From positions 2,299,501 through 2,363,500 of the forward strand of contig NZ_SZWE01000001.1 of the NCBI RefSeq assembly GCF_009669325.1: DNA of 64,000 nt, written 5' to 3'. The notes below the pieces were generated by a model. The model was not told the origin of the DNA and ran no database searches. It was given only the letters and a program-made list of their open reading frames with translations. Origin of the DNA: Roseovarius bejariae (GTDB taxonomy: Bacteria; Pseudomonadota; Alphaproteobacteria; Rhodobacterales; Rhodobacteraceae). Shown here one piece after another: positions 1-64,000 of the stretch. The translations under genes and the position numbers were made by a program. Numbering within the stretch: position 1 is the stretch's first letter; every line of letters begins with the position of its first letter.

Positions 1-194
1 CCCCGTCTGGCGTGCACAATTCCATCCTCGGCCAACTGCCCCAAGGCCCGCCGGACCGTGTGCCGGTTGACTCCAAAGCGCTTGGACAAGGCAGCCTCGG
101 TCGGAAGCTTGTCACCGGGTTGGTAATGGCCTTCGGCGATATCCGTGCTCAGGCTGCTGTGTATGGATTTCCAGATCGGGGTTGTCTTGGTCAT
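1..194 (-). CDS. phnF: PhnF-type GntR/HutC regulator, N-terminal part only
   Basis: Only the first 64-65 codons are in the window; the gene continues beyond base 1. The protein begins MTKTTPIWKSIHSSL and shows a GntR-type winged helix, with the typical signature PGDKLPTEAALSKRFGVNRH followed by TVRRALGQLAEDGIV. This DNA-binding domain plus the position divergent from phnG, with about 100 bp between, is the standard arrangement of PhnF, the repressor of C-P lyase operons. The effector-binding UTRA domain expected after the winged helix lies outside the window. The ATG at 194 is used because the alternative ATG at 199 runs into a stop after two codons. Confidence 0.85.
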   Translation of the reverse strand, partial: MTKTTPIWKSIHSSLSTDIAEGHYQPGDKLPTEAALSKRFGVNRHTVRRALGQLAEDGIVHARR

Positions 195-250
195 GTCATG
201 AAAACTTCACGCCAGTGGGGATTGCCGGAAAACGGGGAATCGGATAATGA

Positions 251-280
251 TTTGTCTAGTTGTATAGGATATTAGACAAA
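251..280. promoter_or_regulatory. Candidate PhnF operator between phnF and phnG
   Basis: An exact inverted repeat, TTTGTCTA at 251-258 and TAGACAAA at 273-280, separated by 14 bp. A near-copy of the left half, TTGTATAG, follows directly at 260-267, and a further GTCTAGA occurs at 291-297 just before the phnG start. GntR/HutC regulators bind short dyads containing GT-N-TA-N-AC-like halves, and this lies in the only divergent promoter region of the operon, 16 bp upstream of phnG. Assignment to PhnF is inference. Confidence 0.6.
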
Positions 281-296
281 TCCGCAAGGTGTCTAG

Positions 297-740
297 ATGA
301 TCGAAGTAAACGCGCGAAAACACTGGATGAGCCTTCTTGCCAAGGCCGACCCACAAGATCTTGCGGCGCTATGGGGCGACCTGTCGCTGGAGACCGCCTT
401 CACCTACCTGCGCGCCCCCGAGGTCGGCGGCGTTATGGTTCGTGGCCGCGCCGGGGCTACGGGCGCGCCCTTCAACCTGGGTGAAATGACCGTGACACGC
501 TGCTCGGTTCAGGTGCAGGGCGGTGAGGTCGGGCACGCCTATGTGCAGGGCCGGGACAAGACCCATGCCACACAGGCGGCGGTGATTGATGCGCTGATGC
601 AAACCGACCTCGCCGACCGTTTGCGCGACAGCGTGCTTGAGCCGTTGAGTGACAAACATGAACAGGCCCGCGCGGCCCGTGCCGCCCGCGCCGCGGCCAC
701 GAAGGTGGATTTCTTTACCATGGTTCGGGGGGAAGACTGA
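297..740 (+). CDS. phnG: C-P lyase subunit PhnG
   Basis: 147 residues, the usual PhnG length. PhnG is a core subunit of the PhnGHIJ carbon-phosphorus lyase complex, which cleaves alkylphosphonates after they are attached to ribose triphosphate. Recognisable stretches are RKHWMSLLAKADPQDL near the N terminus and LGEMTVTRCSVQ in the middle. An AAGGTG ribosome site at 286-291 precedes the ATG. First gene of a compact operon: its TGA overlaps the phnH ATG. The C terminus has an Ala/Arg-rich helix (AARAARAAATK), common in this subunit. Confidence 0.95.
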   Translation: MIEVNARKHWMSLLAKADPQDLAALWGDLSLETAFTYLRAPEVGGVMVRGRAGATGAPFNLGEMTVTRCSVQVQGGEVGHAYVQGRDKTHATQAAVIDALMQTDLADRLRDSVLEPLSDKHEQARAARAARAAATKVDFFTMVRGED

Positions 741-1309
741 TGCAGACCGATGCCTTGCAAGGTGGGTTTACCGATGCCCCGGTTCAGGCCGCTCAGGCCT
801 TTCGCGCGGCGATGAATGCAATGGCCCGTCCGGGACGGATCGAGCCTATGGATTCGGCGCAACCGCCTGCGCCGATGTCCCCCGCAGCGGGGACCCTGAT
901 CCTGACGTTATGTGACCCGGAGACACCTGTTTTTCTTGGGGATACACATGATACCCCTGCCATTCGCGACTGGATCACCTTCCACACTGGCGCACCGATT
1001 GTTTCAGCAGAAAACGCCATGTTCGCCGTGGGAGAGTGGTCCTCGCTTCAACCCTTGGAGCGGTTTGCGATCGGCACGCCGGAGTACCCCGACCGGTCGG
1101 CAACCTTGATTGTCGAAACCGAAGGTTTGCGCCCTGAAGGGGCAAGGCTGTCCGGCCCGGGTATCAAAGCGGTTGCGCAGCTTTCCTTGCCCGACCTCGC
1201 CCCGTTCCAGCGTAACGCGGCGCTTTTCCCCTTGGGGCTGGATTTCTTTTTCACCTCGGATTGCCAAGTCGCCGCGCTGCCGCGGTCGACAAAAGTGGAG
1301 GGGTTCTGA
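740..1309 (+). CDS. phnH: C-P lyase subunit PhnH
   Basis: 189 residues, matching the PhnH family (about 190). Contains the N-terminal FRAAMNAMARPGRI segment typical of the family and a C-terminal GLDFFFTS stretch near the end. PhnH is a structural subunit of the C-P lyase core complex and is needed for phosphonate breakdown; it has no known catalytic residues of its own. It starts inside the phnG stop codon and its own TGA overlaps the phnI ATG, so the three are translationally coupled. Confidence 0.95.
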   Translation: MQTDALQGGFTDAPVQAAQAFRAAMNAMARPGRIEPMDSAQPPAPMSPAAGTLILTLCDPETPVFLGDTHDTPAIRDWITFHTGAPIVSAENAMFAVGEWSSLQPLERFAIGTPEYPDRSATLIVETEGLRPEGARLSGPGIKAVAQLSLPDLAPFQRNAALFPLGLDFFFTSDCQVAALPRSTKVEGF

Positions 1310-2397
1310 TGTATGTTGCAGTCAAAGGTGGTGAACGCGCCATCGACAACGCCCATGCGTGGCTGGCCGAAGAGCGGCGGGGCGATACTTCGGTAGCGGA
1401 CCTGTCGGTGGCACAAATACGTGAACAGCTTTCGCTGGCGGTCAACCGGGTGATGGCCGAAGGGTCGCTTTACGATCCCGACCTTGCAGCCTTGGCGATC
1501 AAGCAGGCGCGCGGCGACCTGATCGAGGCGATTTTCCTGATCCGGGCCTATCGCACCACGCTGCCCCGATTGGGCGCGTCGGAGCCTGTGGAGACCGCCG
1601 AGATGGCCTGTGACCGTCGGATTTCGGCCACCTTCAAGGATGCGCCGGGTGGTCAGGTCCTGGGCCCGACGTTTGATTACACGCACCGTTTGCTGGATTT
1701 CAAACTGGCCGCCGAAGGCGAGGTGCCGCAAGCGCCCGAGGCTGAACCGGCAGCGGGGCCGACACCGCATATTACCGGGTTCCTGAACCGCGAGGGGCTG
1801 ATCCAGGCGGAGCCCGATTGCGACGATACCCCGCCTGACCTGACGCGCGAGCCGATGGAGCTTCCGGCGGACCGGGCCCTGCGCCTGCAATCCCTGAGCC
1901 GGGGGGATGAAGGGTTCATCCTGTCCATGGCCTATTCCACGCAGCGCGGATATGCCCGCAACCATGCCTTCGTGGGGGAATTGCGGATCGGGGCTGTTGC
2001 TGTCGAGATGGAGGTGCCGGAACTGGGCTTTGCCGTCGAGATTGGCGAGATCACCCTGACCGAGTGCGAGACCGTCAATCAGTTCACCGGCTCGAAAACC
2101 GAACCGGCGCAGTTCACCCGTGGGTATGGCCTTGTCTTCGGGCAAACCGAGCGCAAGGCGATTTCCATGGCGCTCGTCGATCGCGCGCTCCGTTGGAAGG
2201 AGCTGGGCGAGGAAGATCAGGGCGCCCCCGCACAGGACGAGGAATTCGTTCTGATGCATGCCGACAACATTCAGGCGACGGGGTTCCTGGAGCATATCAA
2301 GCTGCCGCATTACGTCGATTTCCAGTCCGAGTTGGAACTGGTGCGCAAGCTGCGGCGTGCGGCAGAAGACACATCCATGCCGGAGGCCGCGGAATGA
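1309..2397 (+). CDS. phnI: C-P lyase subunit PhnI
   Basis: 362 residues, beginning MYVAVKGGERAIDNAHAWLA, the typical PhnI start, which fixes the ATG at 1309 although the frame is open from a TTG at 1261. PhnI is the nucleosidase-like subunit that, with PhnG, PhnH and PhnL, couples the phosphonate to the C1' of ribose triphosphate, releasing adenine. Conserved elements visible include SVAQIREQL-like spacing near residue 40, an EGFILSMAYSTQRGYARNHA stretch near 205-220 and LPHYVDFQSEL close to the C terminus. The stop overlaps the phnJ start. Confidence 0.95.
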   Translation: MYVAVKGGERAIDNAHAWLAEERRGDTSVADLSVAQIREQLSLAVNRVMAEGSLYDPDLAALAIKQARGDLIEAIFLIRAYRTTLPRLGASEPVETAEMACDRRISATFKDAPGGQVLGPTFDYTHRLLDFKLAAEGEVPQAPEAEPAAGPTPHITGFLNREGLIQAEPDCDDTPPDLTREPMELPADRALRLQSLSRGDEGFILSMAYSTQRGYARNHAFVGELRIGAVAVEMEVPELGFAVEIGEITLTECETVNQFTGSKTEPAQFTRGYGLVFGQTERKAISMALVDRALRWKELGEEDQGAPAQDEEFVLMHADNIQATGFLEHIKLPHYVDFQSELELVRKLRRAAEDTSMPEAAE

Positions 2398-3275
2398 CCG
2401 AGCACGCCTACAACTTTGCCTATCTGGACGAACAGACCAAGCGAATGATCCGCCGCGCGATCCTCAAGGGGCTGGCCATTCCCGGCTACCAGGTGCCATT
2501 TGCCAGCCGCGAGATGCCGATGCCTTATGGCTGGGGCACGGGCGGGGTGCAGGTGAGCGCCGCGACCCTGACGCCCGAAGATACCTTCAAGGTGATCGAC
2601 CAGGGAGCGGACGACACCACCAATGCGGTGTCGATCCGTAAATTCTTTGAGAAGACGGCGGGGGTCGAAACCACCGAGGAAACCGGAAAAGCCAGCGTGA
2701 TTCAGACCCGGCACCGCATCCCGGAAACGCCTCTGAGCGAAGATCAGGTGCTTGTCTATCAGGTGCCGATCCCCGAGCCCCTGCGATTTCTGGAACCGCG
2801 CGAGACCGAGACGCGCAAGATGCACAGCCTTGAGGAATACGGGCTGATGCATGTGAAGTTGTATGAGGACATCAGCCAGCATGGTGCGATTGCCACTTCT
2901 TATGCCTATCCGGTGAAGGTGGAAGGACGTTATGTGATGGACCCGTCGCCCATCCCGAAATTCGACAATCCCAAGATGGCCGATTGCCCGGCGATCCAGT
3001 TGTTCGGCGCGGGACGGGAGCAGAGGATTTACGCCCTGCCGCCGTATACGCAGGTGGTCAGCCTTGATTTCGAAGATCATCCTTTTGATCCAAGCAAGGC
3101 CGATCATCCCTGTGATCTGTGCGGCTCCGAGGAAAGCTATCTGGACGAGGTCATCACCGACGACGCGGGGGGGCGCATGTTTGTTTGCTCGGATACCGAT
3201 TATTGCCGCGCACGGCGCGAGGCAGGCCATGTGGGCGCGCAAATGGCCTCCATGGAAGAAGGGGCACAGGCATGA
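2394..3275 (+). CDS. phnJ: C-P lyase catalytic subunit PhnJ (radical SAM)
   Basis: 293 residues. PhnJ is the radical-SAM enzyme that cleaves the C-P bond of 5-phospho-alpha-ribosyl-1-phosphonate. The four iron-sulfur cysteines are present near the C terminus as C240-x2-C243-x21-C265-x5-C271, the same unusual spacing as in the E. coli enzyme (offset by one residue), and the glycyl-radical glycine corresponds to G31 in IPGYQVPF. The start MTEHAYNFAYLDEQ is chosen because its ATG overlaps the phnI TGA. The protein is intact and expected to be active. Confidence 0.97.
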   Translation: MTEHAYNFAYLDEQTKRMIRRAILKGLAIPGYQVPFASREMPMPYGWGTGGVQVSAATLTPEDTFKVIDQGADDTTNAVSIRKFFEKTAGVETTEETGKASVIQTRHRIPETPLSEDQVLVYQVPIPEPLRFLEPRETETRKMHSLEEYGLMHVKLYEDISQHGAIATSYAYPVKVEGRYVMDPSPIPKFDNPKMADCPAIQLFGAGREQRIYALPPYTQVVSLDFEDHPFDPSKADHPCDLCGSEESYLDEVITDDAGGRMFVCSDTDYCRARREAGHVGAQMASMEEGAQA

Positions 3276-4042
3276 AACCGCTTTTACAGGTCAGCGATAT
3301 TTCGAAATTCTACGGCACCCGACTTGGCTGCCGTGATGTCAGTTTTGACCTTTTTCCGGGAGAGGTCATGGGGATTGTCGGGGAGAGTGGCTCGGGGAAA
3401 TCCACTCTTCTCGGCTGCCTCGCCGGTCAGTTAGCTCCTGATACCGGCGAGGTTTTGTTCGACACGCGGGCCGAGGGGCTGCGCGATACGCTGAGAATGT
3501 CCGAGCCCGAGCGCCGCATGTTGGCGCGGACCGACTGGGCCTTTGTGCATCAACACGCGCGGGAAGGCCTGCGCATGGGGGTAAGCGCGGGGGGCAACGT
3601 GGGCGAGCGCCTGATGGCGGTCGGTGCGCGGCACTACGGCGATATTCGGGACCAGGCCCTTGATTGGCTAGGCCGCGTCGAGATTTCCGAGGATCGGGTC
3701 GATGACAAGCCCACGGCGTTTTCCGGGGGGATGCAGCAGCGGTTGCAGATTGCCCGAAATCTGGTGACGGGGCCGCGTCTGGTGTTCATGGACGAGCCGA
3801 CGGGGGGTCTGGATGTCAGCGTGCAGGCGCGTCTGCTGGACCTTCTGCGGGGGCTGGTGCGCGAAATGGGGCTTTCGGCCATCATCGTGACCCATGACCT
3901 CGCCGTGGTGCGCCTTCTGGCCGATAGGCTGATGGTGATGAAGGATGGCCACGTGGTGGAAACCGGCCTGACCGATCAGGTGCTGGATGATCCGCAGCAT
4001 GGGTACACGCAGCTTCTGGTTTCCAGTGTGTTGCAGGTGTGA
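3272..4042 (+). CDS. phnK: C-P lyase ATP-binding protein PhnK
   Basis: 256 residues, an ABC-type ATPase. Walker A GESGSGKST at residues 37-45, signature FSGGMQQRLQ, Walker B LVFMDEPTGG and a following switch histidine in IVTHDLAVV. PhnK does not energise a transporter; it docks on PhnJ of the C-P lyase core complex. The ATG overlaps the phnJ TGA. It is closely related to oligopeptide transport ATPases, but position and length make PhnK secure. Confidence 0.95.
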   Translation: MKPLLQVSDISKFYGTRLGCRDVSFDLFPGEVMGIVGESGSGKSTLLGCLAGQLAPDTGEVLFDTRAEGLRDTLRMSEPERRMLARTDWAFVHQHAREGLRMGVSAGGNVGERLMAVGARHYGDIRDQALDWLGRVEISEDRVDDKPTAFSGGMQQRLQIARNLVTGPRLVFMDEPTGGLDVSVQARLLDLLRGLVREMGLSAIIVTHDLAVVRLLADRLMVMKDGHVVETGLTDQVLDDPQHGYTQLLVSSVLQV

Positions 4043-4055
4043 TGGGGAAAATGAG

Positions 4056-4736
4056 ATGATCGAGATCGAGAGCGTCAGCAAGACCTTTACCCTTCACAAT
4101 CAGGGCAGCGCCGTGATCCCGGTGATGGCGGGGGCAAACCTGAGTGTCCAGCCGGGGGAATGCGTGGCCCTGATTGGTGCTTCGGGGGCGGGGAAATCTA
4201 CCCTGATGCGGATGATCTACGGTAATTACCTTGCCGCGTCGGGGCGCATCATGGTGGGCGGTATCGACGTGGCGCAGGCGGCCCCGCGCGATATTCTGGC
4301 GTTGCGTCGGCAAACCTTGGGCTATGTCAGCCAGTTCTTGCGCGTGGTGCCGCGTGTTCCGACGCTTGAGGTGGTGGCCGAGCCGCTTTTGATGGTGGGT
4401 GAGGAGCGCGAGGTGGCGCTTGCCCGGGCGGGCGATCTTCTGACCCGGCTCAATATCCCCGAGCGTCTGTGGGGGCTTAGCCCGACGACCTTTTCAGGGG
4501 GCGAGCAACAGCGCGTTAATATCGCCCGGGGCTTTGCCCATGCCTATCCTGCGCTTTTATTGGACGAGCCGACAGCAAGCCTTGATGCCCGCAATCGCGA
4601 AACCGTGCTGTCGCTGGTTGAAGAGGCCAAGGCGCGCGGGGCGGCCATCGTCGGGATTTTCCATGACGAGGCGGCACGCGACCGGGTGTGCGACCATGAA
4701 ATCGACGTGACCGCTTTCACGCCGGAGGCGGCATGA
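4056..4736 (+). CDS. phnL: C-P lyase ATP-binding protein PhnL
   Basis: 226 residues, the second ABC-type ATPase of the operon. Walker A GASGAGKST at 41-49, signature FSGGEQQRVNIARG, Walker B LLLDEPTASLD. PhnL acts together with PhnG, PhnH and PhnI in the first, ribosylating step of C-P lyase and associates with PhnK. The ATG at 4056 (MIEIESVSKTF) is preceded by a GGGGAAAA ribosome site; the 13-bp gap after phnK is the only gap in the phnG-phnN operon. Confidence 0.95.
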   Translation: MIEIESVSKTFTLHNQGSAVIPVMAGANLSVQPGECVALIGASGAGKSTLMRMIYGNYLAASGRIMVGGIDVAQAAPRDILALRRQTLGYVSQFLRVVPRVPTLEVVAEPLLMVGEEREVALARAGDLLTRLNIPERLWGLSPTTFSGGEQQRVNIARGFAHAYPALLLDEPTASLDARNRETVLSLVEEAKARGAAIVGIFHDEAARDRVCDHEIDVTAFTPEAA

Positions 4737-5296
4737 TCCAACGCGGGCGACTTATCGGGGTGGTTGGCCCCTCGGGTGTGGGCAAGGATACCGTCATGCG
4801 AGCCCTGTCCGACGCCTGCCCTGAACTGGGGCTTGTCCGGCGCGTCATTACGCGGTCTGGCGGCGCTGTTGGCGAAGATTGCGACGTGGTGAGCCGGGCC
4901 GAGTTCGATACGCGGCGTGCAAGGGGGGAGTTTGCCCTGCATTGGCAGGCGCATGGCCTGCATTATGGTGTGCCCGGGAAGGTCGGCAGGCAATTGGCAG
5001 GGGGTAAAGACCTTTTGGTGAACCTCTCACGGTCTGTTTTGCTGGAAGCGCAAGATCGATTTCCCGGCTTTCTGACACTTGTGCTGACGGCATCGGAGGA
5101 AGTTCTGCGCGAACGGCTTTTGCAGCGGGGACGCGAGAGCCGATCAGAGATTGCCGGACGGCTGGAACGTCGGAACTTTGCCATCCCCGAGGGCCTGAAT
5201 CGCGTGATTGAAATCCGTAACGAGGGATGCCTTGAAGACACGGTACAGGCGGCGCGTGCCGCGCTTTACCCCGAAAACGATTGCCGGGTGATCTGA
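4733..5296 (+). CDS. phnN: Ribose 1,5-bisphosphate phosphokinase PhnN
   Basis: 187 residues with a guanylate-kinase-like fold and P-loop GPSGVGKDT at residues 12-20. PhnN converts ribose 1,5-bisphosphate, left after phosphonate cleavage and phosphodiesterase action, into PRPP with ATP. The start overlaps the phnL stop by four bases. Its last 31 bases overlap the end of the oppositely oriented DUF1045 gene, so the operon ends here. Confidence 0.93.
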   Translation: MIQRGRLIGVVGPSGVGKDTVMRALSDACPELGLVRRVITRSGGAVGEDCDVVSRAEFDTRRARGEFALHWQAHGLHYGVPGKVGRQLAGGKDLLVNLSRSVLLEAQDRFPGFLTLVLTASEEVLRERLLQRGRESRSEIAGRLERRNFAIPEGLNRVIEIRNEGCLEDTVQAARAALYPENDCRVI

Positions 5297-5952
5297 TGGA
5301 ACTTGCCGGTCTCATCCTCGCCCATCAGGGCCAGGCCGTCGATCAGAAAGGGTCGGGGCAAAAGTGGCGTCATGATCTCTTCAAGCTGTGTGACAAGCGC
5401 CTTGCCCTCGGCCTTGGGCAGTTTTCCGGTCAGGGTGATGTGAAAGCGGAACTCCTCCATCACGTAAGGGTAGCCCCAGGTTTGAAGCAAAGCATCCTGC
5501 GCCGGGGTAAGGCCACTGGCGCGGCGTTTGGCAATTTCTCCTTCGGTAAGCGGGGCGCGGAAGCGATCAAAGGCGCGAACGGCCTGCGCGGCCATATCGT
5601 TGAGCAGGCTTTCGTCCCCCTCTGGGCGCAGGGCGAGGAACCGGCCAAGCTGCGCCACGTTCAGGCTGTCGTGGCGGATGGTCGGGTGACCCGCGCAAAA
5701 CGTCTCAAGAGCGGTGCAAAGCGTGCTTTCATCCGTCCCTGCCAGTGGCCGGAAGGGCGGTTTGATGGTCGCGTGCAGGCCATACTTGCGCGGTGTTTCC
5801 GTGATCTCGTCGATCGGCCGGGGCAAGCCCGAGATTGTCGGGTGCTGCACCTTGAGGCCTTGAACCGGATCCCAGCCAAGCCATGCCGTGCCGAAATCGG
5901 CCAAGGGGCCCGGCGCGGGCGTGTAATAAATCGCGTATCTTTTGAAATCCAT
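5266..5952 (-). CDS. DUF1045 protein, 2H-phosphoesterase-like, phosphonate-associated
   Basis: 228 residues starting MDFKRYAIYYTPAPG. Two His-x-Thr motifs, HATIKPPF near residue 65 and FHITLTG near residue 178, mark the 2H phosphoesterase fold (as in RNA 2',3'-cyclic phosphodiesterases). Members of this family repeatedly sit in C-P lyase operons and are believed to act on a cyclic ribose phosphate intermediate, the job done by PhnP in E. coli; no PhnP is seen in this window. It is transcribed opposite to both neighbours, converging with phnN (31-bp overlap) and diverging from phnM (50 bp). The role is inference from context and fold. Confidence 0.8.
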   Translation of the reverse strand: MDFKRYAIYYTPAPGPLADFGTAWLGWDPVQGLKVQHPTISGLPRPIDEITETPRKYGLHATIKPPFRPLAGTDESTLCTALETFCAGHPTIRHDSLNVAQLGRFLALRPEGDESLLNDMAAQAVRAFDRFRAPLTEGEIAKRRASGLTPAQDALLQTWGYPYVMEEFRFHITLTGKLPKAEGKALVTQLEEIMTPLLPRPFLIDGLALMGEDETGKFHQITRQSFSG

Positions 5953-6002
5953 GGATGCCTCCGAAACCGCATCTCCGAATGCCAGCACAGTGTGACCTTC
6001 CC

Positions 6003-7145
6003 ATGACACAAGAAACCATCCTCGCCAATGCCACCCTTGTTCTGCCGGGGGAAACACGGACCGGATCCATCGTCCTGCAAGGGGGGGTGATCAAGGATAT
6101 TGCCACCGGGGGCAGTGTGCCGCCCGGTGCGGTCGATTGCGATGGAGACATCGTGGCGCCGGGCCTGATCGAGTTGCACACCGATAACCTTGAACGGCAT
6201 ATTCAACCCCGCCCCAAGGTCGATTGGCCGCATAACGCGGCGATCCTTGCACATGATGCGGAACTGGCCAGTACGGGGATCACGACGGTCTTTGACGCGA
6301 TGCGCGTGGGGTCAATCCCGTCGGGGAAAGGGCGTTACCTGAAGTACGCGCGGGACCTGTCCAGCGAGCTTTTGGCCCTGCGGGACGAGGATGCACTGAA
6401 GATCAGTCACTTTCTGCACTTGCGGGCCGAGGTCTGCTCGGAAACCCTTGTGGAGGAGATGCAGGAATTCGGCCCCGAAGATCGCGTCGGTATCGTCAGC
6501 CTGATGGACCACACGCCCGGCCAGCGGCAGTTTCGGGACATTTCGAAACTGGAGGCCTACGTGAAGGGCAAGCTGTCGATGTCGGATGCCGAGTTTGTCG
6601 AGCACGTGGCCCAACTCAAGGAGTTGCGCGCGCATTACGGGGATCATCACGAGGCCGAGGCGGTTGCCGCGGCCAAGCGGTATGGCGCGGTATTGGCCAG
6701 CCATGACGACACGACCGAAGCGCAGGTCGCGGTTTCGGCCGCTCATGGAATTTCGATGGCGGAATTTCCCACAACGCTTGAGGCTGCGAAAGCCTGCCAT
6801 GCACACAATATTCCGGTGATCATGGGGGCGCCGAACCTGATCCGGGGCGGATCGCATTCGGGCAATGTCGCGGCGCATGACCTGGCCGAGGCGGGGTATC
6901 TGGATATCATGTCGTCGGATTACGTTCCCGCGGCCTTGTTGCTGGCCGCCGCGCGGCTGTCAGAGCAGTGGGGGGATTGGGCGAAAGGATTGGCGACGGT
7001 CACGGCCAATCCCGCGCGGGCCGTGGGCCTTGAGGATCGCGGTGAGATAGCCATCGGGAAACGGGCCGATCTGATCCGCTTTGCCATGCGCGGCGGGGCG
7101 CCGGCACTGCGTTCGGTTTGGTCCAGAGGGTCACGGGTGGCGTGA
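6003..7145 (+). CDS. phnM: Alpha-D-ribose 1-methylphosphonate 5-triphosphate diphosphatase PhnM
   Basis: 380 residues, amidohydrolase superfamily. PhnM removes pyrophosphate from ribose-1-phosphonate 5-triphosphate to give the PhnJ substrate. Metal-binding motifs are visible: LIELHTDNLERH early, DHTPGQRQ in the middle, ASHDDTT, then GAPNLIRGGSHSGN and SSDYVPA towards the end. The ATG at 6003 (MTQETILANATLV) fits the family start. Separated from the main phn operon and reading from its own promoter region of about 50 bp shared with the DUF1045 gene. Confidence 0.95.
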   Translation: MTQETILANATLVLPGETRTGSIVLQGGVIKDIATGGSVPPGAVDCDGDIVAPGLIELHTDNLERHIQPRPKVDWPHNAAILAHDAELASTGITTVFDAMRVGSIPSGKGRYLKYARDLSSELLALRDEDALKISHFLHLRAEVCSETLVEEMQEFGPEDRVGIVSLMDHTPGQRQFRDISKLEAYVKGKLSMSDAEFVEHVAQLKELRAHYGDHHEAEAVAAAKRYGAVLASHDDTTEAQVAVSAAHGISMAEFPTTLEAAKACHAHNIPVIMGAPNLIRGGSHSGNVAAHDLAEAGYLDIMSSDYVPAALLLAAARLSEQWGDWAKGLATVTANPARAVGLEDRGEIAIGKRADLIRFAMRGGAPALRSVWSRGSRVA

Positions 7146-7185
7146 GGTTTTGACAGCGGGCGCGCCTGCCCGCATAACCATGGGC

Positions 7186-7887
7186 ATGACACATGATTTG
7201 CTGTTTGACGCCCCGATGCCGCCCGCCATTCCCATAGAGGGGGAGGCACAGGAATTCCCTGTGCGCCGGATATTCTGTGTCGGGCGTAACTATGCGGCAC
7301 ACGCCGCCGAAATGGGCAATCAGGTTGATCGCGAGGCGCCGTTTTATTTCACGAAATCCGCCCATGCGCTTTGCCTGTCGGGGATGACAATTCCCTATCC
7401 CCTCGGCACAGAAGATTGCCATTACGAGATGGAATTCGTTGTGGCCATTGGGACCGAGGCGTTCCGCGTATCGGAAGATGCCGCATTGGGGGCGGTCTAT
7501 GGCTATGCCTGCGGAATCGACCTGACCCGCCGGGATTTGCAGGCGGCGGCGAAGGAAAAGCGCAGGCCATGGGACCTTGGCAAGGATTTCGAGAATGCCG
7601 CACTGATTGCGCCGATGACCAAGGCCGAAACCTTTGGCCAACCGGGCGCACAACATATTTCCCTGACCCACAATGGCCGGACCGTACAGGAGGCGCGGCT
7701 ATCTGATATGGTATGGTCGGTGCCTGAGTTGATCGCGCATCTGTCGCGGTTTTACCACCTTTTGCCTGGGGATCTGATCTATACCGGCACGCCTGCGGGG
7801 GTCGGGCCAATCGCGCCGGGAAGTGCACTGACCGGGCATATAGACGGGCTACATCCCGTGACGGTTTCCTTCGGCGAGGCAGAATAA
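7186..7887 (+). CDS. Fumarylacetoacetate hydrolase family protein, fumarylpyruvate hydrolase-like
   Basis: 233 residues. FAH-fold C-C bond hydrolase: FCVGRNYAAHAAEMG at about 30-45, metal ligands in YEMEFVVAIG, then CGIDLTRRDLQ, a lysine in LGKDFENAALIAP, and a C-terminal GDLIYTGTPAGVGPI loop. The RRDLQ...RPWDLGK spacing resembles fumarylpyruvate hydrolases of gentisate degradation, but no gentisate genes are near. It follows phnM by 40 bp and may be co-transcribed, without an obvious role in phosphonate metabolism. A second ATG six bases upstream (7180) is equally possible as start. Confidence 0.8.
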   Translation: MTHDLLFDAPMPPAIPIEGEAQEFPVRRIFCVGRNYAAHAAEMGNQVDREAPFYFTKSAHALCLSGMTIPYPLGTEDCHYEMEFVVAIGTEAFRVSEDAALGAVYGYACGIDLTRRDLQAAAKEKRRPWDLGKDFENAALIAPMTKAETFGQPGAQHISLTHNGRTVQEARLSDMVWSVPELIAHLSRFYHLLPGDLIYTGTPAGVGPIAPGSALTGHIDGLHPVTVSFGEAE

Positions 7888-7927
7888 GACGCGTCATTTT
7901 CGCAGTATGCGGGTTTTTCGTGCTTGG

Positions 7928-7941
7928 TTGATCTGGATCAA
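7928..7941. promoter_or_regulatory. FNR/FnrL-type binding site
   Basis: TTGATCTGGATCAA is a perfect TTGAT-N4-ATCAA dyad, the consensus of oxygen-responsive FNR/FnrL (and the related Dnr) regulators. It lies 55 bp before the ATG of the TehA/SLAC1-type transporter gene. If it were centred at -41.5 as for an activated class II promoter, transcription would start near 7976, with a TGAATA hexamer at 7964-7969 as a plausible -10. Induction at low oxygen is therefore predicted. Confidence 0.75.
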
Positions 7942-7996
7942 CGAGTTCTGCGCAGTCATATGCTGAATATGGAATGTATCTTTTGGGAGACAGTCC

Positions 7997-8959
7997 ATGA
8001 ATGATGGCGCGCATTCGTCATTAGAGTATTATCCGGTGACCTTGTTTACCATCGTGATGGGCATGGCGGGGCTGACGCTTGCCTTGCGCGCGGGGGAGCA
8101 AAGCCTGGGGGTGAGCCACATTGCCTCGGGTGTGGTTTACTTTCTGACACTGGCGCTTTTCGTAGTAATTTCTGCCGGCTATGTCCTGAAAGCCTTTCAG
8201 TTTCCAAAGGCCGTGCAGGGCGAATGGACGCATCCTGTCAAATTGGCCTTTTTCCCCGCGATTTCGATTGGTTTGCTTCTTCTGGCGATAGCAACCCTGC
8301 CGGTGTCACGTCCGGTTGCGCATGTGATGTGGCTTGCCGGGGCCTTGGGGCAGGGGGTATTGACGCTGGCCGTCGTGTCGGGCTGGATCGGGGCGCGAGC
8401 GTTCCTGCATGGGCACCTGTCGCCCGCTTGGTTTATCCCGGCTGTTGGGAATGTCATCGTTCCGATTGCAGGTGTGCCGTTGGGGTATATCGAGCTGAGT
8501 TGGTATTTCCTATCCGTTGGGTTGGTCTTTTGGGTTGTTCTGTTGACCTTGGTCATCAACCGGCTGGTTTTCCATGATCCCCTTCCCGAGCGCTTGCAGC
8601 CAACACTTGTGATCCTGATCGCTCCGCCCGCTGTGGGATTTCTGGCATGGGTTACCCTGACAGGTGGGGTCGATCACTTTGCCCGTATCCTGCTCAACAG
8701 TGCGTATTTGTTCGGTCTGATCGTGGCGATACAAATACCGCGTATCCTGCGCCTGCCATTCGCCATGTCGTTCTGGGCCCTCAGCTTTCCGGTGGCCGCC
8801 GTCACGATTGCAAGCTTTCATTATGCCGCGGCGGTCGGATCTGATGTGCATCGCCTGATCGGATTGGCCTTGTTGGTGATCCTGTCGGTAACCCTTGTTG
8901 CGCTCCTATTGCGCACGTTCCGTGCTGTGGCCTCAGGCGTGGTTTTCCAACCTGAGTGA
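7997..8959 (+). CDS. SLAC1/TehA-type (TDT family) membrane transporter
   Basis: 320 residues, almost wholly hydrophobic, with about ten membrane segments. The N terminus SSLEYYPVTLFTIVMGMAGLTLA and the segments around FPAISIGLLLLAIA are typical of the TDT family (TehA, Mae1, SSU1, plant SLAC1), which export or channel anions such as tellurite-linked species, dicarboxylates, sulfite or chloride. The substrate is not readable from sequence. An FNR-type box precedes it and a periplasmic DsrE-like gene follows after 42 bp, so the two probably form an operon. Confidence 0.85.
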   Translation: MNDGAHSSLEYYPVTLFTIVMGMAGLTLALRAGEQSLGVSHIASGVVYFLTLALFVVISAGYVLKAFQFPKAVQGEWTHPVKLAFFPAISIGLLLLAIATLPVSRPVAHVMWLAGALGQGVLTLAVVSGWIGARAFLHGHLSPAWFIPAVGNVIVPIAGVPLGYIELSWYFLSVGLVFWVVLLTLVINRLVFHDPLPERLQPTLVILIAPPAVGFLAWVTLTGGVDHFARILLNSAYLFGLIVAIQIPRILRLPFAMSFWALSFPVAAVTIASFHYAAAVGSDVHRLIGLALLVILSVTLVALLLRTFRAVASGVVFQPE

Positions 8960-9001
8960 CCCGAACCCGTTTCTCACTCCAGTCAAGAAAGAGGACTATC
9001 A

Positions 9002-9442
9002 ATGCGTAAAACACTAACTGCACTGACACTTGCGGCAAGTGCTGCCTTCGCGGCACCGGTGCAAGCCGAGGATAGCAGGAATCTTGTGACGGTCGTGACC
9101 TCGCCAGATGCCCAGACACAGTTGATGTCTATGGTACTGACCATGCAATCGTTACAGCAAGGGGCGAAGGCACAGATCCTGCTGTGTGGCCCTGCCGCCG
9201 ACATGGCATTGAAAGAGGCACCCGAAAGCGCGACAGCCCCGCAAAAGCCCAAGGGCATGAGCCCGCAGGGCCTGATGCAGATGATCATGGAGAAGACCGA
9301 TACCAAGGTCGAGGTCTGCGCGATCTACCTTCCGAACAAGGGTGTTGATGCGTCGGCCCTCTTGGATGGTGTAACGGCGGCCAAGCCGCCCGCCATGGCC
9401 GCGGCCCTGATTGCGGATGACACAACGGTTCTCAGCTTCTGA
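9002..9442 (+). CDS. Periplasmic DsrE-like protein
   Basis: 146 residues with a clear signal peptide (MRKTLTALTLAASAAFAAPVQA, cleavage near residue 22). The mature part, with NLVTVVTSPDAQTQ, QSLQQGAKAQILLCGPA and TDTKVEVCAIYLPNKG, has the strand-helix layout and cysteine placement of the DsrE/F-like family, whose cytoplasmic members handle persulfide sulfur. Two cysteines remain in the mature protein. A GAGGA ribosome site sits before the ATG. Likely co-transcribed with the upstream TDT transporter; a sulfur-related function is inference only. Confidence 0.65.
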   Translation: MRKTLTALTLAASAAFAAPVQAEDSRNLVTVVTSPDAQTQLMSMVLTMQSLQQGAKAQILLCGPAADMALKEAPESATAPQKPKGMSPQGLMQMIMEKTDTKVEVCAIYLPNKGVDASALLDGVTAAKPPAMAAALIADDTTVLSF

Positions 9443-9463
9443 GGCGGTGCGGATTCAAAAGAA

Positions 9464-9491
9464 AAAGGGCCGCCTGAATGGGCGGCCCTTT
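9464..9491. terminator. Bidirectional rho-independent terminator
   Basis: Perfect 11-bp stem AAAGGGCCGCC (9464-9474) / GGCGGCCCTTT (9481-9491) with a 6-base loop, located between the convergent DsrE-like gene and mcd. A-tract on one side and T-tract on the other allow termination in both directions. Confidence 0.85.
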
Positions 9492-9512
9492 GTCGGTTGA
9501 AAGGTATTGTGA

Positions 9513-11201
9513 TCAGCCAAGAAGGCGGCGCGCGATCACATGCGCCTGAATCTCGGCGGCCCCTTCGAAGATGTTGAGGATACGGGCATCGCACAAGACG
9601 CGGCTGATGGCGTATTCGGTGGCAAAGCCATTGCCGCCATGGATTTGCAGCCCGTTGTCCGCCGCGGCCCAAGCCACACGCGCGCCAAGCAATTTCGCCA
9701 TCCCGGCCTCAAGGTCGCACCGCTGGCCGTTGTCCTTTTCCCATGCACTGAAATAGGTCAGCTGCCGGGCGATCATGATCTCGACCGCCATCATCGCCAG
9801 CTTGCCACTGACGCGCGGGAATTCGATCAGGGATTTGCCGAATTGCTTGCGGTCTTGTGCATACTGCATGCCGATATCGAGGGCCGATTGTGCGACGCCA
9901 ATGGCGCGGGCCGCCGTCTGGATGCGGGCGGATTCGAAGGTTTCCATGAGCTGTTTGAAGCCCTTGCCCTCTTCGCCACCCAGAAGGTTTTCACCCTTCA
10001 CATGGAAGTTGTCGAAGCCCAGTTCGTATTCCTTCATCCCGCGATAGCCCAGAACCTCGATCTCGCCGCCGGTCATGCCATCGGTGGGGAAGGGGTTTTC
10101 ATCGGTGCCCGGGGTCTTTTCGGCCAAGAACATTGACAGGCCCCGGTGATCGGTGGTGTCGGGCTTGGTGCGCGCCAGCAGGGTCATCACATGGGTTCGC
10201 GCCGCGTGAGTGATCCATGTCTTGTTGCCGGTGACCTTCCAGTCGCCGTTTTCATCCTGTACCGCGCGGGTGCGCAGGCTGCCAAGGTCCGAGCCGGTGT
10301 TGGGCTCGGTAAACACGGCCGTCGGCAGGGTTTCGGCGCTTGCCAGACGTGGCAGCCATTTTTGCTTTTGCTCATCCGTGCCGCCCGCGATAATCAGTTC
10401 GGCTGCGATTTCCGAACGGGTGCCAAGACTGCCGACACCGATATAGCCACGGCTGAGTTCCTCCGAGACAACGCACATCGACGCTTTCGACAGGCCAAAC
10501 CCACCGTATTCCTCAGGGATGGTCAGGCCGAAGACCCCCATTTCGGCCAGTTCCTCGATGATTTCCATTGGGATAAGCTCATCCTTGAGGTGCCATTCAT
10601 GGGCGTGTGGTTCGACCTTTTCGACGGCGAAGCGGCGGAACTGTTCGCGGATCATTTCCAGTTCGTCGTCGAGGCCGGTCTTGCCGACGGTTACCTCGGC
10701 GCTGCGTTCCTGCATGAGGTCGACAAGGCGGGTGCGCGCGGCCTGTGTGTTGCCATGGGCAATCAGGGTCTGAACCTCGGGCGCTTGAAACCCATCCAGT
10801 GCGTCCCAGCCAAGGCCGAGATCCTGAACGCGTACGATCTCGCCCTGGTTCATCGGGATGCCGCCGGCGATCTGTTGCAGGTATTCGCCAAAGGCGATCT
10901 GGTGAATCAGTTGCTCGACCTCGCCGAACTTGCCCTCATCGTTCAGGCGCGTGGCCCAATTGTGCATCTGGCGCAGCGACTCAACGTAGGTGGCCAGCCA
11001 TGCCAGCCCATGGGCGGCGTTCTGGTTGGCTTCTACAAGGCTACCCGAGACGCGGCCATCGACGACCACCTTCTCTCGAAGTGTTTCGCGGGCCTGATCG
11101 AGGACCGACTCCGCAGGCGCAACCGCCTTGCCTGTCAGCTCCAACAAATTGTCCAGAATGATCGACTCTGCCATTGCGATGTCCTGTCCGTCATGTGCCA
11201 T
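9513..11201 (-). CDS. mcd: (2S)-methylsuccinyl-CoA dehydrogenase
   Basis: 562 residues. An acyl-CoA dehydrogenase core begins near residue 178 (LDDELEMIREQFRRFAVEKV) and is preceded by a long N-terminal extension with LATYVESLRQMHNWA; this extension and total length distinguish Mcd from ordinary 380-residue acyl-CoA dehydrogenases. FAD-site motifs TEPNTGSDLGSLRTRA, GNKTWITHA and the C-terminal IHGGNGFATEY and IFEGAAEIQ are present. The enzyme oxidises methylsuccinyl-CoA to mesaconyl-CoA in the ethylmalonyl-CoA pathway of acetate assimilation, passing electrons to ETF. The ATG at 11201 has an AAGGA site about ten bases upstream. Confidence 0.9.
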   Translation of the reverse strand: MAHDGQDIAMAESIILDNLLELTGKAVAPAESVLDQARETLREKVVVDGRVSGSLVEANQNAAHGLAWLATYVESLRQMHNWATRLNDEGKFGEVEQLIHQIAFGEYLQQIAGGIPMNQGEIVRVQDLGLGWDALDGFQAPEVQTLIAHGNTQAARTRLVDLMQERSAEVTVGKTGLDDELEMIREQFRRFAVEKVEPHAHEWHLKDELIPMEIIEELAEMGVFGLTIPEEYGGFGLSKASMCVVSEELSRGYIGVGSLGTRSEIAAELIIAGGTDEQKQKWLPRLASAETLPTAVFTEPNTGSDLGSLRTRAVQDENGDWKVTGNKTWITHAARTHVMTLLARTKPDTTDHRGLSMFLAEKTPGTDENPFPTDGMTGGEIEVLGYRGMKEYELGFDNFHVKGENLLGGEEGKGFKQLMETFESARIQTAARAIGVAQSALDIGMQYAQDRKQFGKSLIEFPRVSGKLAMMAVEIMIARQLTYFSAWEKDNGQRCDLEAGMAKLLGARVAWAAADNGLQIHGGNGFATEYAISRVLCDARILNIFEGAAEIQAHVIARRLLG

Positions 11202-11245
11202 GAATCATATCCTTTTCCGAGTTGCCCTTACCTAGCTATTTCGCA

Positions 11246-11323
11246 GGTGCAGCGCAACTATTATGCCAAAACTGCGTCACTATTGTTCAAAAGTTGCGCG
11301 TTGAGTTTTGCGGTGCAGCGCAA
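11246..11323. promoter_or_regulatory. Repeated GGTGCAGCGCAA element in the mcd / TauE divergent promoter
   Basis: The 12-mer GGTGCAGCGCAA occurs exactly twice, at 11246-11257 and 11312-11323, and an inverted GCGCAA core (TTGCGC) lies between them at 11294-11299. The 145-bp gap separates mcd from a divergently read TauE-family gene. TTGC/GCAA-type motifs are bound by regulators of C2 and carbon metabolism in related bacteria, so this is a candidate operator; the regulator is unknown. Confidence 0.4.
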
Positions 11324-11346
11324 GCGTAAACTGTTAGAAAGACTTG

Positions 11347-12117
11347 ATGGATTATTTAATGCATATCGCCAGCCCGTCAGCCTGGGGCGTCATCATTTTC
11401 GTGTCTTTCTTTGCGGGTATCGTGAAAGGGGTCGTTGGGTTTTCGATGCCCATGGTCATGATTTCCGGTCTTGGCTCTGTCATGCCAGCGGAATTGGCGA
11501 TTGCCGGGATGATCCTTCCCGCGCTTGTCACCAATCTTTGGCAAGCCCTGCGACAGGGCCCCAAGGCGGCATGGGAAGCAATCCGTCGTTTTCGGGTTTT
11601 TCTATTGGCAGGAGTGATCGTGCTTGTTTTCGCGGCACAATTGGTGGCGGTTTTGCCGCAACATATCGTCTTGTTGATGATCGGGGTGCCGATCACGCTT
11701 TTTGCGGTTTCGTCGCTTTTGGGAAGGCCGTTACGGTTTCCCCCCAATCCCAGCCCATGGATTGAAGGGGCTATCGGTGGGGTGACCGGGTTCTTCGGGG
11801 GAATCTCCGGGGTCTGGGGGGCGACGACTGTTGCGATGCTAACGGCCCAAGACCTAGACAAACATGAGCAGATGCGCATTCAGGGTGTGATCTTTGGCCT
11901 TGGCGGCGTGGCCTTGATGTTTGCGCACATGGCTTCGGGGGTGTTTCGACAGGAAACGGCCCCACTATCCGCTTTTCTGGTAGTGCCTGCCGTGATCGGG
12001 ATTGGCCTTGGGTTTTCTGTGCAGGACCGGATCGATCAGAGTGCCTTTCGCCGTATGACACTAGTGGTTTTGTTGATTGCCGGGGCCAACCTGATTCGTC
12101 GAGGCCTTATGGGATGA
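11347..12117 (+). CDS. TSUP (TauE/SafE) family permease
   Basis: 256 residues from the ATG at 11347 (MDYLMHIASPSAWG); a TTG three bases earlier is also open. About eight membrane segments; the family marker GIVKGVVGFSMPMV near residue 27 and its second-half counterpart GGVTGFFGGISGVWG near 140 reflect the internal duplication of TSUP carriers. These export or import small anions such as sulfite, sulfoacetate or organic acids. Substrate not determinable. Divergent from mcd; convergent with znuB, 7 bp from its end. Confidence 0.85.
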   Translation: MDYLMHIASPSAWGVIIFVSFFAGIVKGVVGFSMPMVMISGLGSVMPAELAIAGMILPALVTNLWQALRQGPKAAWEAIRRFRVFLLAGVIVLVFAAQLVAVLPQHIVLLMIGVPITLFAVSSLLGRPLRFPPNPSPWIEGAIGGVTGFFGGISGVWGATTVAMLTAQDLDKHEQMRIQGVIFGLGGVALMFAHMASGVFRQETAPLSAFLVVPAVIGIGLGFSVQDRIDQSAFRRMTLVVLLIAGANLIRRGLMG

Positions 12118-12124
12118 GCTTGTT

Positions 12125-12916
12125 TCAGGCGCGCTTGAACACGGTCAGGGTTGATGTGGCCGCGAACAACAGGGCGGCAGTGCAGACAATCGTCGGGCCG
12201 GTTGGCGTGTCCATCACGAAAGATACTTCCAGGCCAGCCAAAACAGAGGTTCCGGCGATTGCCACGGCCAATCCGGCCATGCGCTCAGGTGTCGTGGCCA
12301 GTGGCCGCGCTGCGGCAGCCGGGATTATGAGCATCGCGGCAATCAAAAGCGCGCCGACAACCTTGATCGCGACGGCCACAACCAAGGCCAAGGCAAGCGT
12401 CAGGACCATCTGTTCGCGGCGAGGATCAATCCCGCTGGCCTGCGCCAAATCCGGGCTGATCGTGGTGGTCAAGAGCGCCTGCCATCGCCAGAAAAGCATC
12501 GCCACGACCAGTAGTGCCCCGCCCCAGATCACCGCAAGATCGCCCGTGCCGACAGCCAGGATGTCGCCAAAGAGATACCCCATCAGGTCGATGCGCACCC
12601 CAGACAGGAAGGACACCGCGACAAGCCCGAAGGCCAGGGCCGAATGGGCCAGAACACCAAGCAGCGTGTCCATGGCATAGCCCCGGCCACTGAGGGTCGA
12701 AACCGTTGCCGCCATGAGAAGGGCGACGACAAGCGCGCCGGTGAAAATCGAAATGCCGAACCCAAGGGCAACGGCCACCCCAAGGATCGAGGCATGCGCC
12801 GTGGCATCGCCGAAATAGGCCATGCGCCGCCAGACCACGAAACACCCCAAAGGGGCGGCGGCAAGGGCGACACCCAGCCCGGCAAGGGCCGCGCGGATCA
12901 GGAAATCATCCAGCAT
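12125..12916 (-). CDS. znuB: Zinc ABC transporter permease ZnuB
   Basis: 263 residues, about eight membrane helices of the ABC-3 permease family. Begins MLDDFLIRAALAGLGVALAA and carries the typical YFGDATAHASILGVAVAL segment near residue 35 and KVVGALLIAAMLIIPAA near 185. Together with ZnuC and ZnuA it imports zinc across the inner membrane. Last gene of the zur-znuC-znuB operon; its ATG overlaps the znuC TGA. Confidence 0.95.
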   Translation of the reverse strand: MLDDFLIRAALAGLGVALAAAPLGCFVVWRRMAYFGDATAHASILGVAVALGFGISIFTGALVVALLMAATVSTLSGRGYAMDTLLGVLAHSALAFGLVAVSFLSGVRIDLMGYLFGDILAVGTGDLAVIWGGALLVVAMLFWRWQALLTTTISPDLAQASGIDPRREQMVLTLALALVVAVAIKVVGALLIAAMLIIPAAAARPLATTPERMAGLAVAIAGTSVLAGLEVSFVMDTPTGPTIVCTAALLFAATSTLTVFKRA

Positions 12917-13662
12917 CAGTGGCTATGCTCCTCGGTCGGGTGACTGCAACTGGCGTCATGCTCGTGATCGTGGTCGTGCCGGTAAAGCGCAAGTGCGCCC
13001 CCGGTGCCGGTGCCAAAGATGGCACGGTATTCCTCGGCCTGCGCCACGGCTTCGGGCTTGCCCTCGCAGCAGACATGCCCATTGAGGCAGATCACCCTGT
13101 CCGAGGCGCTCATGACGACGTGTAATTCGTGGCTGACCATCAGGACGGCACAGCCGGTGGTTTGCCGAACGTCTTCGATTTTCCTGTAAAAGGCAGCCGA
13201 GCCGGGTTGATCGAGGCCCTGCGTCGCCTCATCCAGTATCAATAGGTCAGGCGTTTCCATAAGCGCACGCGCCAGAAGGACCCTTTGAAACTGCCCGCCG
13301 GAGAGACTTGCCATTTGCTGGGTCGCGAGGTCGGGCAATCCTGCCTCCTCAAGTGCGCGCCGTGTTTCGGCGCGGCCATGGTGTTTGGGCAAGTTGAGAA
13401 ACCGGCCAACCGTCATGGGTAAGGTCGGGTCAATATGCAGCTTTTGAGGCACGTAACCGATGCGCAGGCCCCGAGCGCGGCTCACCTTGCCGCTTGTCGG
13501 TTTGATCGCCCCGACAAGTGCCCGCAATAGCGTGGATTTGCCCGACCCGTTTGGGCCGACGATCGTGACGATCTCGCCGGGGGCGATGCTAAGGTCCACG
13601 TGATCGAGGACTTGCCGCCCCCCCAGACGCACGCCGAGGCCGGTCGTTTTCACAAGGCTCAT
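12916..13662 (-). CDS. znuC: Zinc ABC transporter ATP-binding protein ZnuC
   Basis: 248 residues. Walker A GPNGSGKST at 36-44, signature LSGGQFQRVLLARAL, Walker B LLILDEATQGLD, switch histidine in MVSHELHVV. The C terminus ends in a His-rich tail (RHDHDHEHDASCSHPTEEH), seen in many ZnuC proteins and presumed to sense or buffer zinc. The ATG at 13662 overlaps the zur TGA, fixing the start even though the frame is open further upstream. Confidence 0.95.
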   Translation of the reverse strand: MSLVKTTGLGVRLGGRQVLDHVDLSIAPGEIVTIVGPNGSGKSTLLRALVGAIKPTSGKVSRARGLRIGYVPQKLHIDPTLPMTVGRFLNLPKHHGRAETRRALEEAGLPDLATQQMASLSGGQFQRVLLARALMETPDLLILDEATQGLDQPGSAAFYRKIEDVRQTTGCAVLMVSHELHVVMSASDRVICLNGHVCCEGKPEAVAQAEEYRAIFGTGTGGALALYRHDHDHEHDASCSHPTEEHSH

Positions 13663-14141
13663 GTCGATGGGCTTTTCTGACAATTGGGGCAAAGGCCCAC
13701 GGCTTCGATTACGGCGGTTTCCACTTCGAACCCGGTTTGTTGCGCCGCCCCGCCAAGCAAACCCTTGGCCGGATCGGCGTAGGCTTCGGCTACGGCATCG
13801 CAGGCGCGGCAAATCAGGAAGGCGGCGGTATGATCCTCGCCGGGGTGCATGCAGGCCGTGAAGGCATTGAGTCGCTCGATACGATGCGCGAAGCCGGAAC
13901 TCACGAGGAAATCCAGTGCCCGGTATGCGACCGGCGGCTGTGAGCCGAGGCCCTCATCACGAAGCACATCAAGGATTTCATAGGCCCCCATGGCACGATG
14001 CCCTTCAAGCAAGAGCTCCATTACGCGCTTGCGGACGGGGGTGAATTGTAGCCCGCGCGTGGAACATGCCTTTTCTACCGCCTTCAGGCCGCCCTGAATG
14101 CAATCGGAGTGATCGTGCTGTTCGAATCCAATGGTGCTCAT
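13659..14141 (-). CDS. zur: Zinc uptake regulator Zur (Fur family)
   Basis: 160 residues. Fur-type winged helix with TPVRKRVMELLLEGHRAMGAYEIL (two blocks around residues 34-57) and PPVAYRALDFLVSSGFAHRIE around 69-89. The structural zinc cysteines are present as C111-x2-C114 and C151-x2-C154, and a histidine-containing regulatory region CMHPGEDH lies at 97-104. First gene of the znu operon; represses it when zinc is replete. The ATG at 14141 has a GAGGTAT ribosome site; upstream in-frame ATGs run through the operator and are rejected. Confidence 0.93.
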   Translation of the reverse strand: MSTIGFEQHDHSDCIQGGLKAVEKACSTRGLQFTPVRKRVMELLLEGHRAMGAYEILDVLRDEGLGSQPPVAYRALDFLVSSGFAHRIERLNAFTACMHPGEDHTAAFLICRACDAVAEAYADPAKGLLGGAAQQTGFEVETAVIEAVGLCPNCQKSPST

Positions 14142-14167
14142 GTCGGATACCTCATTTTGCGCTTGAT

Positions 14168-14184
14168 ATGTTATACAATTACAT
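14168..14184. promoter_or_regulatory. Zur box, zur-proximal
   Basis: ATGTTATACAATTACAT, a dyad whose reverse complement aligns with the second box 34 bp away as ATGTAAT-N2-TATAACA. The A/T-rich dyad fits the alphaproteobacterial Zur consensus and lies between zur-znuCB and znuA. Confidence 0.8.
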
Positions 14185-14201
14185 TTAGCAAGCCAAGTGA
14201 G

Positions 14202-14218
14202 ATGTAATAATATAACAC
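14202..14218. promoter_or_regulatory. Zur box, znuA-proximal
   Basis: ATGTAATAATATAACAC, the inverted second copy of the preceding box. It ends 11 bp before the znuA start, so bound Zur would block transcription or initiation of znuA. Two facing boxes suggest independent control of the two divergent units. Confidence 0.8.
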
Positions 14219-14229
14219 ATAGGTGAGAC

Positions 14230-15207
14230 ATGCGAACAACTGTCTTCGGGGTTGCGGCCCTTCTTCTTGCGCAAGCGGCTCAGGCTGAAACGCCCAAAGT
14301 TGCGACAGACATTGCGCCGATACAGTCCCTTGTGGCAACGGTGATGGATGGCGTGGACAGCCCTGATGTGGTGGTTCGTGTGGGACAGTCACCGCATGGT
14401 TATGCCATGAGGCCATCCGAGGCCAAGGCGCTTGGAGATGCGGATTTGGTTGTCTGGGTCGGTGAAGAACTGACCCCGTGGATGGAGCAGGCCTTGGACA
14501 GTCTTGCAGGTGAAGCGAAGGTCATAACCTTGCTGGAGCTGCCGGATACAGTTGTTCTTGAAACGCGGGACAACAATGCCCTGGGGGCTGCCGGACATGA
14601 TGATTCTGATCATGGGGCGGAGCGCGCCGAGCATGACCATGGGCATGATGAGACTGATCATGATGATCATGGCGCACACGACCACGACGGCACCGACCCG
14701 CACGCATGGTTGGATCCGGTCAATGCCACGGCATGGCTTGGTGTGATCGCCGAGGAACTTGCCGCACTCGACCCGGCGAATGCCGCCACCTATCGCGATA
14801 ATGCCAAGGCGGGGCAGGAAGAGATCGAGGCGTTGCAAGCCGCGATCGAGGCACAGCTTGACAGTCTGCGTGCAAAGGAATTCCTGGTTTTCCACGACGC
14901 CTATCAGTATTTCGAACAGCGTTTCGGTTTGACCTCGGCTGGCGCGCTTTCGCTCAGTGATGCAAGTGACCCCGGGCCCAAGCGTCTTGCGGCCTTGCGT
15001 GATCTGGTGGCCGAGCACGATATTCAATGCGTTTTCGCAGAACCGCAGTTCAACACGGATGTGATCGGCTCCGTTTTCGGCGACGACATTCGCCTTGGGA
15101 CACTTGATCCTTTGGGGATGGCGCAGACGGAAGGCCCAGGTCAATACATCGCCACGCTCAAGGCCATAGGGGATGAGGTGGCACAGTGCCTTGCGGGTGA
15201 AAGCTGA
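14230..15207 (+). CDS. znuA: Periplasmic zinc-binding protein ZnuA
   Basis: 325 residues; signal peptide of about 19 residues (cut after AAQA). Cluster A-I binding protein with the expected zinc ligands H56 (in SPHGYAMRPSEA), H158 (DPHAWLDP), H222 (LVFHDAYQYF) and E271 (AEPQFNTDV). A His/Asp-rich loop at residues 123-152 is typical of zinc- rather than manganese-specific members. AGGTGAG ribosome site before the ATG. Divergent from zur-znuCB. Confidence 0.95.
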   Translation: MRTTVFGVAALLLAQAAQAETPKVATDIAPIQSLVATVMDGVDSPDVVVRVGQSPHGYAMRPSEAKALGDADLVVWVGEELTPWMEQALDSLAGEAKVITLLELPDTVVLETRDNNALGAAGHDDSDHGAERAEHDHGHDETDHDDHGAHDHDGTDPHAWLDPVNATAWLGVIAEELAALDPANAATYRDNAKAGQEEIEALQAAIEAQLDSLRAKEFLVFHDAYQYFEQRFGLTSAGALSLSDASDPGPKRLAALRDLVAEHDIQCVFAEPQFNTDVIGSVFGDDIRLGTLDPLGMAQTEGPGQYIATLKAIGDEVAQCLAGES

Positions 15208-15318
15208 AAACTCCCGAAACGCAGCGTAAAACTTGCGTGGGCGGTCAAAGCCGCCCATTCTGTCGCGAAGGGAAAAAATCGCGCTGACAGAACTGGCGCG
15301 TTTCGGGGAGGATTGCAG

Positions 15319-17223
15319 ATGAGTTTTGCCTCGCGGCAGGATGCGCTTGATATTCAGAATGAAAAGCCGTGGGAGGAGCGTGACCGACCGGAAACGCTTT
15401 ATGCCATGTTGCGTAACACGGTGGATGTGTTCCCAGACCGACCCGCCATAAGTTACCAGCTGTTGTCTGGAGCGACCGACAAGGCGCAGACCATGACGTG
15501 GCAGCAATTCCATGATCAGGTTTGCCGGGCGGCGAATCTGTTTCGCGATCTCAAAATCGGCGAAGACGACGTTGTGGCGCTTGTGCTGCCCAACTCATTG
15601 GAAACGGCTGTGGCCACGATTGGCGGTGCGATTGCCGGGATCGTGAACCCCATCAATCCCCTGCTGGAACCCGAACAGATCGGCGCGATCCTGCGGGAAA
15701 CCAAGGCCAAGGTCGTTGTCACTCTCAAGGCGTTTCCGAAAACGGACATCGCCCAGAAAACCGCCGAGGCGGTGCGCCATGCGTCGTCTGTTCACACGGT
15801 TCTTGAAATCGACCTGAATCGTTATCTCACGCCGCCAAAAAGCTGGATCGTGCCTTTGGTCCGCCCGAAGAACACGGGCAACCACCACGCGGATGTGAAA
15901 TGTTTTTCCAAGGAATTGGCCAAACAGCCTGTCACGCTTCAGTTCAAGGACAGTGGCAAAGACCGGGTGGCGGCCTATTTCCACACCGGGGGCACGACAG
16001 GGATGCCCAAGGTTGCACAACACCGCTATTCCGGGATGGTTTACAACGGGTGGCTGGGACATCGCCTGTTATTCACAGAAGACGACAGCGTGATGTGCCC
16101 CCTGCCATTGTTCCATGTGTTTGCCTGCCACGTGATCCTCATGGCGATGATCAAATCGGGCGCGCATGTGGTGTTTCCCACGCCTGCGGGCTATCGCGGG
16201 GATGGGGTGTTCGACAATTTCTGGAAATTGCTGGAACGCTGGAAAACAACCTTTGTCATTACCGTCCCGACAGCGGTTTCCGCCTTGATGCAAAGGCCCG
16301 TGGATGCGGATATTTCCATGGTCAAGAACGCGTTCTCCGGTTCGGCACCGATGCCGCTTGAACTGTTCAAGCGGTTCGAGGGTGCCACGGGTATGACGGT
16401 GATCGAAGGATATGGCCTGACGGAGGCGACCTGCCTTGTGTCTTGCAATCCGCCCGCGGGTGAAAAGAAGGTGGGCTCGGTTGGGGTGCCTTTCCCCTAT
16501 ACGGATGTGCGGATCATCAACGTGGGGCCGGATGGCGACCCTGTTGAATGCGCGGCGGACGAGGTGGGGGAAATCTGCATCTCGAACCCGGGGGTTTACG
16601 CGGGAAACACATACACCGAGTCCGAGAAGAACCGCGACCTTTACCATTACGGAACGCATCTGCGCACAGGAGATTTGGGGCGGATTGATCCCGATGGGTA
16701 TCTCTGGATCACCGGACGTGCCAAGGATCTGATCATTCGCGGCGGTCACAACATCGACCCCGCGGATATCGAAGAGGCGCTATTGGCGCATCATGATGTG
16801 GCCATGGCGGGTGCGATTGGCCAGCCCGACGCACATGCCGGCGAAATCCCCTGTGCCTATGTCGAGTTGATCGAAGGCGGCACCGTCACGGGTGAGGAGC
16901 TGCGCGAGCACTGCAAGGTTCACGTGCATGAGCGTGCCGCCATACCCAAGCACATCGAGGTGCTGGATGAATTGCCCAAGACTGCCGTGGGCAAGGTATT
17001 TAAACCCGATCTGCGCAAGCGGGCGATCACGCGGATTTACAATGCGGCGCTTGAAGAGGCCGGGTTGAACGCCCGCGTGGTCAGTGTGGCAGACACCAAG
17101 AAACGCGGCCTCGTCGCAGAGGTCGAAAAGTCCGGCGATGTGGATGAAGAGGCCGTATCGCATGTGCTGGGGCAATTCGTGAGGCCATGGGAATGGGTTA
17201 CCGAGGCGCAGACCGAGGAATAG
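15319..17223 (+). CDS. Acyl-CoA synthetase (AMP-forming)
   Basis: 634 residues, adenylate-forming ligase. The phosphate-binding motif reads HTGGTTGMPKVAQH (HTGGTTG instead of the commoner YTSGTTG), followed by EGYGLTEATCLV, RTGDLGRIDPDGYLWITGR and the catalytic lysine region PKTAVGKVFKPDLRK. These activate a carboxylic acid to its CoA thioester with ATP. Length and a long C-terminal tail suggest a medium/long or branched acyl substrate, but it is not assignable. Start at the ATG 15319 with GGGGAGGA upstream. Stands alone before a strong terminator. Confidence 0.85.
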   Translation: MSFASRQDALDIQNEKPWEERDRPETLYAMLRNTVDVFPDRPAISYQLLSGATDKAQTMTWQQFHDQVCRAANLFRDLKIGEDDVVALVLPNSLETAVATIGGAIAGIVNPINPLLEPEQIGAILRETKAKVVVTLKAFPKTDIAQKTAEAVRHASSVHTVLEIDLNRYLTPPKSWIVPLVRPKNTGNHHADVKCFSKELAKQPVTLQFKDSGKDRVAAYFHTGGTTGMPKVAQHRYSGMVYNGWLGHRLLFTEDDSVMCPLPLFHVFACHVILMAMIKSGAHVVFPTPAGYRGDGVFDNFWKLLERWKTTFVITVPTAVSALMQRPVDADISMVKNAFSGSAPMPLELFKRFEGATGMTVIEGYGLTEATCLVSCNPPAGEKKVGSVGVPFPYTDVRIINVGPDGDPVECAADEVGEICISNPGVYAGNTYTESEKNRDLYHYGTHLRTGDLGRIDPDGYLWITGRAKDLIIRGGHNIDPADIEEALLAHHDVAMAGAIGQPDAHAGEIPCAYVELIEGGTVTGEELREHCKVHVHERAAIPKHIEVLDELPKTAVGKVFKPDLRKRAITRIYNAALEEAGLNARVVSVADTKKRGLVAEVEKSGDVDEEAVSHVLGQFVRPWEWVTEAQTEE

Positions 17224-17245
17224 GTCTGCATCGGTGCCAAAAGAC

Positions 17246-17270
17246 AAGGGCCGGCAAGTGACCGGCCCTT
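17246..17270. terminator. Rho-independent terminator
   Basis: 9-bp stem AAGGGCCGG (17246-17254) / CCGGCCCTT (17262-17270), 7-base loop, followed by TTT. Ends the acyl-CoA synthetase gene and probably, in the other direction, the convergent MORN gene. Confidence 0.85.
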
Positions 17271-17291
17271 TTTCGTGGTTTTGAACGTGCC

Positions 17292-18728
17292 CTATTCGCT
17301 GGTGGTATCGGTATTGTCACCGTCATCGGCGGGGCTTGTGGCCTCGGTCAGGGCACCATCCTGCCAGCGACCTGAGGCTTCCTCACCCGTGGCATATCGC
17401 ATTGTGCCTTCGCCCTGACGCTTGCCGTTCAGGAAGGTGCCCTCGTAGACATCGCCGTTGATATAGGTGGCGACGCCTTGGCCGGAAATCTCGCCTTCCT
17501 GCCACTCGCCTTCATAGGTGAAGCCATCGGGCATGGTGATCTTGCCCTGTCCATGGCGCTGCCCGTTCGCAAACTGACCTTCATAGATCGTGCCGTCGGG
17601 GTAGGTCGCAGTCCCTTGGCCGTGGCGTTGTCCGTCGCGCCATTGCCCTTCATAGCGGTAGCCATCGGCATAGGTCATCACGCCATGGCCGTGGTTCTTG
17701 GCGTTCTTGAATTCGCCTTCATAGACAAGCCCATTGGGATAGGTCGCCTTGCCTTGCCCGTCGATGACGCCGCCGCTCCATTCCCCGTCATAGGTTGAGC
17801 CATCGGGGTAGACGATCTTGCCCTGTCCATTGGCAAGGTCATCGCGGAACTCGCCCTCGTAGACCGAGCCATCGGGGTAGGTCACCTTGCCTTGCCCCGA
17901 GATTTTGCCAGCCACCCATGAGCCTTCGTATCGATAGCCGTCGACCCCGGTGAATACGCCTTGACCATGGCGGCGGTCATCCTGGAAATCGCCTTCGTAG
18001 ACATCCCCGTTTTCATAGGTGACCTTGCCCTTGCCCTCGCGCCGGCCACTGACAAGCTGACCCTCGTAGATATCGCCATTGGGTTGGATCAGGCGGCCTT
18101 CGCCGTCGATCTGACCCTCTTTCCAAAGACCCTCGTAGATAAGGCCATCGGGCATGGTCAGCTTCCCTTCGCCGTGCCGTGCCCCGCGTTGCACGGCGCC
18201 TTCGTACACCGCCTCGTCGGGATAGGTGATCGTGGCCTGACCTTCCTTCACGCCATTGACCCACTCGCCCTCGTAGACATAGCCGCCCGGGCTTTCCATC
18301 CGGCCCTGCCCGTGGTGCATGGCGTTGCGAAAGCCACCTTCATAACGCGTTCCATTGGCATAGACGGCCACGCCCTGTCCGGTGATCTTGCCATCGGCCC
18401 ATGTGCCCTCGTAGGTGCCGCCATCGGTAAAGACGATCTTGCCCACCCCGTTGGGTTTGCCTTTTTCGAACTCGCCCTCGTAAACCGAACCATTCGGAAA
18501 GCGGGCAACGCCCTTGCCCTTGATCTCACCATCCACCCACTCGCCGACGTATTCATAGCCGTTGGGCAGGGTGTAGGTGCCGGTACCGTGTTGCAGCCCG
18601 TTCTTGAAGGTGCCTTCATAGACCCCTCCGTCATCATATTGCTTGGTCCGTACTTCGCCATCTTGCGCTTGTGCAAAGCTGGCGATTGTAACCCCGAGCA
18701 AAACGGATGTGATCAGTGATTTTGTCAT
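17292..18728 (-). CDS. Secreted MORN-repeat protein, 18 tandem repeats
   Basis: 478 residues. Signal peptide MTKSLITSVLLGVTIASFAQA, then from residue 37 to 450 eighteen uninterrupted repeats of exactly 23 residues, each of the form YEGxWxxGxxxGxGxxxYPDGxx (first ones YEGTFKNGLQHGTG and YVGEWVDGEIKGKG). A short acidic tail follows (DDGDNTDTTSE). MORN repeats form an elongated curved beta sheet and often contact membranes or other proteins; the signal peptide places it in the periplasm or outside. No catalytic domain is seen. GAGGG ribosome site upstream. Specific function unknown; the 69-bp DNA periodicity makes copy number prone to change. Confidence 0.85.
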   Translation of the reverse strand: MTKSLITSVLLGVTIASFAQAQDGEVRTKQYDDGGVYEGTFKNGLQHGTGTYTLPNGYEYVGEWVDGEIKGKGVARFPNGSVYEGEFEKGKPNGVGKIVFTDGGTYEGTWADGKITGQGVAVYANGTRYEGGFRNAMHHGQGRMESPGGYVYEGEWVNGVKEGQATITYPDEAVYEGAVQRGARHGEGKLTMPDGLIYEGLWKEGQIDGEGRLIQPNGDIYEGQLVSGRREGKGKVTYENGDVYEGDFQDDRRHGQGVFTGVDGYRYEGSWVAGKISGQGKVTYPDGSVYEGEFRDDLANGQGKIVYPDGSTYDGEWSGGVIDGQGKATYPNGLVYEGEFKNAKNHGHGVMTYADGYRYEGQWRDGQRHGQGTATYPDGTIYEGQFANGQRHGQGKITMPDGFTYEGEWQEGEISGQGVATYINGDVYEGTFLNGKRQGEGTMRYATGEEASGRWQDGALTEATSPADDGDNTDTTSE

Positions 18729-18883
18729 AAACTGCCCTCAAAGCCCCGACACGCCCCATGTGGCGGATTAACCGAAATTTAGAGGAGGCACGCAGGGCTG
18801 ACAACGGGTTTTGCCCAAATCGGCTTTCACTTGGGCAACGATCTGCTAAATCTGGCGCAGAATGCAACTCCGGGGGTACGGGC

Positions 18884-20542
18884 ATGTCCGATCGCTTTCG
18901 TCTGACATTGGCGCAATTGAACCCGACAGTGGGGGATATCGACGGCAACGCGGCACAGGCGCGAACCGCTTGGGAGGCTGGAAAACAGGCCGGTGCGAAC
19001 CTTGTGGCGCTGCCCGAGATGTTTATCACCGGGTACAACACCCAGGATCTTGTGATGAAGCCCGCCTTTCACCAAGATGCCATTGCAACGATTGAAACCT
19101 TGGCGCGTGAGTGTGCGGATGGTCCTGCAATGGGCATTGGTGGGCCTGCACTTGAGGGGGCAAGCCTATATAACGCCTATTACATTCTCTCCGGCGGCAA
19201 GATTTCTGCTTGTATACTCAAGCATCACTTGCCCAATGAAACCGTCTTTGACGAAGAGCGTCTGTATGAATCCGGCCCGGTGACCGGGCCCTACACGGTT
19301 GATGGTGTGCGTATCGGCTCGCCCATCTGCGAGGATAGCTGGTTCGAAGATGTCGCGGAAACCTTGGCCGAGACGGGCGCGGAATTCCTTTTGGTTCCAA
19401 ATGGTTCTCCCTACTACCGCGAAAAATTGGCGGTACGACATCAGCTTATGGTGGCGCGTGTGGTCGAGACCGGATTGCCGCTGATCTACCTCAACCTTCT
19501 CGGCGGGCAGGACGATCAAGTATTTGATGGCGGGACCTTCGCGCTCAATCCCGGTGGCGAATTGGCGGTGCAGATGCCGTTGATGAAGGAAGGTATCGCG
19601 CATATCGATCTGGAACGCGGGCCGGATGGGTGGCGCATCGAAAAAGGCGATCTTGCACCGATCCCGGACGCGCATGAGCAGGACTATCACGCCATGGTTC
19701 TGGCCTTGCGCGATTACATGCGGAAAACCGGATTTTCCAAGGTTTTGTTGGGGTTATCGGGTGGAATCGACTCGGCCCTCGTGGCCACGGTGGCGGTCGA
19801 TGCGCTTGGCGCGCAGAACGTGCGTTGTGTCATGCTGCCATCGGAGTACACGGCCGATATTTCGCTACAGGATGCGCAAACCCTCGCGGAAAATCTTGGG
19901 TGTCGGTATGATTTCGTGCCGATCGCAGAGGGGCGGGAGGCGATCACCAATACGCTTGCGCCGCTATTCGAAGGCACTGAACCCAATGTGACCGAGGAGA
20001 ATATCCAGTCGCGGTTGCGGGGGCTGTTGCTTATGGCGATCAGCAACAAGTTCGGCGAGATGCTACTGACCACCGGCAACAAATCCGAGGTCGCCGTGGG
20101 GTATGCCACCATTTATGGCGATATGTCGGGTGGGTATAACCCGTTGAAAGACATGTATAAAACCCGCGTCTTTGAAACCTGCCGCTGGCGCAATGAACAG
20201 CACCGCGACTGGATGCAAGGCCCCGGTGGTGAGGTCATCCCACAACGCATCATCGACCGCCCCCCGAGTGCCGAACTGGCACCGGATCAGAAGGATGAAG
20301 ACAGTTTGCCGGAATATGCGGTTTTGGACGGTATTCTGGAGATTCTGGTGGATCAGGACGGGAGCATCGCCGATTGCGTGGCGGCGGGATATGATCGGGA
20401 CGATGCCAAGCGTGTCGAGCATCTGCTTTATATCTCTGAATACAAACGGTTTCAGTCCGCTCCGGGGACACGTTTATCGAAGCGGGCGTTCTGGCTGGAC
20501 CGGAGATATCCCATCGTCAACCGCTGGCGTGATCCGAGTTGA
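18884..20542 (+). CDS. nadE: Glutamine-dependent NAD+ synthetase
   Basis: 552 residues. N-terminal nitrilase-type glutaminase domain with the catalytic triad E45 (LPEMFITGY), K113 (LKHHLPNE) and C149 (GSPICEDSW); C-terminal synthetase domain with the ATP-binding loop SGGIDS at 292-297 and TGNKSEVAVGYATIYGDMSGG near 400. It amidates nicotinate adenine dinucleotide to NAD+. The ATG at 18884 starts MSDRFRLTLAQLNPTVGDI, the conserved beginning of the glutaminase domain, so the longer open frame upstream is not used. Confidence 0.95.
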   Translation: MSDRFRLTLAQLNPTVGDIDGNAAQARTAWEAGKQAGANLVALPEMFITGYNTQDLVMKPAFHQDAIATIETLARECADGPAMGIGGPALEGASLYNAYYILSGGKISACILKHHLPNETVFDEERLYESGPVTGPYTVDGVRIGSPICEDSWFEDVAETLAETGAEFLLVPNGSPYYREKLAVRHQLMVARVVETGLPLIYLNLLGGQDDQVFDGGTFALNPGGELAVQMPLMKEGIAHIDLERGPDGWRIEKGDLAPIPDAHEQDYHAMVLALRDYMRKTGFSKVLLGLSGGIDSALVATVAVDALGAQNVRCVMLPSEYTADISLQDAQTLAENLGCRYDFVPIAEGREAITNTLAPLFEGTEPNVTEENIQSRLRGLLLMAISNKFGEMLLTTGNKSEVAVGYATIYGDMSGGYNPLKDMYKTRVFETCRWRNEQHRDWMQGPGGEVIPQRIIDRPPSAELAPDQKDEDSLPEYAVLDGILEILVDQDGSIADCVAAGYDRDDAKRVEHLLYISEYKRFQSAPGTRLSKRAFWLDRRYPIVNRWRDPS

Positions 20543-20559
20543 GCGGCCCGGGACAATTT

Positions 20560-20639
20560 TCGTACGACTCGTACGATTTTACCGCGATTTTCGTACGAAA
20601 CTCAGGGCACATTGAACGAGCGTCGTACGAGTCGTACGA
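20560..20639. repeat. Array of five TCGTACGA palindromes
   Basis: The 8-bp palindrome TCGTACGA occurs at 20560-20567, 20569-20576, 20591-20598, 20623-20630 and 20632-20639. The outer copies form two pairs with 9-bp spacing, and the pairs (20560-20576 and 20623-20639) are exact reverse complements of each other (TCGTACGACTCGTACGA and its complement). It occupies the 216-bp gap between nadE and the next gene. Could be operators for the downstream gene, a protein-binding array or a cruciform; not a known family to me. Confidence 0.75.
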
Positions 20640-20758
20640 AACTTCGCCCGTGATGCGCCGGAGCGTGGTCATAATTTGACCGTCCGGCCCTTGCCAAAGG
20701 CGGCGGAAATTCGGACATGTTTACGCGAGTTTAACCTTTAAAGCGGTAGCCTTCCGAT

Positions 20759-23149
20759 ATGCCTCTTCTGCGTCGTTGTCTGCGTCCTGTTCTGTGCGTT
20801 TGCCTTGTTCTTTTTCCTTCGCTTGTCCTGTCGGAAACCATGCCGCCAGTTTCTAGACTGGGTGGTCATACGCTTATTGCCGCCACGGCCGAAAGCGGGG
20901 CGGTCTGGTCGGTTTATCTGGGAAAGAATGGCGAGGCGGAGTTTACCTATGCGAATGGCACCCGAAACAGTGTGCCATGGCGCAGGGCGGATCGGGATGT
21001 GCTGTGCTTTCGGTTCGAGGCCGGGGCCAAGGAGGTGTGCAAAGGCGCGAAACAATACGGTATCGGACGTGGTTGGGCGACGGTCGCGCGTGCGGGGGAT
21101 GGCTGGCGCTTGGTGGGGGATGATCCGCTTGGGTCCTCGCGTCTTTTGACCGCGCGAAAGGGGCGGATGCCGCATGATCCAACCTCGTGGAAAGGGGACC
21201 TGCGTGAAAGCCTTCCGGGGCGGCTTTATTTCGACGTGGGCGAGATCACGGCGCTTGAGGTCCGGCCCGATGGTATGGGGGCCTATATCACGACCGGCTC
21301 AGATTTCGAGGCTGAGGCCAGCGTTGACTCACATGCTGTTTGCCTTGGGCGCGAGTGTCTTGACGTGTCGATCGAAAAGGGGCGTCTGGTGCTGCGCGAA
21401 CGCGGCGACCCGGAGCCCGAGGGCGTATTGCTTTATCTTGCGAAGGGACAATTCGAAACGCCGCGCAATCGCGGGGATAACGAGGATAGCCCGGCCCCGC
21501 AGGTTTCGCAGGTGCCAGACGAGGCCCCGGAGCCTGACCCGAAACAAGAGATGCCGCGCTTCACGCTTGCGCCATCGGAGGATTACACCCTTGTGCTGAG
21601 CGATAGTGTCAACGTTGCAGCCGCCGCGCATTATTCACAGCCCGGCTTTACGATGCCGCTTGCCATCGTGCCGGACCCGCGCGGCGGTGTGCAGCTTCAC
21701 GTCGACGGGAAACCCCTGACCGATCAGTTCCGGCCCGAGGCGGCGAAGATCGTTATCACCACGGATGGTGGCGCGCTGATCTGGTTCCGGATGGCGCACC
21801 CGGAGGGGGAGTGCGATAGCTGGCTGCGTTGGGTCGTGGCAGACAAGGGAGGCAAGGATGCGCGCCTGTCGGATATGTTCAATGTCTGCGGTGAGGCGGT
21901 TGATCTTGAGGTCAGGAACGTCCCTTTCGGAATCGCGGTGTTGAATACGGCGCGGTCTGATAGTGATCTCTATACACTGCCCAAGATGCCGACGGCTGCG
22001 CTTTGGTCCACGGTGGCCTCGCCGCTGCGTATCAAGGGGGAGAATACCTTTGGCACCTTTCACGGGACCATCGTCACCCGGCCCGAAACCGAATACCGCA
22101 CCGGCGCGCCGGTGATGCACCAGATGAGTGCCGAAGAGATCGAGGCGGAGCGCAAGAAGAACGCGCCGCCGCCCCCCGAGGTGGACTATCCGTGGGTCGG
22201 GTGGTCGGCCGATGTGACCCCGATTAAGCCGCGACTCTGGGAGCGCCTTGAAGACACCGAGGTGGATTTCAAGGATGGCGCGCCACGGATCGGCGGCAAG
22301 GTTCTGGTGCCGGGGTTTGCCCCCGACAGTGCCCGTATCGTGGCGGTGACCGAGGCCTATGTCCTGATCCGGTTTTCCGGCCCGATGCTGCCCAAGGGCT
22401 GCGAGGAGGCCTATCGCTGGCTTTGGGTGACGGGGCCGAATTATGGGCGTTTGTCGAAGGCTTTCGGCGCCTGTACCGCGACCGATGAGGTCGAGGTGAC
22501 ATGGGACGGCGCGCGGATCGACGCGACGCTCACGCCGGAAAGTGGTGTGCCCTCGACCTTCCGTATTTTCCCGGGTCGCAATGATACGTCCCGCGCGCTG
22601 TCGGTGTCGGTGCAATCCGGCCCGTCGGTGGAGATTCCCCTGCCGGAGGAAGAGGATTGGAAGGGGATCGAGCGGCGCGCGGCAGAGGAGCGCCGCCAAG
22701 CCGAAGAGGCCGAGGCCAAACGCGCGCGAGAGGAAAAGAAGCGGCAGCGCGCAGAGGCGATTGCCGCCCGTCGCCAACCCGCATCACCGACAGGGGCGCT
22801 GGATGGTGGAAATTTCTTTGACATTCTTGCGCTTGAGCCGGTGCAATCGGCCATTCGCGCCGAAGACAACGGGGCGGATATACTTGAGTTGTTCGACAGT
22901 TCCTTCGACACGGTGACGCGACTGCCGGAAAATCGGCGGGTGCAGGATGTTTACATCGGCGTCACCTGTGGGCCGGATGGCTGCCGGGAGTTATTGTCGG
23001 TTCTGTTCTATGACAGCCGTGCGAAAACCGCTCTGGGCTTTCTTTTCGCGGGCTTTGGCGCGGTGCCGTTTGGCAATGCGCATACCCTCGACAAAGCCCT
23101 TCTGGACGCCGAAATTGAAAGGGCCATGGGGTATCTGAAAGAAGAGTGA
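20759..23149 (+). CDS. Large secreted protein of unknown function with a duplicated domain
   Basis: 796 residues, not recognised. N-terminal signal peptide (hydrophobic VLCVCLVLFPSLVLS, cut near residue 25). Residues about 314-390 and 508-580 look like two copies of one domain: each has K-I/V-V...ALIWFR or YVLIRF, a W/Y-rich LRWVV or YRWLWV strand, then ARLSDMF or GRLSKAF, with a cysteine pair 24-25 residues apart (C352/C377 and C548/C572). Between lies a proline-rich linker. A highly charged helix (EERRQAEEAEAKRAREEKKR) spans about 635-672, and a C-terminal domain runs 680-796. Preceded by the TCGTACGA array, followed by a strong terminator; apparently monocistronic. Confidence 0.7.
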   Translation: MPLLRRCLRPVLCVCLVLFPSLVLSETMPPVSRLGGHTLIAATAESGAVWSVYLGKNGEAEFTYANGTRNSVPWRRADRDVLCFRFEAGAKEVCKGAKQYGIGRGWATVARAGDGWRLVGDDPLGSSRLLTARKGRMPHDPTSWKGDLRESLPGRLYFDVGEITALEVRPDGMGAYITTGSDFEAEASVDSHAVCLGRECLDVSIEKGRLVLRERGDPEPEGVLLYLAKGQFETPRNRGDNEDSPAPQVSQVPDEAPEPDPKQEMPRFTLAPSEDYTLVLSDSVNVAAAAHYSQPGFTMPLAIVPDPRGGVQLHVDGKPLTDQFRPEAAKIVITTDGGALIWFRMAHPEGECDSWLRWVVADKGGKDARLSDMFNVCGEAVDLEVRNVPFGIAVLNTARSDSDLYTLPKMPTAALWSTVASPLRIKGENTFGTFHGTIVTRPETEYRTGAPVMHQMSAEEIEAERKKNAPPPPEVDYPWVGWSADVTPIKPRLWERLEDTEVDFKDGAPRIGGKVLVPGFAPDSARIVAVTEAYVLIRFSGPMLPKGCEEAYRWLWVTGPNYGRLSKAFGACTATDEVEVTWDGARIDATLTPESGVPSTFRIFPGRNDTSRALSVSVQSGPSVEIPLPEEEDWKGIERRAAEERRQAEEAEAKRAREEKKRQRAEAIAARRQPASPTGALDGGNFFDILALEPVQSAIRAEDNGADILELFDSSFDTVTRLPENRRVQDVYIGVTCGPDGCRELLSVLFYDSRAKTALGFLFAGFGAVPFGNAHTLDKALLDAEIERAMGYLKEE

Positions 23150-23168
23150 AACCGCCCGGCGGGCGGGT

Positions 23169-23195
23169 AAGGCCCCGGGGCAAACCCGGGGCCTT
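23169..23195. terminator. Bidirectional rho-independent terminator
   Basis: Perfect 11-bp stem AAGGCCCCGGG (23169-23179) / CCCGGGGCCTT (23185-23195), 5-base loop, between the convergent large secreted protein gene and the saccharopine dehydrogenase gene. Confidence 0.85.
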
Positions 23196-23206
23196 GATGA
23201 ATGCGC

Positions 23207-24349
23207 TTAAGCGAGGTGGTCGACCACGGCGAGGTGTTGGGCGAGTTTGCCAACTTCGCCCAGGTACCGTTCCACGAGGGCTGGATCGTTCGGGGCGGGG
23301 GACACGCCCGGCTCGATCTCGCCGTTCAGCACGGATTCGATGGCCAGCGACACAGGGATCGAGACAAGCCGCGCCATGGCGGTGCCGTTCTCGTCGCCCC
23401 ATGCGTCCATGACATAGGTCTTGTGCCAGACGGTTTTGCCGTCGCGCTCGGCCTTGAGCGAGACACAGAGCACGACGCGGTCGGGCTCGCCCTCGTCATA
23501 GGCGTTCTCGGCCCAGAACTGATCGGACATTTCCTTGAGCCGCGCCTCGCCTGCCTCGCCTTCCAGCGTTTCGATCTCGCGGAAGACGTCGGCCCAGGCC
23601 TCGGTCCAACCGTTGAGGCGCAGGGTGCCGCGGACGAATTGCTTGACCCGCCAGTCGGGGGAGAACTGGTAATCCTCCATGAAGGGGATGGAATCGCGGT
23701 TGGGGTAGACCTCGAAGGTCTCGGCCTCGGGTAGGGGGGCGGTGTAGCTGCTGATCGCGTCCCACGGGCGGGCGACGTTGAGTTCCTCGAAGTCGCGGAC
23801 GGAGCGGGACGGGGAACGCAGGGCCTTGAGCACGCCCAAGGGGGACCAGCTGAACTTGTAGCGGAAGGGGTTGGGGGTTTTGGGAATCCCGCCGCAGTAG
23901 GAAATGAAGCTGAGGTCATTGTCGGGCGAGTAGGCATCGGAAGCCTTGTAGTCGGCTACGAGGTGATGCGCCATCAGGTGGTCGATACCCGGATCGAGGC
24001 CGATTTCGTTGACGGCACAGATGCCGCGCACGACGGCCTTGGCGTGCAGCGCGCGCATTTCCGGTGCGATGTAGGAGCTTGAGACGAAATGCGCCCCCTT
24101 GTTGATGCACATTTCGGCCAGCGGCACGTGCCAGTCGCCGGGCAACATGGAGACCACCAGATCGCCCTCGGAGACCTCGCCCGAGAGGGTGTCGAAATCG
24201 AAGGCTTTGATGTTGTCCGTGAGGTCGCCCACGGCGGCCTGGGCCTTGTCGGTCGAGCGGTTCCAGACGCAGATGTCGTGGCCCGCCTTGATCAGGCGGC
24301 GAAGCCCGGGGATGGCCGAAAGGCCGGTGCCGCACCAGTGAATTGTCAT
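23207..24349 (-). CDS. Saccharopine dehydrogenase (LYS9-like, glutamate-forming type)
   Basis: 380 residues. Starts with a short Rossmann beginning HWCGTGLSAIPGLRRLIKAG, then VVSMLPGDWHVPLAEMCI, VNEIGLDPGIDHLMAHHL and SYCGGIPKTPNPFRYKFSWS, all typical of saccharopine reductase/dehydrogenase (LYS9 / SDH domain of plant and animal LKR/SDH). In the catabolic direction it oxidises saccharopine to glutamate and aminoadipate semialdehyde. It starts 3 bp after the lysine-forming enzyme gene ends, so the two steps are encoded together. Confidence 0.85.
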   Translation of the reverse strand: MTIHWCGTGLSAIPGLRRLIKAGHDICVWNRSTDKAQAAVGDLTDNIKAFDFDTLSGEVSEGDLVVSMLPGDWHVPLAEMCINKGAHFVSSSYIAPEMRALHAKAVVRGICAVNEIGLDPGIDHLMAHHLVADYKASDAYSPDNDLSFISYCGGIPKTPNPFRYKFSWSPLGVLKALRSPSRSVRDFEELNVARPWDAISSYTAPLPEAETFEVYPNRDSIPFMEDYQFSPDWRVKQFVRGTLRLNGWTEAWADVFREIETLEGEAGEARLKEMSDQFWAENAYDEGEPDRVVLCVSLKAERDGKTVWHKTYVMDAWGDENGTAMARLVSIPVSLAIESVLNGEIEPGVSPAPNDPALVERYLGEVGKLAQHLAVVDHLA

Positions 24350-24352
24350 CGC

Positions 24353-25408
24353 TCAGATCCCTTTCATGTTGTCATTGAATGTGGTCTCGGCCCGCGCCCA
24401 GACATCTTGGTCCAACCTGTCCAAGGTGAGCAGGGAGGGCAAGAGCTGTGCCGCGTAATCTTCGGAGGATTCCAGCGGCAGGAGGGAGGGCAGGTTATCG
24501 ATCGCCATCACGTCCAGCGGGGGGGCGTCATGCACGCGGGTGGCTGGGGCATCCCATGTGGTGGCCTCGGAGTATACCGGCACGGGGTTGTAATCGCTGT
24601 CGGGGTCGCAGGCGACATCGCCGATGACCGAGAGGCTGCGCGGCGCGGTCAGGGCCTCTTGCGGGACGAAGACGGGCGTGCCGGGGCGAGCGAAGATGCA
24701 GTTGAGGAAGATGTCGTGTTGCAGGATTTCGGGGAAGGGGCCGCCGTTGGCGGTTTCGGCCATGTCCCAGCGGGTGGGTGCAACACCCATGGCGGTGCAG
24801 AGGTCGGCCGCGCCGGTGCCGACTCGGCCCAGTGCGCCGATGACGATGGCCGAGGGGCGGGGTAGGCCGGTGGCGTCGAGCCGTTTGGCAAGGTCGGATT
24901 GAAGAGCGTATTTGTCGGGGTAGGCCGAGACCGGGCCGCAGAGCCCGCCTGATTTCTGTGCCGCCCAAGCCATGAGGCTGACCGCCGCGCCGGCGTAGCC
25001 CGCCCAGTAACCGAAAGCTGCGACACGGCGACCTTGCGTGTCGACGAGGTATTCGAGGTCATAAAGTGTGCCGCCCCCCGCCTTGAAGCGTTCCAGAAGG
25101 CGGCGGCCCGAATGCTGGCCCTTGAAGGCATGGCCGAACATGATGTGGCGATGCGGCAGGGGCGTGTCATCGTCGGGCAGTTCTTTCAGCCCGAAGACGA
25201 TGGCATCGCGCGGGGCCTCGGGCCATGAATTCTCGGGCGCGATTTCACAGCCTGCGGCGCGGTAGCCTTCAATGGGAATGATGCGGCTGCTGCTTTCTTC
25301 GACCGTGACGCGCAGGCCCTTTTCCATGAGTTTGGCCGCGCCTTCGGGGGTGAGGCCGGTGCGGTCTTCGTTGGGGCGTTGCTCGGATCGAACCCAGAGG
25401 TGTGTCAT
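24353..25408 (-). CDS. Saccharopine dehydrogenase (lysine-forming) / lysine-ketoglutarate reductase, LYS1-like
   Basis: 351 residues from the ATG at 25408 (MTHLWVRSEQRPNEDRTGLT). The N terminus resembles alanine dehydrogenase/transhydrogenase domains, with the RSE and R-T-G-L-TP pattern of LYS1-type enzymes, and IMFGHAFKGQHSG near residue 97 carries catalytic Lys/His residues of the family; the nucleotide-binding loop is VIGALGRVGTGA. It joins lysine and 2-oxoglutarate to saccharopine or the reverse. Second-last gene of a four-gene operon with GST and phosphatase upstream. Confidence 0.85.
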   Translation of the reverse strand: MTHLWVRSEQRPNEDRTGLTPEGAAKLMEKGLRVTVEESSSRIIPIEGYRAAGCEIAPENSWPEAPRDAIVFGLKELPDDDTPLPHRHIMFGHAFKGQHSGRRLLERFKAGGGTLYDLEYLVDTQGRRVAAFGYWAGYAGAAVSLMAWAAQKSGGLCGPVSAYPDKYALQSDLAKRLDATGLPRPSAIVIGALGRVGTGAADLCTAMGVAPTRWDMAETANGGPFPEILQHDIFLNCIFARPGTPVFVPQEALTAPRSLSVIGDVACDPDSDYNPVPVYSEATTWDAPATRVHDAPPLDVMAIDNLPSLLPLESSEDYAAQLLPSLLTLDRLDQDVWARAETTFNDNMKGI

Positions 25409-25419
25409 GCGTGTTGTCC

Positions 25420-26037
25420 TTAGTCCAGAATGCCCATTTTGCGCACGGCGGCAACCGAAGGGCGGGCGTTCATCATGTCGAAATGTGCGGCGAGTTTCGG
25501 GGTGTTGCGAATGTCCACGCCGTCGCCGTCCAGCCATGTGCAGATGGCGAACAGCCATGGGTCGGCGGGAGTTAGCGCGCCGCCCATGACGAAGGGCGAC
25601 AGGGCGCAGTTTTCCTCGATAAAGCGGGCGGAGGCGGCCATGGTTTCGGGCACCTTCGCGGCCATGTCGCGGAACGAGCTTTCCTCGTTCGCCCAGCGAT
25701 GACCGCGGCGCAGGTGGCCGTGGTTCACATGGAAGGTGGAGGCGAGATAGTACATCACGCTGCGCAATTGCGCAGCGGCCCAAGGATCGGTGGGGAGGGT
25801 CACCTTGTCGGGGGCTTGGGTGGCGAGATATTCAAGGATCGCGCCGGTTTCGGTCAGGATGCCCGCATCGGTCACGATGGAGGGCACACGGCCCTTTGGA
25901 TTGATGGCCAGATATTCGGGGCTGGTTTGCTCTTGATTGGCGAAATCCACCTTGATGCCTTCATAAGACAGGCCGGTTTCCTCGAGCATTACGGCAGTCG
26001 CGACCGAGATGGTCTTTGGGGCGTAGTAGAATTTCAT
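25420..26037 (-). CDS. Glutathione S-transferase family protein
   Basis: 205 residues. Thioredoxin-like N-terminal domain with the cis-proline and glutathione-binding NPKGRVPSIVTDAGILTETG, then an all-helical C-terminal domain with PFVMGGALTPADPWLFAICTW. Bacterial GSTs of this kind conjugate or reduce electrophiles; substrate unknown. It sits 13 bp after a histidine phosphatase gene and 11 bp before the LYS1-like gene, suggesting co-transcription with the lysine pathway, whose semialdehyde product is reactive. Confidence 0.85.
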   Translation of the reverse strand: MKFYYAPKTISVATAVMLEETGLSYEGIKVDFANQEQTSPEYLAINPKGRVPSIVTDAGILTETGAILEYLATQAPDKVTLPTDPWAAAQLRSVMYYLASTFHVNHGHLRRGHRWANEESSFRDMAAKVPETMAASARFIEENCALSPFVMGGALTPADPWLFAICTWLDGDGVDIRNTPKLAAHFDMMNARPSVAAVRKMGILD

Positions 26038-26050
26038 GGTCTTCTGCCTT

Positions 26051-26704
26051 TCACACGAATGTCCGGGCGAAGGCCCGGTCGGGGGTGTCGAGATGCGGGG
26101 TGGCCCCGTATTGGGTGAGGTAAAGCCCGTCGCGGCGCAACTCGAACTTGTGCATGGAGGTATGCGCCACGGTCAGGAACATCTTGGTCTTGGCCGAGGT
26201 GTCCAGCCCAAGGGCGATGGCGGTGAGCGTGGCGATGACCCCGGTGGAAGTGACGACCAGAGCACCGGGACCGTCCTTGGCGATGTCATGCAGGGCATCG
26301 GTGATACGGGCGCGAAATGCCTTGTAGCTTTCCAGATCGGGCGACATGCCGTCCGAGCGCCAGACATCCAGAACCTGCGGCACATGGGCGGCAAACCCTT
26401 CCGGGGTATCGGGGAAAGGGACGCCGTGACTGTCGCGCAGGGAATGGGCGAGGCCGTAGTAATCAAGCTCGTTCAGCCGGGCATCGGTGCTGTGGGGCAA
26501 GCCGGTCGGGTTGGCCCCTTCGGCGGTGCCGAACTGGCGGCGCAGGGTGCCGGATACGACGCGATCGTACTGCCCCAGCGGGGCGATATATTCGCCCAGC
26601 CAACGGGCCTGATCGTGGCCGAGGTCGGACAGGATATCGTAACTGTCCGGGTCCTTGGCCGCCGCGTTGGCCTGTCCGTGCCGTACCAGTGTCAATTCGG
26701 TCAT
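26051..26704 (-). CDS. Histidine phosphatase family protein
   Basis: 217 residues. The catalytic LVRHGQANA motif is at residues 5-13 and the second-half histidine lies in TVAHTSMHKFEL. The family covers cofactor-dependent phosphoglycerate mutases, SixA and broad phosphatases; the short length and lack of the mutase-specific insert favour a phosphatase. ATG 26704 is chosen over 26710 because GGGAG lies seven bases before it. First gene of the operon with GST and the saccharopine genes. Confidence 0.8.
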   Translation of the reverse strand: MTELTLVRHGQANAAAKDPDSYDILSDLGHDQARWLGEYIAPLGQYDRVVSGTLRRQFGTAEGANPTGLPHSTDARLNELDYYGLAHSLRDSHGVPFPDTPEGFAAHVPQVLDVWRSDGMSPDLESYKAFRARITDALHDIAKDGPGALVVTSTGVIATLTAIALGLDTSAKTKMFLTVAHTSMHKFELRRDGLYLTQYGATPHLDTPDRAFARTFV

Positions 26705-26904
26705 GCGCATTCTCCCGGCGCCATGCATAGGACAGCGTGAGAGCACTTGGAAGGCGGGGCGAAGGAATTTTCCCAAGTCTCAAGCTGTTGCTGATCGGAA
26801 ACTTTATGCGCCGTCTACGGCGCAAATTCGCGGCGAGGTGTCGGGATTGTAAGACTCCCAAAATCCGCCACGTGCTTTACCATGCCACAACAAGGAGGCG
26901 CGCC

Positions 26905-29685
26905 ATGTCCGAGACCATCAAACTGACCCTCAACGGCAAGGAAGTCGAAGCCGAGAAAGGCATGACCCTTTGGGAGGTGGCCAATGGCCGGGGGTTGAAG
27001 ATTCCGCACCTCTGCCACAAGCCCGCACCGGGGTATAAGCCGGATGGAAATTGTCGCGCCTGCATGGTCGAGGTGGAGGGCGAGCGGACGCTTGTCGCCT
27101 CGTGCATTCGCGAGGCCGCCGATGGCATGGTGGTGACCACGGATTCAGCGCGCGCCGAAACCTCGCGCAAGATGGTGATGGAGCTGTTGCTGGCCGATCA
27201 GCCCGAGCGCGATACCTCACATGACCAATCGAGCCACCTTTGGGATATGGCCGAGCTGAACGGCGTCACCGAAAGCCGCTTTCCCAAGTTGGAGCAGGAC
27301 CGCGTGCCGCTTTTGGATGACAGCCACGTGGCGATGCGTGTCAATCTGGACGCCTGTATTCAGTGTAACCTTTGCGTGCGCGCCTGCCGGGATGTGCAGG
27401 TGAATGACGTGATCGGCATGGCGGGCCGGGGGCATGATGCCTATCCGGTATTCGATTTCGACGATCCCATGGGCGCCAGCACCTGTGTCGCCTGTGGTGA
27501 ATGTGTGCAGGCCTGCCCAACCGGGGCCCTGATGCCCGCAAGCGTGGTGGATGACGCCCAGGTGGGCGACAGCGCCGATTACGACAGCGAGGTCGAAAGC
27601 GTCTGCCCGTTCTGCGGGGTGGGGTGCCAGGTCAGCCTGAAGGTCAAGGACGGCAAGGTGAAATACGTCGAGGGCATCAACGGCCCTGCGAACGAAGGCC
27701 GCCTTTGTGTGAAGGGGCGCTTTGGCTTTGACTACATCCACCACGATCACCGCCTGACCAAGCCGCTGATCCGGCGCGAGGATGCGCCGGCCAAGGGGCT
27801 GAACGTGGACCCGGGCAACTGGCAGCAGTTCTTCCGCGAGGCGGAGTGGGACGAGGCGCTGGACGTGGCCGCCGGTGGGCTGAAGCGCCTGAAAGACGAT
27901 CACGGTGGCAAATCCGTGGCCGGGTTCGGCAGCGCCAAATGCACCAACGAAGAGGCGTATCTTTTCCAGAAGTTCATCCGGCAGGGCTTTGGCCACAACA
28001 ACGTGGACCACTGCACGCGGCTGTGTCATGCGTCCTCGGTGGCGGCGCTGATGGAGAATGTTGGTTCGGGGGCCGTGACCGCCACGTTCAACGAGATCGA
28101 GAATGCCGATGTGGCGATTGCCATCGGCTGTAACCCGATCGAGAACCATCCCGTCGCCGCGACCTATTTCAAGCAGTTCACCAAGCGCGGTGGAAAGCTG
28201 ATCGTGATGGACCCGCGCGGCGTGGGCCTGCGCCGGTTCGCGACGCATATGTTGCAGTTCAAGCCCGGCGCGGATGTCTCGATGCTCAACGCGATCATGC
28301 ATGTGATCGTCGAAGAGGGGCTCTACGACCAGCAGTATATCGAAGCCTTCACCGAGAACTGGGAAGCCGAGAAAGAGCATCTGGCGCAATTCCCGCCCGA
28401 GAAGATGCAAGAGCTGTGCGGTATTCCCGCCGAGACCCTGCGCCAGGTGGCGCGCGATTTCGCGGGCGCCAAAGCGGCGATGATCTTCTGGGGGATGGGG
28501 GTGAGCCAGCACATCCACGGCACGGATAACTCGCGCTGCCTGATCTCTCTGGCGCTGATGACCGGGCAGGTGGGCCGCCCCGGTGCGGGCCTGCACCCGC
28601 TGCGCGGGCAGAACAACGTGCAAGGGGCCTCGGACGCGGGGCTTATCCCGATGTTCCTGCCCGATTACCAGTCGGTCACTGACGATGGCGTGCGCAATGC
28701 CTTTACCGAGGTCTGGAAGTCGGGTGACTTCTCGGATGAAAAGGGCCTGACCGTGACCGAGATCATGGATGCGGTGCATGACGATCAGATCAAGGGGATG
28801 TATATCCTCGGCGAAAACCCGGCGATGTCGGACCCGGACGTGGAACACGCGCGCGATGCGCTGGCCAAGCTGGAGCATCTGGTGGTGCAGGATATCTTCA
28901 TCACCGAAACGGCGAACTATGCCGATGTGATCCTGCCCGCCTCGGCCTTCTATGAAAAATCCGGCACGGTGACCAACACCAACCGGCAGGTCCAGATGGG
29001 CCGCCCTGCCGTCACGCCCCCGGGCGAGGCGCGCGAGGATTGGGCGATCACGGTGGAACTGGCCAACCGGATGGGGCTGCACTGGTTCTACGACAGCCCG
29101 GCGGATGTCTTTGCCGAGATGAAGCTGAACATGAAGTCGCTCAATAACATCTCGTGGGCGCGGCTGGAGCGCGAAAACGCCGTCACCTATCCCTGCAACG
29201 ATCCGGAAGGGCCGGGCGAGCCGGTGGTCTTCGGCGATGGCTTCCCGCGGCCCGAAGGGCGCGCGCGCTTTACCCCGGCCAGTGTCATTCCGCCCGACGA
29301 CCTGCCCGATTCCGATTACCCCATGGTCCTGACCACGGGGCGGCAGTTGGAGCATTGGCACACCGGGTCGATGACCCGCCGCGCCAGCGTGCTGGACGCG
29401 GTGGAGCCCGAGGCGAACTGTTCGCTGCACCCCTCCACCCTGCGCAAGCTGGGGGTGGAACCGGGCGGCATGGTGCGCCTGACCACCAAGCGCGGGAGTG
29501 TCAACGTCATGGCCCGTGCCGATCGCGCCGTGGCGCCCGATATGGTCTTCCTGCCCTTCGCCTATGTCGAAGCGGCCGCCAATATCCTGACCAACCCGGC
29601 GCTCGATCCCTACGGCAAGATTCCCGAGTTCAAATACTCGGCCGTGCGTGTCGAAGCGGCAGATGGACAGGTGGCGGCGGAATAA
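26905..29685 (+). CDS. fdhA: Formate dehydrogenase alpha subunit (molybdopterin, Cys type), stand-alone
   Basis: 926 residues. N-terminal [2Fe-2S] domain with C37, C50, C53 and C67; a ferredoxin-like pair of [4Fe-4S] motifs CIQCNLCVRAC (151-161) and CVACGECVQAC (194-204); then the Mo-bisPGD catalytic part with its own cluster motif CPFCGVGC (234-241) and C268. The Mo ligand is C374 in CTRLCHASS, followed by H375, in the place of selenocysteine of FdhF. The His-Cys box that normally follows the [2Fe-2S] domain is degenerate: around 106-114 there are histidines but no cysteines. AAGGAGG site at 26892. No beta or gamma subunit gene is adjacent. Confidence 0.85.
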   Translation: MSETIKLTLNGKEVEAEKGMTLWEVANGRGLKIPHLCHKPAPGYKPDGNCRACMVEVEGERTLVASCIREAADGMVVTTDSARAETSRKMVMELLLADQPERDTSHDQSSHLWDMAELNGVTESRFPKLEQDRVPLLDDSHVAMRVNLDACIQCNLCVRACRDVQVNDVIGMAGRGHDAYPVFDFDDPMGASTCVACGECVQACPTGALMPASVVDDAQVGDSADYDSEVESVCPFCGVGCQVSLKVKDGKVKYVEGINGPANEGRLCVKGRFGFDYIHHDHRLTKPLIRREDAPAKGLNVDPGNWQQFFREAEWDEALDVAAGGLKRLKDDHGGKSVAGFGSAKCTNEEAYLFQKFIRQGFGHNNVDHCTRLCHASSVAALMENVGSGAVTATFNEIENADVAIAIGCNPIENHPVAATYFKQFTKRGGKLIVMDPRGVGLRRFATHMLQFKPGADVSMLNAIMHVIVEEGLYDQQYIEAFTENWEAEKEHLAQFPPEKMQELCGIPAETLRQVARDFAGAKAAMIFWGMGVSQHIHGTDNSRCLISLALMTGQVGRPGAGLHPLRGQNNVQGASDAGLIPMFLPDYQSVTDDGVRNAFTEVWKSGDFSDEKGLTVTEIMDAVHDDQIKGMYILGENPAMSDPDVEHARDALAKLEHLVVQDIFITETANYADVILPASAFYEKSGTVTNTNRQVQMGRPAVTPPGEAREDWAITVELANRMGLHWFYDSPADVFAEMKLNMKSLNNISWARLERENAVTYPCNDPEGPGEPVVFGDGFPRPEGRARFTPASVIPPDDLPDSDYPMVLTTGRQLEHWHTGSMTRRASVLDAVEPEANCSLHPSTLRKLGVEPGGMVRLTTKRGSVNVMARADRAVAPDMVFLPFAYVEAAANILTNPALDPYGKIPEFKYSAVRVEAADGQVAAE

Positions 29686-29717
29686 CCTGCCGCCTGCGCT
29701 TGTGGCTGATGTCGGAT

Positions 29718-29797
29718 GCCTCCGGCGGGAGTATTTGGGGAAAGATGAAGAGGGTCTTCCTCAAATTTCATCTTTCAAGAAATACTCCGGGGGAGGC
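29718..29797. repeat. Dispersed intergenic repeat forming a long hairpin
   Basis: Two facing copies of GGAGTATTT-N3/4-GAAAGATGAA (left copy 29728-29749, right copy inverted 29768-29787) flanked by complementary GCCTCC/GGAGGC ends, so the 80-bp segment can fold into one long imperfect stem. It lies between the convergent fdhA and response-regulator genes and probably also terminates transcription. The same unit, single copy, recurs at 48595-48617. Two further small GC hairpins follow (29812-29826 and 29833-29850). Confidence 0.75.
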
Positions 29798-29858
29798 GCC
29801 CGCAGGGCGACGGGGGCAGCGCCCCCCACACCGCGCGCCGCAAGGCGCGCAAAACCTG

Positions 29859-30560
29859 TCAGGTCCAGTTCACATCGCCCAGGAAAATATACCCCGCGCC
29901 ATAGATCGTCTTGATCAGGCGCGGGTTTTTCGGGTCTTCGCGCAGCTTGGTGCGCAGGCGCGAGATGCGTACGTCCATCGCGCGGTCAAAGCTTTCGCCT
30001 GCCGCGCCGCCCAGTGCTTCTTGCATGGCATTGCGTGAGATCAGGCGCTTGGGGCGTTCGAGAAACAGGCGCAGGACCTCGCCTTCGGCGTGGGAGAAGG
30101 GGGTTTCCGTGCCGGTTTCGTCTTCCAGAACGTAGCGGTCGAAATGCGCGGTCCAGCCGTTGAAGCGGGCGGTTTCGCCGGTTTGTGGCGCGGTGCTGTC
30201 GCGGCGCAGGCGGGCGCGGATGCGGGCCACCACCTCGGCGGGGTCAAAGGGTTTGATGATGTAGTCATCGGCCCCCAATTCCAGCCCGGTGATCTTGTCC
30301 TGCACTTCGGCGCGCCCCGAGATGATGATCACGGCGGCCCCCTGTTCCAAGGCCAGCCGGTGCACCAGTGTCAGCCCGTCGCGGTCCGGTAGCGACAGGT
30401 CGACAAGGCAGACATCGGGGGTGGTACTGCGCAGGGCTGCTTCGAATTCGGTGGCACGGCCAAAGGCCATGGTCTGGAAACCGGCCTCTTCCAGTGCATC
30501 GGCCAGCATGGAGCGAATGGCGGGTTCGTCATCGAGGATGGTGACAAGCGGCTGTGTCAT
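29859..30560 (-). CDS. OmpR-family response regulator
   Basis: 233 residues. Receiver domain with the acidic pair D10/D11, phosphoacceptor D54 in VCLVDLSLPDRDG and the lysine in YIIKPFDP, followed by an OmpR/PhoB winged helix from about 130 (DVRISRLRTKLREDPKNPRLIKTIYGAGY, in two parts). The four-base overlap with the upstream histidine kinase gene shows they are partners. Target genes unknown; neighbours are fdhA and a CoA ligase gene. Confidence 0.9.
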   Translation of the reverse strand: MTQPLVTILDDEPAIRSMLADALEEAGFQTMAFGRATEFEAALRSTTPDVCLVDLSLPDRDGLTLVHRLALEQGAAVIIISGRAEVQDKITGLELGADDYIIKPFDPAEVVARIRARLRRDSTAPQTGETARFNGWTAHFDRYVLEDETGTETPFSHAEGEVLRLFLERPKRLISRNAMQEALGGAAGESFDRAMDVRISRLRTKLREDPKNPRLIKTIYGAGYIFLGDVNWT

Positions 30561-32464
30561 GGCATGGCATCCGGGTTCAGGAAAGCATCAAGCTGTGCGG
30601 CGTCGAAGGGTTTGCGCAATACGGGGGCCACTTGGCGTGCCGCATCGTGAAGCGGATCCTGACGTGGCAGGGAGGTCATCAAATAGGCGGGGCAATGGCC
30701 TTCGGGCAGGGACTGGATCAGGTCGAGGCCGGTCTTGTCGCCCTCCAGCGAGATGTCCGAGAGCAGCGCGGAAATCTCGGGCAATTCGTTCAGGAGCGCC
30801 AGTGCCTCGTCCACCGAGCTGGCCTCGATCACAGTGTGGCCGCGATTGCGGAGCATATCGCGGATGGTGTCCCGCAGATCGGGGCTGTCTTCGACCAAGA
30901 GTACCATGCCGGTGGTGTCCACCGCCCCGGCGCGGCGCATCGGCAGGCGAAGCGAGACCCGCCCGCCGGTGTCGGTGTTCGACAGTTTCACACGTCCGCC
31001 GGCGAGTTTGGTCATGTCATAGACCATCGACAGGCCAAGCCCGGAGCCTTCGCCGCCCTTGGTGGTGAAGAACGGATCGAGCGCATGGGTCAGAGCCGCT
31101 TTGGAAAAGCCGGGGCCTGTGTCGGCGATGGTGAATTCCAGCCAGGTGTCTTGCAGGCAGGCGGTGGTGAGCGTGATGGCGCCATGGGTCTCCACGGCAT
31201 CGCGGGCGTTGATCACGAGGTTCAGCAGCGAATCCTGCAACATGCCCGGATCGAGCAGGTAGCGTCCGGGGTGGGCGAGGTTATTGATGGTGAAGCTGAC
31301 GTTATCGGGCAGGGTGGAGCGGGCGAGGGTTTCGAGGTCGGCCAGAAAGGCGGCAAGGTCGGTGGGGGCGGGGGTATGTTCACGCGGGCCGGTCATATCC
31401 GCGATCCGGTTGAGCAACCCGCCACCGCGCCGGGCCGCGCCGATCGTGGCGGAGATGAGGGTTTCGGCGTCGTCCCCCAAATCCATGCGTTGCAGCTTGG
31501 ATTGCATCCCGAGGATGATGGTCAGCAGGTTCGAAAAGTCATGCGCCAGCCCGCTGGTCAATTGCGCGGCCATTTCCCGGCGGCGGGTTTGTTGCAGGAC
31601 CGAGCGGGTTTGCGCCTCTTCGGTGATGTCCATCGACAGGATATACACGCCGCCTTGGGTGTCTTCGGGGGTGAAGGCCACGCGGATGCGGCGCGAACTT
31701 GGTTCATGGGTGAACTCGAAGACCGAGGCTTTGCCACGGAAGGCATCGTCGAGGTAGGGTCTGATCGCCCTATAGGGTTGCGGGCCCAAGGCCTCGTCGA
31801 TGGGCAGGCCGATTATCTCGGAGTTGCTGCCGGGCATCACCGCGCTGAGCCGCCGGTTCGAATAGGTATAGCGGCGGTCGGCGCCGACGTGGGCGATATG
31901 GGCGGGCATCATCTCGGTCGTCAGGCGTGTGCGGGCCTCGGAGGCCGTAAGCTGGCGCTTTGTTTCTTCCAGTGCCGTGATGGTGGCCGAAAGCTCGCGG
32001 TTGGTGGCGGCGAGTTCTTCTGAGTAGGTGAGGAGTTGGCCCGAGAGTTCCTCGGAGCGGGTGCGCAGCAGGCTTTCCTGCCGTTTGGTGCGTGTGATGT
32101 CTGTATAAACGGTAACCCAGCCGCCTTGGGGCAGGGGGGTGCCTTCGACGCTGATGATCCGGCCATTGGCGCGGGTGCGTTCCATGTAATGCGGCTCGAA
32201 CGCGCGGGCCTGTTCGACGCGGGTGCGCACGAATTCGTCAAAGTCTGTGACCTCGCCATAATCGCCACGCATGGCCAGGAACCGGATGGTATCGGCAAAG
32301 GAGGCCCCCGGTGTCACAAGGTGGTCGGGCAGGTCGAACATTTCCTGGAAGCGGTGGTTGCAGACGGCCAGGTGCAGGTCGGCATCGTAGATCGACATGG
32401 CCTGCTGGATCAGGTTCAGGCCCGCCATGGTCATGGCATCGGTATCGGTTTTGCTGGCGGTCAT
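30557..32464 (-). CDS. Hybrid sensor histidine kinase (PAS-PAS-HisKA-HATPase-REC)
   Basis: 635 residues, no membrane segments, so a cytosolic sensor. PAS_7-type domain at about 12-125, coiled coil 130-178, second PAS at about 185-290, phosphoacceptor H308 in GLAHDFSNLLT, N box N419 (LVINARDAV), G1 DTGPGF at 448-453, G2 GEGSGLGLSM at 471-480, and a C-terminal receiver domain 519-630 with phosphoacceptor D570. The fused receiver suggests an internal phosphorelay or feedback before the separate response regulator. The signal is unknown. Confidence 0.9.
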   Translation of the reverse strand: MTASKTDTDAMTMAGLNLIQQAMSIYDADLHLAVCNHRFQEMFDLPDHLVTPGASFADTIRFLAMRGDYGEVTDFDEFVRTRVEQARAFEPHYMERTRANGRIISVEGTPLPQGGWVTVYTDITRTKRQESLLRTRSEELSGQLLTYSEELAATNRELSATITALEETKRQLTASEARTRLTTEMMPAHIAHVGADRRYTYSNRRLSAVMPGSNSEIIGLPIDEALGPQPYRAIRPYLDDAFRGKASVFEFTHEPSSRRIRVAFTPEDTQGGVYILSMDITEEAQTRSVLQQTRRREMAAQLTSGLAHDFSNLLTIILGMQSKLQRMDLGDDAETLISATIGAARRGGGLLNRIADMTGPREHTPAPTDLAAFLADLETLARSTLPDNVSFTINNLAHPGRYLLDPGMLQDSLLNLVINARDAVETHGAITLTTACLQDTWLEFTIADTGPGFSKAALTHALDPFFTTKGGEGSGLGLSMVYDMTKLAGGRVKLSNTDTGGRVSLRLPMRRAGAVDTTGMVLLVEDSPDLRDTIRDMLRNRGHTVIEASSVDEALALLNELPEISALLSDISLEGDKTGLDLIQSLPEGHCPAYLMTSLPRQDPLHDAARQVAPVLRKPFDAAQLDAFLNPDAMP

Positions 32465-32662
32465 CAGGTTTTCCTTCGACGTCTGGCTAGCACCATAAAC
32501 CGGGCGGGCAAAGCTGTTTCCGGGGCTGTTACAATTCGTAAGGATTGCGAAAACATCAGGAAAAAGTTGACGGCGAGGTTTTGGTCCGCACCCTTAAGGG
32601 ACAGAAGAATCGCCCTGGGAGAGGGCGCGCGGTTCGCTAGGCGGACAATGGGAGGAGAAAAC

Positions 32663-34639
32663 TTGGTACAGTCGTCTCAGGCGGCGGAAGGGCTTCAGTC
32701 CATTCCGGCGCTATTGCAACGCAACGCCACGCAATACGCGTCGAAGATGGCGTATCGCGAGAAAGAATACGGCATCTGGCAGTGCTGGACCTGGGCGGAA
32801 ACCGGGAAAGAGATCGAAGCGCTTGCGCTTGGCTTTATCAATCTTGGGATCAAGGAAGGCGATTTCGTCGCGGTGATCGGGCGGAACCGTCCGCATTTCT
32901 ATTGGTCCATGGTGGCCGCGCAATCGGTGGGGGCGATCCCGGTGCCATTGTATCAGGATTCGGCCGCCGAGGAGATGGCCTATGTCATGGATCATTGTGG
33001 CGCGCGGTTTGCGATTGTCGAGGACCAGGAGCAGGTCGATAAGCTGATCGACATTCAGGACGAGCTGCACCAGTTCGAGCATATGATTTACGTCGATCCG
33101 CGTGGCTTGCGGAAGTACGATCATCACAAGCTGCACACCTTCACAGGGATTCAGGAGCAGGGCCGCGCCGCCTATTGGGAGTTCATCGAGGATCTCAAGG
33201 CGCGGCGTGAAAAGCTGACGTACGACAGCGTTTGCGTGATGCTTTATACCTCGGGGACGACGGGCAAACCCAAGGGGGTTGTCCTGTCGAACCGCAATAT
33301 CATCGAGGCGTCGAAGTCTTCCGCCGAGTTCGATAACCTGAACAAGGATGACGAGGTTCTGGCCTATCTGCCGATGGCATGGGTGGGCGATTTCATCTTT
33401 TCCATCGGGCAGGCCTATTGGACGGGGTTCTGCGTGAACTGCCCTGAAAGCGCCGACACGATGCAGACCGACCTGCGCGAGATCGGGCCGACGTATTATT
33501 TCGCCCCGCCGCGGGTGTTCGAGACGCAGCTGACCAACGTGATGATCCGGATGGAGGATGCGGGCCGCTTCAAGAAGTGGCTGTTCGATACCTTCATGGA
33601 ACATGCCCGCAAGGTTGGGCCGTCTATTCTGGATGGCAAGCCCGTGGGCGCTTGGGACCGATTCAAATATGCCTTGGGCAATATGTTCGTCTATGGGCCG
33701 CTCAAGGATACGCTGGGCTTTGGCAATGTGCGGGTTGGCTATACCGCCGGTGAGGCCATCGGGCCGGAGATTTTCGAATTCTACCGGTCGCTCGGTATCA
33801 ACCTGAAGCAGCTTTACGGCCAGACCGAGGCCAGCGTGTTCATCACGGTGCAGCCCGATGGCGAGGTGCGCAACGATACCGTGGGTGTGCCGGCCCCCGG
33901 CGTGGAGATCAAGATCGACGAGTCGGGCGAGGTCTTCTATCGCAGTGCGGGGACGTTCGAGTATTACTACAAGAACGAGGAAAGCACGAAAAAGACCAAG
34001 GACCCGGAAGGCTGGGTCGCGACGGGCGATGCGGGGTTCTTCGAAGAAGGCAGCGGGCATTTGCGGATCATCGACCGCGCCAAGGACGTGGGCAAGATGG
34101 CCGATGGCCGGATGTTTGCGCCCAAGTACGTGGAAAACAAGCTCAAGTTCTTCCCCAACATCCTGGAAGCCGTGGTTTTCGGCAACGGTCGAGAGGAATG
34201 CACGGCCTTCATCAACATCGACCTGACGGCGGTGGGCAACTGGGCCGAACGCAACAACATTGGCTATGCTTCGTATCAGGAACTGGCCGGGCATCCGCAG
34301 GTGCTTGAGACGATCCAAGAGCATGTCGAAGAGGTCAATCGCAGTCTCGCCGACGATCCGATGCTGGCGCATTGCCAAGTGCATCGGTTCCTTGTGCTGC
34401 ACAAGGAACTGGATGCCGACGATGGCGAGATGACCCGCACCCGCAAGGTGCGTCGTGGTGTGATTGCCGAGAAGTTCGAGGACCTTCTGAACGCGCTTTA
34501 CGACGGGTCTGACGAGGTCTTTACCACAACCGAAGTGACCTATGAGGATGGCCGCAAGGGCAGCATCAGCGCGACGTTGAAAATTGTCGATGCGGAGGTC
34601 TCACCGGTGGCGGCGCCGGGGAAAGTGGCGGCGGAATGA
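32663..34639 (+). CDS. Long-chain-type acyl-CoA synthetase linked to ABC transporter operon
   Basis: About 658 residues. AMP-forming ligase with LYTSGTTGKPKGVVLSN, QLYGQTEASVF, WVATGDAGFFEEGSGHLRIIDR and a C-terminal TRTRKVRRGVIAEKF, matching the FadD15/ACSL-like group with large insert. A strong GGAGGAG at 32651-32657 fits a TTG start at 32663; an ATG at 32648 lies before this site and is less likely. It is 54 bp upstream of livG-type genes, and this linkage suggests it activates the acid brought in by the transporter. Confidence 0.85.
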   Translation: MVQSSQAAEGLQSIPALLQRNATQYASKMAYREKEYGIWQCWTWAETGKEIEALALGFINLGIKEGDFVAVIGRNRPHFYWSMVAAQSVGAIPVPLYQDSAAEEMAYVMDHCGARFAIVEDQEQVDKLIDIQDELHQFEHMIYVDPRGLRKYDHHKLHTFTGIQEQGRAAYWEFIEDLKARREKLTYDSVCVMLYTSGTTGKPKGVVLSNRNIIEASKSSAEFDNLNKDDEVLAYLPMAWVGDFIFSIGQAYWTGFCVNCPESADTMQTDLREIGPTYYFAPPRVFETQLTNVMIRMEDAGRFKKWLFDTFMEHARKVGPSILDGKPVGAWDRFKYALGNMFVYGPLKDTLGFGNVRVGYTAGEAIGPEIFEFYRSLGINLKQLYGQTEASVFITVQPDGEVRNDTVGVPAPGVEIKIDESGEVFYRSAGTFEYYYKNEESTKKTKDPEGWVATGDAGFFEEGSGHLRIIDRAKDVGKMADGRMFAPKYVENKLKFFPNILEAVVFGNGREECTAFINIDLTAVGNWAERNNIGYASYQELAGHPQVLETIQEHVEEVNRSLADDPMLAHCQVHRFLVLHKELDADDGEMTRTRKVRRGVIAEKFEDLLNALYDGSDEVFTTTEVTYEDGRKGSISATLKIVDAEVSPVAAPGKVAAE

Positions 34640-34693
34640 GTGCTGTATCCGCCTGCCGAACAATCCCGGCCCAAGCCGCGAAGGAGTTGAAAA

Positions 34694-35512
34694 ATGCTTG
34701 ATGCATCAGAAGGTTACACCACCGAGGATGGCCGCAAGATCGGCGGTGTGGTGATGGAGATGAAACACATCACGCTGCGCTTTGGCGGGGTGGTGGCGAT
34801 CAAGGATATCAGCTTTGATATCCGCGAGGGCGAGATCCGCGCCATCATCGGGCCGAACGGGGCCGGGAAATCCTCGATGCTGAACGTGATCAGCGGGTTC
34901 TATAACCCTCAAGAGGGGCAGGTTTTCTATAAAGGGGAACTGCGCCCGCCGATGAAACCCTATCAGGTGGCACGTCAGGGGATCGCCCGGACCTTCCAGA
35001 ACATTGCCTTGTTCGACGGGATGTCTGTGCTGGACAACATCATGACGGGTCGCATCCGGCAGATGGACGCCGGGCTTTTCGCGCAGGCGCTTTGGAAGGG
35101 GAAGGCCGAGAAGGAAGAGGTCGTCAACCGCGAAGCCGTTGAAAAGATTATCGACTTTCTGGAAATCCAGCACATCCGCAAGACCCCGGTGGGCCGTCTG
35201 CCTTATGGTTTGAAGAAGCGGGTGGAGCTGGCCCGGGCGCTGGCCGCCGAGCCTTCGATCCTGCTTTTGGACGAGCCGATGGCGGGCATGAACGTCGAGG
35301 AAAAAGAGGACATGAGCCGCTTTATCCTGGACGTGAACGACGAGTTCGGCACCACCATTGCCCTGATCGAACACGACATGGGCGTGGTCATGGACCTTAG
35401 CGATCGGGTGGTCGTGATGGATTACGGCAAGAAGATCGGAGACGGCACGCCCGACGATGTGCGCAACAACCAGGCGGTGATCGACGCCTATCTGGGGGTG
35501 GCGCATGACTGA
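34694..35512 (+). CDS. Branched-chain-amino-acid-type ABC transporter ATPase (LivG-like)
   Basis: 272 residues. Walker A GPNGAGKSS, HAAT-family features TFQNIALFDGMSVLDNI and a signature LPYGLKKRVELARALA that deviates from LSGGQ (PYG replaces SGG), Walker B ILLLDEPMAGMN, switch H in LIEHDMGVVM. With the LivF-like protein it energises import. AAGGAG site before the ATG. Confidence 0.9.
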   Translation: MLDASEGYTTEDGRKIGGVVMEMKHITLRFGGVVAIKDISFDIREGEIRAIIGPNGAGKSSMLNVISGFYNPQEGQVFYKGELRPPMKPYQVARQGIARTFQNIALFDGMSVLDNIMTGRIRQMDAGLFAQALWKGKAEKEEVVNREAVEKIIDFLEIQHIRKTPVGRLPYGLKKRVELARALAAEPSILLLDEPMAGMNVEEKEDMSRFILDVNDEFGTTIALIEHDMGVVMDLSDRVVVMDYGKKIGDGTPDDVRNNQAVIDAYLGVAHD

Positions 35513-35521
35513 TTTTTCAAC

Positions 35522-35560
35522 GTCGGCAACAGGTCGGTACTGCGTCGGTAAAACGTCGGT
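35522..35560. repeat. Four-unit 11-bp phased GTCGG(T/C)A array
   Basis: GTCGG starts at 35522, 35533, 35544 and 35555, exactly 11 bp apart; unit consensus CGTCGGTANNN. It fills the 83-bp gap between the LivG-like and LivH-like genes. The same kind of array with the same period and orientation occurs at 42951-42990. Spacing of one helical turn places every copy on the same face of DNA, as in a multimeric protein-binding site. Confidence 0.7.
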
Positions 35561-35595
35561 GCCGCAGGGGAATTCGAAAAACGGAGGCTTGAACC

Positions 35596-36582
35596 ATGCC
35601 TGAACAGTTCATCTGGGGAATGGAGGTCTTCCTGAACGGCCTGATGTCGGGCGTTCTTTATGCCCTCGTCGCACTGGGCTTTGTCCTGATCTACAAGGCC
35701 TCGGGCATTTTCAACTATGCCCAGGGGGTCATGGCGTTGTTCGCGGCGCTGACACTTGTGGGGATCATGCAGGGGCAGGTGCCCTTCAGCCATTTGATCA
35801 ACGCGGTGCTGGGGACCGAGATTCACCATTTCGGATGGCATGTGCCGGCGATCCTGGCGATCCTTCTGACCATGGTGGTGATGGTCCTGCTGGCCTGGGC
35901 GGTGAACACCTTCGTGTTCCGGCATCTGGTCAACCAGGAGCCGATCATCCTGTTCATGGCGACCATCGGCCTTGCCTATTTCCTTGAAGGTTTTGGCGAC
36001 ATCATGTGGGGCAGCGACATCAAGAAGCTGGATGTCGGTCTTCCGCAGGGGATCAACGCGACGATCGACGAAGTTACCTACAACATCTTCGACTACGGGT
36101 TCTTCATCGACAATCTTGACCTGTTCGCGACGGCGATTGCGGCGGCACTGGTGTTCACGCTGGTTGTCTTTGCCCAATACAGCAAGCAGGGCCGTGCCAT
36201 GCGCGCCGTGGCCGATGATCACCAGGCGGCCCTGTCGGTGGGTATCAGCCTGAATTTCATCTGGGTGATGGTCTGGTCGCTGGCCGGGTTCGTGGCCTTG
36301 GTCGCCGGTATCATGTGGGGCACCAAATCGGGCGTGCAGTTCAGTCTGTCGTTGATCGCGCTGAAGGCCCTGCCGGTTCTGATGCTGGGTGGGTTCACCT
36401 CGATCCCGGGGGCCATCGTGGGTGGCCTGATCATCGGGGTTGGTGAGAAGCTGTTCGAGTTTTCCTTTGGCGCGATGATGGGCGGGGCGACCGAGAACTG
36501 GTTCGCCTATGTTCTCGCGCTGATCTTCCTCGTGTTCCGGCCACAGGGCCTGTTCGGTGAGAAGATCATCGAGAGGGTGTAG
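35596..36582 (+). CDS. Branched-chain-type ABC transporter permease (LivH-like)
   Basis: 328 residues with about eight membrane segments. Starts with LNGLMSGVLYALVALGFVLIYKASGIFNYAQG (shown by its two halves around residues 13-43), the standard LivH beginning, and has the cytoplasmic loop ARYSKQG-like QYSKQGRAMRAVADD near 195 that contacts the ATPase. Forms the transmembrane channel with the LivM-like protein. Confidence 0.92.
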   Translation: MPEQFIWGMEVFLNGLMSGVLYALVALGFVLIYKASGIFNYAQGVMALFAALTLVGIMQGQVPFSHLINAVLGTEIHHFGWHVPAILAILLTMVVMVLLAWAVNTFVFRHLVNQEPIILFMATIGLAYFLEGFGDIMWGSDIKKLDVGLPQGINATIDEVTYNIFDYGFFIDNLDLFATAIAAALVFTLVVFAQYSKQGRAMRAVADDHQAALSVGISLNFIWVMVWSLAGFVALVAGIMWGTKSGVQFSLSLIALKALPVLMLGGFTSIPGAIVGGLIIGVGEKLFEFSFGAMMGGATENWFAYVLALIFLVFRPQGLFGEKIIERV

Positions 36583-36584
36583 CG

Positions 36585-36839
36585 ATGAGGAAGCTGATTG
36601 CCATTGCCAATGTCATCGCATGGTCGGGCTTCTGGGCCTTCGGGTATCTCGCCTTCACGGCGGATGTTGACCAGACCGGGCAGATGGTGACGGCCGCAAT
36701 TCTGGCCGCGATTGGCGGCGGGGTGGGAATGCTGGCCTATTTCTGGCTGGTGCGCCACTCGGAGGAGACTGGGTATGCCAAGCCCGCAAACCGCGCGGAA
36801 AAGCGTGAGGACGACGAAATTCATGGGGAGGTTCTGTAA
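36585..36839 (+). CDS. Small two-helix membrane protein inside the ABC operon
   Basis: 84 residues with two membrane segments (about 5-25, IANVIAWSGFWAFGYLAF, and 36-56, ILAAIGGGVGMLAYFWLV) and a charged C-terminal tail (ANRAEKREDDEIHGEVL). It begins two bases after the livH stop and its TAA overlaps the livM ATG, so it is certainly part of the operon. Not recognised; it may be an accessory or stabilising subunit of the transporter. Confidence 0.75.
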   Translation: MRKLIAIANVIAWSGFWAFGYLAFTADVDQTGQMVTAAILAAIGGGVGMLAYFWLVRHSEETGYAKPANRAEKREDDEIHGEVL

Positions 36840-37915
36840 TGTTCTATCGTGAGGCGGGGGATTTCAAGACCTCCTATGTCGAGGACGGCCAGACCTTCCC
36901 GATCAAGTTCGACCGTTACCGGTACTATGCGGTTCTGATCGCGGCCTTTGCCGTGGTGCCCTTTATCATCAACGATTACTGGGTGAACGCGGTTTTCCTG
37001 CCGTTCCTGATTTACTCGATCGCGGCGATTGGCCTGAATATCCTTGTGGGCTATTGCGGGCAAGTGAGCCTTGGGACCGGGGGCTTCATGGCCGTGGGGG
37101 CCTATGCCTGTTACAAGCTGATGACGGCCTTTCCCGAGGTGAACATCCTGTTCCACGTGATCCTGTCGGGGGGGGTGACGGCGGCGGTCTGTGTGCTGTT
37201 CGGCCTGCCCAGTTTGCGGATCAAGGGCTTTTACCTTGCCGTGGCCACGCTGGCGGCGCAGTTCTTTCTGGTCTGGCTGTTCAACCGGGTGCCGTGGTTC
37301 TACAACTATTCGGCCTCGGGGCAGATCAGCGCACCGGAGCGGACGGTTTTCGGCGTGCCGGTGACCGGCGCCGAGACAGCGCCTTGGGCGGCCTACCTGT
37401 TCTGTCTGGTCTTTACCGTGCTTTGCGCGATCCTTGCGCGGAACCTGACGCGGGGCATGGCGGGGCGCAAATGGATGGCCATTCGTGACATGGACATCGC
37501 CGCCGAGATCATCGGGGTGAACCCGCTGCGCGCGAAGCTGACCGCCTTCATGATTTCGGGCTTTTTCGTGGGGATCGCGGGGGCGTTGTTCTTCGCGGTC
37601 TACCTCGGCGCGGTCGAGGTGGGCGAGGCCTTTGGCATCACCAAGTCGTTCCTTGTCCTGTTCATGGTGATCATCGGCGGGCTTGGGTCGATCTTTGGCA
37701 GCTTTGCCGGGGCGGCCTTCCTCGTGCTGTTGCCGGTACTTCTGAAGAACGTCTTGGTGGGCACGCTTGGCTGGCCAACCGACCTCGCGGCGCATCTGGA
37801 ATTCATGATCGTGGGGGGCCTCATCGTGGTCTTCCTGATCGCCGAACCCCACGGCCTTGCGCAGCTTTGGCGCGTGGCGAAAGAGAAACTGAGGCTTTGG
37901 CCCTTCCCGCACTAG
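36839..37915 (+). CDS. Branched-chain-type ABC transporter permease (LivM-like)
   Basis: 358 residues, about nine to ten membrane segments. LivM features: IAAIGLNILVGYCGQVSLGTGGFM, split around residues 61-85, and GRKWMAIRDMDIAAEIIGVNP near 210-230, the coupling loop. The N-terminal soluble stretch of about 30 residues is longer than in E. coli LivM. Start ATG overlaps the preceding small gene's stop. Confidence 0.92.
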   Translation: MFYREAGDFKTSYVEDGQTFPIKFDRYRYYAVLIAAFAVVPFIINDYWVNAVFLPFLIYSIAAIGLNILVGYCGQVSLGTGGFMAVGAYACYKLMTAFPEVNILFHVILSGGVTAAVCVLFGLPSLRIKGFYLAVATLAAQFFLVWLFNRVPWFYNYSASGQISAPERTVFGVPVTGAETAPWAAYLFCLVFTVLCAILARNLTRGMAGRKWMAIRDMDIAAEIIGVNPLRAKLTAFMISGFFVGIAGALFFAVYLGAVEVGEAFGITKSFLVLFMVIIGGLGSIFGSFAGAAFLVLLPVLLKNVLVGTLGWPTDLAAHLEFMIVGGLIVVFLIAEPHGLAQLWRVAKEKLRLWPFPH

Positions 37916-38005
37916 GGGCGGGCCCGAGAGGAGAGAATGGATCGGGGGCGGATAACCCCCGGCGCATCGCAACATCGGAACAACACCAAGGGAGGAAATG
38001 AACCG

Positions 38006-39289
38006 ATGAAAAAGACAATCTTTAGCGCAGCCGTGGCGGCCGTGATGGCCGCAGCCCCGGCGCTGGCGGATCTGACGATCGTCGATACCAGCTATCGCAC
38101 GGGGCCTTATGCCGCGAACGGGATTCCGTTCTCGGACGGGTATCAGGACTATTTTACCCTGCTCAACCAGCGGGACGGTGGCATCGGCGGGGAGAAGATC
38201 AACCTCATCGAATGCGAGACCGGCTATAACACCGAGAAGGGTGTGGAATGCTATGAATCGACCAAGGGGGAAGGCGCGCTTGTCTATCAACCGCTGTCGA
38301 CCGGCATCACCTATCAGCTGATCCCGAAAGTGTCGGCGGATGGTATCCCGCTTCACACCATGGGCTATGGCCGGACCTCGGCCAAGAACGGCAAGGTGTT
38401 CGAATGGGTCTTTAACTACCCGGCCAACTACTGGGATGGTGCAAGCCATGCCGTGACCCACATTCTGGACCAGAACGATGGCGACATCAGCGGCAAGACC
38501 ATTGCGCTTGTCTATCACAACTCGGCCTACGGCAAGGAGCCGATCCGGACCCTGGAAGGTCTGGCCGAGAAGCATGGTTTCAACCTGACCCTTCTGCCGG
38601 TGGATCACCCCGGTCAGGAGCAGAAATCGCAGTGGCTGCAAATCCGCCGCGAGAAGCCTGATTACGTTGTGATGTGGGGCTGGGGCGTGATGAACCAAGT
38701 CGCGATTCAGGAAGCCGTGAACATCCGCTTCCCGATGGAAAATTTCATCGGCGTCTGGTGGTCCGGTTCGGAAAACGACGTGAAAGCGGCAGGCGAGCGT
38801 GCCGATGGCTACAAGGCGCTGACCTTCCACAACATCGGCAGCGATTACCCGGTCTATGACGACATCCAGAAGCATGTTGTCGACACCGGAAATGCCGCCG
38901 GTGCGGGCGATCAGATCGGTTCGGTCCTGTATAACCGTGGCATGTATGCCGCGATGCTGGCCGCCGAAGCAATCAAGACCGCGCAAGAGATGCACGGTAC
39001 CTCGGTGATCAATGCCGCGCAGATGCGGGACGGTATGGAAAACCTTGAAATGACCGAAGAAAAGATGGCCGCAATCGGCCTTCCCAACTTTGGCCCGGAA
39101 TTCAAGGTGAGCTGTGAAAACCATGGCGGCAACGGCTTTGGCGCCGTGTCGCAGTGGGATGCCGAAGCAGGTGAGTTCAAGCTGATCACCGAGTACTTCC
39201 AGTCGGATCAGGAGGTGCTTGCGCCGCTGATCGAGGAAGACTCGATGGGCTTTGCCGAGGAAAACGGTATCGAGTTGCGCTGCAACTGA
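38006..39289 (+). CDS. Branched-chain-type ABC transporter substrate-binding protein
   Basis: 427 residues; signal peptide MKKTIFSAAVAAVMAAAPALA. Type I periplasmic binding fold (Peripla_BP_6): VDTSYRTGPYAANGIPFSDG at the start of the mature protein, GYNTEKGVECYESTK, and a hinge region near MWGWGVMNQVAIQEA. Four cysteines. GGAGGA ribosome site before the ATG. The aromatic-rich family seen next to CoA ligases is usually for aromatic or fatty acids rather than leucine, but the ligand cannot be read from the sequence. Confidence 0.9.
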   Translation: MKKTIFSAAVAAVMAAAPALADLTIVDTSYRTGPYAANGIPFSDGYQDYFTLLNQRDGGIGGEKINLIECETGYNTEKGVECYESTKGEGALVYQPLSTGITYQLIPKVSADGIPLHTMGYGRTSAKNGKVFEWVFNYPANYWDGASHAVTHILDQNDGDISGKTIALVYHNSAYGKEPIRTLEGLAEKHGFNLTLLPVDHPGQEQKSQWLQIRREKPDYVVMWGWGVMNQVAIQEAVNIRFPMENFIGVWWSGSENDVKAAGERADGYKALTFHNIGSDYPVYDDIQKHVVDTGNAAGAGDQIGSVLYNRGMYAAMLAAEAIKTAQEMHGTSVINAAQMRDGMENLEMTEEKMAAIGLPNFGPEFKVSCENHGGNGFGAVSQWDAEAGEFKLITEYFQSDQEVLAPLIEEDSMGFAEENGIELRCN

Positions 39290-39310
39290 TCGGCCTCTGA
39301 CGATATAGGG

Positions 39311-39331
39311 CGCGGCGGAATGGCCGCCGCG
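39311..39331 (+). terminator. Intercistronic hairpin after the binding-protein gene
   Basis: 8-bp stem CGCGGCGG (39311-39318) / CCGCCGCG (39324-39331) with loop AATGG and no T-run. Position directly after the binding-protein gene and before the LivF-like gene suggests a partial terminator or mRNA-stabilising structure that raises binding-protein expression. Confidence 0.5.
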
Positions 39332-39386
39332 TCCACACCAGACACAGGAAGGCCCCGACCATTCGGGACCGTGACGGAGATACATC

Positions 39387-40211
39387 ATGCTCGACGCAGG
39401 ACGCACCGAAGAGAAGCTGCTTGAGGTCAACAATATCGAGGTGATCTATAACCATGTGATCCTCGTTCTGAAGGGCGTCAGCCTGAGCGTGCCGAAAGGC
39501 GGGATCACCGCGCTTTTGGGCGGCAATGGTGCGGGCAAGACGACGACCCTCAAGGCGGTGTCGAACCTTCTGAAATCGGAGCGCGGCGAGGTGACGAAGG
39601 GCTCGATCACCTATCGCGGCGAGCGCGTGCAGGATCTGGTGCCCTCGGACCTTGTGAAGAAGGGCGTGATTCAGGTGATGGAAGGACGACATTGCTTTGA
39701 GCATCTGACCGTCGAGGAAAACCTTTTGACAGGCGCCTATACCCGCGGATCGAGCCGTGGTGAGATCGATGCCGATCTGGAGATGGTTTACGACTATTTC
39801 CCGCGCCTGAAGGAGCGCCGCAGATCGCAGGCGGGCTATACCTCGGGTGGGGAACAGCAGATGGTGGCCATCGGTCGTGCGCTCATGAGCCGCCCCGAGA
39901 CCATTCTTCTGGACGAGCCGAGCATGGGCCTTGCCCCGCAGCTTGTGGAGCAGATTTTCAACATCGTGAAAAAGCTTAACGAGGAGGAGGGCTATACCTT
40001 CCTGTTGGCCGAGCAGAACACAAACGTTGCCCTGCGTTTTGCGCATTACGGATACATCCTTGAATCGGGGCGCGTGGTGATGGATGGCCCCGCCGCCGAC
40101 CTGCGCGAGAACCCGGATGTGAAGGAATTTTACCTTGGGATGTCGGACGAGGGGCGCAAGAGCTTTCGCGATGTACGCAGTTATCGCCGCCGCAAACGGT
40201 GGCTGAGCTAA
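39387..40211 (+). CDS. Branched-chain-type ABC transporter ATPase (LivF-like)
   Basis: 274 residues. Walker A GGNGAGKTT near 45-53, signature TSGGEQQMVAIGRALMSRPE, Walker B ILLDEPSMGLAPQLV, switch region LLAEQNTNVAL. The C-terminal extension (EFYLGMSDEGRKSFRDVRSY) is longer than in E. coli LivF and is common where the operon carries a phenylacetate-CoA-ligase-like gene. GGAGA ribosome site upstream. Confidence 0.9.
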   Translation: MLDAGRTEEKLLEVNNIEVIYNHVILVLKGVSLSVPKGGITALLGGNGAGKTTTLKAVSNLLKSERGEVTKGSITYRGERVQDLVPSDLVKKGVIQVMEGRHCFEHLTVEENLLTGAYTRGSSRGEIDADLEMVYDYFPRLKERRRSQAGYTSGGEQQMVAIGRALMSRPETILLDEPSMGLAPQLVEQIFNIVKKLNEEEGYTFLLAEQNTNVALRFAHYGYILESGRVVMDGPAADLRENPDVKEFYLGMSDEGRKSFRDVRSYRRRKRWLS

Positions 40212-40235
40212 GGGCCTCAGAGGCCCGGCAAAACG

Positions 40236-40258
40236 GCGGCTGCCCAACCGGCAGTCGC
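40236..40258 (+). terminator. Weak intercistronic hairpin
   Basis: Stem GCGGCTGCC (40236-40244) / GGCAGTCGC (40250-40258), one G-T pair, loop CAACC, no clear T-run. Lies in the 156-bp gap between the LivF-like and ligase-like genes. Confidence 0.35.
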
Positions 40259-40367
40259 GTTATTCGGGCAGGCCGCAAGATTTCACAAGGAGCACCCGTG
40301 AGGTGCCCGACATCAATAGGTCAAGTTTCCGCCACGTGGAGCAGAGTGGCACTTGGGGGATGACGAT

Positions 40368-41588
40368 ATGAGCAAATATTTCGACGAACTGGAAACCCGT
40401 AGCGCGGATGAGCGGGCTGCGGCGTACGCCCGGGCCCTGCCCGAGCAGATCGAGCGTGCCAAGGGCTTGGCAGGGTATGGTGACCGCCTGAAGGCGGTGG
40501 ACCCGTCGGCGGTGAAGAGCGTGGCGGATTTGGCCGCACTCCCGGTGTTGCGCAAGTCCGACCTTGGGCAGGCGCAGGGGGCTTCGGCACCCTTCGGGGG
40601 GCTGACCACGCGGGCGGCCTCGCAATTTGCGCATGTGTTTCAATCGCCTGGCCCGATTTATGAGCCGGGCGGGGATAGCCATGACTGGTGGCGGATGGGC
40701 CGTTTCCTGCATGCCTGTGGCGTGGGAAAGGGCGATATCGTGCAGAACTGTTTCGGCTATCACCTGACGCCGGCGGGGATGATTTTCGAGAATGGCGCGC
40801 GGGCCGTTGGGGCCGCTGTTTTGCCCGCCGGAACCGGACAGACCGAGCTTCAGGCGCGGGCGGCGCATGATATTGGCGTGACCGCCTATGCCGGGACGCC
40901 CGATTACCTGAAGATCATTCTGGACAAGGCCGATGAGATGGGCCTTTCGCTGTCGATCACCAAGGCTGCTGTGGGCGGTGGGGCGCTGTTCCCGTCGCTG
41001 CGGCAGGAATATGCGGATCGCGGTATCGCCTGTTTGCAGTGTTATGCCACGGCCGATCTGGGCAATATCGCCTATGAAAGCGAGGCGCAGGAGGGGTTGA
41101 TCCTTGATGAGGGCGTGATCGTCGAGATCGTGACCCCCGGCACGGGGGATCCGGTGGCCCCCGGTGAAGTGGGGGAGGTGGTGGTGACCACGCTGAACCC
41201 CGATTATCCGCTGATCCGTTTTGCCACGGGCGACCTGAGCGCCATGATGGACGGCGAAAGCCCCTGTGGGCGCACCAACACCCGCATCAAGGGCTGGATG
41301 GGCCGGGCCGATCAGACGACCAAGATCAAGGGCATGTTCGTTCGCCCCGAGCAGGTGGCCGCCTTGGTTGCCAAGCACGCCGAGATCGCCAAGGCGCGGG
41401 TCATTGCCAGCCGTGAAGGCGAGATGGATGTGATGACCGTGCAGATCGAGGCCGAGGGCGGTGATGCCGAAGGCTATGCCGGGTCAGTGGCCGATGCCCT
41501 GAAGCTCAAGGGCCGGGTCGAGATCGTGGCGCCGGGAAGCCTACCGAATGACGGCAAGGTGATCGAGGATCAGCGCAGCTACGACTAA
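40368..41588 (+). CDS. Phenylacetate-CoA-ligase-family protein with altered P-loop
   Basis: 406 residues. Overall PaaK-like order: N-terminal AAAYARALPEQIERAK, LPVLRKSDL near 57-65, CYATADLGNIAYE in place of the usual YGxTE adenylate motif, DLSAMMDGESPCGRTN, and the PaaK C-terminal MFVRPEQVAALV. However the SSGTTGxPK phosphate loop expected near residue 90 reads FQSPGPIYEPGG, lacking the threonines and lysine. So it may act on a different substrate, need no ATP, or be non-catalytic. Last gene of the transporter operon. ATG 40368 with GGGGGA upstream. Confidence 0.75.
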   Translation: MSKYFDELETRSADERAAAYARALPEQIERAKGLAGYGDRLKAVDPSAVKSVADLAALPVLRKSDLGQAQGASAPFGGLTTRAASQFAHVFQSPGPIYEPGGDSHDWWRMGRFLHACGVGKGDIVQNCFGYHLTPAGMIFENGARAVGAAVLPAGTGQTELQARAAHDIGVTAYAGTPDYLKIILDKADEMGLSLSITKAAVGGGALFPSLRQEYADRGIACLQCYATADLGNIAYESEAQEGLILDEGVIVEIVTPGTGDPVAPGEVGEVVVTTLNPDYPLIRFATGDLSAMMDGESPCGRTNTRIKGWMGRADQTTKIKGMFVRPEQVAALVAKHAEIAKARVIASREGEMDVMTVQIEAEGGDAEGYAGSVADALKLKGRVEIVAPGSLPNDGKVIEDQRSYD

Positions 41589-41605
41589 GCCGAAAAACCC
41601 TTTAT

Positions 41606-42841
41606 TCAGAAACGGTTGGCGTCGTAGGGGGCCATGTCGATATTGGGGTGTCGACCGCTGAGGCGGTCGGCCAGAAGGCGGCCGGTTTTGGGGCCGGCGG
41701 TTAGGCCGATGTGCTGATGTCCGAAGGCGGCATGCACGCCGGTTTGGCCAATCTCACCGATCAAGGGCAGGCTGTCTGGGGTGGAGGGACGGAAGCCCAT
41801 CCATTCCTCGACATGGCTGTAGGTGAGGCCCGGGAAGGCGCGTTTGGCGTGTTTGTGGATGAGGGCGAGAGGGGCCTTGGAGGGGCCTGCCTCGATCCCG
41901 CCCAGTTCCACCATTCCGGCGCAGCGGAGGCCGTTTTCCATGGGGTTCACGGCGAATTTGCCCTTGGCCACCATCATCGGGTTGCGGACCGTTTGCGAGG
42001 GGTTGGAGAAATGCAGGTGATAACCGCGCTCGACCTCTAGCGGGACCTTGACGCCCAGCTTGCGCAGGAGGGGTTTTGACCAGATGCCGGCGGCCAGAAC
42101 GGCGGCGTCGCAGGGAAGCGGGCCTGTATCTGTGTCCACTTGGGTTACCCGGCCATTTTCCAGTTTGATATCAGTGACTTCGGCGCGGGTATATGTGCCG
42201 CCCTCATCCTCCAGAACGCGTGCCAAATCCTCCATGTAGGCGCCGGGGTTGAGGATATGGCCGTGACCCTTGAGGGTGGCGAGGCACCCGATGCGCGGGC
42301 CTAGGATCGGCTCGGCCTCTTGCACGGCGGGGCCTTCGAGGACCTCGGGGATGAACCCGGCCTTGCGCTTGTAGTCCCAACTGAGCTTATCGGCCAGAAA
42401 ATCCTTTTTGGTTTCATAGGCATAGCCAAAATCACTGCTGGCGACCCAGTGTTCGGCGCGGGTGCCGCGCGTCAGGGCGCGGTGTTGATCGAGGCTATCG
42501 GTCAGAAGCGGGATCAGGCTTTGGACCATGTGATCGCAGTTGCGCGATTGGGCGGCGAAGCGTGCCAGCCACGGCAGCATACGCGGCAGGTAGGACCATT
42601 GCAGGAACAGCGGCGAGCCGGGATTTGCCAAATATTTCAAACCCGTAGTGATGATGTCGGGTGTGTTCACAGGCACCACGGCCCATTGCGCCAGAAGCCC
42701 CGCGTTGCCGAAAGAGGCCCCGGCGCCGGGGTGGTCGCGATCGACCAGTGTCACCTCATGGCCTGCACGGCGCAGCCAGATGGCGGAACTCAGGCCGCAG
42801 ATACCTGCGCCGATGACGACGATTTTCTTGAGGTCTGTCAT
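41606..42841 (-). CDS. FAD-dependent D-amino-acid dehydrogenase (DadA-like)
   Basis: 411 residues. DAO-type FAD-binding N terminus VVIGAGICGLSSAIWLRRAG at residues 6-25, acidic end of the second strand at VDRDHPGAGASFGNAG, and C-terminal FGHQHIGLTAGPKTGRLLAD closing the flavin site. DadA-type enzymes deaminate D-amino acids to 2-oxo acids and pass electrons to quinone. GAGGG site before the ATG. Monocistronic, converging on the ABC operon. Confidence 0.85.
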   Translation of the reverse strand: MTDLKKIVVIGAGICGLSSAIWLRRAGHEVTLVDRDHPGAGASFGNAGLLAQWAVVPVNTPDIITTGLKYLANPGSPLFLQWSYLPRMLPWLARFAAQSRNCDHMVQSLIPLLTDSLDQHRALTRGTRAEHWVASSDFGYAYETKKDFLADKLSWDYKRKAGFIPEVLEGPAVQEAEPILGPRIGCLATLKGHGHILNPGAYMEDLARVLEDEGGTYTRAEVTDIKLENGRVTQVDTDTGPLPCDAAVLAAGIWSKPLLRKLGVKVPLEVERGYHLHFSNPSQTVRNPMMVAKGKFAVNPMENGLRCAGMVELGGIEAGPSKAPLALIHKHAKRAFPGLTYSHVEEWMGFRPSTPDSLPLIGEIGQTGVHAAFGHQHIGLTAGPKTGRLLADRLSGRHPNIDMAPYDANRF

Positions 42842-42950
42842 GGGGCCCTCGGGGTGGTGGTTCGGGGGCATCTAAGCGGAGGTTTCGGGGGACGACAAGC
42901 GGGGATGTTCGAATCACTGCTAAGTTATTGGGTTAACGAAAAAAATCCTT

Positions 42951-42990
42951 GGCGGCATCGCGTCGGTAGAACGTCGGTATCGCGTCGGTA
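42951..42990. repeat. 11-bp phased GTCGGTA array, second copy
   Basis: GTCGGTA starts at 42962, 42973 and 42984 (period exactly 11), preceded in register by a degenerate GGCGG at 42951. Same orientation and period as 35522-35560. Lies in the 273-bp gap between the DadA-like and thioesterase genes, both on the minus strand, and thus upstream of the DadA-like gene. Confidence 0.7.
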
Positions 42991-43036
42991 TTTTTTACCG
43001 CAGACCGGCAGGTTAACAGGGCGCGCGGTGAGATTT

Positions 43037-43063
43037 GTACGTTTTGTACGGGCGTTTCGTACG
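43037..43063. repeat. GTACG array related to the TCGTACGA array
   Basis: GTACG starts at 43037, 43046 and 43059: a 9-bp-spaced pair (TTGTACG twice) plus one full TCGTACGA palindrome at 43057-43064. The 9-bp pair spacing equals that of both pairs in the array at 20560-20639. It lies about 50 bp from the 11-bp GTCGGTA array in the same gap. Confidence 0.6.
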
Positions 43064-43114
43064 AACGCGGTGCGGTGGTTGTCGGCAGATACCTCTGCCC
43101 ATGTTCTGTATCTC

Positions 43115-43528
43115 TTACGCCGGTGTCCCGCGATAGCGAAAGACCCCTGTCGCGGTGGCGATAAGGTTGCCGAGATCATCCGTCACCTCGGCCTTGGCGA
43201 AATAGGTTTTGCGGCCGCCGCCGGTGAGCCGTCCTTCGGCAATCAGGCGGCTGCCCTGCGCCTGACCAAGGTAGTTGACCGTCATCGACAGGGTCAGGGC
43301 CATTTGGGATTTGTCCGGGTCGCCGGTGAAACATCCGGCAAAGCCCATGGCGGTATCCATCAAGGTGGCGTGCAACCCGCCGTGTGGGATGCCCTGCCGG
43401 TTGGCAACATGCGGGGCGATGGGCACCTCGACCCGGGCATAACCCTTTTGCCAGTCGGTCATCGCAATGCCCAGATGGGCGGCCATGGCCGAGGGTTTTT
43501 CAAACAGGTGGCTGTTGTCTTGGCTCAT
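43115..43528 (-). CDS. PaaI-family acyl-CoA thioesterase
   Basis: 137 residues from the ATG at 43528. Hot-dog fold with the catalytic-region motif NRQGIPHGGLHATLMDTAMG around residues 43-62 (PHGG turn and aspartate). Hydrolyses acyl- or aryl-CoA, often as a housekeeping valve in degradation pathways. The start overlaps the stop of the APH-like kinase gene by four bases, so they are coupled. Confidence 0.88.
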   Translation of the reverse strand: MSQDNSHLFEKPSAMAAHLGIAMTDWQKGYARVEVPIAPHVANRQGIPHGGLHATLMDTAMGFAGCFTGDPDKSQMALTLSMTVNYLGQAQGSRLIAEGRLTGGGRKTYFAKAEVTDDLGNLIATATGVFRYRGTPA

Positions 43529-44541
43529 CGTGTCGTGGCCTCCAGCCCTTGTCGGGCGAATTGCGGAACATAGGCGCCCAGTTGCAAGCCGCGCTCGGGG
43601 TCGGCGGCGTTGCCGTCGAGGGCGCGTTTTTTCACCCCTTGCAGGATCGCGGCCATGCGGAAGTAGCAAAAGCCGAGGTAGAACTCAAAACGGTCTATGC
43701 CGGGCAGGTTTCGGCGTTGGCAGTAGGTGTCGATGAAGTGGTCATCGGACCACAGGCCAAGGGCGGCGCGGTCAATACCCGCCAGCCCGCGGCCCTGTTC
43801 GGTGGCGGGCATGGACCATTGCATGATCACGGCGGCCAGATCGGCGTAGGGGTGGCCGATGGTCGATAGTTCCCAATCCAGCACGGCGATGACGCGGGGG
43901 CCGTCGGGTGCGAAGATCAGGTTATCGAGCCGGTAGTCGCCGTGGACAAGGCGGCGTTGGCCATCGTCGGGGGGCATGTTTTCACCCAGCCACGTGATGA
44001 GCGCCTCCATATCCGGCAAATCTTCGGTCTGGGTGGCGTGGTATTGCTTGGTCCAGCGGTCGAGTTGCCGGGCGTAGTAGTTTCCGGTGGGGCCGTAATC
44101 GGTGAGGCCCGTTGCCTCAAGATCGACTTCGTGAATGGCGGTGAGGACGCGGTTCATCGAGTCGATCATGGTAGAACGCTCATTGGGCGTGAGGCCGGGG
44201 AGCCAAGGGGAATCGAAGGTGCGGCCTTCAATGGCCTCCATCACGTAGAAGGCCGAGCCGATCACGGCGTCGTCCTCGCAAAGCGCGTGCATCTTGGGCA
44301 CTGGTACATCGCTATCGGCCAGCGCCTTTTGCACGCGAAATTCGCGATCAACCGCATGGGCGGATTTGAGCAGCACCCCCGGCGGTTTACGGCGCAGGAT
44401 CAGCGGGCCTTGTGGGGTGCTGAGCCGATAGGTGGGGTTGGATTGCCCACCGGTGATTTTTTGCGCTTCGATGGGGCCGGTGTGGCCGGGAACATGCGCT
44501 TCAAGCCAAGGGGTGAGGGTGGTGAGGTTCAGATCGCTCAT
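43525..44541 (-). CDS. APH-like phosphotransferase (ACAD10/LvaA-type)
   Basis: 338 residues. Aminoglycoside-phosphotransferase fold: ATP-binding lysine/arginine strand PLILRRKPPG, catalytic loop HGDYRLDNLIF and metal-binding VLDWELSTIGHPYADLA. This subgroup is the kinase domain of ACAD10/11 and the bacterial LvaA family that phosphorylates 4-hydroxyacyl-CoA, not antibiotics. Neighbouring acyl-CoA ligase (3 bp away) and thioesterase fit an acyl-CoA role. Confidence 0.85.
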   Translation of the reverse strand: MSDLNLTTLTPWLEAHVPGHTGPIEAQKITGGQSNPTYRLSTPQGPLILRRKPPGVLLKSAHAVDREFRVQKALADSDVPVPKMHALCEDDAVIGSAFYVMEAIEGRTFDSPWLPGLTPNERSTMIDSMNRVLTAIHEVDLEATGLTDYGPTGNYYARQLDRWTKQYHATQTEDLPDMEALITWLGENMPPDDGQRRLVHGDYRLDNLIFAPDGPRVIAVLDWELSTIGHPYADLAAVIMQWSMPATEQGRGLAGIDRAALGLWSDDHFIDTYCQRRNLPGIDRFEFYLGFCYFRMAAILQGVKKRALDGNAADPERGLQLGAYVPQFARQGLEATTR

Positions 44542-44544
44542 GTG

Positions 44545-46182
44545 TTACCCCTTGCGCTGGTCGGGGTGGATGTAATCGGCAAACTGCTGGCGCAGGGTGA
44601 GTTTGGAGATTTTGCCGGTGGCGGTGAGGGGCAATTCATCGGTGAAGAGAATGTCATCGGGGAGCTGCCACTTGGCGAAATGCTTGCCCATGTGGGCGTG
44701 GATGTCGTCGAGCGTGGGGCGGGTATCGCCCTCGGGAACGACCACCAGAACCGGGCGTTCATCCCATTTGGGGTGGGGCACGGCGATGATGGCGCAGGTT
44801 TTGACCAAGGGGTGCGAGACGGCGGCGTTTTCAAGGTCGATCGAACTGATCCATTCGCCGCCCGATTTCACCAAATCCTTGGCGCGGTCGCGGATGATGA
44901 GTTGCCCTTCGGGTGTGAGGGAGGCGACATCGCCGGTGCCGAACCAGCCCTCGGCGTCCATAGCCGCCTTCGTGGCCTCGGGATTGTTGTAGTAACCGGT
45001 GATCACGGTATTGCCGCGTACGTAAAGTTCGCCCACCGCTTCGCCATCGTGGGGCATGCACGTGCCATCGTCATCGACCAGTTTGAAATCGAGGCCGAAT
45101 TTGCGGCGGCCCGCGCTGGTCTTGATTTGCATTTGCTCGGAGAGTGGCGCGTTTTGCAGCCGGGGCGGGACAACGCCGTGGGTGCCAATCGGGCTCATTT
45201 CCGTCATCCCCCATGCTTGGGACACGGTGACGCCGAAGCCCTCGTAGGCCTCGGTCATGCTGGCCGGGGCGGCGGAGCCGCCGACCACCAGATCGCGGAA
45301 GGCATGGGGCGCGCGGGTTTTGGCCTCAATTTCGGCCAGAAGCCCGGCCCAGACGGTGGGCACGCCCCATGCGGAGTAAACATCGTGGTCCTCCATCAAT
45401 TGCCAGAGGCTTGCGCCATCGAGGTGACGGCCCGGCATGACCATCGTCATGCCTGTCAGCGGCGCGTTATAGGGTAGGCCCCATGCGTTGACGTGGAACA
45501 TTGGCACCACGGGCATCACCCGTTTGCCCGCCGCGAAGCTGGAAGTTTGGGCCAATGGCACGGTGAGCGCGTGCAGGACGGTGGAGCGGTGCGAATAGAG
45601 CGCGCCCTTGGGGTGGCCTGTGGTGCCGGAGGTGTAGCACAGGCCCGAGGCGGTCTCCTCGGGGAAATCGGGCCAGTGGTAGGTTGTGGGCTGCCCCTCC
45701 AGCAGCTCTTCGTAGCAGAGTGCATCGAGGGTGGTGTCGGGCATATGTGCCCGGTCGCTCAGGATGATGTAGCGCAGGCCTTTGGGGGCCTCATCGGCCA
45801 CGGCCTCGGCCACGGGTACGAGGCTTGGATCAATGCACAGAAGGCTGTCGCCCGCGTGGTTGAGGATATAGGCCATCTGTTCGGGAGAAAGGCGGGGGTT
45901 GACCGTGTGGCAGACCGCGCCGATTCCCGCGAGGGCATAGTAAAGCTCCACATGGCGGTGGCCATTCCATGCCAGCGTCGCCACGCGGTCGCCCATCAGC
46001 ACGCCAAGCGCGTCGAGGGCGTGGGCCAGTTGCGCGGTGCGGTCAAGGATTTCGGGATAAGTGGCGTGGTGAATATCACCCTCGTCCCGGACCGATATGA
46101 TGCCTTGATCGGTGAAGGCCTCGGCGGCGTGGCTGAGGATGTCGATGATCCTCAGCGGGCGATGCTGCATCATGCCTTTCAT
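44545..46182 (-). CDS. Acyl-CoA synthetase, medium-chain / DmdB-like
   Basis: 545 residues. Adenylate-forming ligase with YTSGTTGHPKGALYSH, AWGMTEMSPIGT, WFGTGDVASL, RDRAKDLVKSGGEWIS and catalytic lysine in PLTATGKISKLTLR. Sequence style and length match the group containing medium-chain fatty acyl-CoA ligases and methylmercaptopropionate-CoA ligase DmdB of roseobacters; I cannot separate these. Start ATG 46182 with GGGAGGAG about ten bases upstream. First gene of an operon with the APH-like kinase and thioesterase. Confidence 0.8.
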   Translation of the reverse strand: MKGMMQHRPLRIIDILSHAAEAFTDQGIISVRDEGDIHHATYPEILDRTAQLAHALDALGVLMGDRVATLAWNGHRHVELYYALAGIGAVCHTVNPRLSPEQMAYILNHAGDSLLCIDPSLVPVAEAVADEAPKGLRYIILSDRAHMPDTTLDALCYEELLEGQPTTYHWPDFPEETASGLCYTSGTTGHPKGALYSHRSTVLHALTVPLAQTSSFAAGKRVMPVVPMFHVNAWGLPYNAPLTGMTMVMPGRHLDGASLWQLMEDHDVYSAWGVPTVWAGLLAEIEAKTRAPHAFRDLVVGGSAAPASMTEAYEGFGVTVSQAWGMTEMSPIGTHGVVPPRLQNAPLSEQMQIKTSAGRRKFGLDFKLVDDDGTCMPHDGEAVGELYVRGNTVITGYYNNPEATKAAMDAEGWFGTGDVASLTPEGQLIIRDRAKDLVKSGGEWISSIDLENAAVSHPLVKTCAIIAVPHPKWDERPVLVVVPEGDTRPTLDDIHAHMGKHFAKWQLPDDILFTDELPLTATGKISKLTLRQQFADYIHPDQRKG

Positions 46183-46344
46183 CTGCTGTGTCTCCTCCCT
46201 GTCGCGCGGTTCGGTGACGGTGGCATGAAAGCCGGACGGGATCAATTGGCCTGCATGAAACGACGCGGAGGCGTCGGTTTCCGGTTGGTCGGTGTGAAGT
46301 GGTTGTGGTGTGCTGGGGGAAACGCGACGTGCGGGGAGGGCGAA

Positions 46345-47073
46345 ATGCAGGAATTCGAGGGCAAGCGCGCCTTGGTAACAGGCGCGGCGGGTGGCATCGG
46401 GCGGGCCATCGTGGCGGCATTGCAGGCACGGGGGGCCAAGGTGGCCGGGGCCGATCTGGCCGAGAGCGCCGGGGATGTCAGCCTGTGTGGGGATTTGACG
46501 GAGGCCGCGTTTTGTGATGGCTTGCCGGAGCAGGCAGCGCAGGCCCTGGGCGGTCTGGATATCGTGGTGAACAACGCGGGGATCATTACACGGGGCAAGA
46601 TCACCGAGGCCACGGACGAGGAGTATGCCCGAACCATGGCGATCAACGTCGAGGCGCCGTTTCGCTTGTGCCGGGCGACCATTCCGATCATGGAACGCGC
46701 CGGTGGCGGGGCGATTGTCAACGTTGCCTCGTGTTGGGGTGTGCATCCGGGGCCTAATCATCCGCTTTACGTGATGTCGAAATCTGCGGTGGCGTCGCTG
46801 ACGCAGTGCCTTGGCATGGATCATGCGCATCAGGGTATCCGTGTGAATGCGGTTTGCCCCAACGAGGTGAACACCCCTATGTTGCGCACAGGGTTTGCGG
46901 CGCGCGGGTTCGACCCGGACAAGGCGGTCGAGGCGCTTGACGCCTCGGTCCCGTTGGGGCGGATTGCGGAGCCGGAGGATATCGCCGATGTGGTGGTGTT
47001 CCTTGCCTCGGATCAGGCACGGTATCTGTGCGGGGCCCTGATTGAAGCGAATGGCGGAAAGGCAGTTCAATGA
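46345..47073 (+). CDS. Short-chain dehydrogenase/reductase
   Basis: 242 residues, classical SDR. Cofactor loop TGAAGGIGRA at residues 12-21, NNAG near 82, catalytic serine in NVASCWG, Tyr-x3-Lys in YVMSK, and a C-terminal FLASDQARYLCGALIEANGG. Ligand and direction unknown. Divergent from the acyl-CoA ligase operon across a 162-bp gap, coupled by overlap to a second SDR. Confidence 0.88.
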   Translation: MQEFEGKRALVTGAAGGIGRAIVAALQARGAKVAGADLAESAGDVSLCGDLTEAAFCDGLPEQAAQALGGLDIVVNNAGIITRGKITEATDEEYARTMAINVEAPFRLCRATIPIMERAGGGAIVNVASCWGVHPGPNHPLYVMSKSAVASLTQCLGMDHAHQGIRVNAVCPNEVNTPMLRTGFAARGFDPDKAVEALDASVPLGRIAEPEDIADVVVFLASDQARYLCGALIEANGGKAVQ

Positions 47074-47804
47074 GCGGATTTGACGGCAAGGTGGCGCTGG
47101 TCACCGGCGGGCGCAGCGGTATGGGTGCGGCCACGGCGGCGGCTTTGGCGGCCGGTGGTGCGCGGGTTTTTACGGCGCAGCGCGGCGAGGAGCCAGTGCA
47201 TGAGGGGATCGTGGCGGATTTCATGGACCCGGGGTGCCCCGAGCGGATTGTCGGTGAGGTGATCAATCGGGCCGGGCGGCTGGACATGCTGGTAAATTGT
47301 GCCGGGTTGATGCGCGAGGGCACCGTCGAGGAAACAAGCGTGGCGGATTGGGCGGCGACGCTTCAGGTGAACCTGACGGCGCCGTTCATGATGATCCGTC
47401 ACGCCATGCCGCACCTGAAGCAGGGGGGCGGGGCGATCGTGAATATCGGCTCGATCGAGGGGCTGGGGGCGAACCCGCGCCACCCGGCCTATTGCGCCAG
47501 CAAGGGCGGTCTTCATGCGCTGACGCGGGCCGTGGCGGTGGATCATGGCCATGACGGGGTGCGCTGCAATGCTGTTGCCCCGGGGTGGATCGATACCGAG
47601 TTGAACGATGCCTTCATCGAAAGCCTTGGCGACCCGGCGGCGTTTCGCGCCAGGATCGGAGGTATCCATCCGGCGGGCCGGACGGGCCGCGCCGAGGAGG
47701 TGGCGGCCCTGGTCGTCTGGCTGTTGTCGGATGCGGCGGGGTTTGTCACCGGGCAGGTCTGGACCGTGGATGGCGGGCGGATGGCGCAGCTGAGCCTGCC
47801 GTGA
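47070..47804 (+). CDS. Short-chain dehydrogenase/reductase
   Basis: 244 residues, classical SDR. Cofactor loop TGGRSGMGAA at 12-21, VNCAG near 80 (variant of NNAG), serine in NIGSIEG, catalytic YCASK, and TGQVWTVDGGR at the end. Start overlaps the preceding SDR by four bases. Paired SDRs next to CoA-ester genes may oxidise successive hydroxyl groups; not assignable further. Confidence 0.88.
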   Translation: MSGFDGKVALVTGGRSGMGAATAAALAAGGARVFTAQRGEEPVHEGIVADFMDPGCPERIVGEVINRAGRLDMLVNCAGLMREGTVEETSVADWAATLQVNLTAPFMMIRHAMPHLKQGGGAIVNIGSIEGLGANPRHPAYCASKGGLHALTRAVAVDHGHDGVRCNAVAPGWIDTELNDAFIESLGDPAAFRARIGGIHPAGRTGRAEEVAALVVWLLSDAAGFVTGQVWTVDGGRMAQLSLP

Positions 47805-47863
47805 GGTCTTGACCTTCGCGCGCCGAGACCGCATGTGCAGGGCAGCCAAGGGGAGCATTTGCC

Positions 47864-48547
47864 ATGTCGTTCGACCGTTCCGTCAAGATCGCACCGTCCA
47901 TCCTGTCCGCCGATTTCGCCAACTTCGGGCAGGAAATCGAAGCGGTGGAGGCGCAGGGCGCCGACTGGATCCATGTGGATGTGATGGATGGGCATTTCGT
48001 TCCGAACCTGACCTTCGGGCCGCCGATGTGCGCCGCCATTGCCAAGCACATCAACACGGTGATGGACGTGCATTTGATGATTGCGCCGGTCGATCCCTAT
48101 ATCGAGGCCTTTGCAGAGGCGGGGGCCGATGTTCTGACGGCCCATCTGGAAGCGGGCGCGCATACCCACCGCACGCTTCAGGCCATTCGCGGCGCGGGCT
48201 GCAAGGCGGGCCTCGCGCTGAACCCGGCGACGGGGCTGGAGGAGGTGGAATACCTTCTGGACATGGTGGACCTGATTTGCGTGATGACGGTGAACCCCGG
48301 CTTTGGCGGGCAGAAGTTCATTCATAGCCAGGTGGAGAAGGTGCGCCGGTTGCGCGAGATGATCGGCGACCGGCCGATTCACATCGAGATCGACGGCGGG
48401 ATCACACCCGAAACCGCGCCCTTGATGACGCAGGCCGGGGCGGATGTCCTGGTGGCCGGTTCGGCGGTGTTCAAGGGCGGGAGCGTGAGCGACCCCGCGC
48501 CTTATGGCGAGAACATCCGCGCCATTCGGGCGGCAGTCGCGGGCTGA
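47864..48547 (+). CDS. rpe: Ribulose-phosphate 3-epimerase
   Basis: 227 residues, TIM barrel. KIAPSILSADFANFG at the start, metal and catalytic residues in WIHVDVMDGHFVPNLTFGP (split at residues 37-55), VHLMI, VMTVNPGFGGQKFI and EIDGGITPETAP. Interconverts ribulose 5-phosphate and xylulose 5-phosphate in the pentose phosphate / Calvin-type pathways. Complete and typical. Confidence 0.97.
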   Translation: MSFDRSVKIAPSILSADFANFGQEIEAVEAQGADWIHVDVMDGHFVPNLTFGPPMCAAIAKHINTVMDVHLMIAPVDPYIEAFAEAGADVLTAHLEAGAHTHRTLQAIRGAGCKAGLALNPATGLEEVEYLLDMVDLICVMTVNPGFGGQKFIHSQVEKVRRLREMIGDRPIHIEIDGGITPETAPLMTQAGADVLVAGSAVFKGGSVSDPAPYGENIRAIRAAVAG

Positions 48548-48556
48548 GGTCGATTT

Positions 48557-48617
48557 GGGGGCTTTGCCCCCGCCGCCCTTTGGGCGACTCCCCCAGAGTA
48601 TTTTGGGAAAGATGAAG
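48557..48617. repeat. Dispersed intergenic repeat with GC hairpins
   Basis: Contains hairpins GGGGGC-TTT-GCCCCC (48557-48571) and CGCCC-TTT-GGGCG (48574-48586), followed by the core AGAGTATTTTGGGAAAGATG at 48595-48614, the same core as in the hairpin at 29718-29797. Located between the convergent rpe and lpxK genes; likely doubles as terminator. Confidence 0.7.
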
Positions 48618-48633
48618 ACGGGGGCGGGCGCTG

Positions 48634-49626
48634 TTATTGCAGCGTCTGGTCCAGCCGTTTTTTCAGTGGAGTCATATCGTCAATCTTCAGCCGGACCGGC
48701 AGGGTGATGACCTTTTGCCGGAACTCCTTGGGCAGGCGCACGGCGTCTTTTTCCGTGGTCACCAGTTGCGCGCCGAGGAGGTTCGCCTCGCTCTCCAGTC
48801 GGGTCATCAGGGATTGGGTGAGCGGTTGGTGGTCTTCCAGCGCTTCGCCGCGGGCGAGGGTGGCGCCCAGCCCTTGCAGGGTGGCGAAAAACTTGCCCGG
48901 GTGGCCGATACCCGCGAAGGCGAGGGCGCGCATGTCGGACCAGTCCATGCCGGTTTGCAGGGGGGCGAGTTGCCCGGTGAGGTGGGGGATGGCGATGGTT
49001 TTGCCCCATGTTACGGCAAAGCTGTCCTGCGCCGGGCGGGGGCCGATGGAAAGCAGCAGGTCGGCGCGGGCGAGGCCGGGGCCGATGGGTTCGCGCAGCG
49101 GGCCCGCGGGCAGGCAGCGGCCATTGCCGAATCCCTTGGCGGCATCCACCACGATGAGGGTGATGTCCTTGGCGACATCCGGGTTCTGGTGGCCGTCGTC
49201 CATGACGATCACGTCGACGCCCGCCGTTTCGGCGGCCTGCGCCGCCGCGGCGCGGTCCTTGGCGACCCATGTGCGGGCGAAGGCGGCGATGAGGAGGGGT
49301 TCATCGCCGACCTCCTCGTAGCTGTGGCGGCGTTCATCCACCTCGACCGGGCCGGGCAGGGAGCCGCCGTGGCCGCGCGAGATCACGCCAGGGGTGAGGC
49401 CCTGCCCGGTGAGCCATTGCACGAGGGCGATCACCGTCGGGGTTTTGCCGGTGCCGCCCGCGTTCAGGTTGCCGACGCAGATCACCGGAACGCCGGGGCG
49501 CACCTTCGGCGCGTGGGCCACGCGCCGCGCGGTGGCCTTGGCGTAGAGTGCGCCCAGTGGGGCCAGCAGGCGCGCGCGCAGACCAGGCCGGTCGGGCGGG
49601 GTGAACCAGAAGCGGGGCGCGCGCAT
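48634..49626 (-). CDS. lpxK: Tetraacyldisaccharide 4'-kinase LpxK
   Basis: 330 residues. P-loop [13 protein letters not shown] near residue 52 and the catalytic region [17 protein letters not shown] near 140. LpxK phosphorylates the lipid A disaccharide at the 4' position on the inner face of the cytoplasmic membrane. The ATG at 49626 ([15 protein letters not shown]) overlaps the stop of the waaA-like gene, giving a two-gene lipid A operon. Confidence 0.95.
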
Positions 49627-50843
49627 CACTCGCCCTCCAGGGCGTCGAGGGTGTCTTGCACCAGATCGAGGATCTGATCGGTTACGCCGGCCCCTTCGGA
49701 GGCCACATCCCATGCCGCGTGGGCCATGGCCGCCGATTGATCGGGCGGGATGAGGGAGAGGACGGCGGCAGCGAGGCTGTCGGCATCCTTGACGATCCGG
49801 GCCGCGCCGGCCTCGGCGTAGCGCGAGTAGCTGGAGAGGTAGCGGCGCACGTTGGGGCCATAGAGAATGGCCGAGCCGTGGGCGGCGGGTTCATTCGGGT
49901 CGCGGCCCCATTGCCCGGGAATGAGCGAGCTGCCCATCAGGGTGATTTGCGCGATGCGGTACCAGAGCCCCATTTCGCCGTGGGTATCGGCCAGAAGAAC
50001 CTGCGTGGTTTCCTCGGGCAGGGCGCCTTCGGACCACAGGACATACCGCCAGCCGCTTTCGTCCAGTTTGGTCTGAAATCCGGGGCTTTCGGTTTCATCG
50101 TCCGGGACGATCACCAGAAGCGAGCGGTGGGCCTGACGGCTGACTTGCCGGTGAGCGTCGAGAATTATGGGCAATTCCCTTGGGTTGGCCATGGCCGCGA
50201 GCCAGACGGGGCGTCCCCGCAGGAGCCCGGCGAGTTCCTCGCGGTCGGATTCGTTGCAAGGCAGGGAAATGGTGCCTTCGCGGAAGGGGCCGGTGACGGC
50301 GATGTCCTCGTCCTGGATGCCGAGGCGGCGCAGGAGGCGGGCCGTGGCCTCGTTGCGGGCGATAACGAGAGTGAAGAGGGACAAGAGCGCGCGTGGCATG
50401 TCGGGGAACCAGCGCCAGCTGCGCCGGGTCAGCAGTTGTTCGTCGGCATCCACGAGGTAGAGCGGCAGGCCCATCTTGTCGGCGGTGGTGAGCAGGGCGG
50501 GTTTGAGATCGCCGCCGGTCCAGAGGCAAAGTGCGGGGTGCCAGTGGGCGAGGAAGGATTCGGCGCTGGCGATGGTGTCTTCGGGCAGGGGGCGCCAGAT
50601 GACGGCCTTGCTGTTGCGGTTGACCGGCGCGCTGTCGTCGGGGGTGGTCAGGACCATATGCAGGCCGGGGCGTTGTGCAGCCAGCCGTTCGGCCAGTTGC
50701 ACCAGCGCGTCGGCGCGGCCTGCATCGACCGCATGCGCCCAGATCACCGCGCCCTTGGGGCGCGGGATGTCGTGCATGGTGGTACCGTTGCCGCCACGGC
50801 GGGCATAGGCGAGGTAGGCCGCGAGGGAAAGGGATTGCGCCAT
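49626..50843 (-). CDS. WaaA/KdtA-family glycosyltransferase lacking the canonical catalytic Glu
   Basis: 405 residues. GT-B fold of the Kdo-transferase family: N-terminal [21 protein letters not shown] and C-terminal [30 protein letters not shown]. In canonical WaaA the first motif is HAVSVGE, whose glutamate is the catalytic base; here it is HAVDAGR (R43), and the C-terminal GGHNPLEPA motif reads WGRDPNEPA. The N-terminal membrane anchor is also weak. So it may use another sugar or be a divergent paralogue; a standard waaA may exist elsewhere. The 213 bp upstream (50844-51056) show nothing recognisable. Confidence 0.7.
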
Positions 50844-51056
50844 CGGGTTACCCTGTGGCGCGGGGCGCGTGTGCAGCGGTGGAAAATGCGGGGCGCGAGG
50901 CCATGGCGGGGCTGTCCTTGGGCATGTCTGGCGTGGCCGTGCAGCGTATTCTATCGCCGGCCCGCGTCAAGCGGAAGGGGCGCCGTGCCATCTTGACGGG
51001 GGGCGGGAGATGCGCGAGGGGATCGGCATCCGAGATGAGTATGAGGCGCCTGTCCC

Positions 51057-51797
51057 ATGAGTAAGCCGTTCTTGATCCTGCAGTTGCGCCCCGAGGCCGA
51101 GGCCGCCGACGATGAATTCGCGGCGATCCTGCGCAAGGGGGGGCTTGCGGAGGGGCAAGTGCGGCGGGTGCGTTTGGACCAGGAGGCTTTGCCCGCTGAT
51201 TTGAATCTGGACGCTCTGGCCGGTGTCATCGTGGGCGGCGGGCCGGGCTGTGTGAGCGATGCACCCGACGACAAGAGCCCGGTCGAGGCCAGGATCGAGG
51301 CCGAGGTCTTGTCGATCATGCCGGAGGTGACGGGGCGCGACCTGCCGTTCCTGGGGTGCTGCTATGGGATCGGGATTCTGGGCAAGCATCTGGAGGGCGA
51401 TGTCAGCAAGGCGCGTTATGGCGAGCCGGTGGGCACCTCGGCCTGTGCGGTGACGGAGGCGGGGCGGGACGACCCGCTGCTGGAGGGGGTGCCGGAGCGG
51501 TTCGATGCCTTCGTGGGTCACAAGGAGGCGCTTCAGGCCTTGCCCGAGGGTTGCGCGCATCTGGTGGCCTCAACGGCCTGTCCGTTTCAGATGGTTCGGC
51601 ATGGGCGGAATGTCTATGCCACGCAGTTTCACCCCGAGGCGGACGCGGCAGGGTTCGAGACCCGCATCAATATCTACAAGCACAAGGGCTATTTCCCGCC
51701 GGAAACGGCCAGTGACCTGATTGCCATGTGCCGGGCGGCGGATGTGACCGCACCCGAGGTGATCTTGCGGAATTTCGTCAAGCGGTACGGTGGCTAG
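51057..51797 (+). CDS. Class I glutamine amidotransferase-like protein
   Basis: 246 residues. Nucleophile elbow G100-C101-C102-Y103-G104 (GxCxG with C102) and C-terminal QFHPEAD with the His-Glu pair. GuaA-type glutaminase domain without a synthetase partner, as in enzymes that hydrolyse gamma-glutamyl compounds or act as stand-alone amidotransferases (YebA/GMP synthase-like). Oxyanion region GGGPGCVSDAP near 60-70. Ends overlapping by four bases the lacI-type gene read from the other strand. Confidence 0.82.
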   Translation: MSKPFLILQLRPEAEAADDEFAAILRKGGLAEGQVRRVRLDQEALPADLNLDALAGVIVGGGPGCVSDAPDDKSPVEARIEAEVLSIMPEVTGRDLPFLGCCYGIGILGKHLEGDVSKARYGEPVGTSACAVTEAGRDDPLLEGVPERFDAFVGHKEALQALPEGCAHLVASTACPFQMVRHGRNVYATQFHPEADAAGFETRINIYKHKGYFPPETASDLIAMCRAADVTAPEVILRNFVKRYGG

Positions 51798-52810
51798 ACG
51801 GCCCGACAGGTTGCGCGAATCTTGAGTTCGGGCGCGACCACGGCGTTTTGTGGTGCCGGATCGGTGCCGGTGATGGAGGCCACGATCATGTCCGCCGCGC
51901 GTTCGCCGATTTGCGGGGCGGGGATGCGGACGGTGGTAAGGGGGGGCTCGAAATCCTTGGAGCCTTTGAAGTCGCCGATGCCAGTGACGGTCACGTCATC
52001 GGGAACGCGCAGGCCCGCGCGGGCGAGGGCGTGCATCGTGCCCCATGCCAGCACGTCATTGGCGCAGAGGATGGCGCTGGGCGGTGGGCCGGTGGCGATC
52101 AGGGCCTGCACGGCCTGCTTGGCGTCGGCGACGCTGTAGAGGGTTTCAAGGCAGCGCTCGGGGGGGATGTCGCGGCCCGCCTCGTGCAGGGCGTCCATGA
52201 TCCCGGCAAAGCGGCGCGCGGCGCGGTCGTTGCCGTCGAGCGGGGGAAAGACGGCGGCGAGATCGCGGTGCCCGAGCTGCACGACATGATCCCCGACCAG
52301 CCGCCCGGCAAGATAGTTGTCGGACCCGACGCAGGGGATCGGGGCGTCGTCGGCCACGTTCCACAGCAAGATTGCCGGAATATCCTGCTCTTCCAGAAGG
52401 GCGTATGTGTCTTTCGAGTGTTCGACGCCGATGAGGGCCACGCCATCGACCCGGTGTTCCAGCATCTTGCGCGTCAGGGCGTATTCGTGTTCGAGGCTGT
52501 AGCCGTGCGAGGCGAGCAGGATGGTGAAGCCCTGTTTTTCGACGGCGTCGGAAAAGCTCTGGACCAGTTCGGCGAAAATCGTGTGGTCGATGGTGGGCAC
52601 GATCAGGCCGATGGTGCCGCTGCGGATGCCGTGGATGGTTTGCGCGGCGCGGTTGCGGATATAGCCCAGACGCCGCACTGCGGCGTCGATCTTCTTGCGA
52701 GTCGCCGCCTTGACCAGATCGGGGTGATTGAAGGCGCGCGAGACCGTCGAGGGGGACACGCGAGCGGCCTTTGCAACGGCGATGATGTCGGCTTTTTTAT
52801 CTTTTCTCAC
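51794..52810 (-). CDS. LacI-family transcriptional regulator of the tct/sau cluster
   Basis: 338 residues. N-terminal helix-turn-helix IIAVAKAARVSPSTVSRAF with hinge helix region RNRAAQTIHGIRSG, then a periplasmic-binding-protein-like effector domain ending PPLTTVRIPAPQIGERAADM. The start codon is GTG (52810). Divergent from tctA across 220 bp that hold several inverted repeats; likely local repressor released by the transported compound or its metabolite. Confidence 0.88.
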   Translation of the reverse strand: MRKDKKADIIAVAKAARVSPSTVSRAFNHPDLVKAATRKKIDAAVRRLGYIRNRAAQTIHGIRSGTIGLIVPTIDHTIFAELVQSFSDAVEKQGFTILLASHGYSLEHEYALTRKMLEHRVDGVALIGVEHSKDTYALLEEQDIPAILLWNVADDAPIPCVGSDNYLAGRLVGDHVVQLGHRDLAAVFPPLDGNDRAARRFAGIMDALHEAGRDIPPERCLETLYSVADAKQAVQALIATGPPPSAILCANDVLAWGTMHALARAGLRVPDDVTVTGIGDFKGSKDFEPPLTTVRIPAPQIGERAADMIVASITGTDPAPQNAVVAPELKIRATCRAV

Positions 52811-52842
52811 AGTCGTTTAACCCCCGTTCTGACGGTCAAAAA

Positions 52843-52868
52843 TGAAAACATTTGCAATACTGTTTTCA
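52843..52868. promoter_or_regulatory. Inverted repeat near the LacI-type gene start
   Basis: TGAAAACA (52843-52850) and TGTTTTCA (52861-52868) form a perfect 8-bp dyad with a 10-bp spacer, 33 bp upstream of the regulator's start. A candidate autoregulatory operator or site for another factor. Confidence 0.55.
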
Positions 52869-52893
52869 TGGCTTACCGTTAAAAGTCAACTAA

Positions 52894-53004
52894 AGCGTTT
52901 CGCGAAAAACTGGATCACAGCGTTTCGCGAAATGCCGTGCAAGACACGGATCATGGTGTGCGTTTCGTTTTTTGTCTGAGACCTCAGGTCAAAGTCGAAA
53001 CGCT
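52894..53004. promoter_or_regulatory. Multiple LacI-type operators upstream of tctA
   Basis: AGCGTTTCGCGAAA occurs identically at 52894-52907 and 52919-52932, both containing the palindrome TTTCGCGAAA with centres 25 bp apart. Further copies of the core GCGTTTCG lie at 52960-52967 and, inverted, at 52997-53004, 27 bp before the tctA start. LacI-family proteins bind such CG-centred dyads as dimers and loop between them. Confidence 0.65.
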
Positions 53005-53030
53005 TTGGGAGGAAAAGGGAGGCCGCCCAA

Positions 53031-54560
53031 GTGGAATTCATTGGCTACATGGGAGACGTCTTTACGCCCATCAACTTCGCGTTGTTGATGATTGGCACGA
53101 TTGGCGGGTTGATCCTTGGGGCAACGCCGGGGTTGTCGCCGACGATGGCGGTGGCGTTGTTGATCCCCTTCACGTTCAAACTGGATGCGACGCAGGGCCT
53201 GATCCTTTTGGGGGCGGCCTATACCTCGACCGTGGCAGGGGGCGCGGTGAGTGCCATCCTGCTCAAGATTCCCGGGGCGCCGGCGAATATCGCCACCACG
53301 CTGGACGGTCATACGCTGGCCCGTAAGGGACAGGGGGCGAAAGCGTTGCAACTGTCGTTCCTGGCCTCGTTGGTGGGGGGCGTTTTCGGTGTCATGCTGT
53401 TGATTTTCCTGACGCCGCTTTTGGCGCAATGGGCCTTGGCCTTTGGGCCGTCGCATCTGTTCTGGCTGGCGATTCTGGGGGTGACGGTGATTGGGTCGCT
53501 GGATTCCGCTTCGGTGGTGAAGGGGCTGTTATCGGGCTGTATCGGCCTGTGGCTGGCGACCATCGGGTTTGACGACATCATGGGCGCGCAGAGGTTCATC
53601 TTTCACGATGCCGTGGCGGGCGGGATCAACGTGATCCCGGCACTGATCGGGTTGTTTGCCATTCCGCAGGTGATCACCATGTTCGCCAATGGCCGCAAGT
53701 ATCTGGAGGCCGAGGTCTTGAGTGTGGAGCGCCACCCCATCCGCGAGGCCATTGCCGAGGTGGTGCGGCGGTCGCGCGCGCTGACCATCGGGACGGCGGT
53801 GGGCTCGTTCATCGGGCTTATCCCCGGTGTGGGCGGTCAGATTGCCGGGCTGGTGGCCTATGACCAATCCCGCAAGATGAGCCCGGAGCGCCAGAAATTC
53901 GGCACCGGCCACAGCGAGGGGATCATCGCCGCCGAGAGCGCCAATAACGCCATGGTCGGGCCCAGCCTTGTGCCGCTTCTGACCCTGTCGATCCCCGGAT
54001 CGCCCACGGCGGCGGTGCTGTTGGGTGGGCTGCTGATCCATGGGATTTTTCCGGGCAGCGATTTGTTCGACAATCACCCGCAGGTGGCCTGGACCTTTAT
54101 CAATTCGATGCTGATCGGGCAGGTCATGATGTGCATTTTCGGTCTTTACGTGGCCGGGTTGGCCGCCCGTGTTGCGCAGGTGCCCAATGCGGTGATGGCG
54201 GCGGTGGTGCTGGGGCTGGCGGTGTTCGGCAGCTATTCGGTGCAACATTCGATGGGCGATGTCTATGTCATGGCCGCGCTGGGCACGGGAATGTATTTCC
54301 TTGAGCGCTTCGGCTTTTCCGCCGCGCCCTTGGTTCTGGGCCTGATCCTTGGGCCGATTGCCGAAGCGAATTTCGTGCAAGGCGCGATGATCGCCAATGC
54401 CACGTCGAACCTTGGCACCTATTTCCTGACCGGGCCGCTGAACCTGACGCTGATCGCGATTGTCGTGGCCTCGATCGGGTACTCGGTGTGGATGGAGCTT
54501 CGGCACCGTCGCTACACCACCAAGGACGAGGCCGTGGCCAAAGAGGAGGCATTGTCATGA
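53031..54560 (+). CDS. tctA: Tripartite tricarboxylate transporter large membrane subunit TctA
   Basis: 509 residues with about twelve membrane segments. Family signatures GATPGLSPTMAVALLIPFTF near residue 31 and GLIPGVGGQIAGLVAYDQSRK near 265, plus SIPGSPTAAVLLGGL. The start is a GTG (53031, MEFIGYMGDVF) with GGGAGG upstream. TctA forms the channel of a secondary, binding-protein-dependent importer. Its stop overlaps the tctB start. Confidence 0.92.
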   Translation: MEFIGYMGDVFTPINFALLMIGTIGGLILGATPGLSPTMAVALLIPFTFKLDATQGLILLGAAYTSTVAGGAVSAILLKIPGAPANIATTLDGHTLARKGQGAKALQLSFLASLVGGVFGVMLLIFLTPLLAQWALAFGPSHLFWLAILGVTVIGSLDSASVVKGLLSGCIGLWLATIGFDDIMGAQRFIFHDAVAGGINVIPALIGLFAIPQVITMFANGRKYLEAEVLSVERHPIREAIAEVVRRSRALTIGTAVGSFIGLIPGVGGQIAGLVAYDQSRKMSPERQKFGTGHSEGIIAAESANNAMVGPSLVPLLTLSIPGSPTAAVLLGGLLIHGIFPGSDLFDNHPQVAWTFINSMLIGQVMMCIFGLYVAGLAARVAQVPNAVMAAVVLGLAVFGSYSVQHSMGDVYVMAALGTGMYFLERFGFSAAPLVLGLILGPIAEANFVQGAMIANATSNLGTYFLTGPLNLTLIAIVVASIGYSVWMELRHRRYTTKDEAVAKEEALS

Positions 54561-55021
54561 CCGAGTTTTGGCGCACACAACATATTCTGGCCAGCGGGAT
54601 TGTCGCGGCTGTCGGCGTGGGTGTGACTTATGTCAGCTATACGGCGGAACCGGCGCAGGCCTTCCTGTTCCCGCGGATGATCTCGTCGGTTTTCGTGGTG
54701 CTGGCGCTCTGGACCTTTGGCAAGGCCGTTATCGGCAAGACGAAGGTCGGCAATGGGTTGAACCGGACGGCGGTGATCAATATCGCGCCGGGGTTGATCG
54801 TGGCCTTGATCTATATCTTCTGGGCGGCCAAGGGCCTTGGGTTCTATACCGCCTCGACCATCGCCTTTTTCATTCTTTTGACGCTTTACGATCCATCGCC
54901 GCACAACGAGGCGCGCACCTGGATCAAGCGTGTTGTCATCACCGCCGGGTTCCTGGCGGTCATGTACGGTCTCTTCGCGATGTTGCTGAACGTGTTCACA
55001 CCGCGAGAGATTTTCTTCTGA
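54557..55021 (+). CDS. tctB: Tripartite tricarboxylate transporter small membrane subunit TctB
   Basis: 154 residues with four membrane segments. Contains the TctB-typical AFLFPRMISSVFVVLAL near residue 34 and a C-terminal GLFAMLLNVFTPREIFF. Accessory subunit of the TTT transporter. The ATG overlaps the tctA TGA, and tctC follows after 41 bp. Confidence 0.9.
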   Translation: MTEFWRTQHILASGIVAAVGVGVTYVSYTAEPAQAFLFPRMISSVFVVLALWTFGKAVIGKTKVGNGLNRTAVINIAPGLIVALIYIFWAAKGLGFYTASTIAFFILLTLYDPSPHNEARTWIKRVVITAGFLAVMYGLFAMLLNVFTPREIFF

Positions 55022-55062
55022 ACCGTAACAACGGCAGAGCCAACCCAATGGGAGGAGAACCA

Positions 55063-56031
55063 ATGAAGAAACTGATTGCTGCAGCGTCTATGGCGCTGAT
55101 GTCCCTGACTGGCGCCGCATCGGCGGATGGTCACGGGAACTACCCCGAACGTCCGCTGATGATGATGGTCAGCTATGGTGCGGGCGGGGCCACCGATTTC
55201 CAGGCCCGGATCGTGACCATGACCGCGGCCAACGAGGATGCACTTGGCATGCCGATTGCCATCATCAACAAGCCGGGCGCCGGTGGGCGCGTTGGTTGGA
55301 ACTGGTTTGCGACGCAGGCCGAGGCGGATGGGTATACGCTGGGTGCCTACAACATCCCGCATTTCATCGCCCAGTCCATCGAGGGCGGGGTGAGCTATTC
55401 CGCCGACAGCTTCGAGCCGATCGCCAACTGGGGCGCCGACCCGGCGGTTTTCGTGGTGGCGGCGGACAGCCCGTTCAATTCGATGGAAGACGTGGTGAAC
55501 TATGCCAAGGAAAACCCCGGCAAGCTGACGTTTTCGGGGGCGGGGCTTTTCGTGGGGCACCATATCGCGGCCTTGCAGCTTGAAAAGGCCGCCGGTGTGA
55601 AACTGGCCTATATCCCCAACAACAAGGGCGGCGCCGGCGCAATGAAGGCCGTGATCGCCGGTGAAGTGCTGGGCGGGGTGAACAACCTGTCGGATGCCTT
55701 CCGTGCGCAGCAGGCGGGCAACGTCAAGATCCTTGGGGTCTTTGACCTTGAGCGCAGTGATTTCCTGCCCGAGGTGCCGACCATGGCCGAGCAGGGTTTC
55801 GATATCGACAATTCCTCGGTCAATTTCCGGGGCGTGATGGTGCCCAAGGGCACGCCGCAGCCGATCATCGACAAGCTGGCGGAAACCGTGCCTGAGATGT
55901 TCAAGAATGGCCGTGTTGCCAAGAAGATGAAGGCCGGTGGCAGCCCGATGCACGTGATGACGCGTGACGAGGTGCTTGAGATGTGGGCGGCCCGCGAGGA
56001 GACCCTGCAAGAGCTTCTGTCCGGACTGTAA
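55063..56031 (+). CDS. tctC: Tripartite tricarboxylate transporter periplasmic binding protein TctC
   Basis: 322 residues; signal peptide cut after residue 21 or so (ALMSLTGAASA). Bug-type binding protein: YPERPLMMMVSYGAGGATD at the mature start forms the ligand loop for carboxylates, followed by NKPGAGGRVGWNWFATQAEADGY, shown here in part, and GAPT-like PEVPTMAEQGFD. The bound compound is predicted to be sulfoacetate from its neighbours. GGAGGAG ribosome site. Confidence 0.9.
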   Translation: MKKLIAAASMALMSLTGAASADGHGNYPERPLMMMVSYGAGGATDFQARIVTMTAANEDALGMPIAIINKPGAGGRVGWNWFATQAEADGYTLGAYNIPHFIAQSIEGGVSYSADSFEPIANWGADPAVFVVAADSPFNSMEDVVNYAKENPGKLTFSGAGLFVGHHIAALQLEKAAGVKLAYIPNNKGGAGAMKAVIAGEVLGGVNNLSDAFRAQQAGNVKILGVFDLERSDFLPEVPTMAEQGFDIDNSSVNFRGVMVPKGTPQPIIDKLAETVPEMFKNGRVAKKMKAGGSPMHVMTRDEVLEMWAAREETLQELLSGL

Positions 56032-56050
56032 TTCGCAATTCGCAACCTGC

Positions 56051-56074
56051 CGGGGCGCGTATGCGCGCGCCCCG
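56051..56074 (+). terminator. Intercistronic hairpin after tctC
   Basis: Perfect 9-bp stem CGGGGCGCG (56051-56059) / CGCGCCCCG (56066-56074) with loop TATGCG and no T-run. Likely a partial terminator or 3' stabiliser raising binding-protein levels over sauST. Confidence 0.55.
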
Positions 56075-56099
56075 GTCCCCAACAAAGTGAGATCAAGAG

Positions 56100-57503
56100 A
56101 TGAACGCGCCAAGCCCCCTTGCCCAACTGGAAGATGTGATTGCCCGGTCGCGTGCTGCGCAGGCCCGGTACGAGGCGGGCGGCAGTCAGGCGCGCTATGA
56201 CCGGGCAGCGCAGGCCGTGGCATGGGCCATCATGGAGCCCGCGCGCAACCGGGAACTGGCCGAGCTGGCGGTGAAGACCACCGGGCTTGGCAATGTGGAT
56301 GACAAGATTACCAAGAACCATCGCAAGACGCTGGGCCTGATGCGGGACATCAAGGAGGCGGTGACCTACGGGGTGATCTCGGACGATCCCGAGACCGGCA
56401 TCACCGAGATCGCGCGGCCCATGGGGGTGGTGGGGGCGATCGTGCCCTCGACCAACCCGGCGGCGACCCCGGCGAACAACATCATCAACGCCTTGAAATG
56501 CGGCAACTCGATCGTGGTGGCCCCCTCGCCCAAGGGTGTGGCCAGTTGCGAGGTGCTGCTTGGGTATATCCATGCGGAATTTGCCAAGATCGGCGAAGAC
56601 CCGGATCTGGTGCAGATGGTGCCGGCGCCGGGATCGAAGGAAAAGACACAGGCCCTGATGGAAGGCTGCGACAAGATCGTGTGCACCGGCAGTCAGAACA
56701 ACGTGCACCGGGCGCAGACGGCGGGCACCCCGGCGGTGGCCGTGGGGGCGGGCAATGTGACGGTGATCGTCGATGAGACCGCCGATCTGGCGGCTGCGGC
56801 CGAGAAAATTCGTGCGTCCAAGTGTTTTGACAATGCGACGTCCTGTTCCTCGGAGAATTCGGTTGTGGTGGTGGACGCGGTCTATGACGCCTTTGTCGAG
56901 GCCATGGCCGCCGCAGGGGGTGCCGTGGTGGATGACGAGGCCGCCGTGATCGTGGCGCTTTGGCCGGATGGGCATCTGAACCGCGAGGTCATTGCGCAGG
57001 ATGCCGACAAGATGATCGCGGCGCTGGGGCTGGAGGGGAAAGTGCCCGACGGGACGGATTATATCGCTGTGCCGACCAGTGGCATTGGCCCCGATCACCC
57101 CTTGAGCGGTGAGAAGCTGAGCCGGGTTTTGGCGCTTTACCGGGCGTCGGACTTTGACGACGCGGTCAAGACCGCACGTGCCATCCAGTTGCATCAGGGC
57201 GCGGGCCATTCCGTGGGCCTGCACAGTACGGATACGGAGCGACCGATGACGCTGGCAAGGGCGATTCCCACCAGCCGGGTGATCGTCAATCAAGCCCACA
57301 CGTTTGCGACGGGCGGGTCGTTTACCAACGGTATGCCGTTTTCGTTGTCGATGGGCTGTGGCTCGTGGGGGGGGAATGCCACGCATGAGAACCTGCATTG
57401 GCGGCATTTCCTGCAATCCACACGGATCGTGCGGGAAATCCCGCCACGCGAGCCGAGCCTTGAGGAGATTTTCGCGAGTTACTGGGACGAGGCCGGGAAA
57501 TGA
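56100..57503 (+). CDS. sauS: CoA-acylating aldehyde dehydrogenase, probable sulfoacetaldehyde dehydrogenase SauS
   Basis: 467 residues, aldehyde dehydrogenase of the acylating (EutE/AdhE-like) group. Catalytic cysteine C249 in NATSCSSENSV, matching the ICASEQ context of acylating enzymes rather than the usual ALDH motif, and cofactor loop CTGSQNNVHRA near 195-205. SauS reduces sulfoacetyl-CoA to sulfoacetaldehyde with release of CoA. The next gene is an AMP-forming ligase overlapping by four bases, the SauS-SauT order known from sulfoacetate degraders. A different C2/C3 acyl-CoA is possible; xsc is not in the window. Confidence 0.7.
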   Translation: MNAPSPLAQLEDVIARSRAAQARYEAGGSQARYDRAAQAVAWAIMEPARNRELAELAVKTTGLGNVDDKITKNHRKTLGLMRDIKEAVTYGVISDDPETGITEIARPMGVVGAIVPSTNPAATPANNIINALKCGNSIVVAPSPKGVASCEVLLGYIHAEFAKIGEDPDLVQMVPAPGSKEKTQALMEGCDKIVCTGSQNNVHRAQTAGTPAVAVGAGNVTVIVDETADLAAAAEKIRASKCFDNATSCSSENSVVVVDAVYDAFVEAMAAAGGAVVDDEAAVIVALWPDGHLNREVIAQDADKMIAALGLEGKVPDGTDYIAVPTSGIGPDHPLSGEKLSRVLALYRASDFDDAVKTARAIQLHQGAGHSVGLHSTDTERPMTLARAIPTSRVIVNQAHTFATGGSFTNGMPFSLSMGCGSWGGNATHENLHWRHFLQSTRIVREIPPREPSLEEIFASYWDEAGK

Positions 57504-58993
57504 AATTGCATCAAGAGACACCGCCCGAGGGCACCATTCGTGATTGGCTGGACATGCGTGCCGGGGCCGGTGGCGTGGCAGTCGTGTTTCCCGAGACCGA
57601 CGATACCCTGACGTGGGCAGTGCTGCGCGATGGGGCCATGGAGTTTGCCCGGACGCTGACGGCGCGGGGCGTGGCCAAGGGGGAAAGCGTGGCAATCATC
57701 GCGCCCAACAGTCGCGAGGCGCTATGTGCCTTTTATGGGGCCACCTATGGCGGGTTCCGCGCGGTGATGATCAACCTTGCCGCCGGGCGCGATGCCATCG
57801 CCTATGCCTTGGAGCATTCCGAGGCGCGGTTTGCCTATGTGCATCCAGATTGCACCGATTTGTTCGCGGCGGCAGCGGGGGAGGGGATGACCTCGCTGCC
57901 GCTTGGGGGGGGCGAGGAGGCCGATTTGCACGATGTCGTGCCCGGCGATCACGCGTTGCTCATGTATACCTCGGGGACCACGGGGCGGCCCAAGGGGGTG
58001 GTGCACAGCCACGCCAGCCTTCTGGCAGGGGGCTGGACGACGGCGGTGGCGCATTGTCTGACGCCGGATGACCGGGGCTTTTGCGTCTTGCCGATCTACC
58101 ACATCAACGGGCTGTGCGTGACCGTGATGGCCAGCCTTGTTTCAGGCGGATCACTGGCGATGACGGGGCGGTTTTCGGCCTCGCAGTTCTGGGCACAGGC
58201 AGGGGTGGCCGAGGTCACGTGGTTTTCGGTCGTGCCGACGATCATTTCGCACCTTTTGCACGGCAAGACAGAGCCGGACGAGGGGTGTCGCGGGCGGTTG
58301 CGGTTCGGGCGCTCGGCCTCGTCCGCCTTGGCGGTGGAAACGCAACAGGCCTTCGAGACGCGGTTCGGGGTGCCGATCATCGAGACGATGGGCCTGACCG
58401 AGACAGCGGCGCAAATCCTGTCGAACCCGCTGCCGCCTGCGCCACGCAAGATCGGCTCGCCCGGTGTCGCCTTTGGCTGCGAGGTGCAGATTCAGGATGG
58501 CGAGGGGCGCGAGGTGCCCCGCGGTGACGAAGGCGAAATCGTGGTGCGCGGGCCAAACGTGATGCTGGAATACCTCAAGAACCCGGAGGCCACCGAGGCG
58601 ACGTTTCGTGCCGGATGGTTGCGCACCGGGGATTTGGCGCGGATGGACGACGAGGGCTATGTTTTCGTCACCGGGCGCCTGAAGGAGCTGATTATCAAGG
58701 GCGGCGAAAACATCGCCCCGCGCGAGGTGGACGAGGCCCTTTATACCCATCCGGACGTGGTGGAAGCGGCGGCCTTTGCACGGGCCTGTACGAAGTACGG
58801 CGAAACGGTGGAGGCCGCAGTGCGGGTCTGTGAAGGGTCCAGGCTTGAGCCTGCGCAACTGATCGAGATTTGCCGTGATCGGCTGGGCCCGTTCAAATCG
58901 CCGGACATGATCCATTTCATGGAGGAACTGCCGAAAGGGCCATCGGGAAAGATTCAGCGATTGAAGCTGGCCGATATCCTGCCGTCTGCCTGA
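57500..58993 (+). CDS. sauT: AMP-forming CoA ligase, probable sulfoacetate-CoA ligase SauT
   Basis: 497 residues. Motifs LMYTSGTTGRPKGVVHSH near residue 153, ETMGLTETAAQIL, WLRTGDLARMDDEGYVFVTGR and catalytic lysine in LPKGPSGKIQRLKL. Shorter than fatty acyl-CoA ligases and close in length to malonate/sulfoacetate-type ligases. Its ATG overlaps the sauS stop. Together they would convert sulfoacetate to sulfoacetyl-CoA and then sulfoacetaldehyde. Ends two bases before the convergent stress-protein gene. Confidence 0.68.
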   Translation: MKLHQETPPEGTIRDWLDMRAGAGGVAVVFPETDDTLTWAVLRDGAMEFARTLTARGVAKGESVAIIAPNSREALCAFYGATYGGFRAVMINLAAGRDAIAYALEHSEARFAYVHPDCTDLFAAAAGEGMTSLPLGGGEEADLHDVVPGDHALLMYTSGTTGRPKGVVHSHASLLAGGWTTAVAHCLTPDDRGFCVLPIYHINGLCVTVMASLVSGGSLAMTGRFSASQFWAQAGVAEVTWFSVVPTIISHLLHGKTEPDEGCRGRLRFGRSASSALAVETQQAFETRFGVPIIETMGLTETAAQILSNPLPPAPRKIGSPGVAFGCEVQIQDGEGREVPRGDEGEIVVRGPNVMLEYLKNPEATEATFRAGWLRTGDLARMDDEGYVFVTGRLKELIIKGGENIAPREVDEALYTHPDVVEAAAFARACTKYGETVEAAVRVCEGSRLEPAQLIEICRDRLGPFKSPDMIHFMEELPKGPSGKIQRLKLADILPSA

Positions 58994-58995
58994 AT

Positions 58996-59451
58996 TTATG
59001 TAATGGCTTCGAGCCGTTCCTTGGACAGATCGCCCGGTACGATCGTGACCGGGATCGGCAGATCGCCCGCGTTACGGGACAGTTGCGTGACCAATGGGCC
59101 GGGGCCTTTCTTGCCGGTGCCCGCGCCCAGCACCAGAACGCCGACCTCGGGGTCGTCCTGAACCTGTGCGATGATCTCGGACACGGGTTCACCTTCGCGG
59201 ATCACCAGCTCGGGGTCGACGCCCTGCTTGTCGCGCATCCATTTGGCGAAGACCTCGAAATGGGCGTGGATGCGTTCGCGCGCTTCTTCGCGCATGATGT
59301 CGCCGACGCCGATCCAGTGATTGAATTCCTCGGGGGGAATCACCGCCAGAACTTCGACACCGGCCTGCGTGTGTGCGGCGCGCATCGCGGCGAACCGCAT
59401 GGCGTTGAGGCATTCGCGGCTGTCATCAAGGACCACCATAAATTTGCGCAT
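58996..59451 (-). CDS. Universal stress protein family
   Basis: 151 residues from the ATG at 59451. USP fold with MRKFMVVLDDSRECLNAMRFA at the start (first 20 residues or so) and the nucleotide-binding end GVLVLGAGTGKKGPGPL...SRNAGDLPIPVTIV, close to the ATP-binding GxxGxG-S pattern. Role in stress tolerance general; partner unknown. GGGAG site nine bases upstream. Confidence 0.85.
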   Translation of the reverse strand: MRKFMVVLDDSRECLNAMRFAAMRAAHTQAGVEVLAVIPPEEFNHWIGVGDIMREEARERIHAHFEVFAKWMRDKQGVDPELVIREGEPVSEIIAQVQDDPEVGVLVLGAGTGKKGPGPLVTQLSRNAGDLPIPVTIVPGDLSKERLEAIT

Positions 59452-59532
59452 GATCACATTCTCCCTTGCGCGCATCATGGGGGCAAACGGCGTGCCGCGC
59501 AATACGCTGAAATTCCCGTGATGGGGATGGTG

Positions 59533-60546
59533 TTAGTCAAACGTTCCGGCCACACGGCCCAACAGCATGAAGGCGCGGGCGGTGCGGGTGTCGGACAACT
59601 CGGAAATCTCGGCGTCGGTGGCGGAGTCGGCGAATTGGGTGAACATCCGGTCGAAGAGCCGCAGGAAGTGGTGGGCCGCATCGCGAAAGATGGTGTCCTG
59701 TTTCATGCGCGCGGCCGTCAGCGCCAGCGAGGAGCGGTCGCGTATCCCGCCAAGGGCGGCGATGGGGCGGCCGCGTTCGCCCTCGGCAAAGCGGCGCCAG
59801 ATTTCCGGGCGGGCCATGTCGGGGCGCAGGTCGTCCATGTAGATGCCGTCGTGCGACATCAGCGTCAGGATGTCTTGGGCGGCTTGAATAAGCTGTGCGG
59901 TGGAACGGTCCTTGAGGGCCTTGCGCAAAGCGGCAAAGCCTTCGCGGTCATTGGCGTTCTCGGGGAAATTCAGCGCGCGGATGAAATCGGCACGATCCAG
60001 CGGGGGCTGCATATCCTCGGCAGTGGTGCCGAGGGGCAGGGCCACCTGATCTTCGCCGCCTTGCTGTGTTGGTTCGGCCGGGGCGGGACGGGGTGTGTCG
60101 GTGGCCGTGCGGATGGTCGAGAAGGTGGCCAGCGCGGTTTCTGTCTTGCGCTGTGCGGCGGCGATTTCTTCGAGTTTCTTGGTGACAGACGGGTCGTTGA
60201 TTTCGGCCTGTGTCTTGGTCTGGTTCAGATAGGCGGTGCGGATCGCGTCGATTGCGGTTTGCAAGCGCAGGCTTTCTTCGCGCATGACGCGGGAGGCACG
60301 GGCGGCGGTGACCGCCACCCAGATCATCGCCACCGGCATGAAGATGGCCAGCAGGATCATCACGAAGCGCAGGGCGCCGCCGCCGTTCCCGCCGTCGGAC
60401 CCCATGGCGAGGAAAAAGATCGCCGTCCCAAGCAACCAAAGGACAGTGAGGATTAGCGCGATAACCTCGATCGCGGTCACGCCTTGCGCGTTATGTTTGT
60501 CGCCAAACCCTTTTGAAGCGGAGCTTTGGCCCTTGGTTTTCGACAT
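59533..60546 (-). CDS. Membrane protein of unknown function
   Basis: 337 residues, not recognised. Two membrane segments near the N terminus (about 23-48, VTAIEVIALILTVLWLLGTA, and 61-84), then a helical, probably coiled-coil stretch (about 85-135), a Pro-rich linker and a soluble helical C-terminal domain of about 150 residues ending SELSDTRTARAFMLLGRVAG. The topology suggests a short hairpin anchor with a cytoplasmic domain. It lies 13 bp after greA and could be co-transcribed. Confidence 0.7.
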   Translation of the reverse strand: MSKTKGQSSASKGFGDKHNAQGVTAIEVIALILTVLWLLGTAIFFLAMGSDGGNGGGALRFVMILLAIFMPVAMIWVAVTAARASRVMREESLRLQTAIDAIRTAYLNQTKTQAEINDPSVTKKLEEIAAAQRKTETALATFSTIRTATDTPRPAPAEPTQQGGEDQVALPLGTTAEDMQPPLDRADFIRALNFPENANDREGFAALRKALKDRSTAQLIQAAQDILTLMSHDGIYMDDLRPDMARPEIWRRFAEGERGRPIAALGGIRDRSSLALTAARMKQDTIFRDAAHHFLRLFDRMFTQFADSATDAEISELSDTRTARAFMLLGRVAGTFD

Positions 60547-60559
60547 CTGGGACGGCCTG

Positions 60560-61030
60560 TCAGCTATAGTCGACGTTTAGCACTTCGTAGGATTTTTCAC
60601 CACCCGGCGTGCGGACCTCGACGCTATCGCCTTCTTCCTTACCGATCAGGGCACGGGCGATGGGCGATTTTATGTTCAGCAGGCCGTTTTCGATATTGGC
60701 CTCGTATTCGCCGACGATCTGGTAGGTTTTTTCCTCGTCGGTGTCCTCGTCAACCAGTGTGACCTTCGCACCGAACTTGATCGGGCCGGACAGCTTCGCG
60801 GGGTCGATCACGTCGGCAAGGCTGATGACGCCTTCGAGTTCCTTGATGCGGCCCTCGATGAAGCTTTGTTTTTCCTTGGCCGAGTGGTATTCGGCATTTT
60901 CCGACAGGTCGCCATGTTCGCGCGCCTCGGAGATGGCGCGGATGATGGCGGGGCGCTCTTCGGACTTCAGGTGCTTCAACTCGGCCTCAAGGGCGGCAAA
61001 GCCCTTGCGGGTCATCGGGATCTTTTCCAT
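60560..61030 (-). CDS. greA: Transcription elongation factor GreA
   Basis: 156 residues from ATG 61030 ([20 protein letters not shown]). The N-terminal coiled coil carries the acidic tip in [19 protein letters not shown], which promotes RNA cleavage in backtracked RNA polymerase; the C-terminal globular domain ends [18 protein letters not shown]. Complete, usual length. The 267 bp upstream (61031-61297) contain a GC-rich inverted repeat near 61054-61077 and otherwise only promoter-like sequence. Confidence 0.96.
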
Positions 61031-61297
61031 CGTCACTATCCACTATCGTTGCGGGGCGCGGCCTTGGGCCGCCCCCGGCAGGTCTGTCGGCTTGGTCGCG
61101 CCAGATTGCCCTGACCGGACCGGATTTTGCAATAGGCCATGGTGCCCGACTGTGCAATGGAGTCGCGATCCCGCGTATTTTGACGCATTCAGCCTGTTTT
61201 AACGTCGTGTTTCAATTGACCTTCATCAGGCCGGCGCGCTAACCACGTGCGCAACTTTGTTACATGAACGAACTGCCCTGAGAAAAGGATGCAAACC

Positions 61298-62947
61298 ATG
61301 TCCGATGTGACGCGCGAAGCGATGGAATACGATGTTGTGATCGTTGGGGCGGGGCCTGCGGGCCTGTCGGCGGCGATCCGGCTGAAGCAGTTGGACCCCT
61401 CGCGCGAGGTTGTGGTTCTTGAAAAGGGCTCGGAAGTGGGGGCGCATATCCTGTCGGGGGCGGTTCTTGATCCTTGTGGTCTCGATGCGCTGATCCCGGA
61501 CTGGAAGGAAAAGGGCGCGCCGCTGAATACCCCGGTGAAGGACGATAATTTCTATATGCTGGGCGAAGGCGGGCAGGTGCGTATCCCCAATTTCCCGATG
61601 CCGCCGCTGATGAACAACCACGGCAATTACATCGTGTCGATGGGCAATGTGTGCCGCTGGATGGCGGAGCAGGCCGAGGAACTGGGCGTGGAAATCTTCC
61701 CCGGCATGGCCTGTTCGGAGATGGTTTATGACGAGAACGGCAATGTGAAGGGTGTCGTGGCCGGTGAGTTCGGCAAGAACCCCGACGGCACACCGGGGCC
61801 CGCCTATGAGCCGGGGATGGAGTTGCATGGCAAGTATGTCTTCTTGTCGGAAGGGGTTCGCGGGAGCCTCGCCAAGGAAGTGATCGCCAAGTACGACCTG
61901 AGCGCCGGGAAAGAGCCGCAGAAATTCGGCCTTGGCATGAAGGAAATCTGGGAAATCGACCCCGCCAAGCACCGCGAGGGCAGCGTGACCCACACCATGG
62001 GTTGGCCGCTGAACGGCAATGCCGGGGGTGGGTCTTTCATCTATCACCTTGAAAACAATCAGGTTTACGTGGGTTTCGTGGTTCACCTGAACTACAAGAA
62101 TCCGCATTTGTACCCCTACATGGAGTTCCAGCGTTTCAAGCATCACCCGATGGTGGCGGAGCTTCTGAAAGGCGGAAAGCGCGTGGCCTATGGCGCACGG
62201 GCGATTTCCGAAGGCGGGTATCAGTCGATGCCCAAGATGGTTGCGCCGGGTGTGGCGATGTTGGGTTGTTCGGTGGGCATGGTCAACGTGCCGCGCATCA
62301 AGGGCAACCACAACGCCATGCTGTCGGGCAAGGCGGCGGCCGAAGCGGCGCATGAAGCGATTGAGGCGGGGCGCGCGACCGACGAGTTGAGCGCCTACGA
62401 GGACGAGGTGCGCAGCGGCGCCATCGGCAAGGACCTCAAGAAGGTGCGCAACGTCAAGCCGATGTGGTCGAAGTGGGGGATGCTGCCCTCTCTGGCGCTT
62501 GGCGGGTTGGATATGTGGACCAACACGCTTGGCTTTTCGCTGTTCGGCACCATGGGACATGGCAAAACCGACGCCGAGGCCACGGAACCTGCCGACAAGC
62601 ACAAGGAAATCAGTTATCCCAAGCCCGATGGCAAGCTGAGCTTTGATCGTTTGACCAATGTCAGCTTTTCGATGACCAACCACGAAGAAAGCCAGCCGGC
62701 GCATCTGACGCTCAAGGACGATAGCGTGCCGATCAACGTCAATCTTCCGAACTACGACGAACCGGCGCAGCGGTATTGCCCGGCGGGGGTTTACGAGGTG
62801 GTGCGCGAAGATGGCAAGGAGCCCAAGTTCGTCATCAACTTCCAGAACTGCGTGCATTGCAAAACCTGCGACATCAAGGACCCCAGCCAGAACATCAACT
62901 GGGTCACGCCGCAGGGCGGGGACGGGCCGAACTATCCCAATATGTAA
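61298..62947 (+). CDS. etfD: Electron transfer flavoprotein-ubiquinone oxidoreductase
   Basis: 549 residues. FAD site VIVGAGPAGLSAAIRLKQLD at the N terminus, ubiquinone-domain regions such as GWPLNGNAGGGSFIYHLE, and a C-terminal [4Fe-4S] domain with CPAGVYE...NCVHCKTCDIKDPSQNI and the ending GGDGPNYPNM. It moves electrons from acyl-CoA dehydrogenases such as Mcd, via ETF, to ubiquinone. ATG 61298 is nine bases after AAGG; an in-frame ATG at 61289 is too close to that site. Confidence 0.95.
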   Translation: MSDVTREAMEYDVVIVGAGPAGLSAAIRLKQLDPSREVVVLEKGSEVGAHILSGAVLDPCGLDALIPDWKEKGAPLNTPVKDDNFYMLGEGGQVRIPNFPMPPLMNNHGNYIVSMGNVCRWMAEQAEELGVEIFPGMACSEMVYDENGNVKGVVAGEFGKNPDGTPGPAYEPGMELHGKYVFLSEGVRGSLAKEVIAKYDLSAGKEPQKFGLGMKEIWEIDPAKHREGSVTHTMGWPLNGNAGGGSFIYHLENNQVYVGFVVHLNYKNPHLYPYMEFQRFKHHPMVAELLKGGKRVAYGARAISEGGYQSMPKMVAPGVAMLGCSVGMVNVPRIKGNHNAMLSGKAAAEAAHEAIEAGRATDELSAYEDEVRSGAIGKDLKKVRNVKPMWSKWGMLPSLALGGLDMWTNTLGFSLFGTMGHGKTDAEATEPADKHKEISYPKPDGKLSFDRLTNVSFSMTNHEESQPAHLTLKDDSVPINVNLPNYDEPAQRYCPAGVYEVVREDGKEPKFVINFQNCVHCKTCDIKDPSQNINWVTPQGGDGPNYPNM

Positions 62948-62968
62948 CCAGCGCGTGATTTTATGCCT

Positions 62969-62994
62969 GCGGGGCGGTCTTCGGGCCGCCCCGC
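62969..62994 (+). terminator. Rho-independent terminator after ETF-QO
   Basis: 9-bp stem GCGGGGCGG (62969-62977) / CCGCCCCGC (62986-62994) with 8-base loop, followed by ATTGCTTT. Confidence 0.75.
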
Positions 62995-63062
62995 ATTGCT
63001 TTGGGCGTTCGGGCGTACTAGGTTCTGCCGGTACACTTGGGGCAAAGCAAAGGCAGGCCAGC

Positions 63063-64000
63063 GTGACAATCCGAACCCTTTCCGCAATCGCCATCGCAAC
63101 CCTTTTGCAGGCCACCGCGCCGCCAGCCATGGCAAAGGAGGCCTCGGGGGCCTACCTGGCGGCGCGACAGGCGCGGTATGACCATGATTTTACCGCCGCG
63201 GCAGAGTATTTCACCCGCGCCCTGACCGAAGATCAATCGAACCCGGCGATCATGGAAAACGCCGTGGTTGCGCATGTGGCGCTGGGGAATTTCGACCGCG
63301 CCCTACCGATTGCCCGCAAAATTGAGGCCGATGACCTGCGCAGCCAAGTGGCGCATATGGTTCTTGTTTCAGACGAGGTACTGCAAGAGAATTACGATGC
63401 GCTTCTCAACCGGCTTGAGGATGGACGCGGTGTGGGGCAACTGGCCGATGGGTTGATCGCGGCCTGGGCGCAATTGGGTCAGGGCGACATGAGCCAAGCG
63501 CTTGAACTGTTCGATGAGGTGGCCGAAGAGCGTGGCTTGCGCAGCTTTGCCATTTACCACAAGGCGCTGGCGCTGGCCTCGGTCGGGGATTTCGAGGGGG
63601 CGGACCAGATTTTTGCCGGGGAAAGCGATGGCCCGATGCAACGTACGCGGCGTGGTGTGCTGGCATGGGCGGAGGTCTTGAGCCAGCTTGGCCGAAACGA
63701 GGATGCCGTCGCACAGATCGACGATACTTTTGGCACCGATCTGGACCCGGAGATTCAGCAATTGCGCGATCGTCTGGCGGCGGGCGACAAGGTTCCGTTC
63801 AGCATGATCGGCGGGGCCGCCGATGGGGTGGCCGAAGTGTTCTTTTCGCTGGGACGCGCGTTGTTGAGTGATACGAGCGAGGATTACATCCTGCTGTATT
63901 CGCGGGTGGCCGAGCATTTGAGCCCCGATCATATCGATGCGGTGATCATGTCGGCGGAACTGCTCGAATCGCTGGGCCGTTATGAATTGGCCACCGCCGC
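63063..64000 (+). CDS. TPR-repeat secreted or periplasmic protein, C-terminal part missing
   Basis: 312 codons seen; the reading frame is open to the window end. Begins with a GTG and a signal-peptide-like stretch (TLSAIAIATLLQATAPPAMA), then helical repeats of TPR type: SGAYLAARQARYDHDFTAAAEYFTRAL, VVAHVALGNFDRALPIA and AWAQLGQGDMSQALELFDEV, each with the A/L/G spacing of TPRs. TPR proteins scaffold protein complexes. Not identified further; often found beside ribosome or lipid-assembly genes, which the missing sequence would show. Confidence 0.7.
   Translation, partial: MTIRTLSAIAIATLLQATAPPAMAKEASGAYLAARQARYDHDFTAAAEYFTRALTEDQSNPAIMENAVVAHVALGNFDRALPIARKIEADDLRSQVAHMVLVSDEVLQENYDALLNRLEDGRGVGQLADGLIAAWAQLGQGDMSQALELFDEVAEERGLRSFAIYHKALALASVGDFEGADQIFAGESDGPMQRTRRGVLAWAEVLSQLGRNEDAVAQIDDTFGTDLDPEIQQLRDRLAAGDKVPFSMIGGAADGVAEVFFSLGRALLSDTSEDYILLYSRVAEHLSPDHIDAVIMSAELLESLGRYELATA

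Follow-up and report, generated by a model that had tools for sequence, protein, structure and literature searches.

The window, a 64,000 nucleotide stretch of a Roseovarius bejariae contig, carries six genes at positions 51794–58993, in the order LacI-family regulator (minus strand), tctA, tctB, tctC, acylating aldehyde dehydrogenase and AMP-forming ligase (plus strand, as are all further features given below). The Pfam profiles LacI, TctA, TctB, TctC, Aldedh and AMP-binding score over cut-off with the six products, and an earlier note on this DNA had placed the same families at the same positions. The regulator, a candidate local regulator, is at 51794–52810 and displays PF00356 and PF00532/PF13377 over cut-off. 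tctA (53031–54560, GTG start) encodes the large permease of a TTT transporter (PF01970, 440 bits), tctB (54557–55021) the small permease (PF07331) and tctC (55063–56031) the periplasmic binding protein (PF03401). All three are over cut-off, and TctA, TctB and TctC occur together as in a tripartite tricarboxylate transporter. The dehydrogenase gene, sauS, spans 56100–57503 and the sauT-like ligase gene 57500–58993 (PF00501, PF13193). Four-base ATGA overlaps are found at tctA/tctB and at the dehydrogenase/ligase junction; the latter overlap and the NATSC motif in the dehydrogenase translation had been correctly described in the earlier note. A stem-loop with a 12-bp stem and without a T run is located between tctC and sauS at 56049–56076 (z −3.4); of 30 distinct spacers, 25 give z below −2.

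The dehydrogenase scores 665.9 bits against the curated SauS model NCBIfam NF047625 (cut-off 600). The genome has 11 matches, of which no other reaches the cut-off. In a tree of 38 rows it falls into a clade of 26 rows with SauS of Cupriavidus necator and of other SauS-SauT loci (support 100/100). This clade is separate from SauCD-linked and other dehydrogenases, and two long rows of the tree lie outside of it. The C. necator reference is strain SHC 2-3, not H16, and is 56.7% identical to the cassette protein (locus L064). Grouping with a different acyl-CoA family, which the earlier note had held against its own reading, was examined and did not overturn it. The assignment as SauS is supported by the curated model and the tree, and CoA- and NAD(P)-dependent activity on sulfoacetaldehyde is predicted. 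The best solved relative is an acylating succinate-semialdehyde dehydrogenase. One genome, G422, was rejected as a SauS genome; its match is beyond 1e-150 but below the model cut-off and groups with dehydrogenases that adjoin iron-containing alcohol dehydrogenase and TRAP genes.

The ligase gene is directly downstream of sauS. Its product shares 44.5% identity with the ligase encoded next to sauS in C. necator L064; for three further ligases from the loci the value is 30%–33%. By identity and by a quick tree (35 of 142 rows, outgroup branches long), C. necator SauT is nearer to it than the other ligases are. No cut-off was reached among the 25 NCBIfam families listed of 106, and there is no SauT model in those 25. 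The best solved relatives are oxalate-CoA ligases. The protein is described here as a candidate sulfoacetate-CoA ligase.

A close TctC is present in 29 of 248 family genomes. All 29 have SauS, and in each the tctC gene is beside sauS; in the 28 genomes besides that of the window the distance between the TctC and sauS match ends is 57–125 nt. Among the solved relatives of TctC are an aspartate binder and a glutamate binder (BugD, BugE). A residue comparison of TctC comprised 52 rows in which genomes were represented more than once, and no count was drawn from it. In a TctA tree of 71 rows out of 95, for which near copies of the window type were thinned to 8, the Sau-linked sequences form several well supported groups. 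The Sau label needs 4 changes, against a mean of 23.7 after shuffling; the starred branches force only 2, and the deep forks are weak, for which reason no number of TTT recruitments is claimed. The transported substrate is presumably sulfoacetate.

The genes for the further degradation of sulfoacetaldehyde are elsewhere in the genome. xsc (917.7 bits, cut-off 676.4), pta (over cut-off) and SoeABC-like genes are found in a taurine cluster 68 kb from the cassette. The earlier note had proposed a search for xsc and pta, with an absence of xsc to count against its reading, and both are present. Genes for molybdopterin, Fe-S and DmsC-like proteins adjoin pta and xsc; DmsC passes its Pfam profile and no NCBIfam equivalog is reached. 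We take these genes to resemble SoeABC. That xsc is unlinked to the cassette in this genome counts against a sulfoacetate operon.

Of the 39 family loci sampled, 24 show the order LacI-tctABC-sauST with the regulator divergent from tctA. The identical six-gene order is also present in four named plasmid records; in one of these the regulator is annotated merely as a substrate-binding protein and was recognized as LacI by tblastn, and one of the four, M382, is equal in length to the L169 contig and seems to be the same record. A convincing xsc lies within the fetched stretch in only two of the 39 loci (L158 and L160), which also weighs against such an operon; the third match counted, L136, is 24% identical. 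L160 reads LacI, tctABC, sauS, sauT, xsc, pta. Its sauT and xsc matches are 61 nt apart, and this xsc is the sole match at 1e-180 in that genome (G567). Two Paracoccus plasmids show LacI-sauST-MFS with xsc about 5 kb away, and several SauS relatives are near xsc, sulfite-oxidising genes or TauE. Within the family sample, 36 of the 39 genomes whose SauS exceeds the cut-off have xsc, against 121 of the 209 others (Fisher p 1.8e-5, kinship ignored). No xsc was found at 1e-180 in the other three (G428, G551 and G571), nor in G422. The latter is excluded from these 39 genomes (36 of 40 with it included) and is still one of the 39 neighbourhood loci.

A 28-bp dyad, ATGAAAACATTTGCAATACTGTTTTCAT, is located at 52842–52869, in the gap between the LacI gene and tctA, and is a candidate LacI operator. 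All 33 LacI-bearing loci (32 with L021 and L169 taken as a single record, as they seem to be) have it with at most 4 mismatches to the consensus, and 21 of its 28 columns are invariant. Among the loci without LacI, 17 judged by tblastn and four (L177, L178, L180 and L182) by annotation alone, no match within 7 mismatches was found in any of the 21; two of these loci (L154 and L180) carry the other type of dehydrogenase, and two (L148 and L170) are truncated where their contigs end. The candidate operator is tied to the LacI gene (33 of 33 with it, 0 of 21 without). With up to 3 mismatches allowed, the dyad core pattern has one occurrence in the 3.5-Mb genome. Loci with this TTT, with another TTT (L024 and L166) or with an MFS transporter (L022 and L023) share this regulator and dyad. 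The regulator itself reaches no NCBIfam equivalog at its cut-off.

The dyad appears to overlie a putative promoter. TTGCAA at 52852–52857, within the dyad, is a candidate −35 element by its place in the aligned element, and TACCGT at 52874–52879, 16 nt after it, is a candidate −10 of the form TAnnnT, which is at exactly the same spacing in 33 of 33 loci. A consensus promoter scan of the LacI-tctA gap gave no promoter and none at the dyad; the promoter is proposed from the alignment alone. A direct repeat in the same gap, AGCGTTTCGCGAAA, with two exact copies 25 bp apart (52894–52907 and 52919–52932), was first read as the operator. It is missing from the 12-mers common to the relatives’ gaps and was dropped for this reason. 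Outside of the cassette AGCGTTTCGCGAAA is found exactly at one other place, a palindrome just past a cytochrome-c biogenesis-like gene (L135:5240, gene named by eye).

The SauRSTU system of C. necator reportedly consists of sauST with the MFS transporter SauU. As in the cassette, sauS is followed by sauT; however, the cassette has a TTT where C. necator has the MFS, and the ligase has diverged. The C. necator locus L064 displays an IclR-type regulator, and the earlier note was right in the comparison that LacI replaces a different regulator. SauR of C. necator responds to sulfoacetate (PMC7057948). A hybrid of TTT and sauST in sponge symbionts, printed in 2025 (PMC12625764), also has SauS and an AMP-forming SauT adjoining a TTT; this likeness is by description, and the main text of that paper is without the words “LacI”, “regulator” and “operator”. 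According to the same paper, an earlier TTT candidate for sulfoacetate is SauXYZ of Bilophila wadsworthia. There, SauS is likewise accompanied by a TTT as putative sulfoacetate transporter, but the ligase (SauCD) is of the ADP-forming two-subunit type, unlike SauT (PMC12625764), and SauS of the sampled SauCD-linked loci falls outside of the SauS clade of the cassette. SlcHFG of Roseovarius nubinhibens and Chromohalobacter salexigens is also a TTT assigned to a sulfonate, which is sulfolactate and not sulfoacetate (2018 review, PMC5812351).

The sulfoacetate function proposed in the earlier note is well supported by the SauS model and tree, by xsc and pta in the genome and by the xsc-pta pair after sauT in L160. 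Most of its claims of novelty are not supported: a TTT for a sulfonate has a precedent in SlcHFG, and TTT with sauST was printed before. The gene arrangement is common among relatives. For LacI control of such a cassette no mention was found in print, in literature other than the two founding papers (C. necator and Bilophila), and no earlier description of the 28-bp dyad was found; the conserved regulator site looks newly described.

It is likely that the cassette is an inducible operon for sulfoacetate uptake and activation. TctC would bind periplasmic sulfoacetate and TctAB would import it. SauT would convert it to sulfoacetyl-CoA with ATP spent to AMP, and SauS would reduce this to sulfoacetaldehyde. 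Xsc and Pta, encoded with the taurine genes, would then give acetyl phosphate and sulfite, followed by acetyl-CoA, and the SoeABC-like complex may oxidise the sulfite. The LacI-type regulator, at the promoter dyad, would act by repression rather than activation, with sulfoacetate or its CoA ester as the inducer.

The steps of TTT uptake, CoA activation and reduction to a semialdehyde could in principle serve instead for a small dicarboxylate, namely oxalate, malonate or succinate. TTT binding proteins have been shown mainly for dicarboxylates and the best solved relatives of both enzymes point that way; yet SauS passes the curated model and clusters with the C. necator enzyme, xsc-pta follow in L160, xsc is enriched among SauS genomes, and sulfur genes are near several SauS relatives, all of which makes this reading very unlikely. 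Slightly less probable again is a related sulfonate as the substrate, for example 3-sulfopropionate, which would undergo the same reactions with one more carbon. The two-subunit ligase HpfYZ accepts 3-sulfopropionate and not sulfoacetate (2024, PMC11489063), and a thesis on Roseovarius nubinhibens, cited in the same paper, has 3-sulfopropionate as an intermediate of homotaurine use. Xsc, however, acts on sulfoacetaldehyde, and both its association with sauST and the sulfoacetaldehyde model passed by SauS argue against the longer compound.

The enzymes may use sulfoacetate while the TTT carries another compound, with sulfoacetate entering by a different route. The transport substrate is assigned from the neighbourhood, and at some loci sauST is accompanied by an MFS or a different TTT. 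Against this, the close TctC was found only beside sauS (29 of 29), tctABC and sauST run in the same direction behind one dyad, and queries with two SauU types gave no such MFS in the 39 family loci; the proposal is improbable. Least probable is that the enzymes run in reverse and make sulfoacetate from sulfoacetaldehyde for export. A taurine-type pathway able to yield sulfoacetaldehyde is present in the genome, and elsewhere SqwD with the ADP-forming ligase SqwKL gives sulfoacetate and ATP (PMC11489063). The cassette ligase is instead of the AMP-forming type, with energy spent in the forward direction. Binding-protein dependent TTT systems are known as importers, which also opposes export.

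Judged from its sequence, the cassette very probably takes up sulfoacetate and turns it into sulfoacetaldehyde. We further lean towards a wider proposal, in which the TctC clade found only with sauS is dedicated to sulfoacetate, and the use of sulfoacetate in the family is under a single LacI regulator with its nearly invariant promoter dyad, while the transporter (this TTT, another TTT or MFS) has been swapped several times. Sulfoacetate is released by some marine taurine-using bacteria (PMC12625764) and by some sulfosugar degraders (PMC11489063), and the cassette marks bacteria with the potential to consume it. Simple, testable markers are provided by the TctC clade and the 28-bp dyad, and with TctC one could cleanly test how a sulfonate is accommodated in a family of binding proteins that is known mainly for dicarboxylates.

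The cassette at window positions 51794–58993 consists of six Pfam-supported genes, located where the earlier note had placed them. A LacI-type regulator gene (51794–52810, minus strand) is divergent from tctA (53031–54560), tctB (54557–55021), tctC (55063–56031), sauS (56100–57503) and sauT (57500–58993), which follow in series on the plus strand with no gap above 70 bases. The acylating dehydrogenase gene sauS and the AMP-forming ligase gene sauT share ATGA, the four-base overlap described previously, and the same overlap joins tctA and tctB. A glutamine amidotransferase gene (51057–51797, plus strand) and an open reading frame without an NCBIfam match (58996–59502, minus strand) both face the cassette, which makes 58993 the most likely end of the unit. 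The tctC-sauS spacer displays a stem-loop without a T run (56049–56076). Although these spacers are not alike in sequence, folding gives z < −2 for 25 of the 30 distinct ones; the structure may keep the tctC mRNA level above that of the enzyme genes. The stretch 44545–47804 holds another AMP-forming ligase, approximately 30% identical to SauT over the compared part, and adjoining it two open reading frames that by eye resemble short-chain dehydrogenases.

The assignment of the dehydrogenase to the SauS family is borne out. On the curated SauS model (cut-off 600) it scores 665.9 bits; of the genome's 11 matches, no other reaches the cut-off. In a 38-row tree it falls within a 26-row clade (support 100/100) with proteins of Cupriavidus necator and other Burkholderiales; two long rows flagged by the program, and SauS from loci with the ADP-forming ligase SauCD, lie outside this clade. 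SauS and SauT are 56.7% and 44.5% identical, respectively, to their counterparts in C. necator strain SHC 2-3 (locus L064); three other ligases from the loci give 30–33%. Unlike the present cassette, the C. necator locus is ordered IclR-sauS-sauT-MFS. The ligase reaches no curated cut-off among the 25 of 106 NCBIfam families listed, and the name SauT is therefore based on the L064 identity, synteny and a quickly built tree whose outgroup branches are long.

A different acylating dehydrogenase is found at three loci (L180, L181 and L154, the last in genome G422), and the L180 and L181 proteins group with that of G422. At L180 and L181 it adjoins iron-containing alcohol dehydrogenase, GntR and TRAP genes, and at L180 a TauE/SafE exporter is nearby. 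With 511 bits, the G422 protein stays under the cut-off of the SauS model and could be misfiled as SauS. A haloarchaeal plasmid (L182) has tctCBA and a SauS-like dehydrogenase, with a CoA transferase where the ligase would stand, possibly a third route of acid activation.

The xsc and pta genes, which the earlier note lists as a genome check, are both present. xsc (G000:C1:2281214-2282947; 917.7 bits, cut-off 676.4) is 68 kb upstream of the cassette and adjoins pta, which also scores over its cut-off. In the surroundings are a class III aminotransferase, a MocR-type regulator passing the PdxR model, a HupE/UreJ protein, two taurine-type ABC transporter genes scoring under their cut-offs, and a SoeABC-like set of molybdopterin, Fe-S and DmsC-like genes. 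With such a cluster in the genome, sulfoacetaldehyde from the cassette would feed a taurine-type route already encoded. At another locus (L160), xsc and pta directly follow sauT.

With the best few candidates per genome scored, SauS exceeds the cut-off in 6 of 398 genomes of a phylum sample and in 39 of 248 genomes of a family sample (one per genus). At 1e-180, xsc is found in 157 of the 248, i.e. in 36 of the 39 SauS genomes vs 121 of the 209 others (Fisher p 1.8e-5, uncorrected for kinship). Neighbourhoods were compared by tblastn at 39 family loci, the 38 others over the SauS cut-off and G422 below it. The full LacI-tctABC-sauST order is present at 24 and the five-gene core at 26; some TctA is in the stretch at 36, sauT at 33 and sauCD at two. 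Neither of the two SauU types of MFS used in the search has a match at any of the 39. The same six-gene order is found on named plasmids of Tateyamaria, Ruegeria, M382 and Alisedimentitalea. Two Paracoccus plasmids carry LacI-sauST-MFS with xsc nearby, and a Sulfitobacter alexandrii plasmid carries LacI-sauST-tctCBA. Among the best 80 named loci of a capped scan, mostly from Burkholderiales, 46 have a SauU-type MFS and 17 a TctA at most 5 kb from sauS; the cassette LacI has no relative at any of the 80. By these counts, a TTT system adjoining sauST is not rare.

A TctC search of the 248 family genomes at 1e-60, with at most nine candidates scored per genome, gives one match in each of 29 genomes. 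All 29 also carry SauS, and outside the window, in the other 28, the TctC and sauS matches are 57–125 nt apart; thus the TctC clade appears, from its genomic distribution, to be tied to the cassette. Other sau-linked TTT systems belong to other lineages. The earlier proposal of a sulfonate substrate as a widening of the TTT family has been overtaken by the literature: SlcHFG, a TTT system for sulfolactate (2018 review, PMC5812351), and a TTT-sauST hybrid (2025, PMC12625764) are already in print. The genome's only other TTT at the family cut-off (L018, G000:C1:2655000-2670000) adjoins an acetolactate synthase-type thiamine-diphosphate enzyme. Two below-cut-off hits, a SorA-like sulfite dehydrogenase match and an HMG-CoA reductase-like gene, are within 15 kb.

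The LacI-tctA gap contains a 28-bp dyad, ATGAAAACATTTGCAATACTGTTTTCAT (52842–52869). It is found with four or fewer mismatches from the consensus at all 33 loci with the LacI (32 if L021 and L169, apparently one record, are merged), and 21 of the 28 alignment columns show no variation. No match with up to seven mismatches is found at any of 21 loci without the LacI (17 judged by tblastn, four by annotation alone); among these 21, L154 and L180 carry the different dehydrogenase, and contig ends truncate L148 and L170. The flanks are unconserved except for TAnnnT at a fixed distance (33/33), the single base that precedes it and, five bases downstream of it, a less strongly conserved GTCAA. TTGCAA within the dyad and TAnnnT are a candidate −35 and −10, and the dyad is a putative operator that would cover the promoter, with LacI as a predicted repressor. 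A genome-wide scan for the dyad core pattern, with up to three mismatches allowed, gives a single site, therefore no close copy of it governs the xsc cluster. Where the transporter is another TTT or an MFS, the cassette-type LacI and dyad are retained, which suggests that this TTT, the other TTTs and the MFS behind the same dyad share one substrate. Downstream of the dyad, AGCGTTTCGCGAAA is present in two exact copies 25 bp apart (52894–52932); this repeat is absent from the shared words of relatives' LacI-tctA gaps.

In the open-access literature, LacI control of a sulfoacetate cassette is not treated in passages of PMC7057948, PMC10204090 and PMC10413263, and the main texts of PMC12625764 and the LacI-regulon survey PMC4052901 contain no term for it. 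The regulator's dyad and the cassette-tied TctC clade are the parts for which no description was found in that literature. The cassette itself is real, its sulfoacetate naming is probably correct as judged from sequence, and it recurs commonly in relatives, its kind having been published before.
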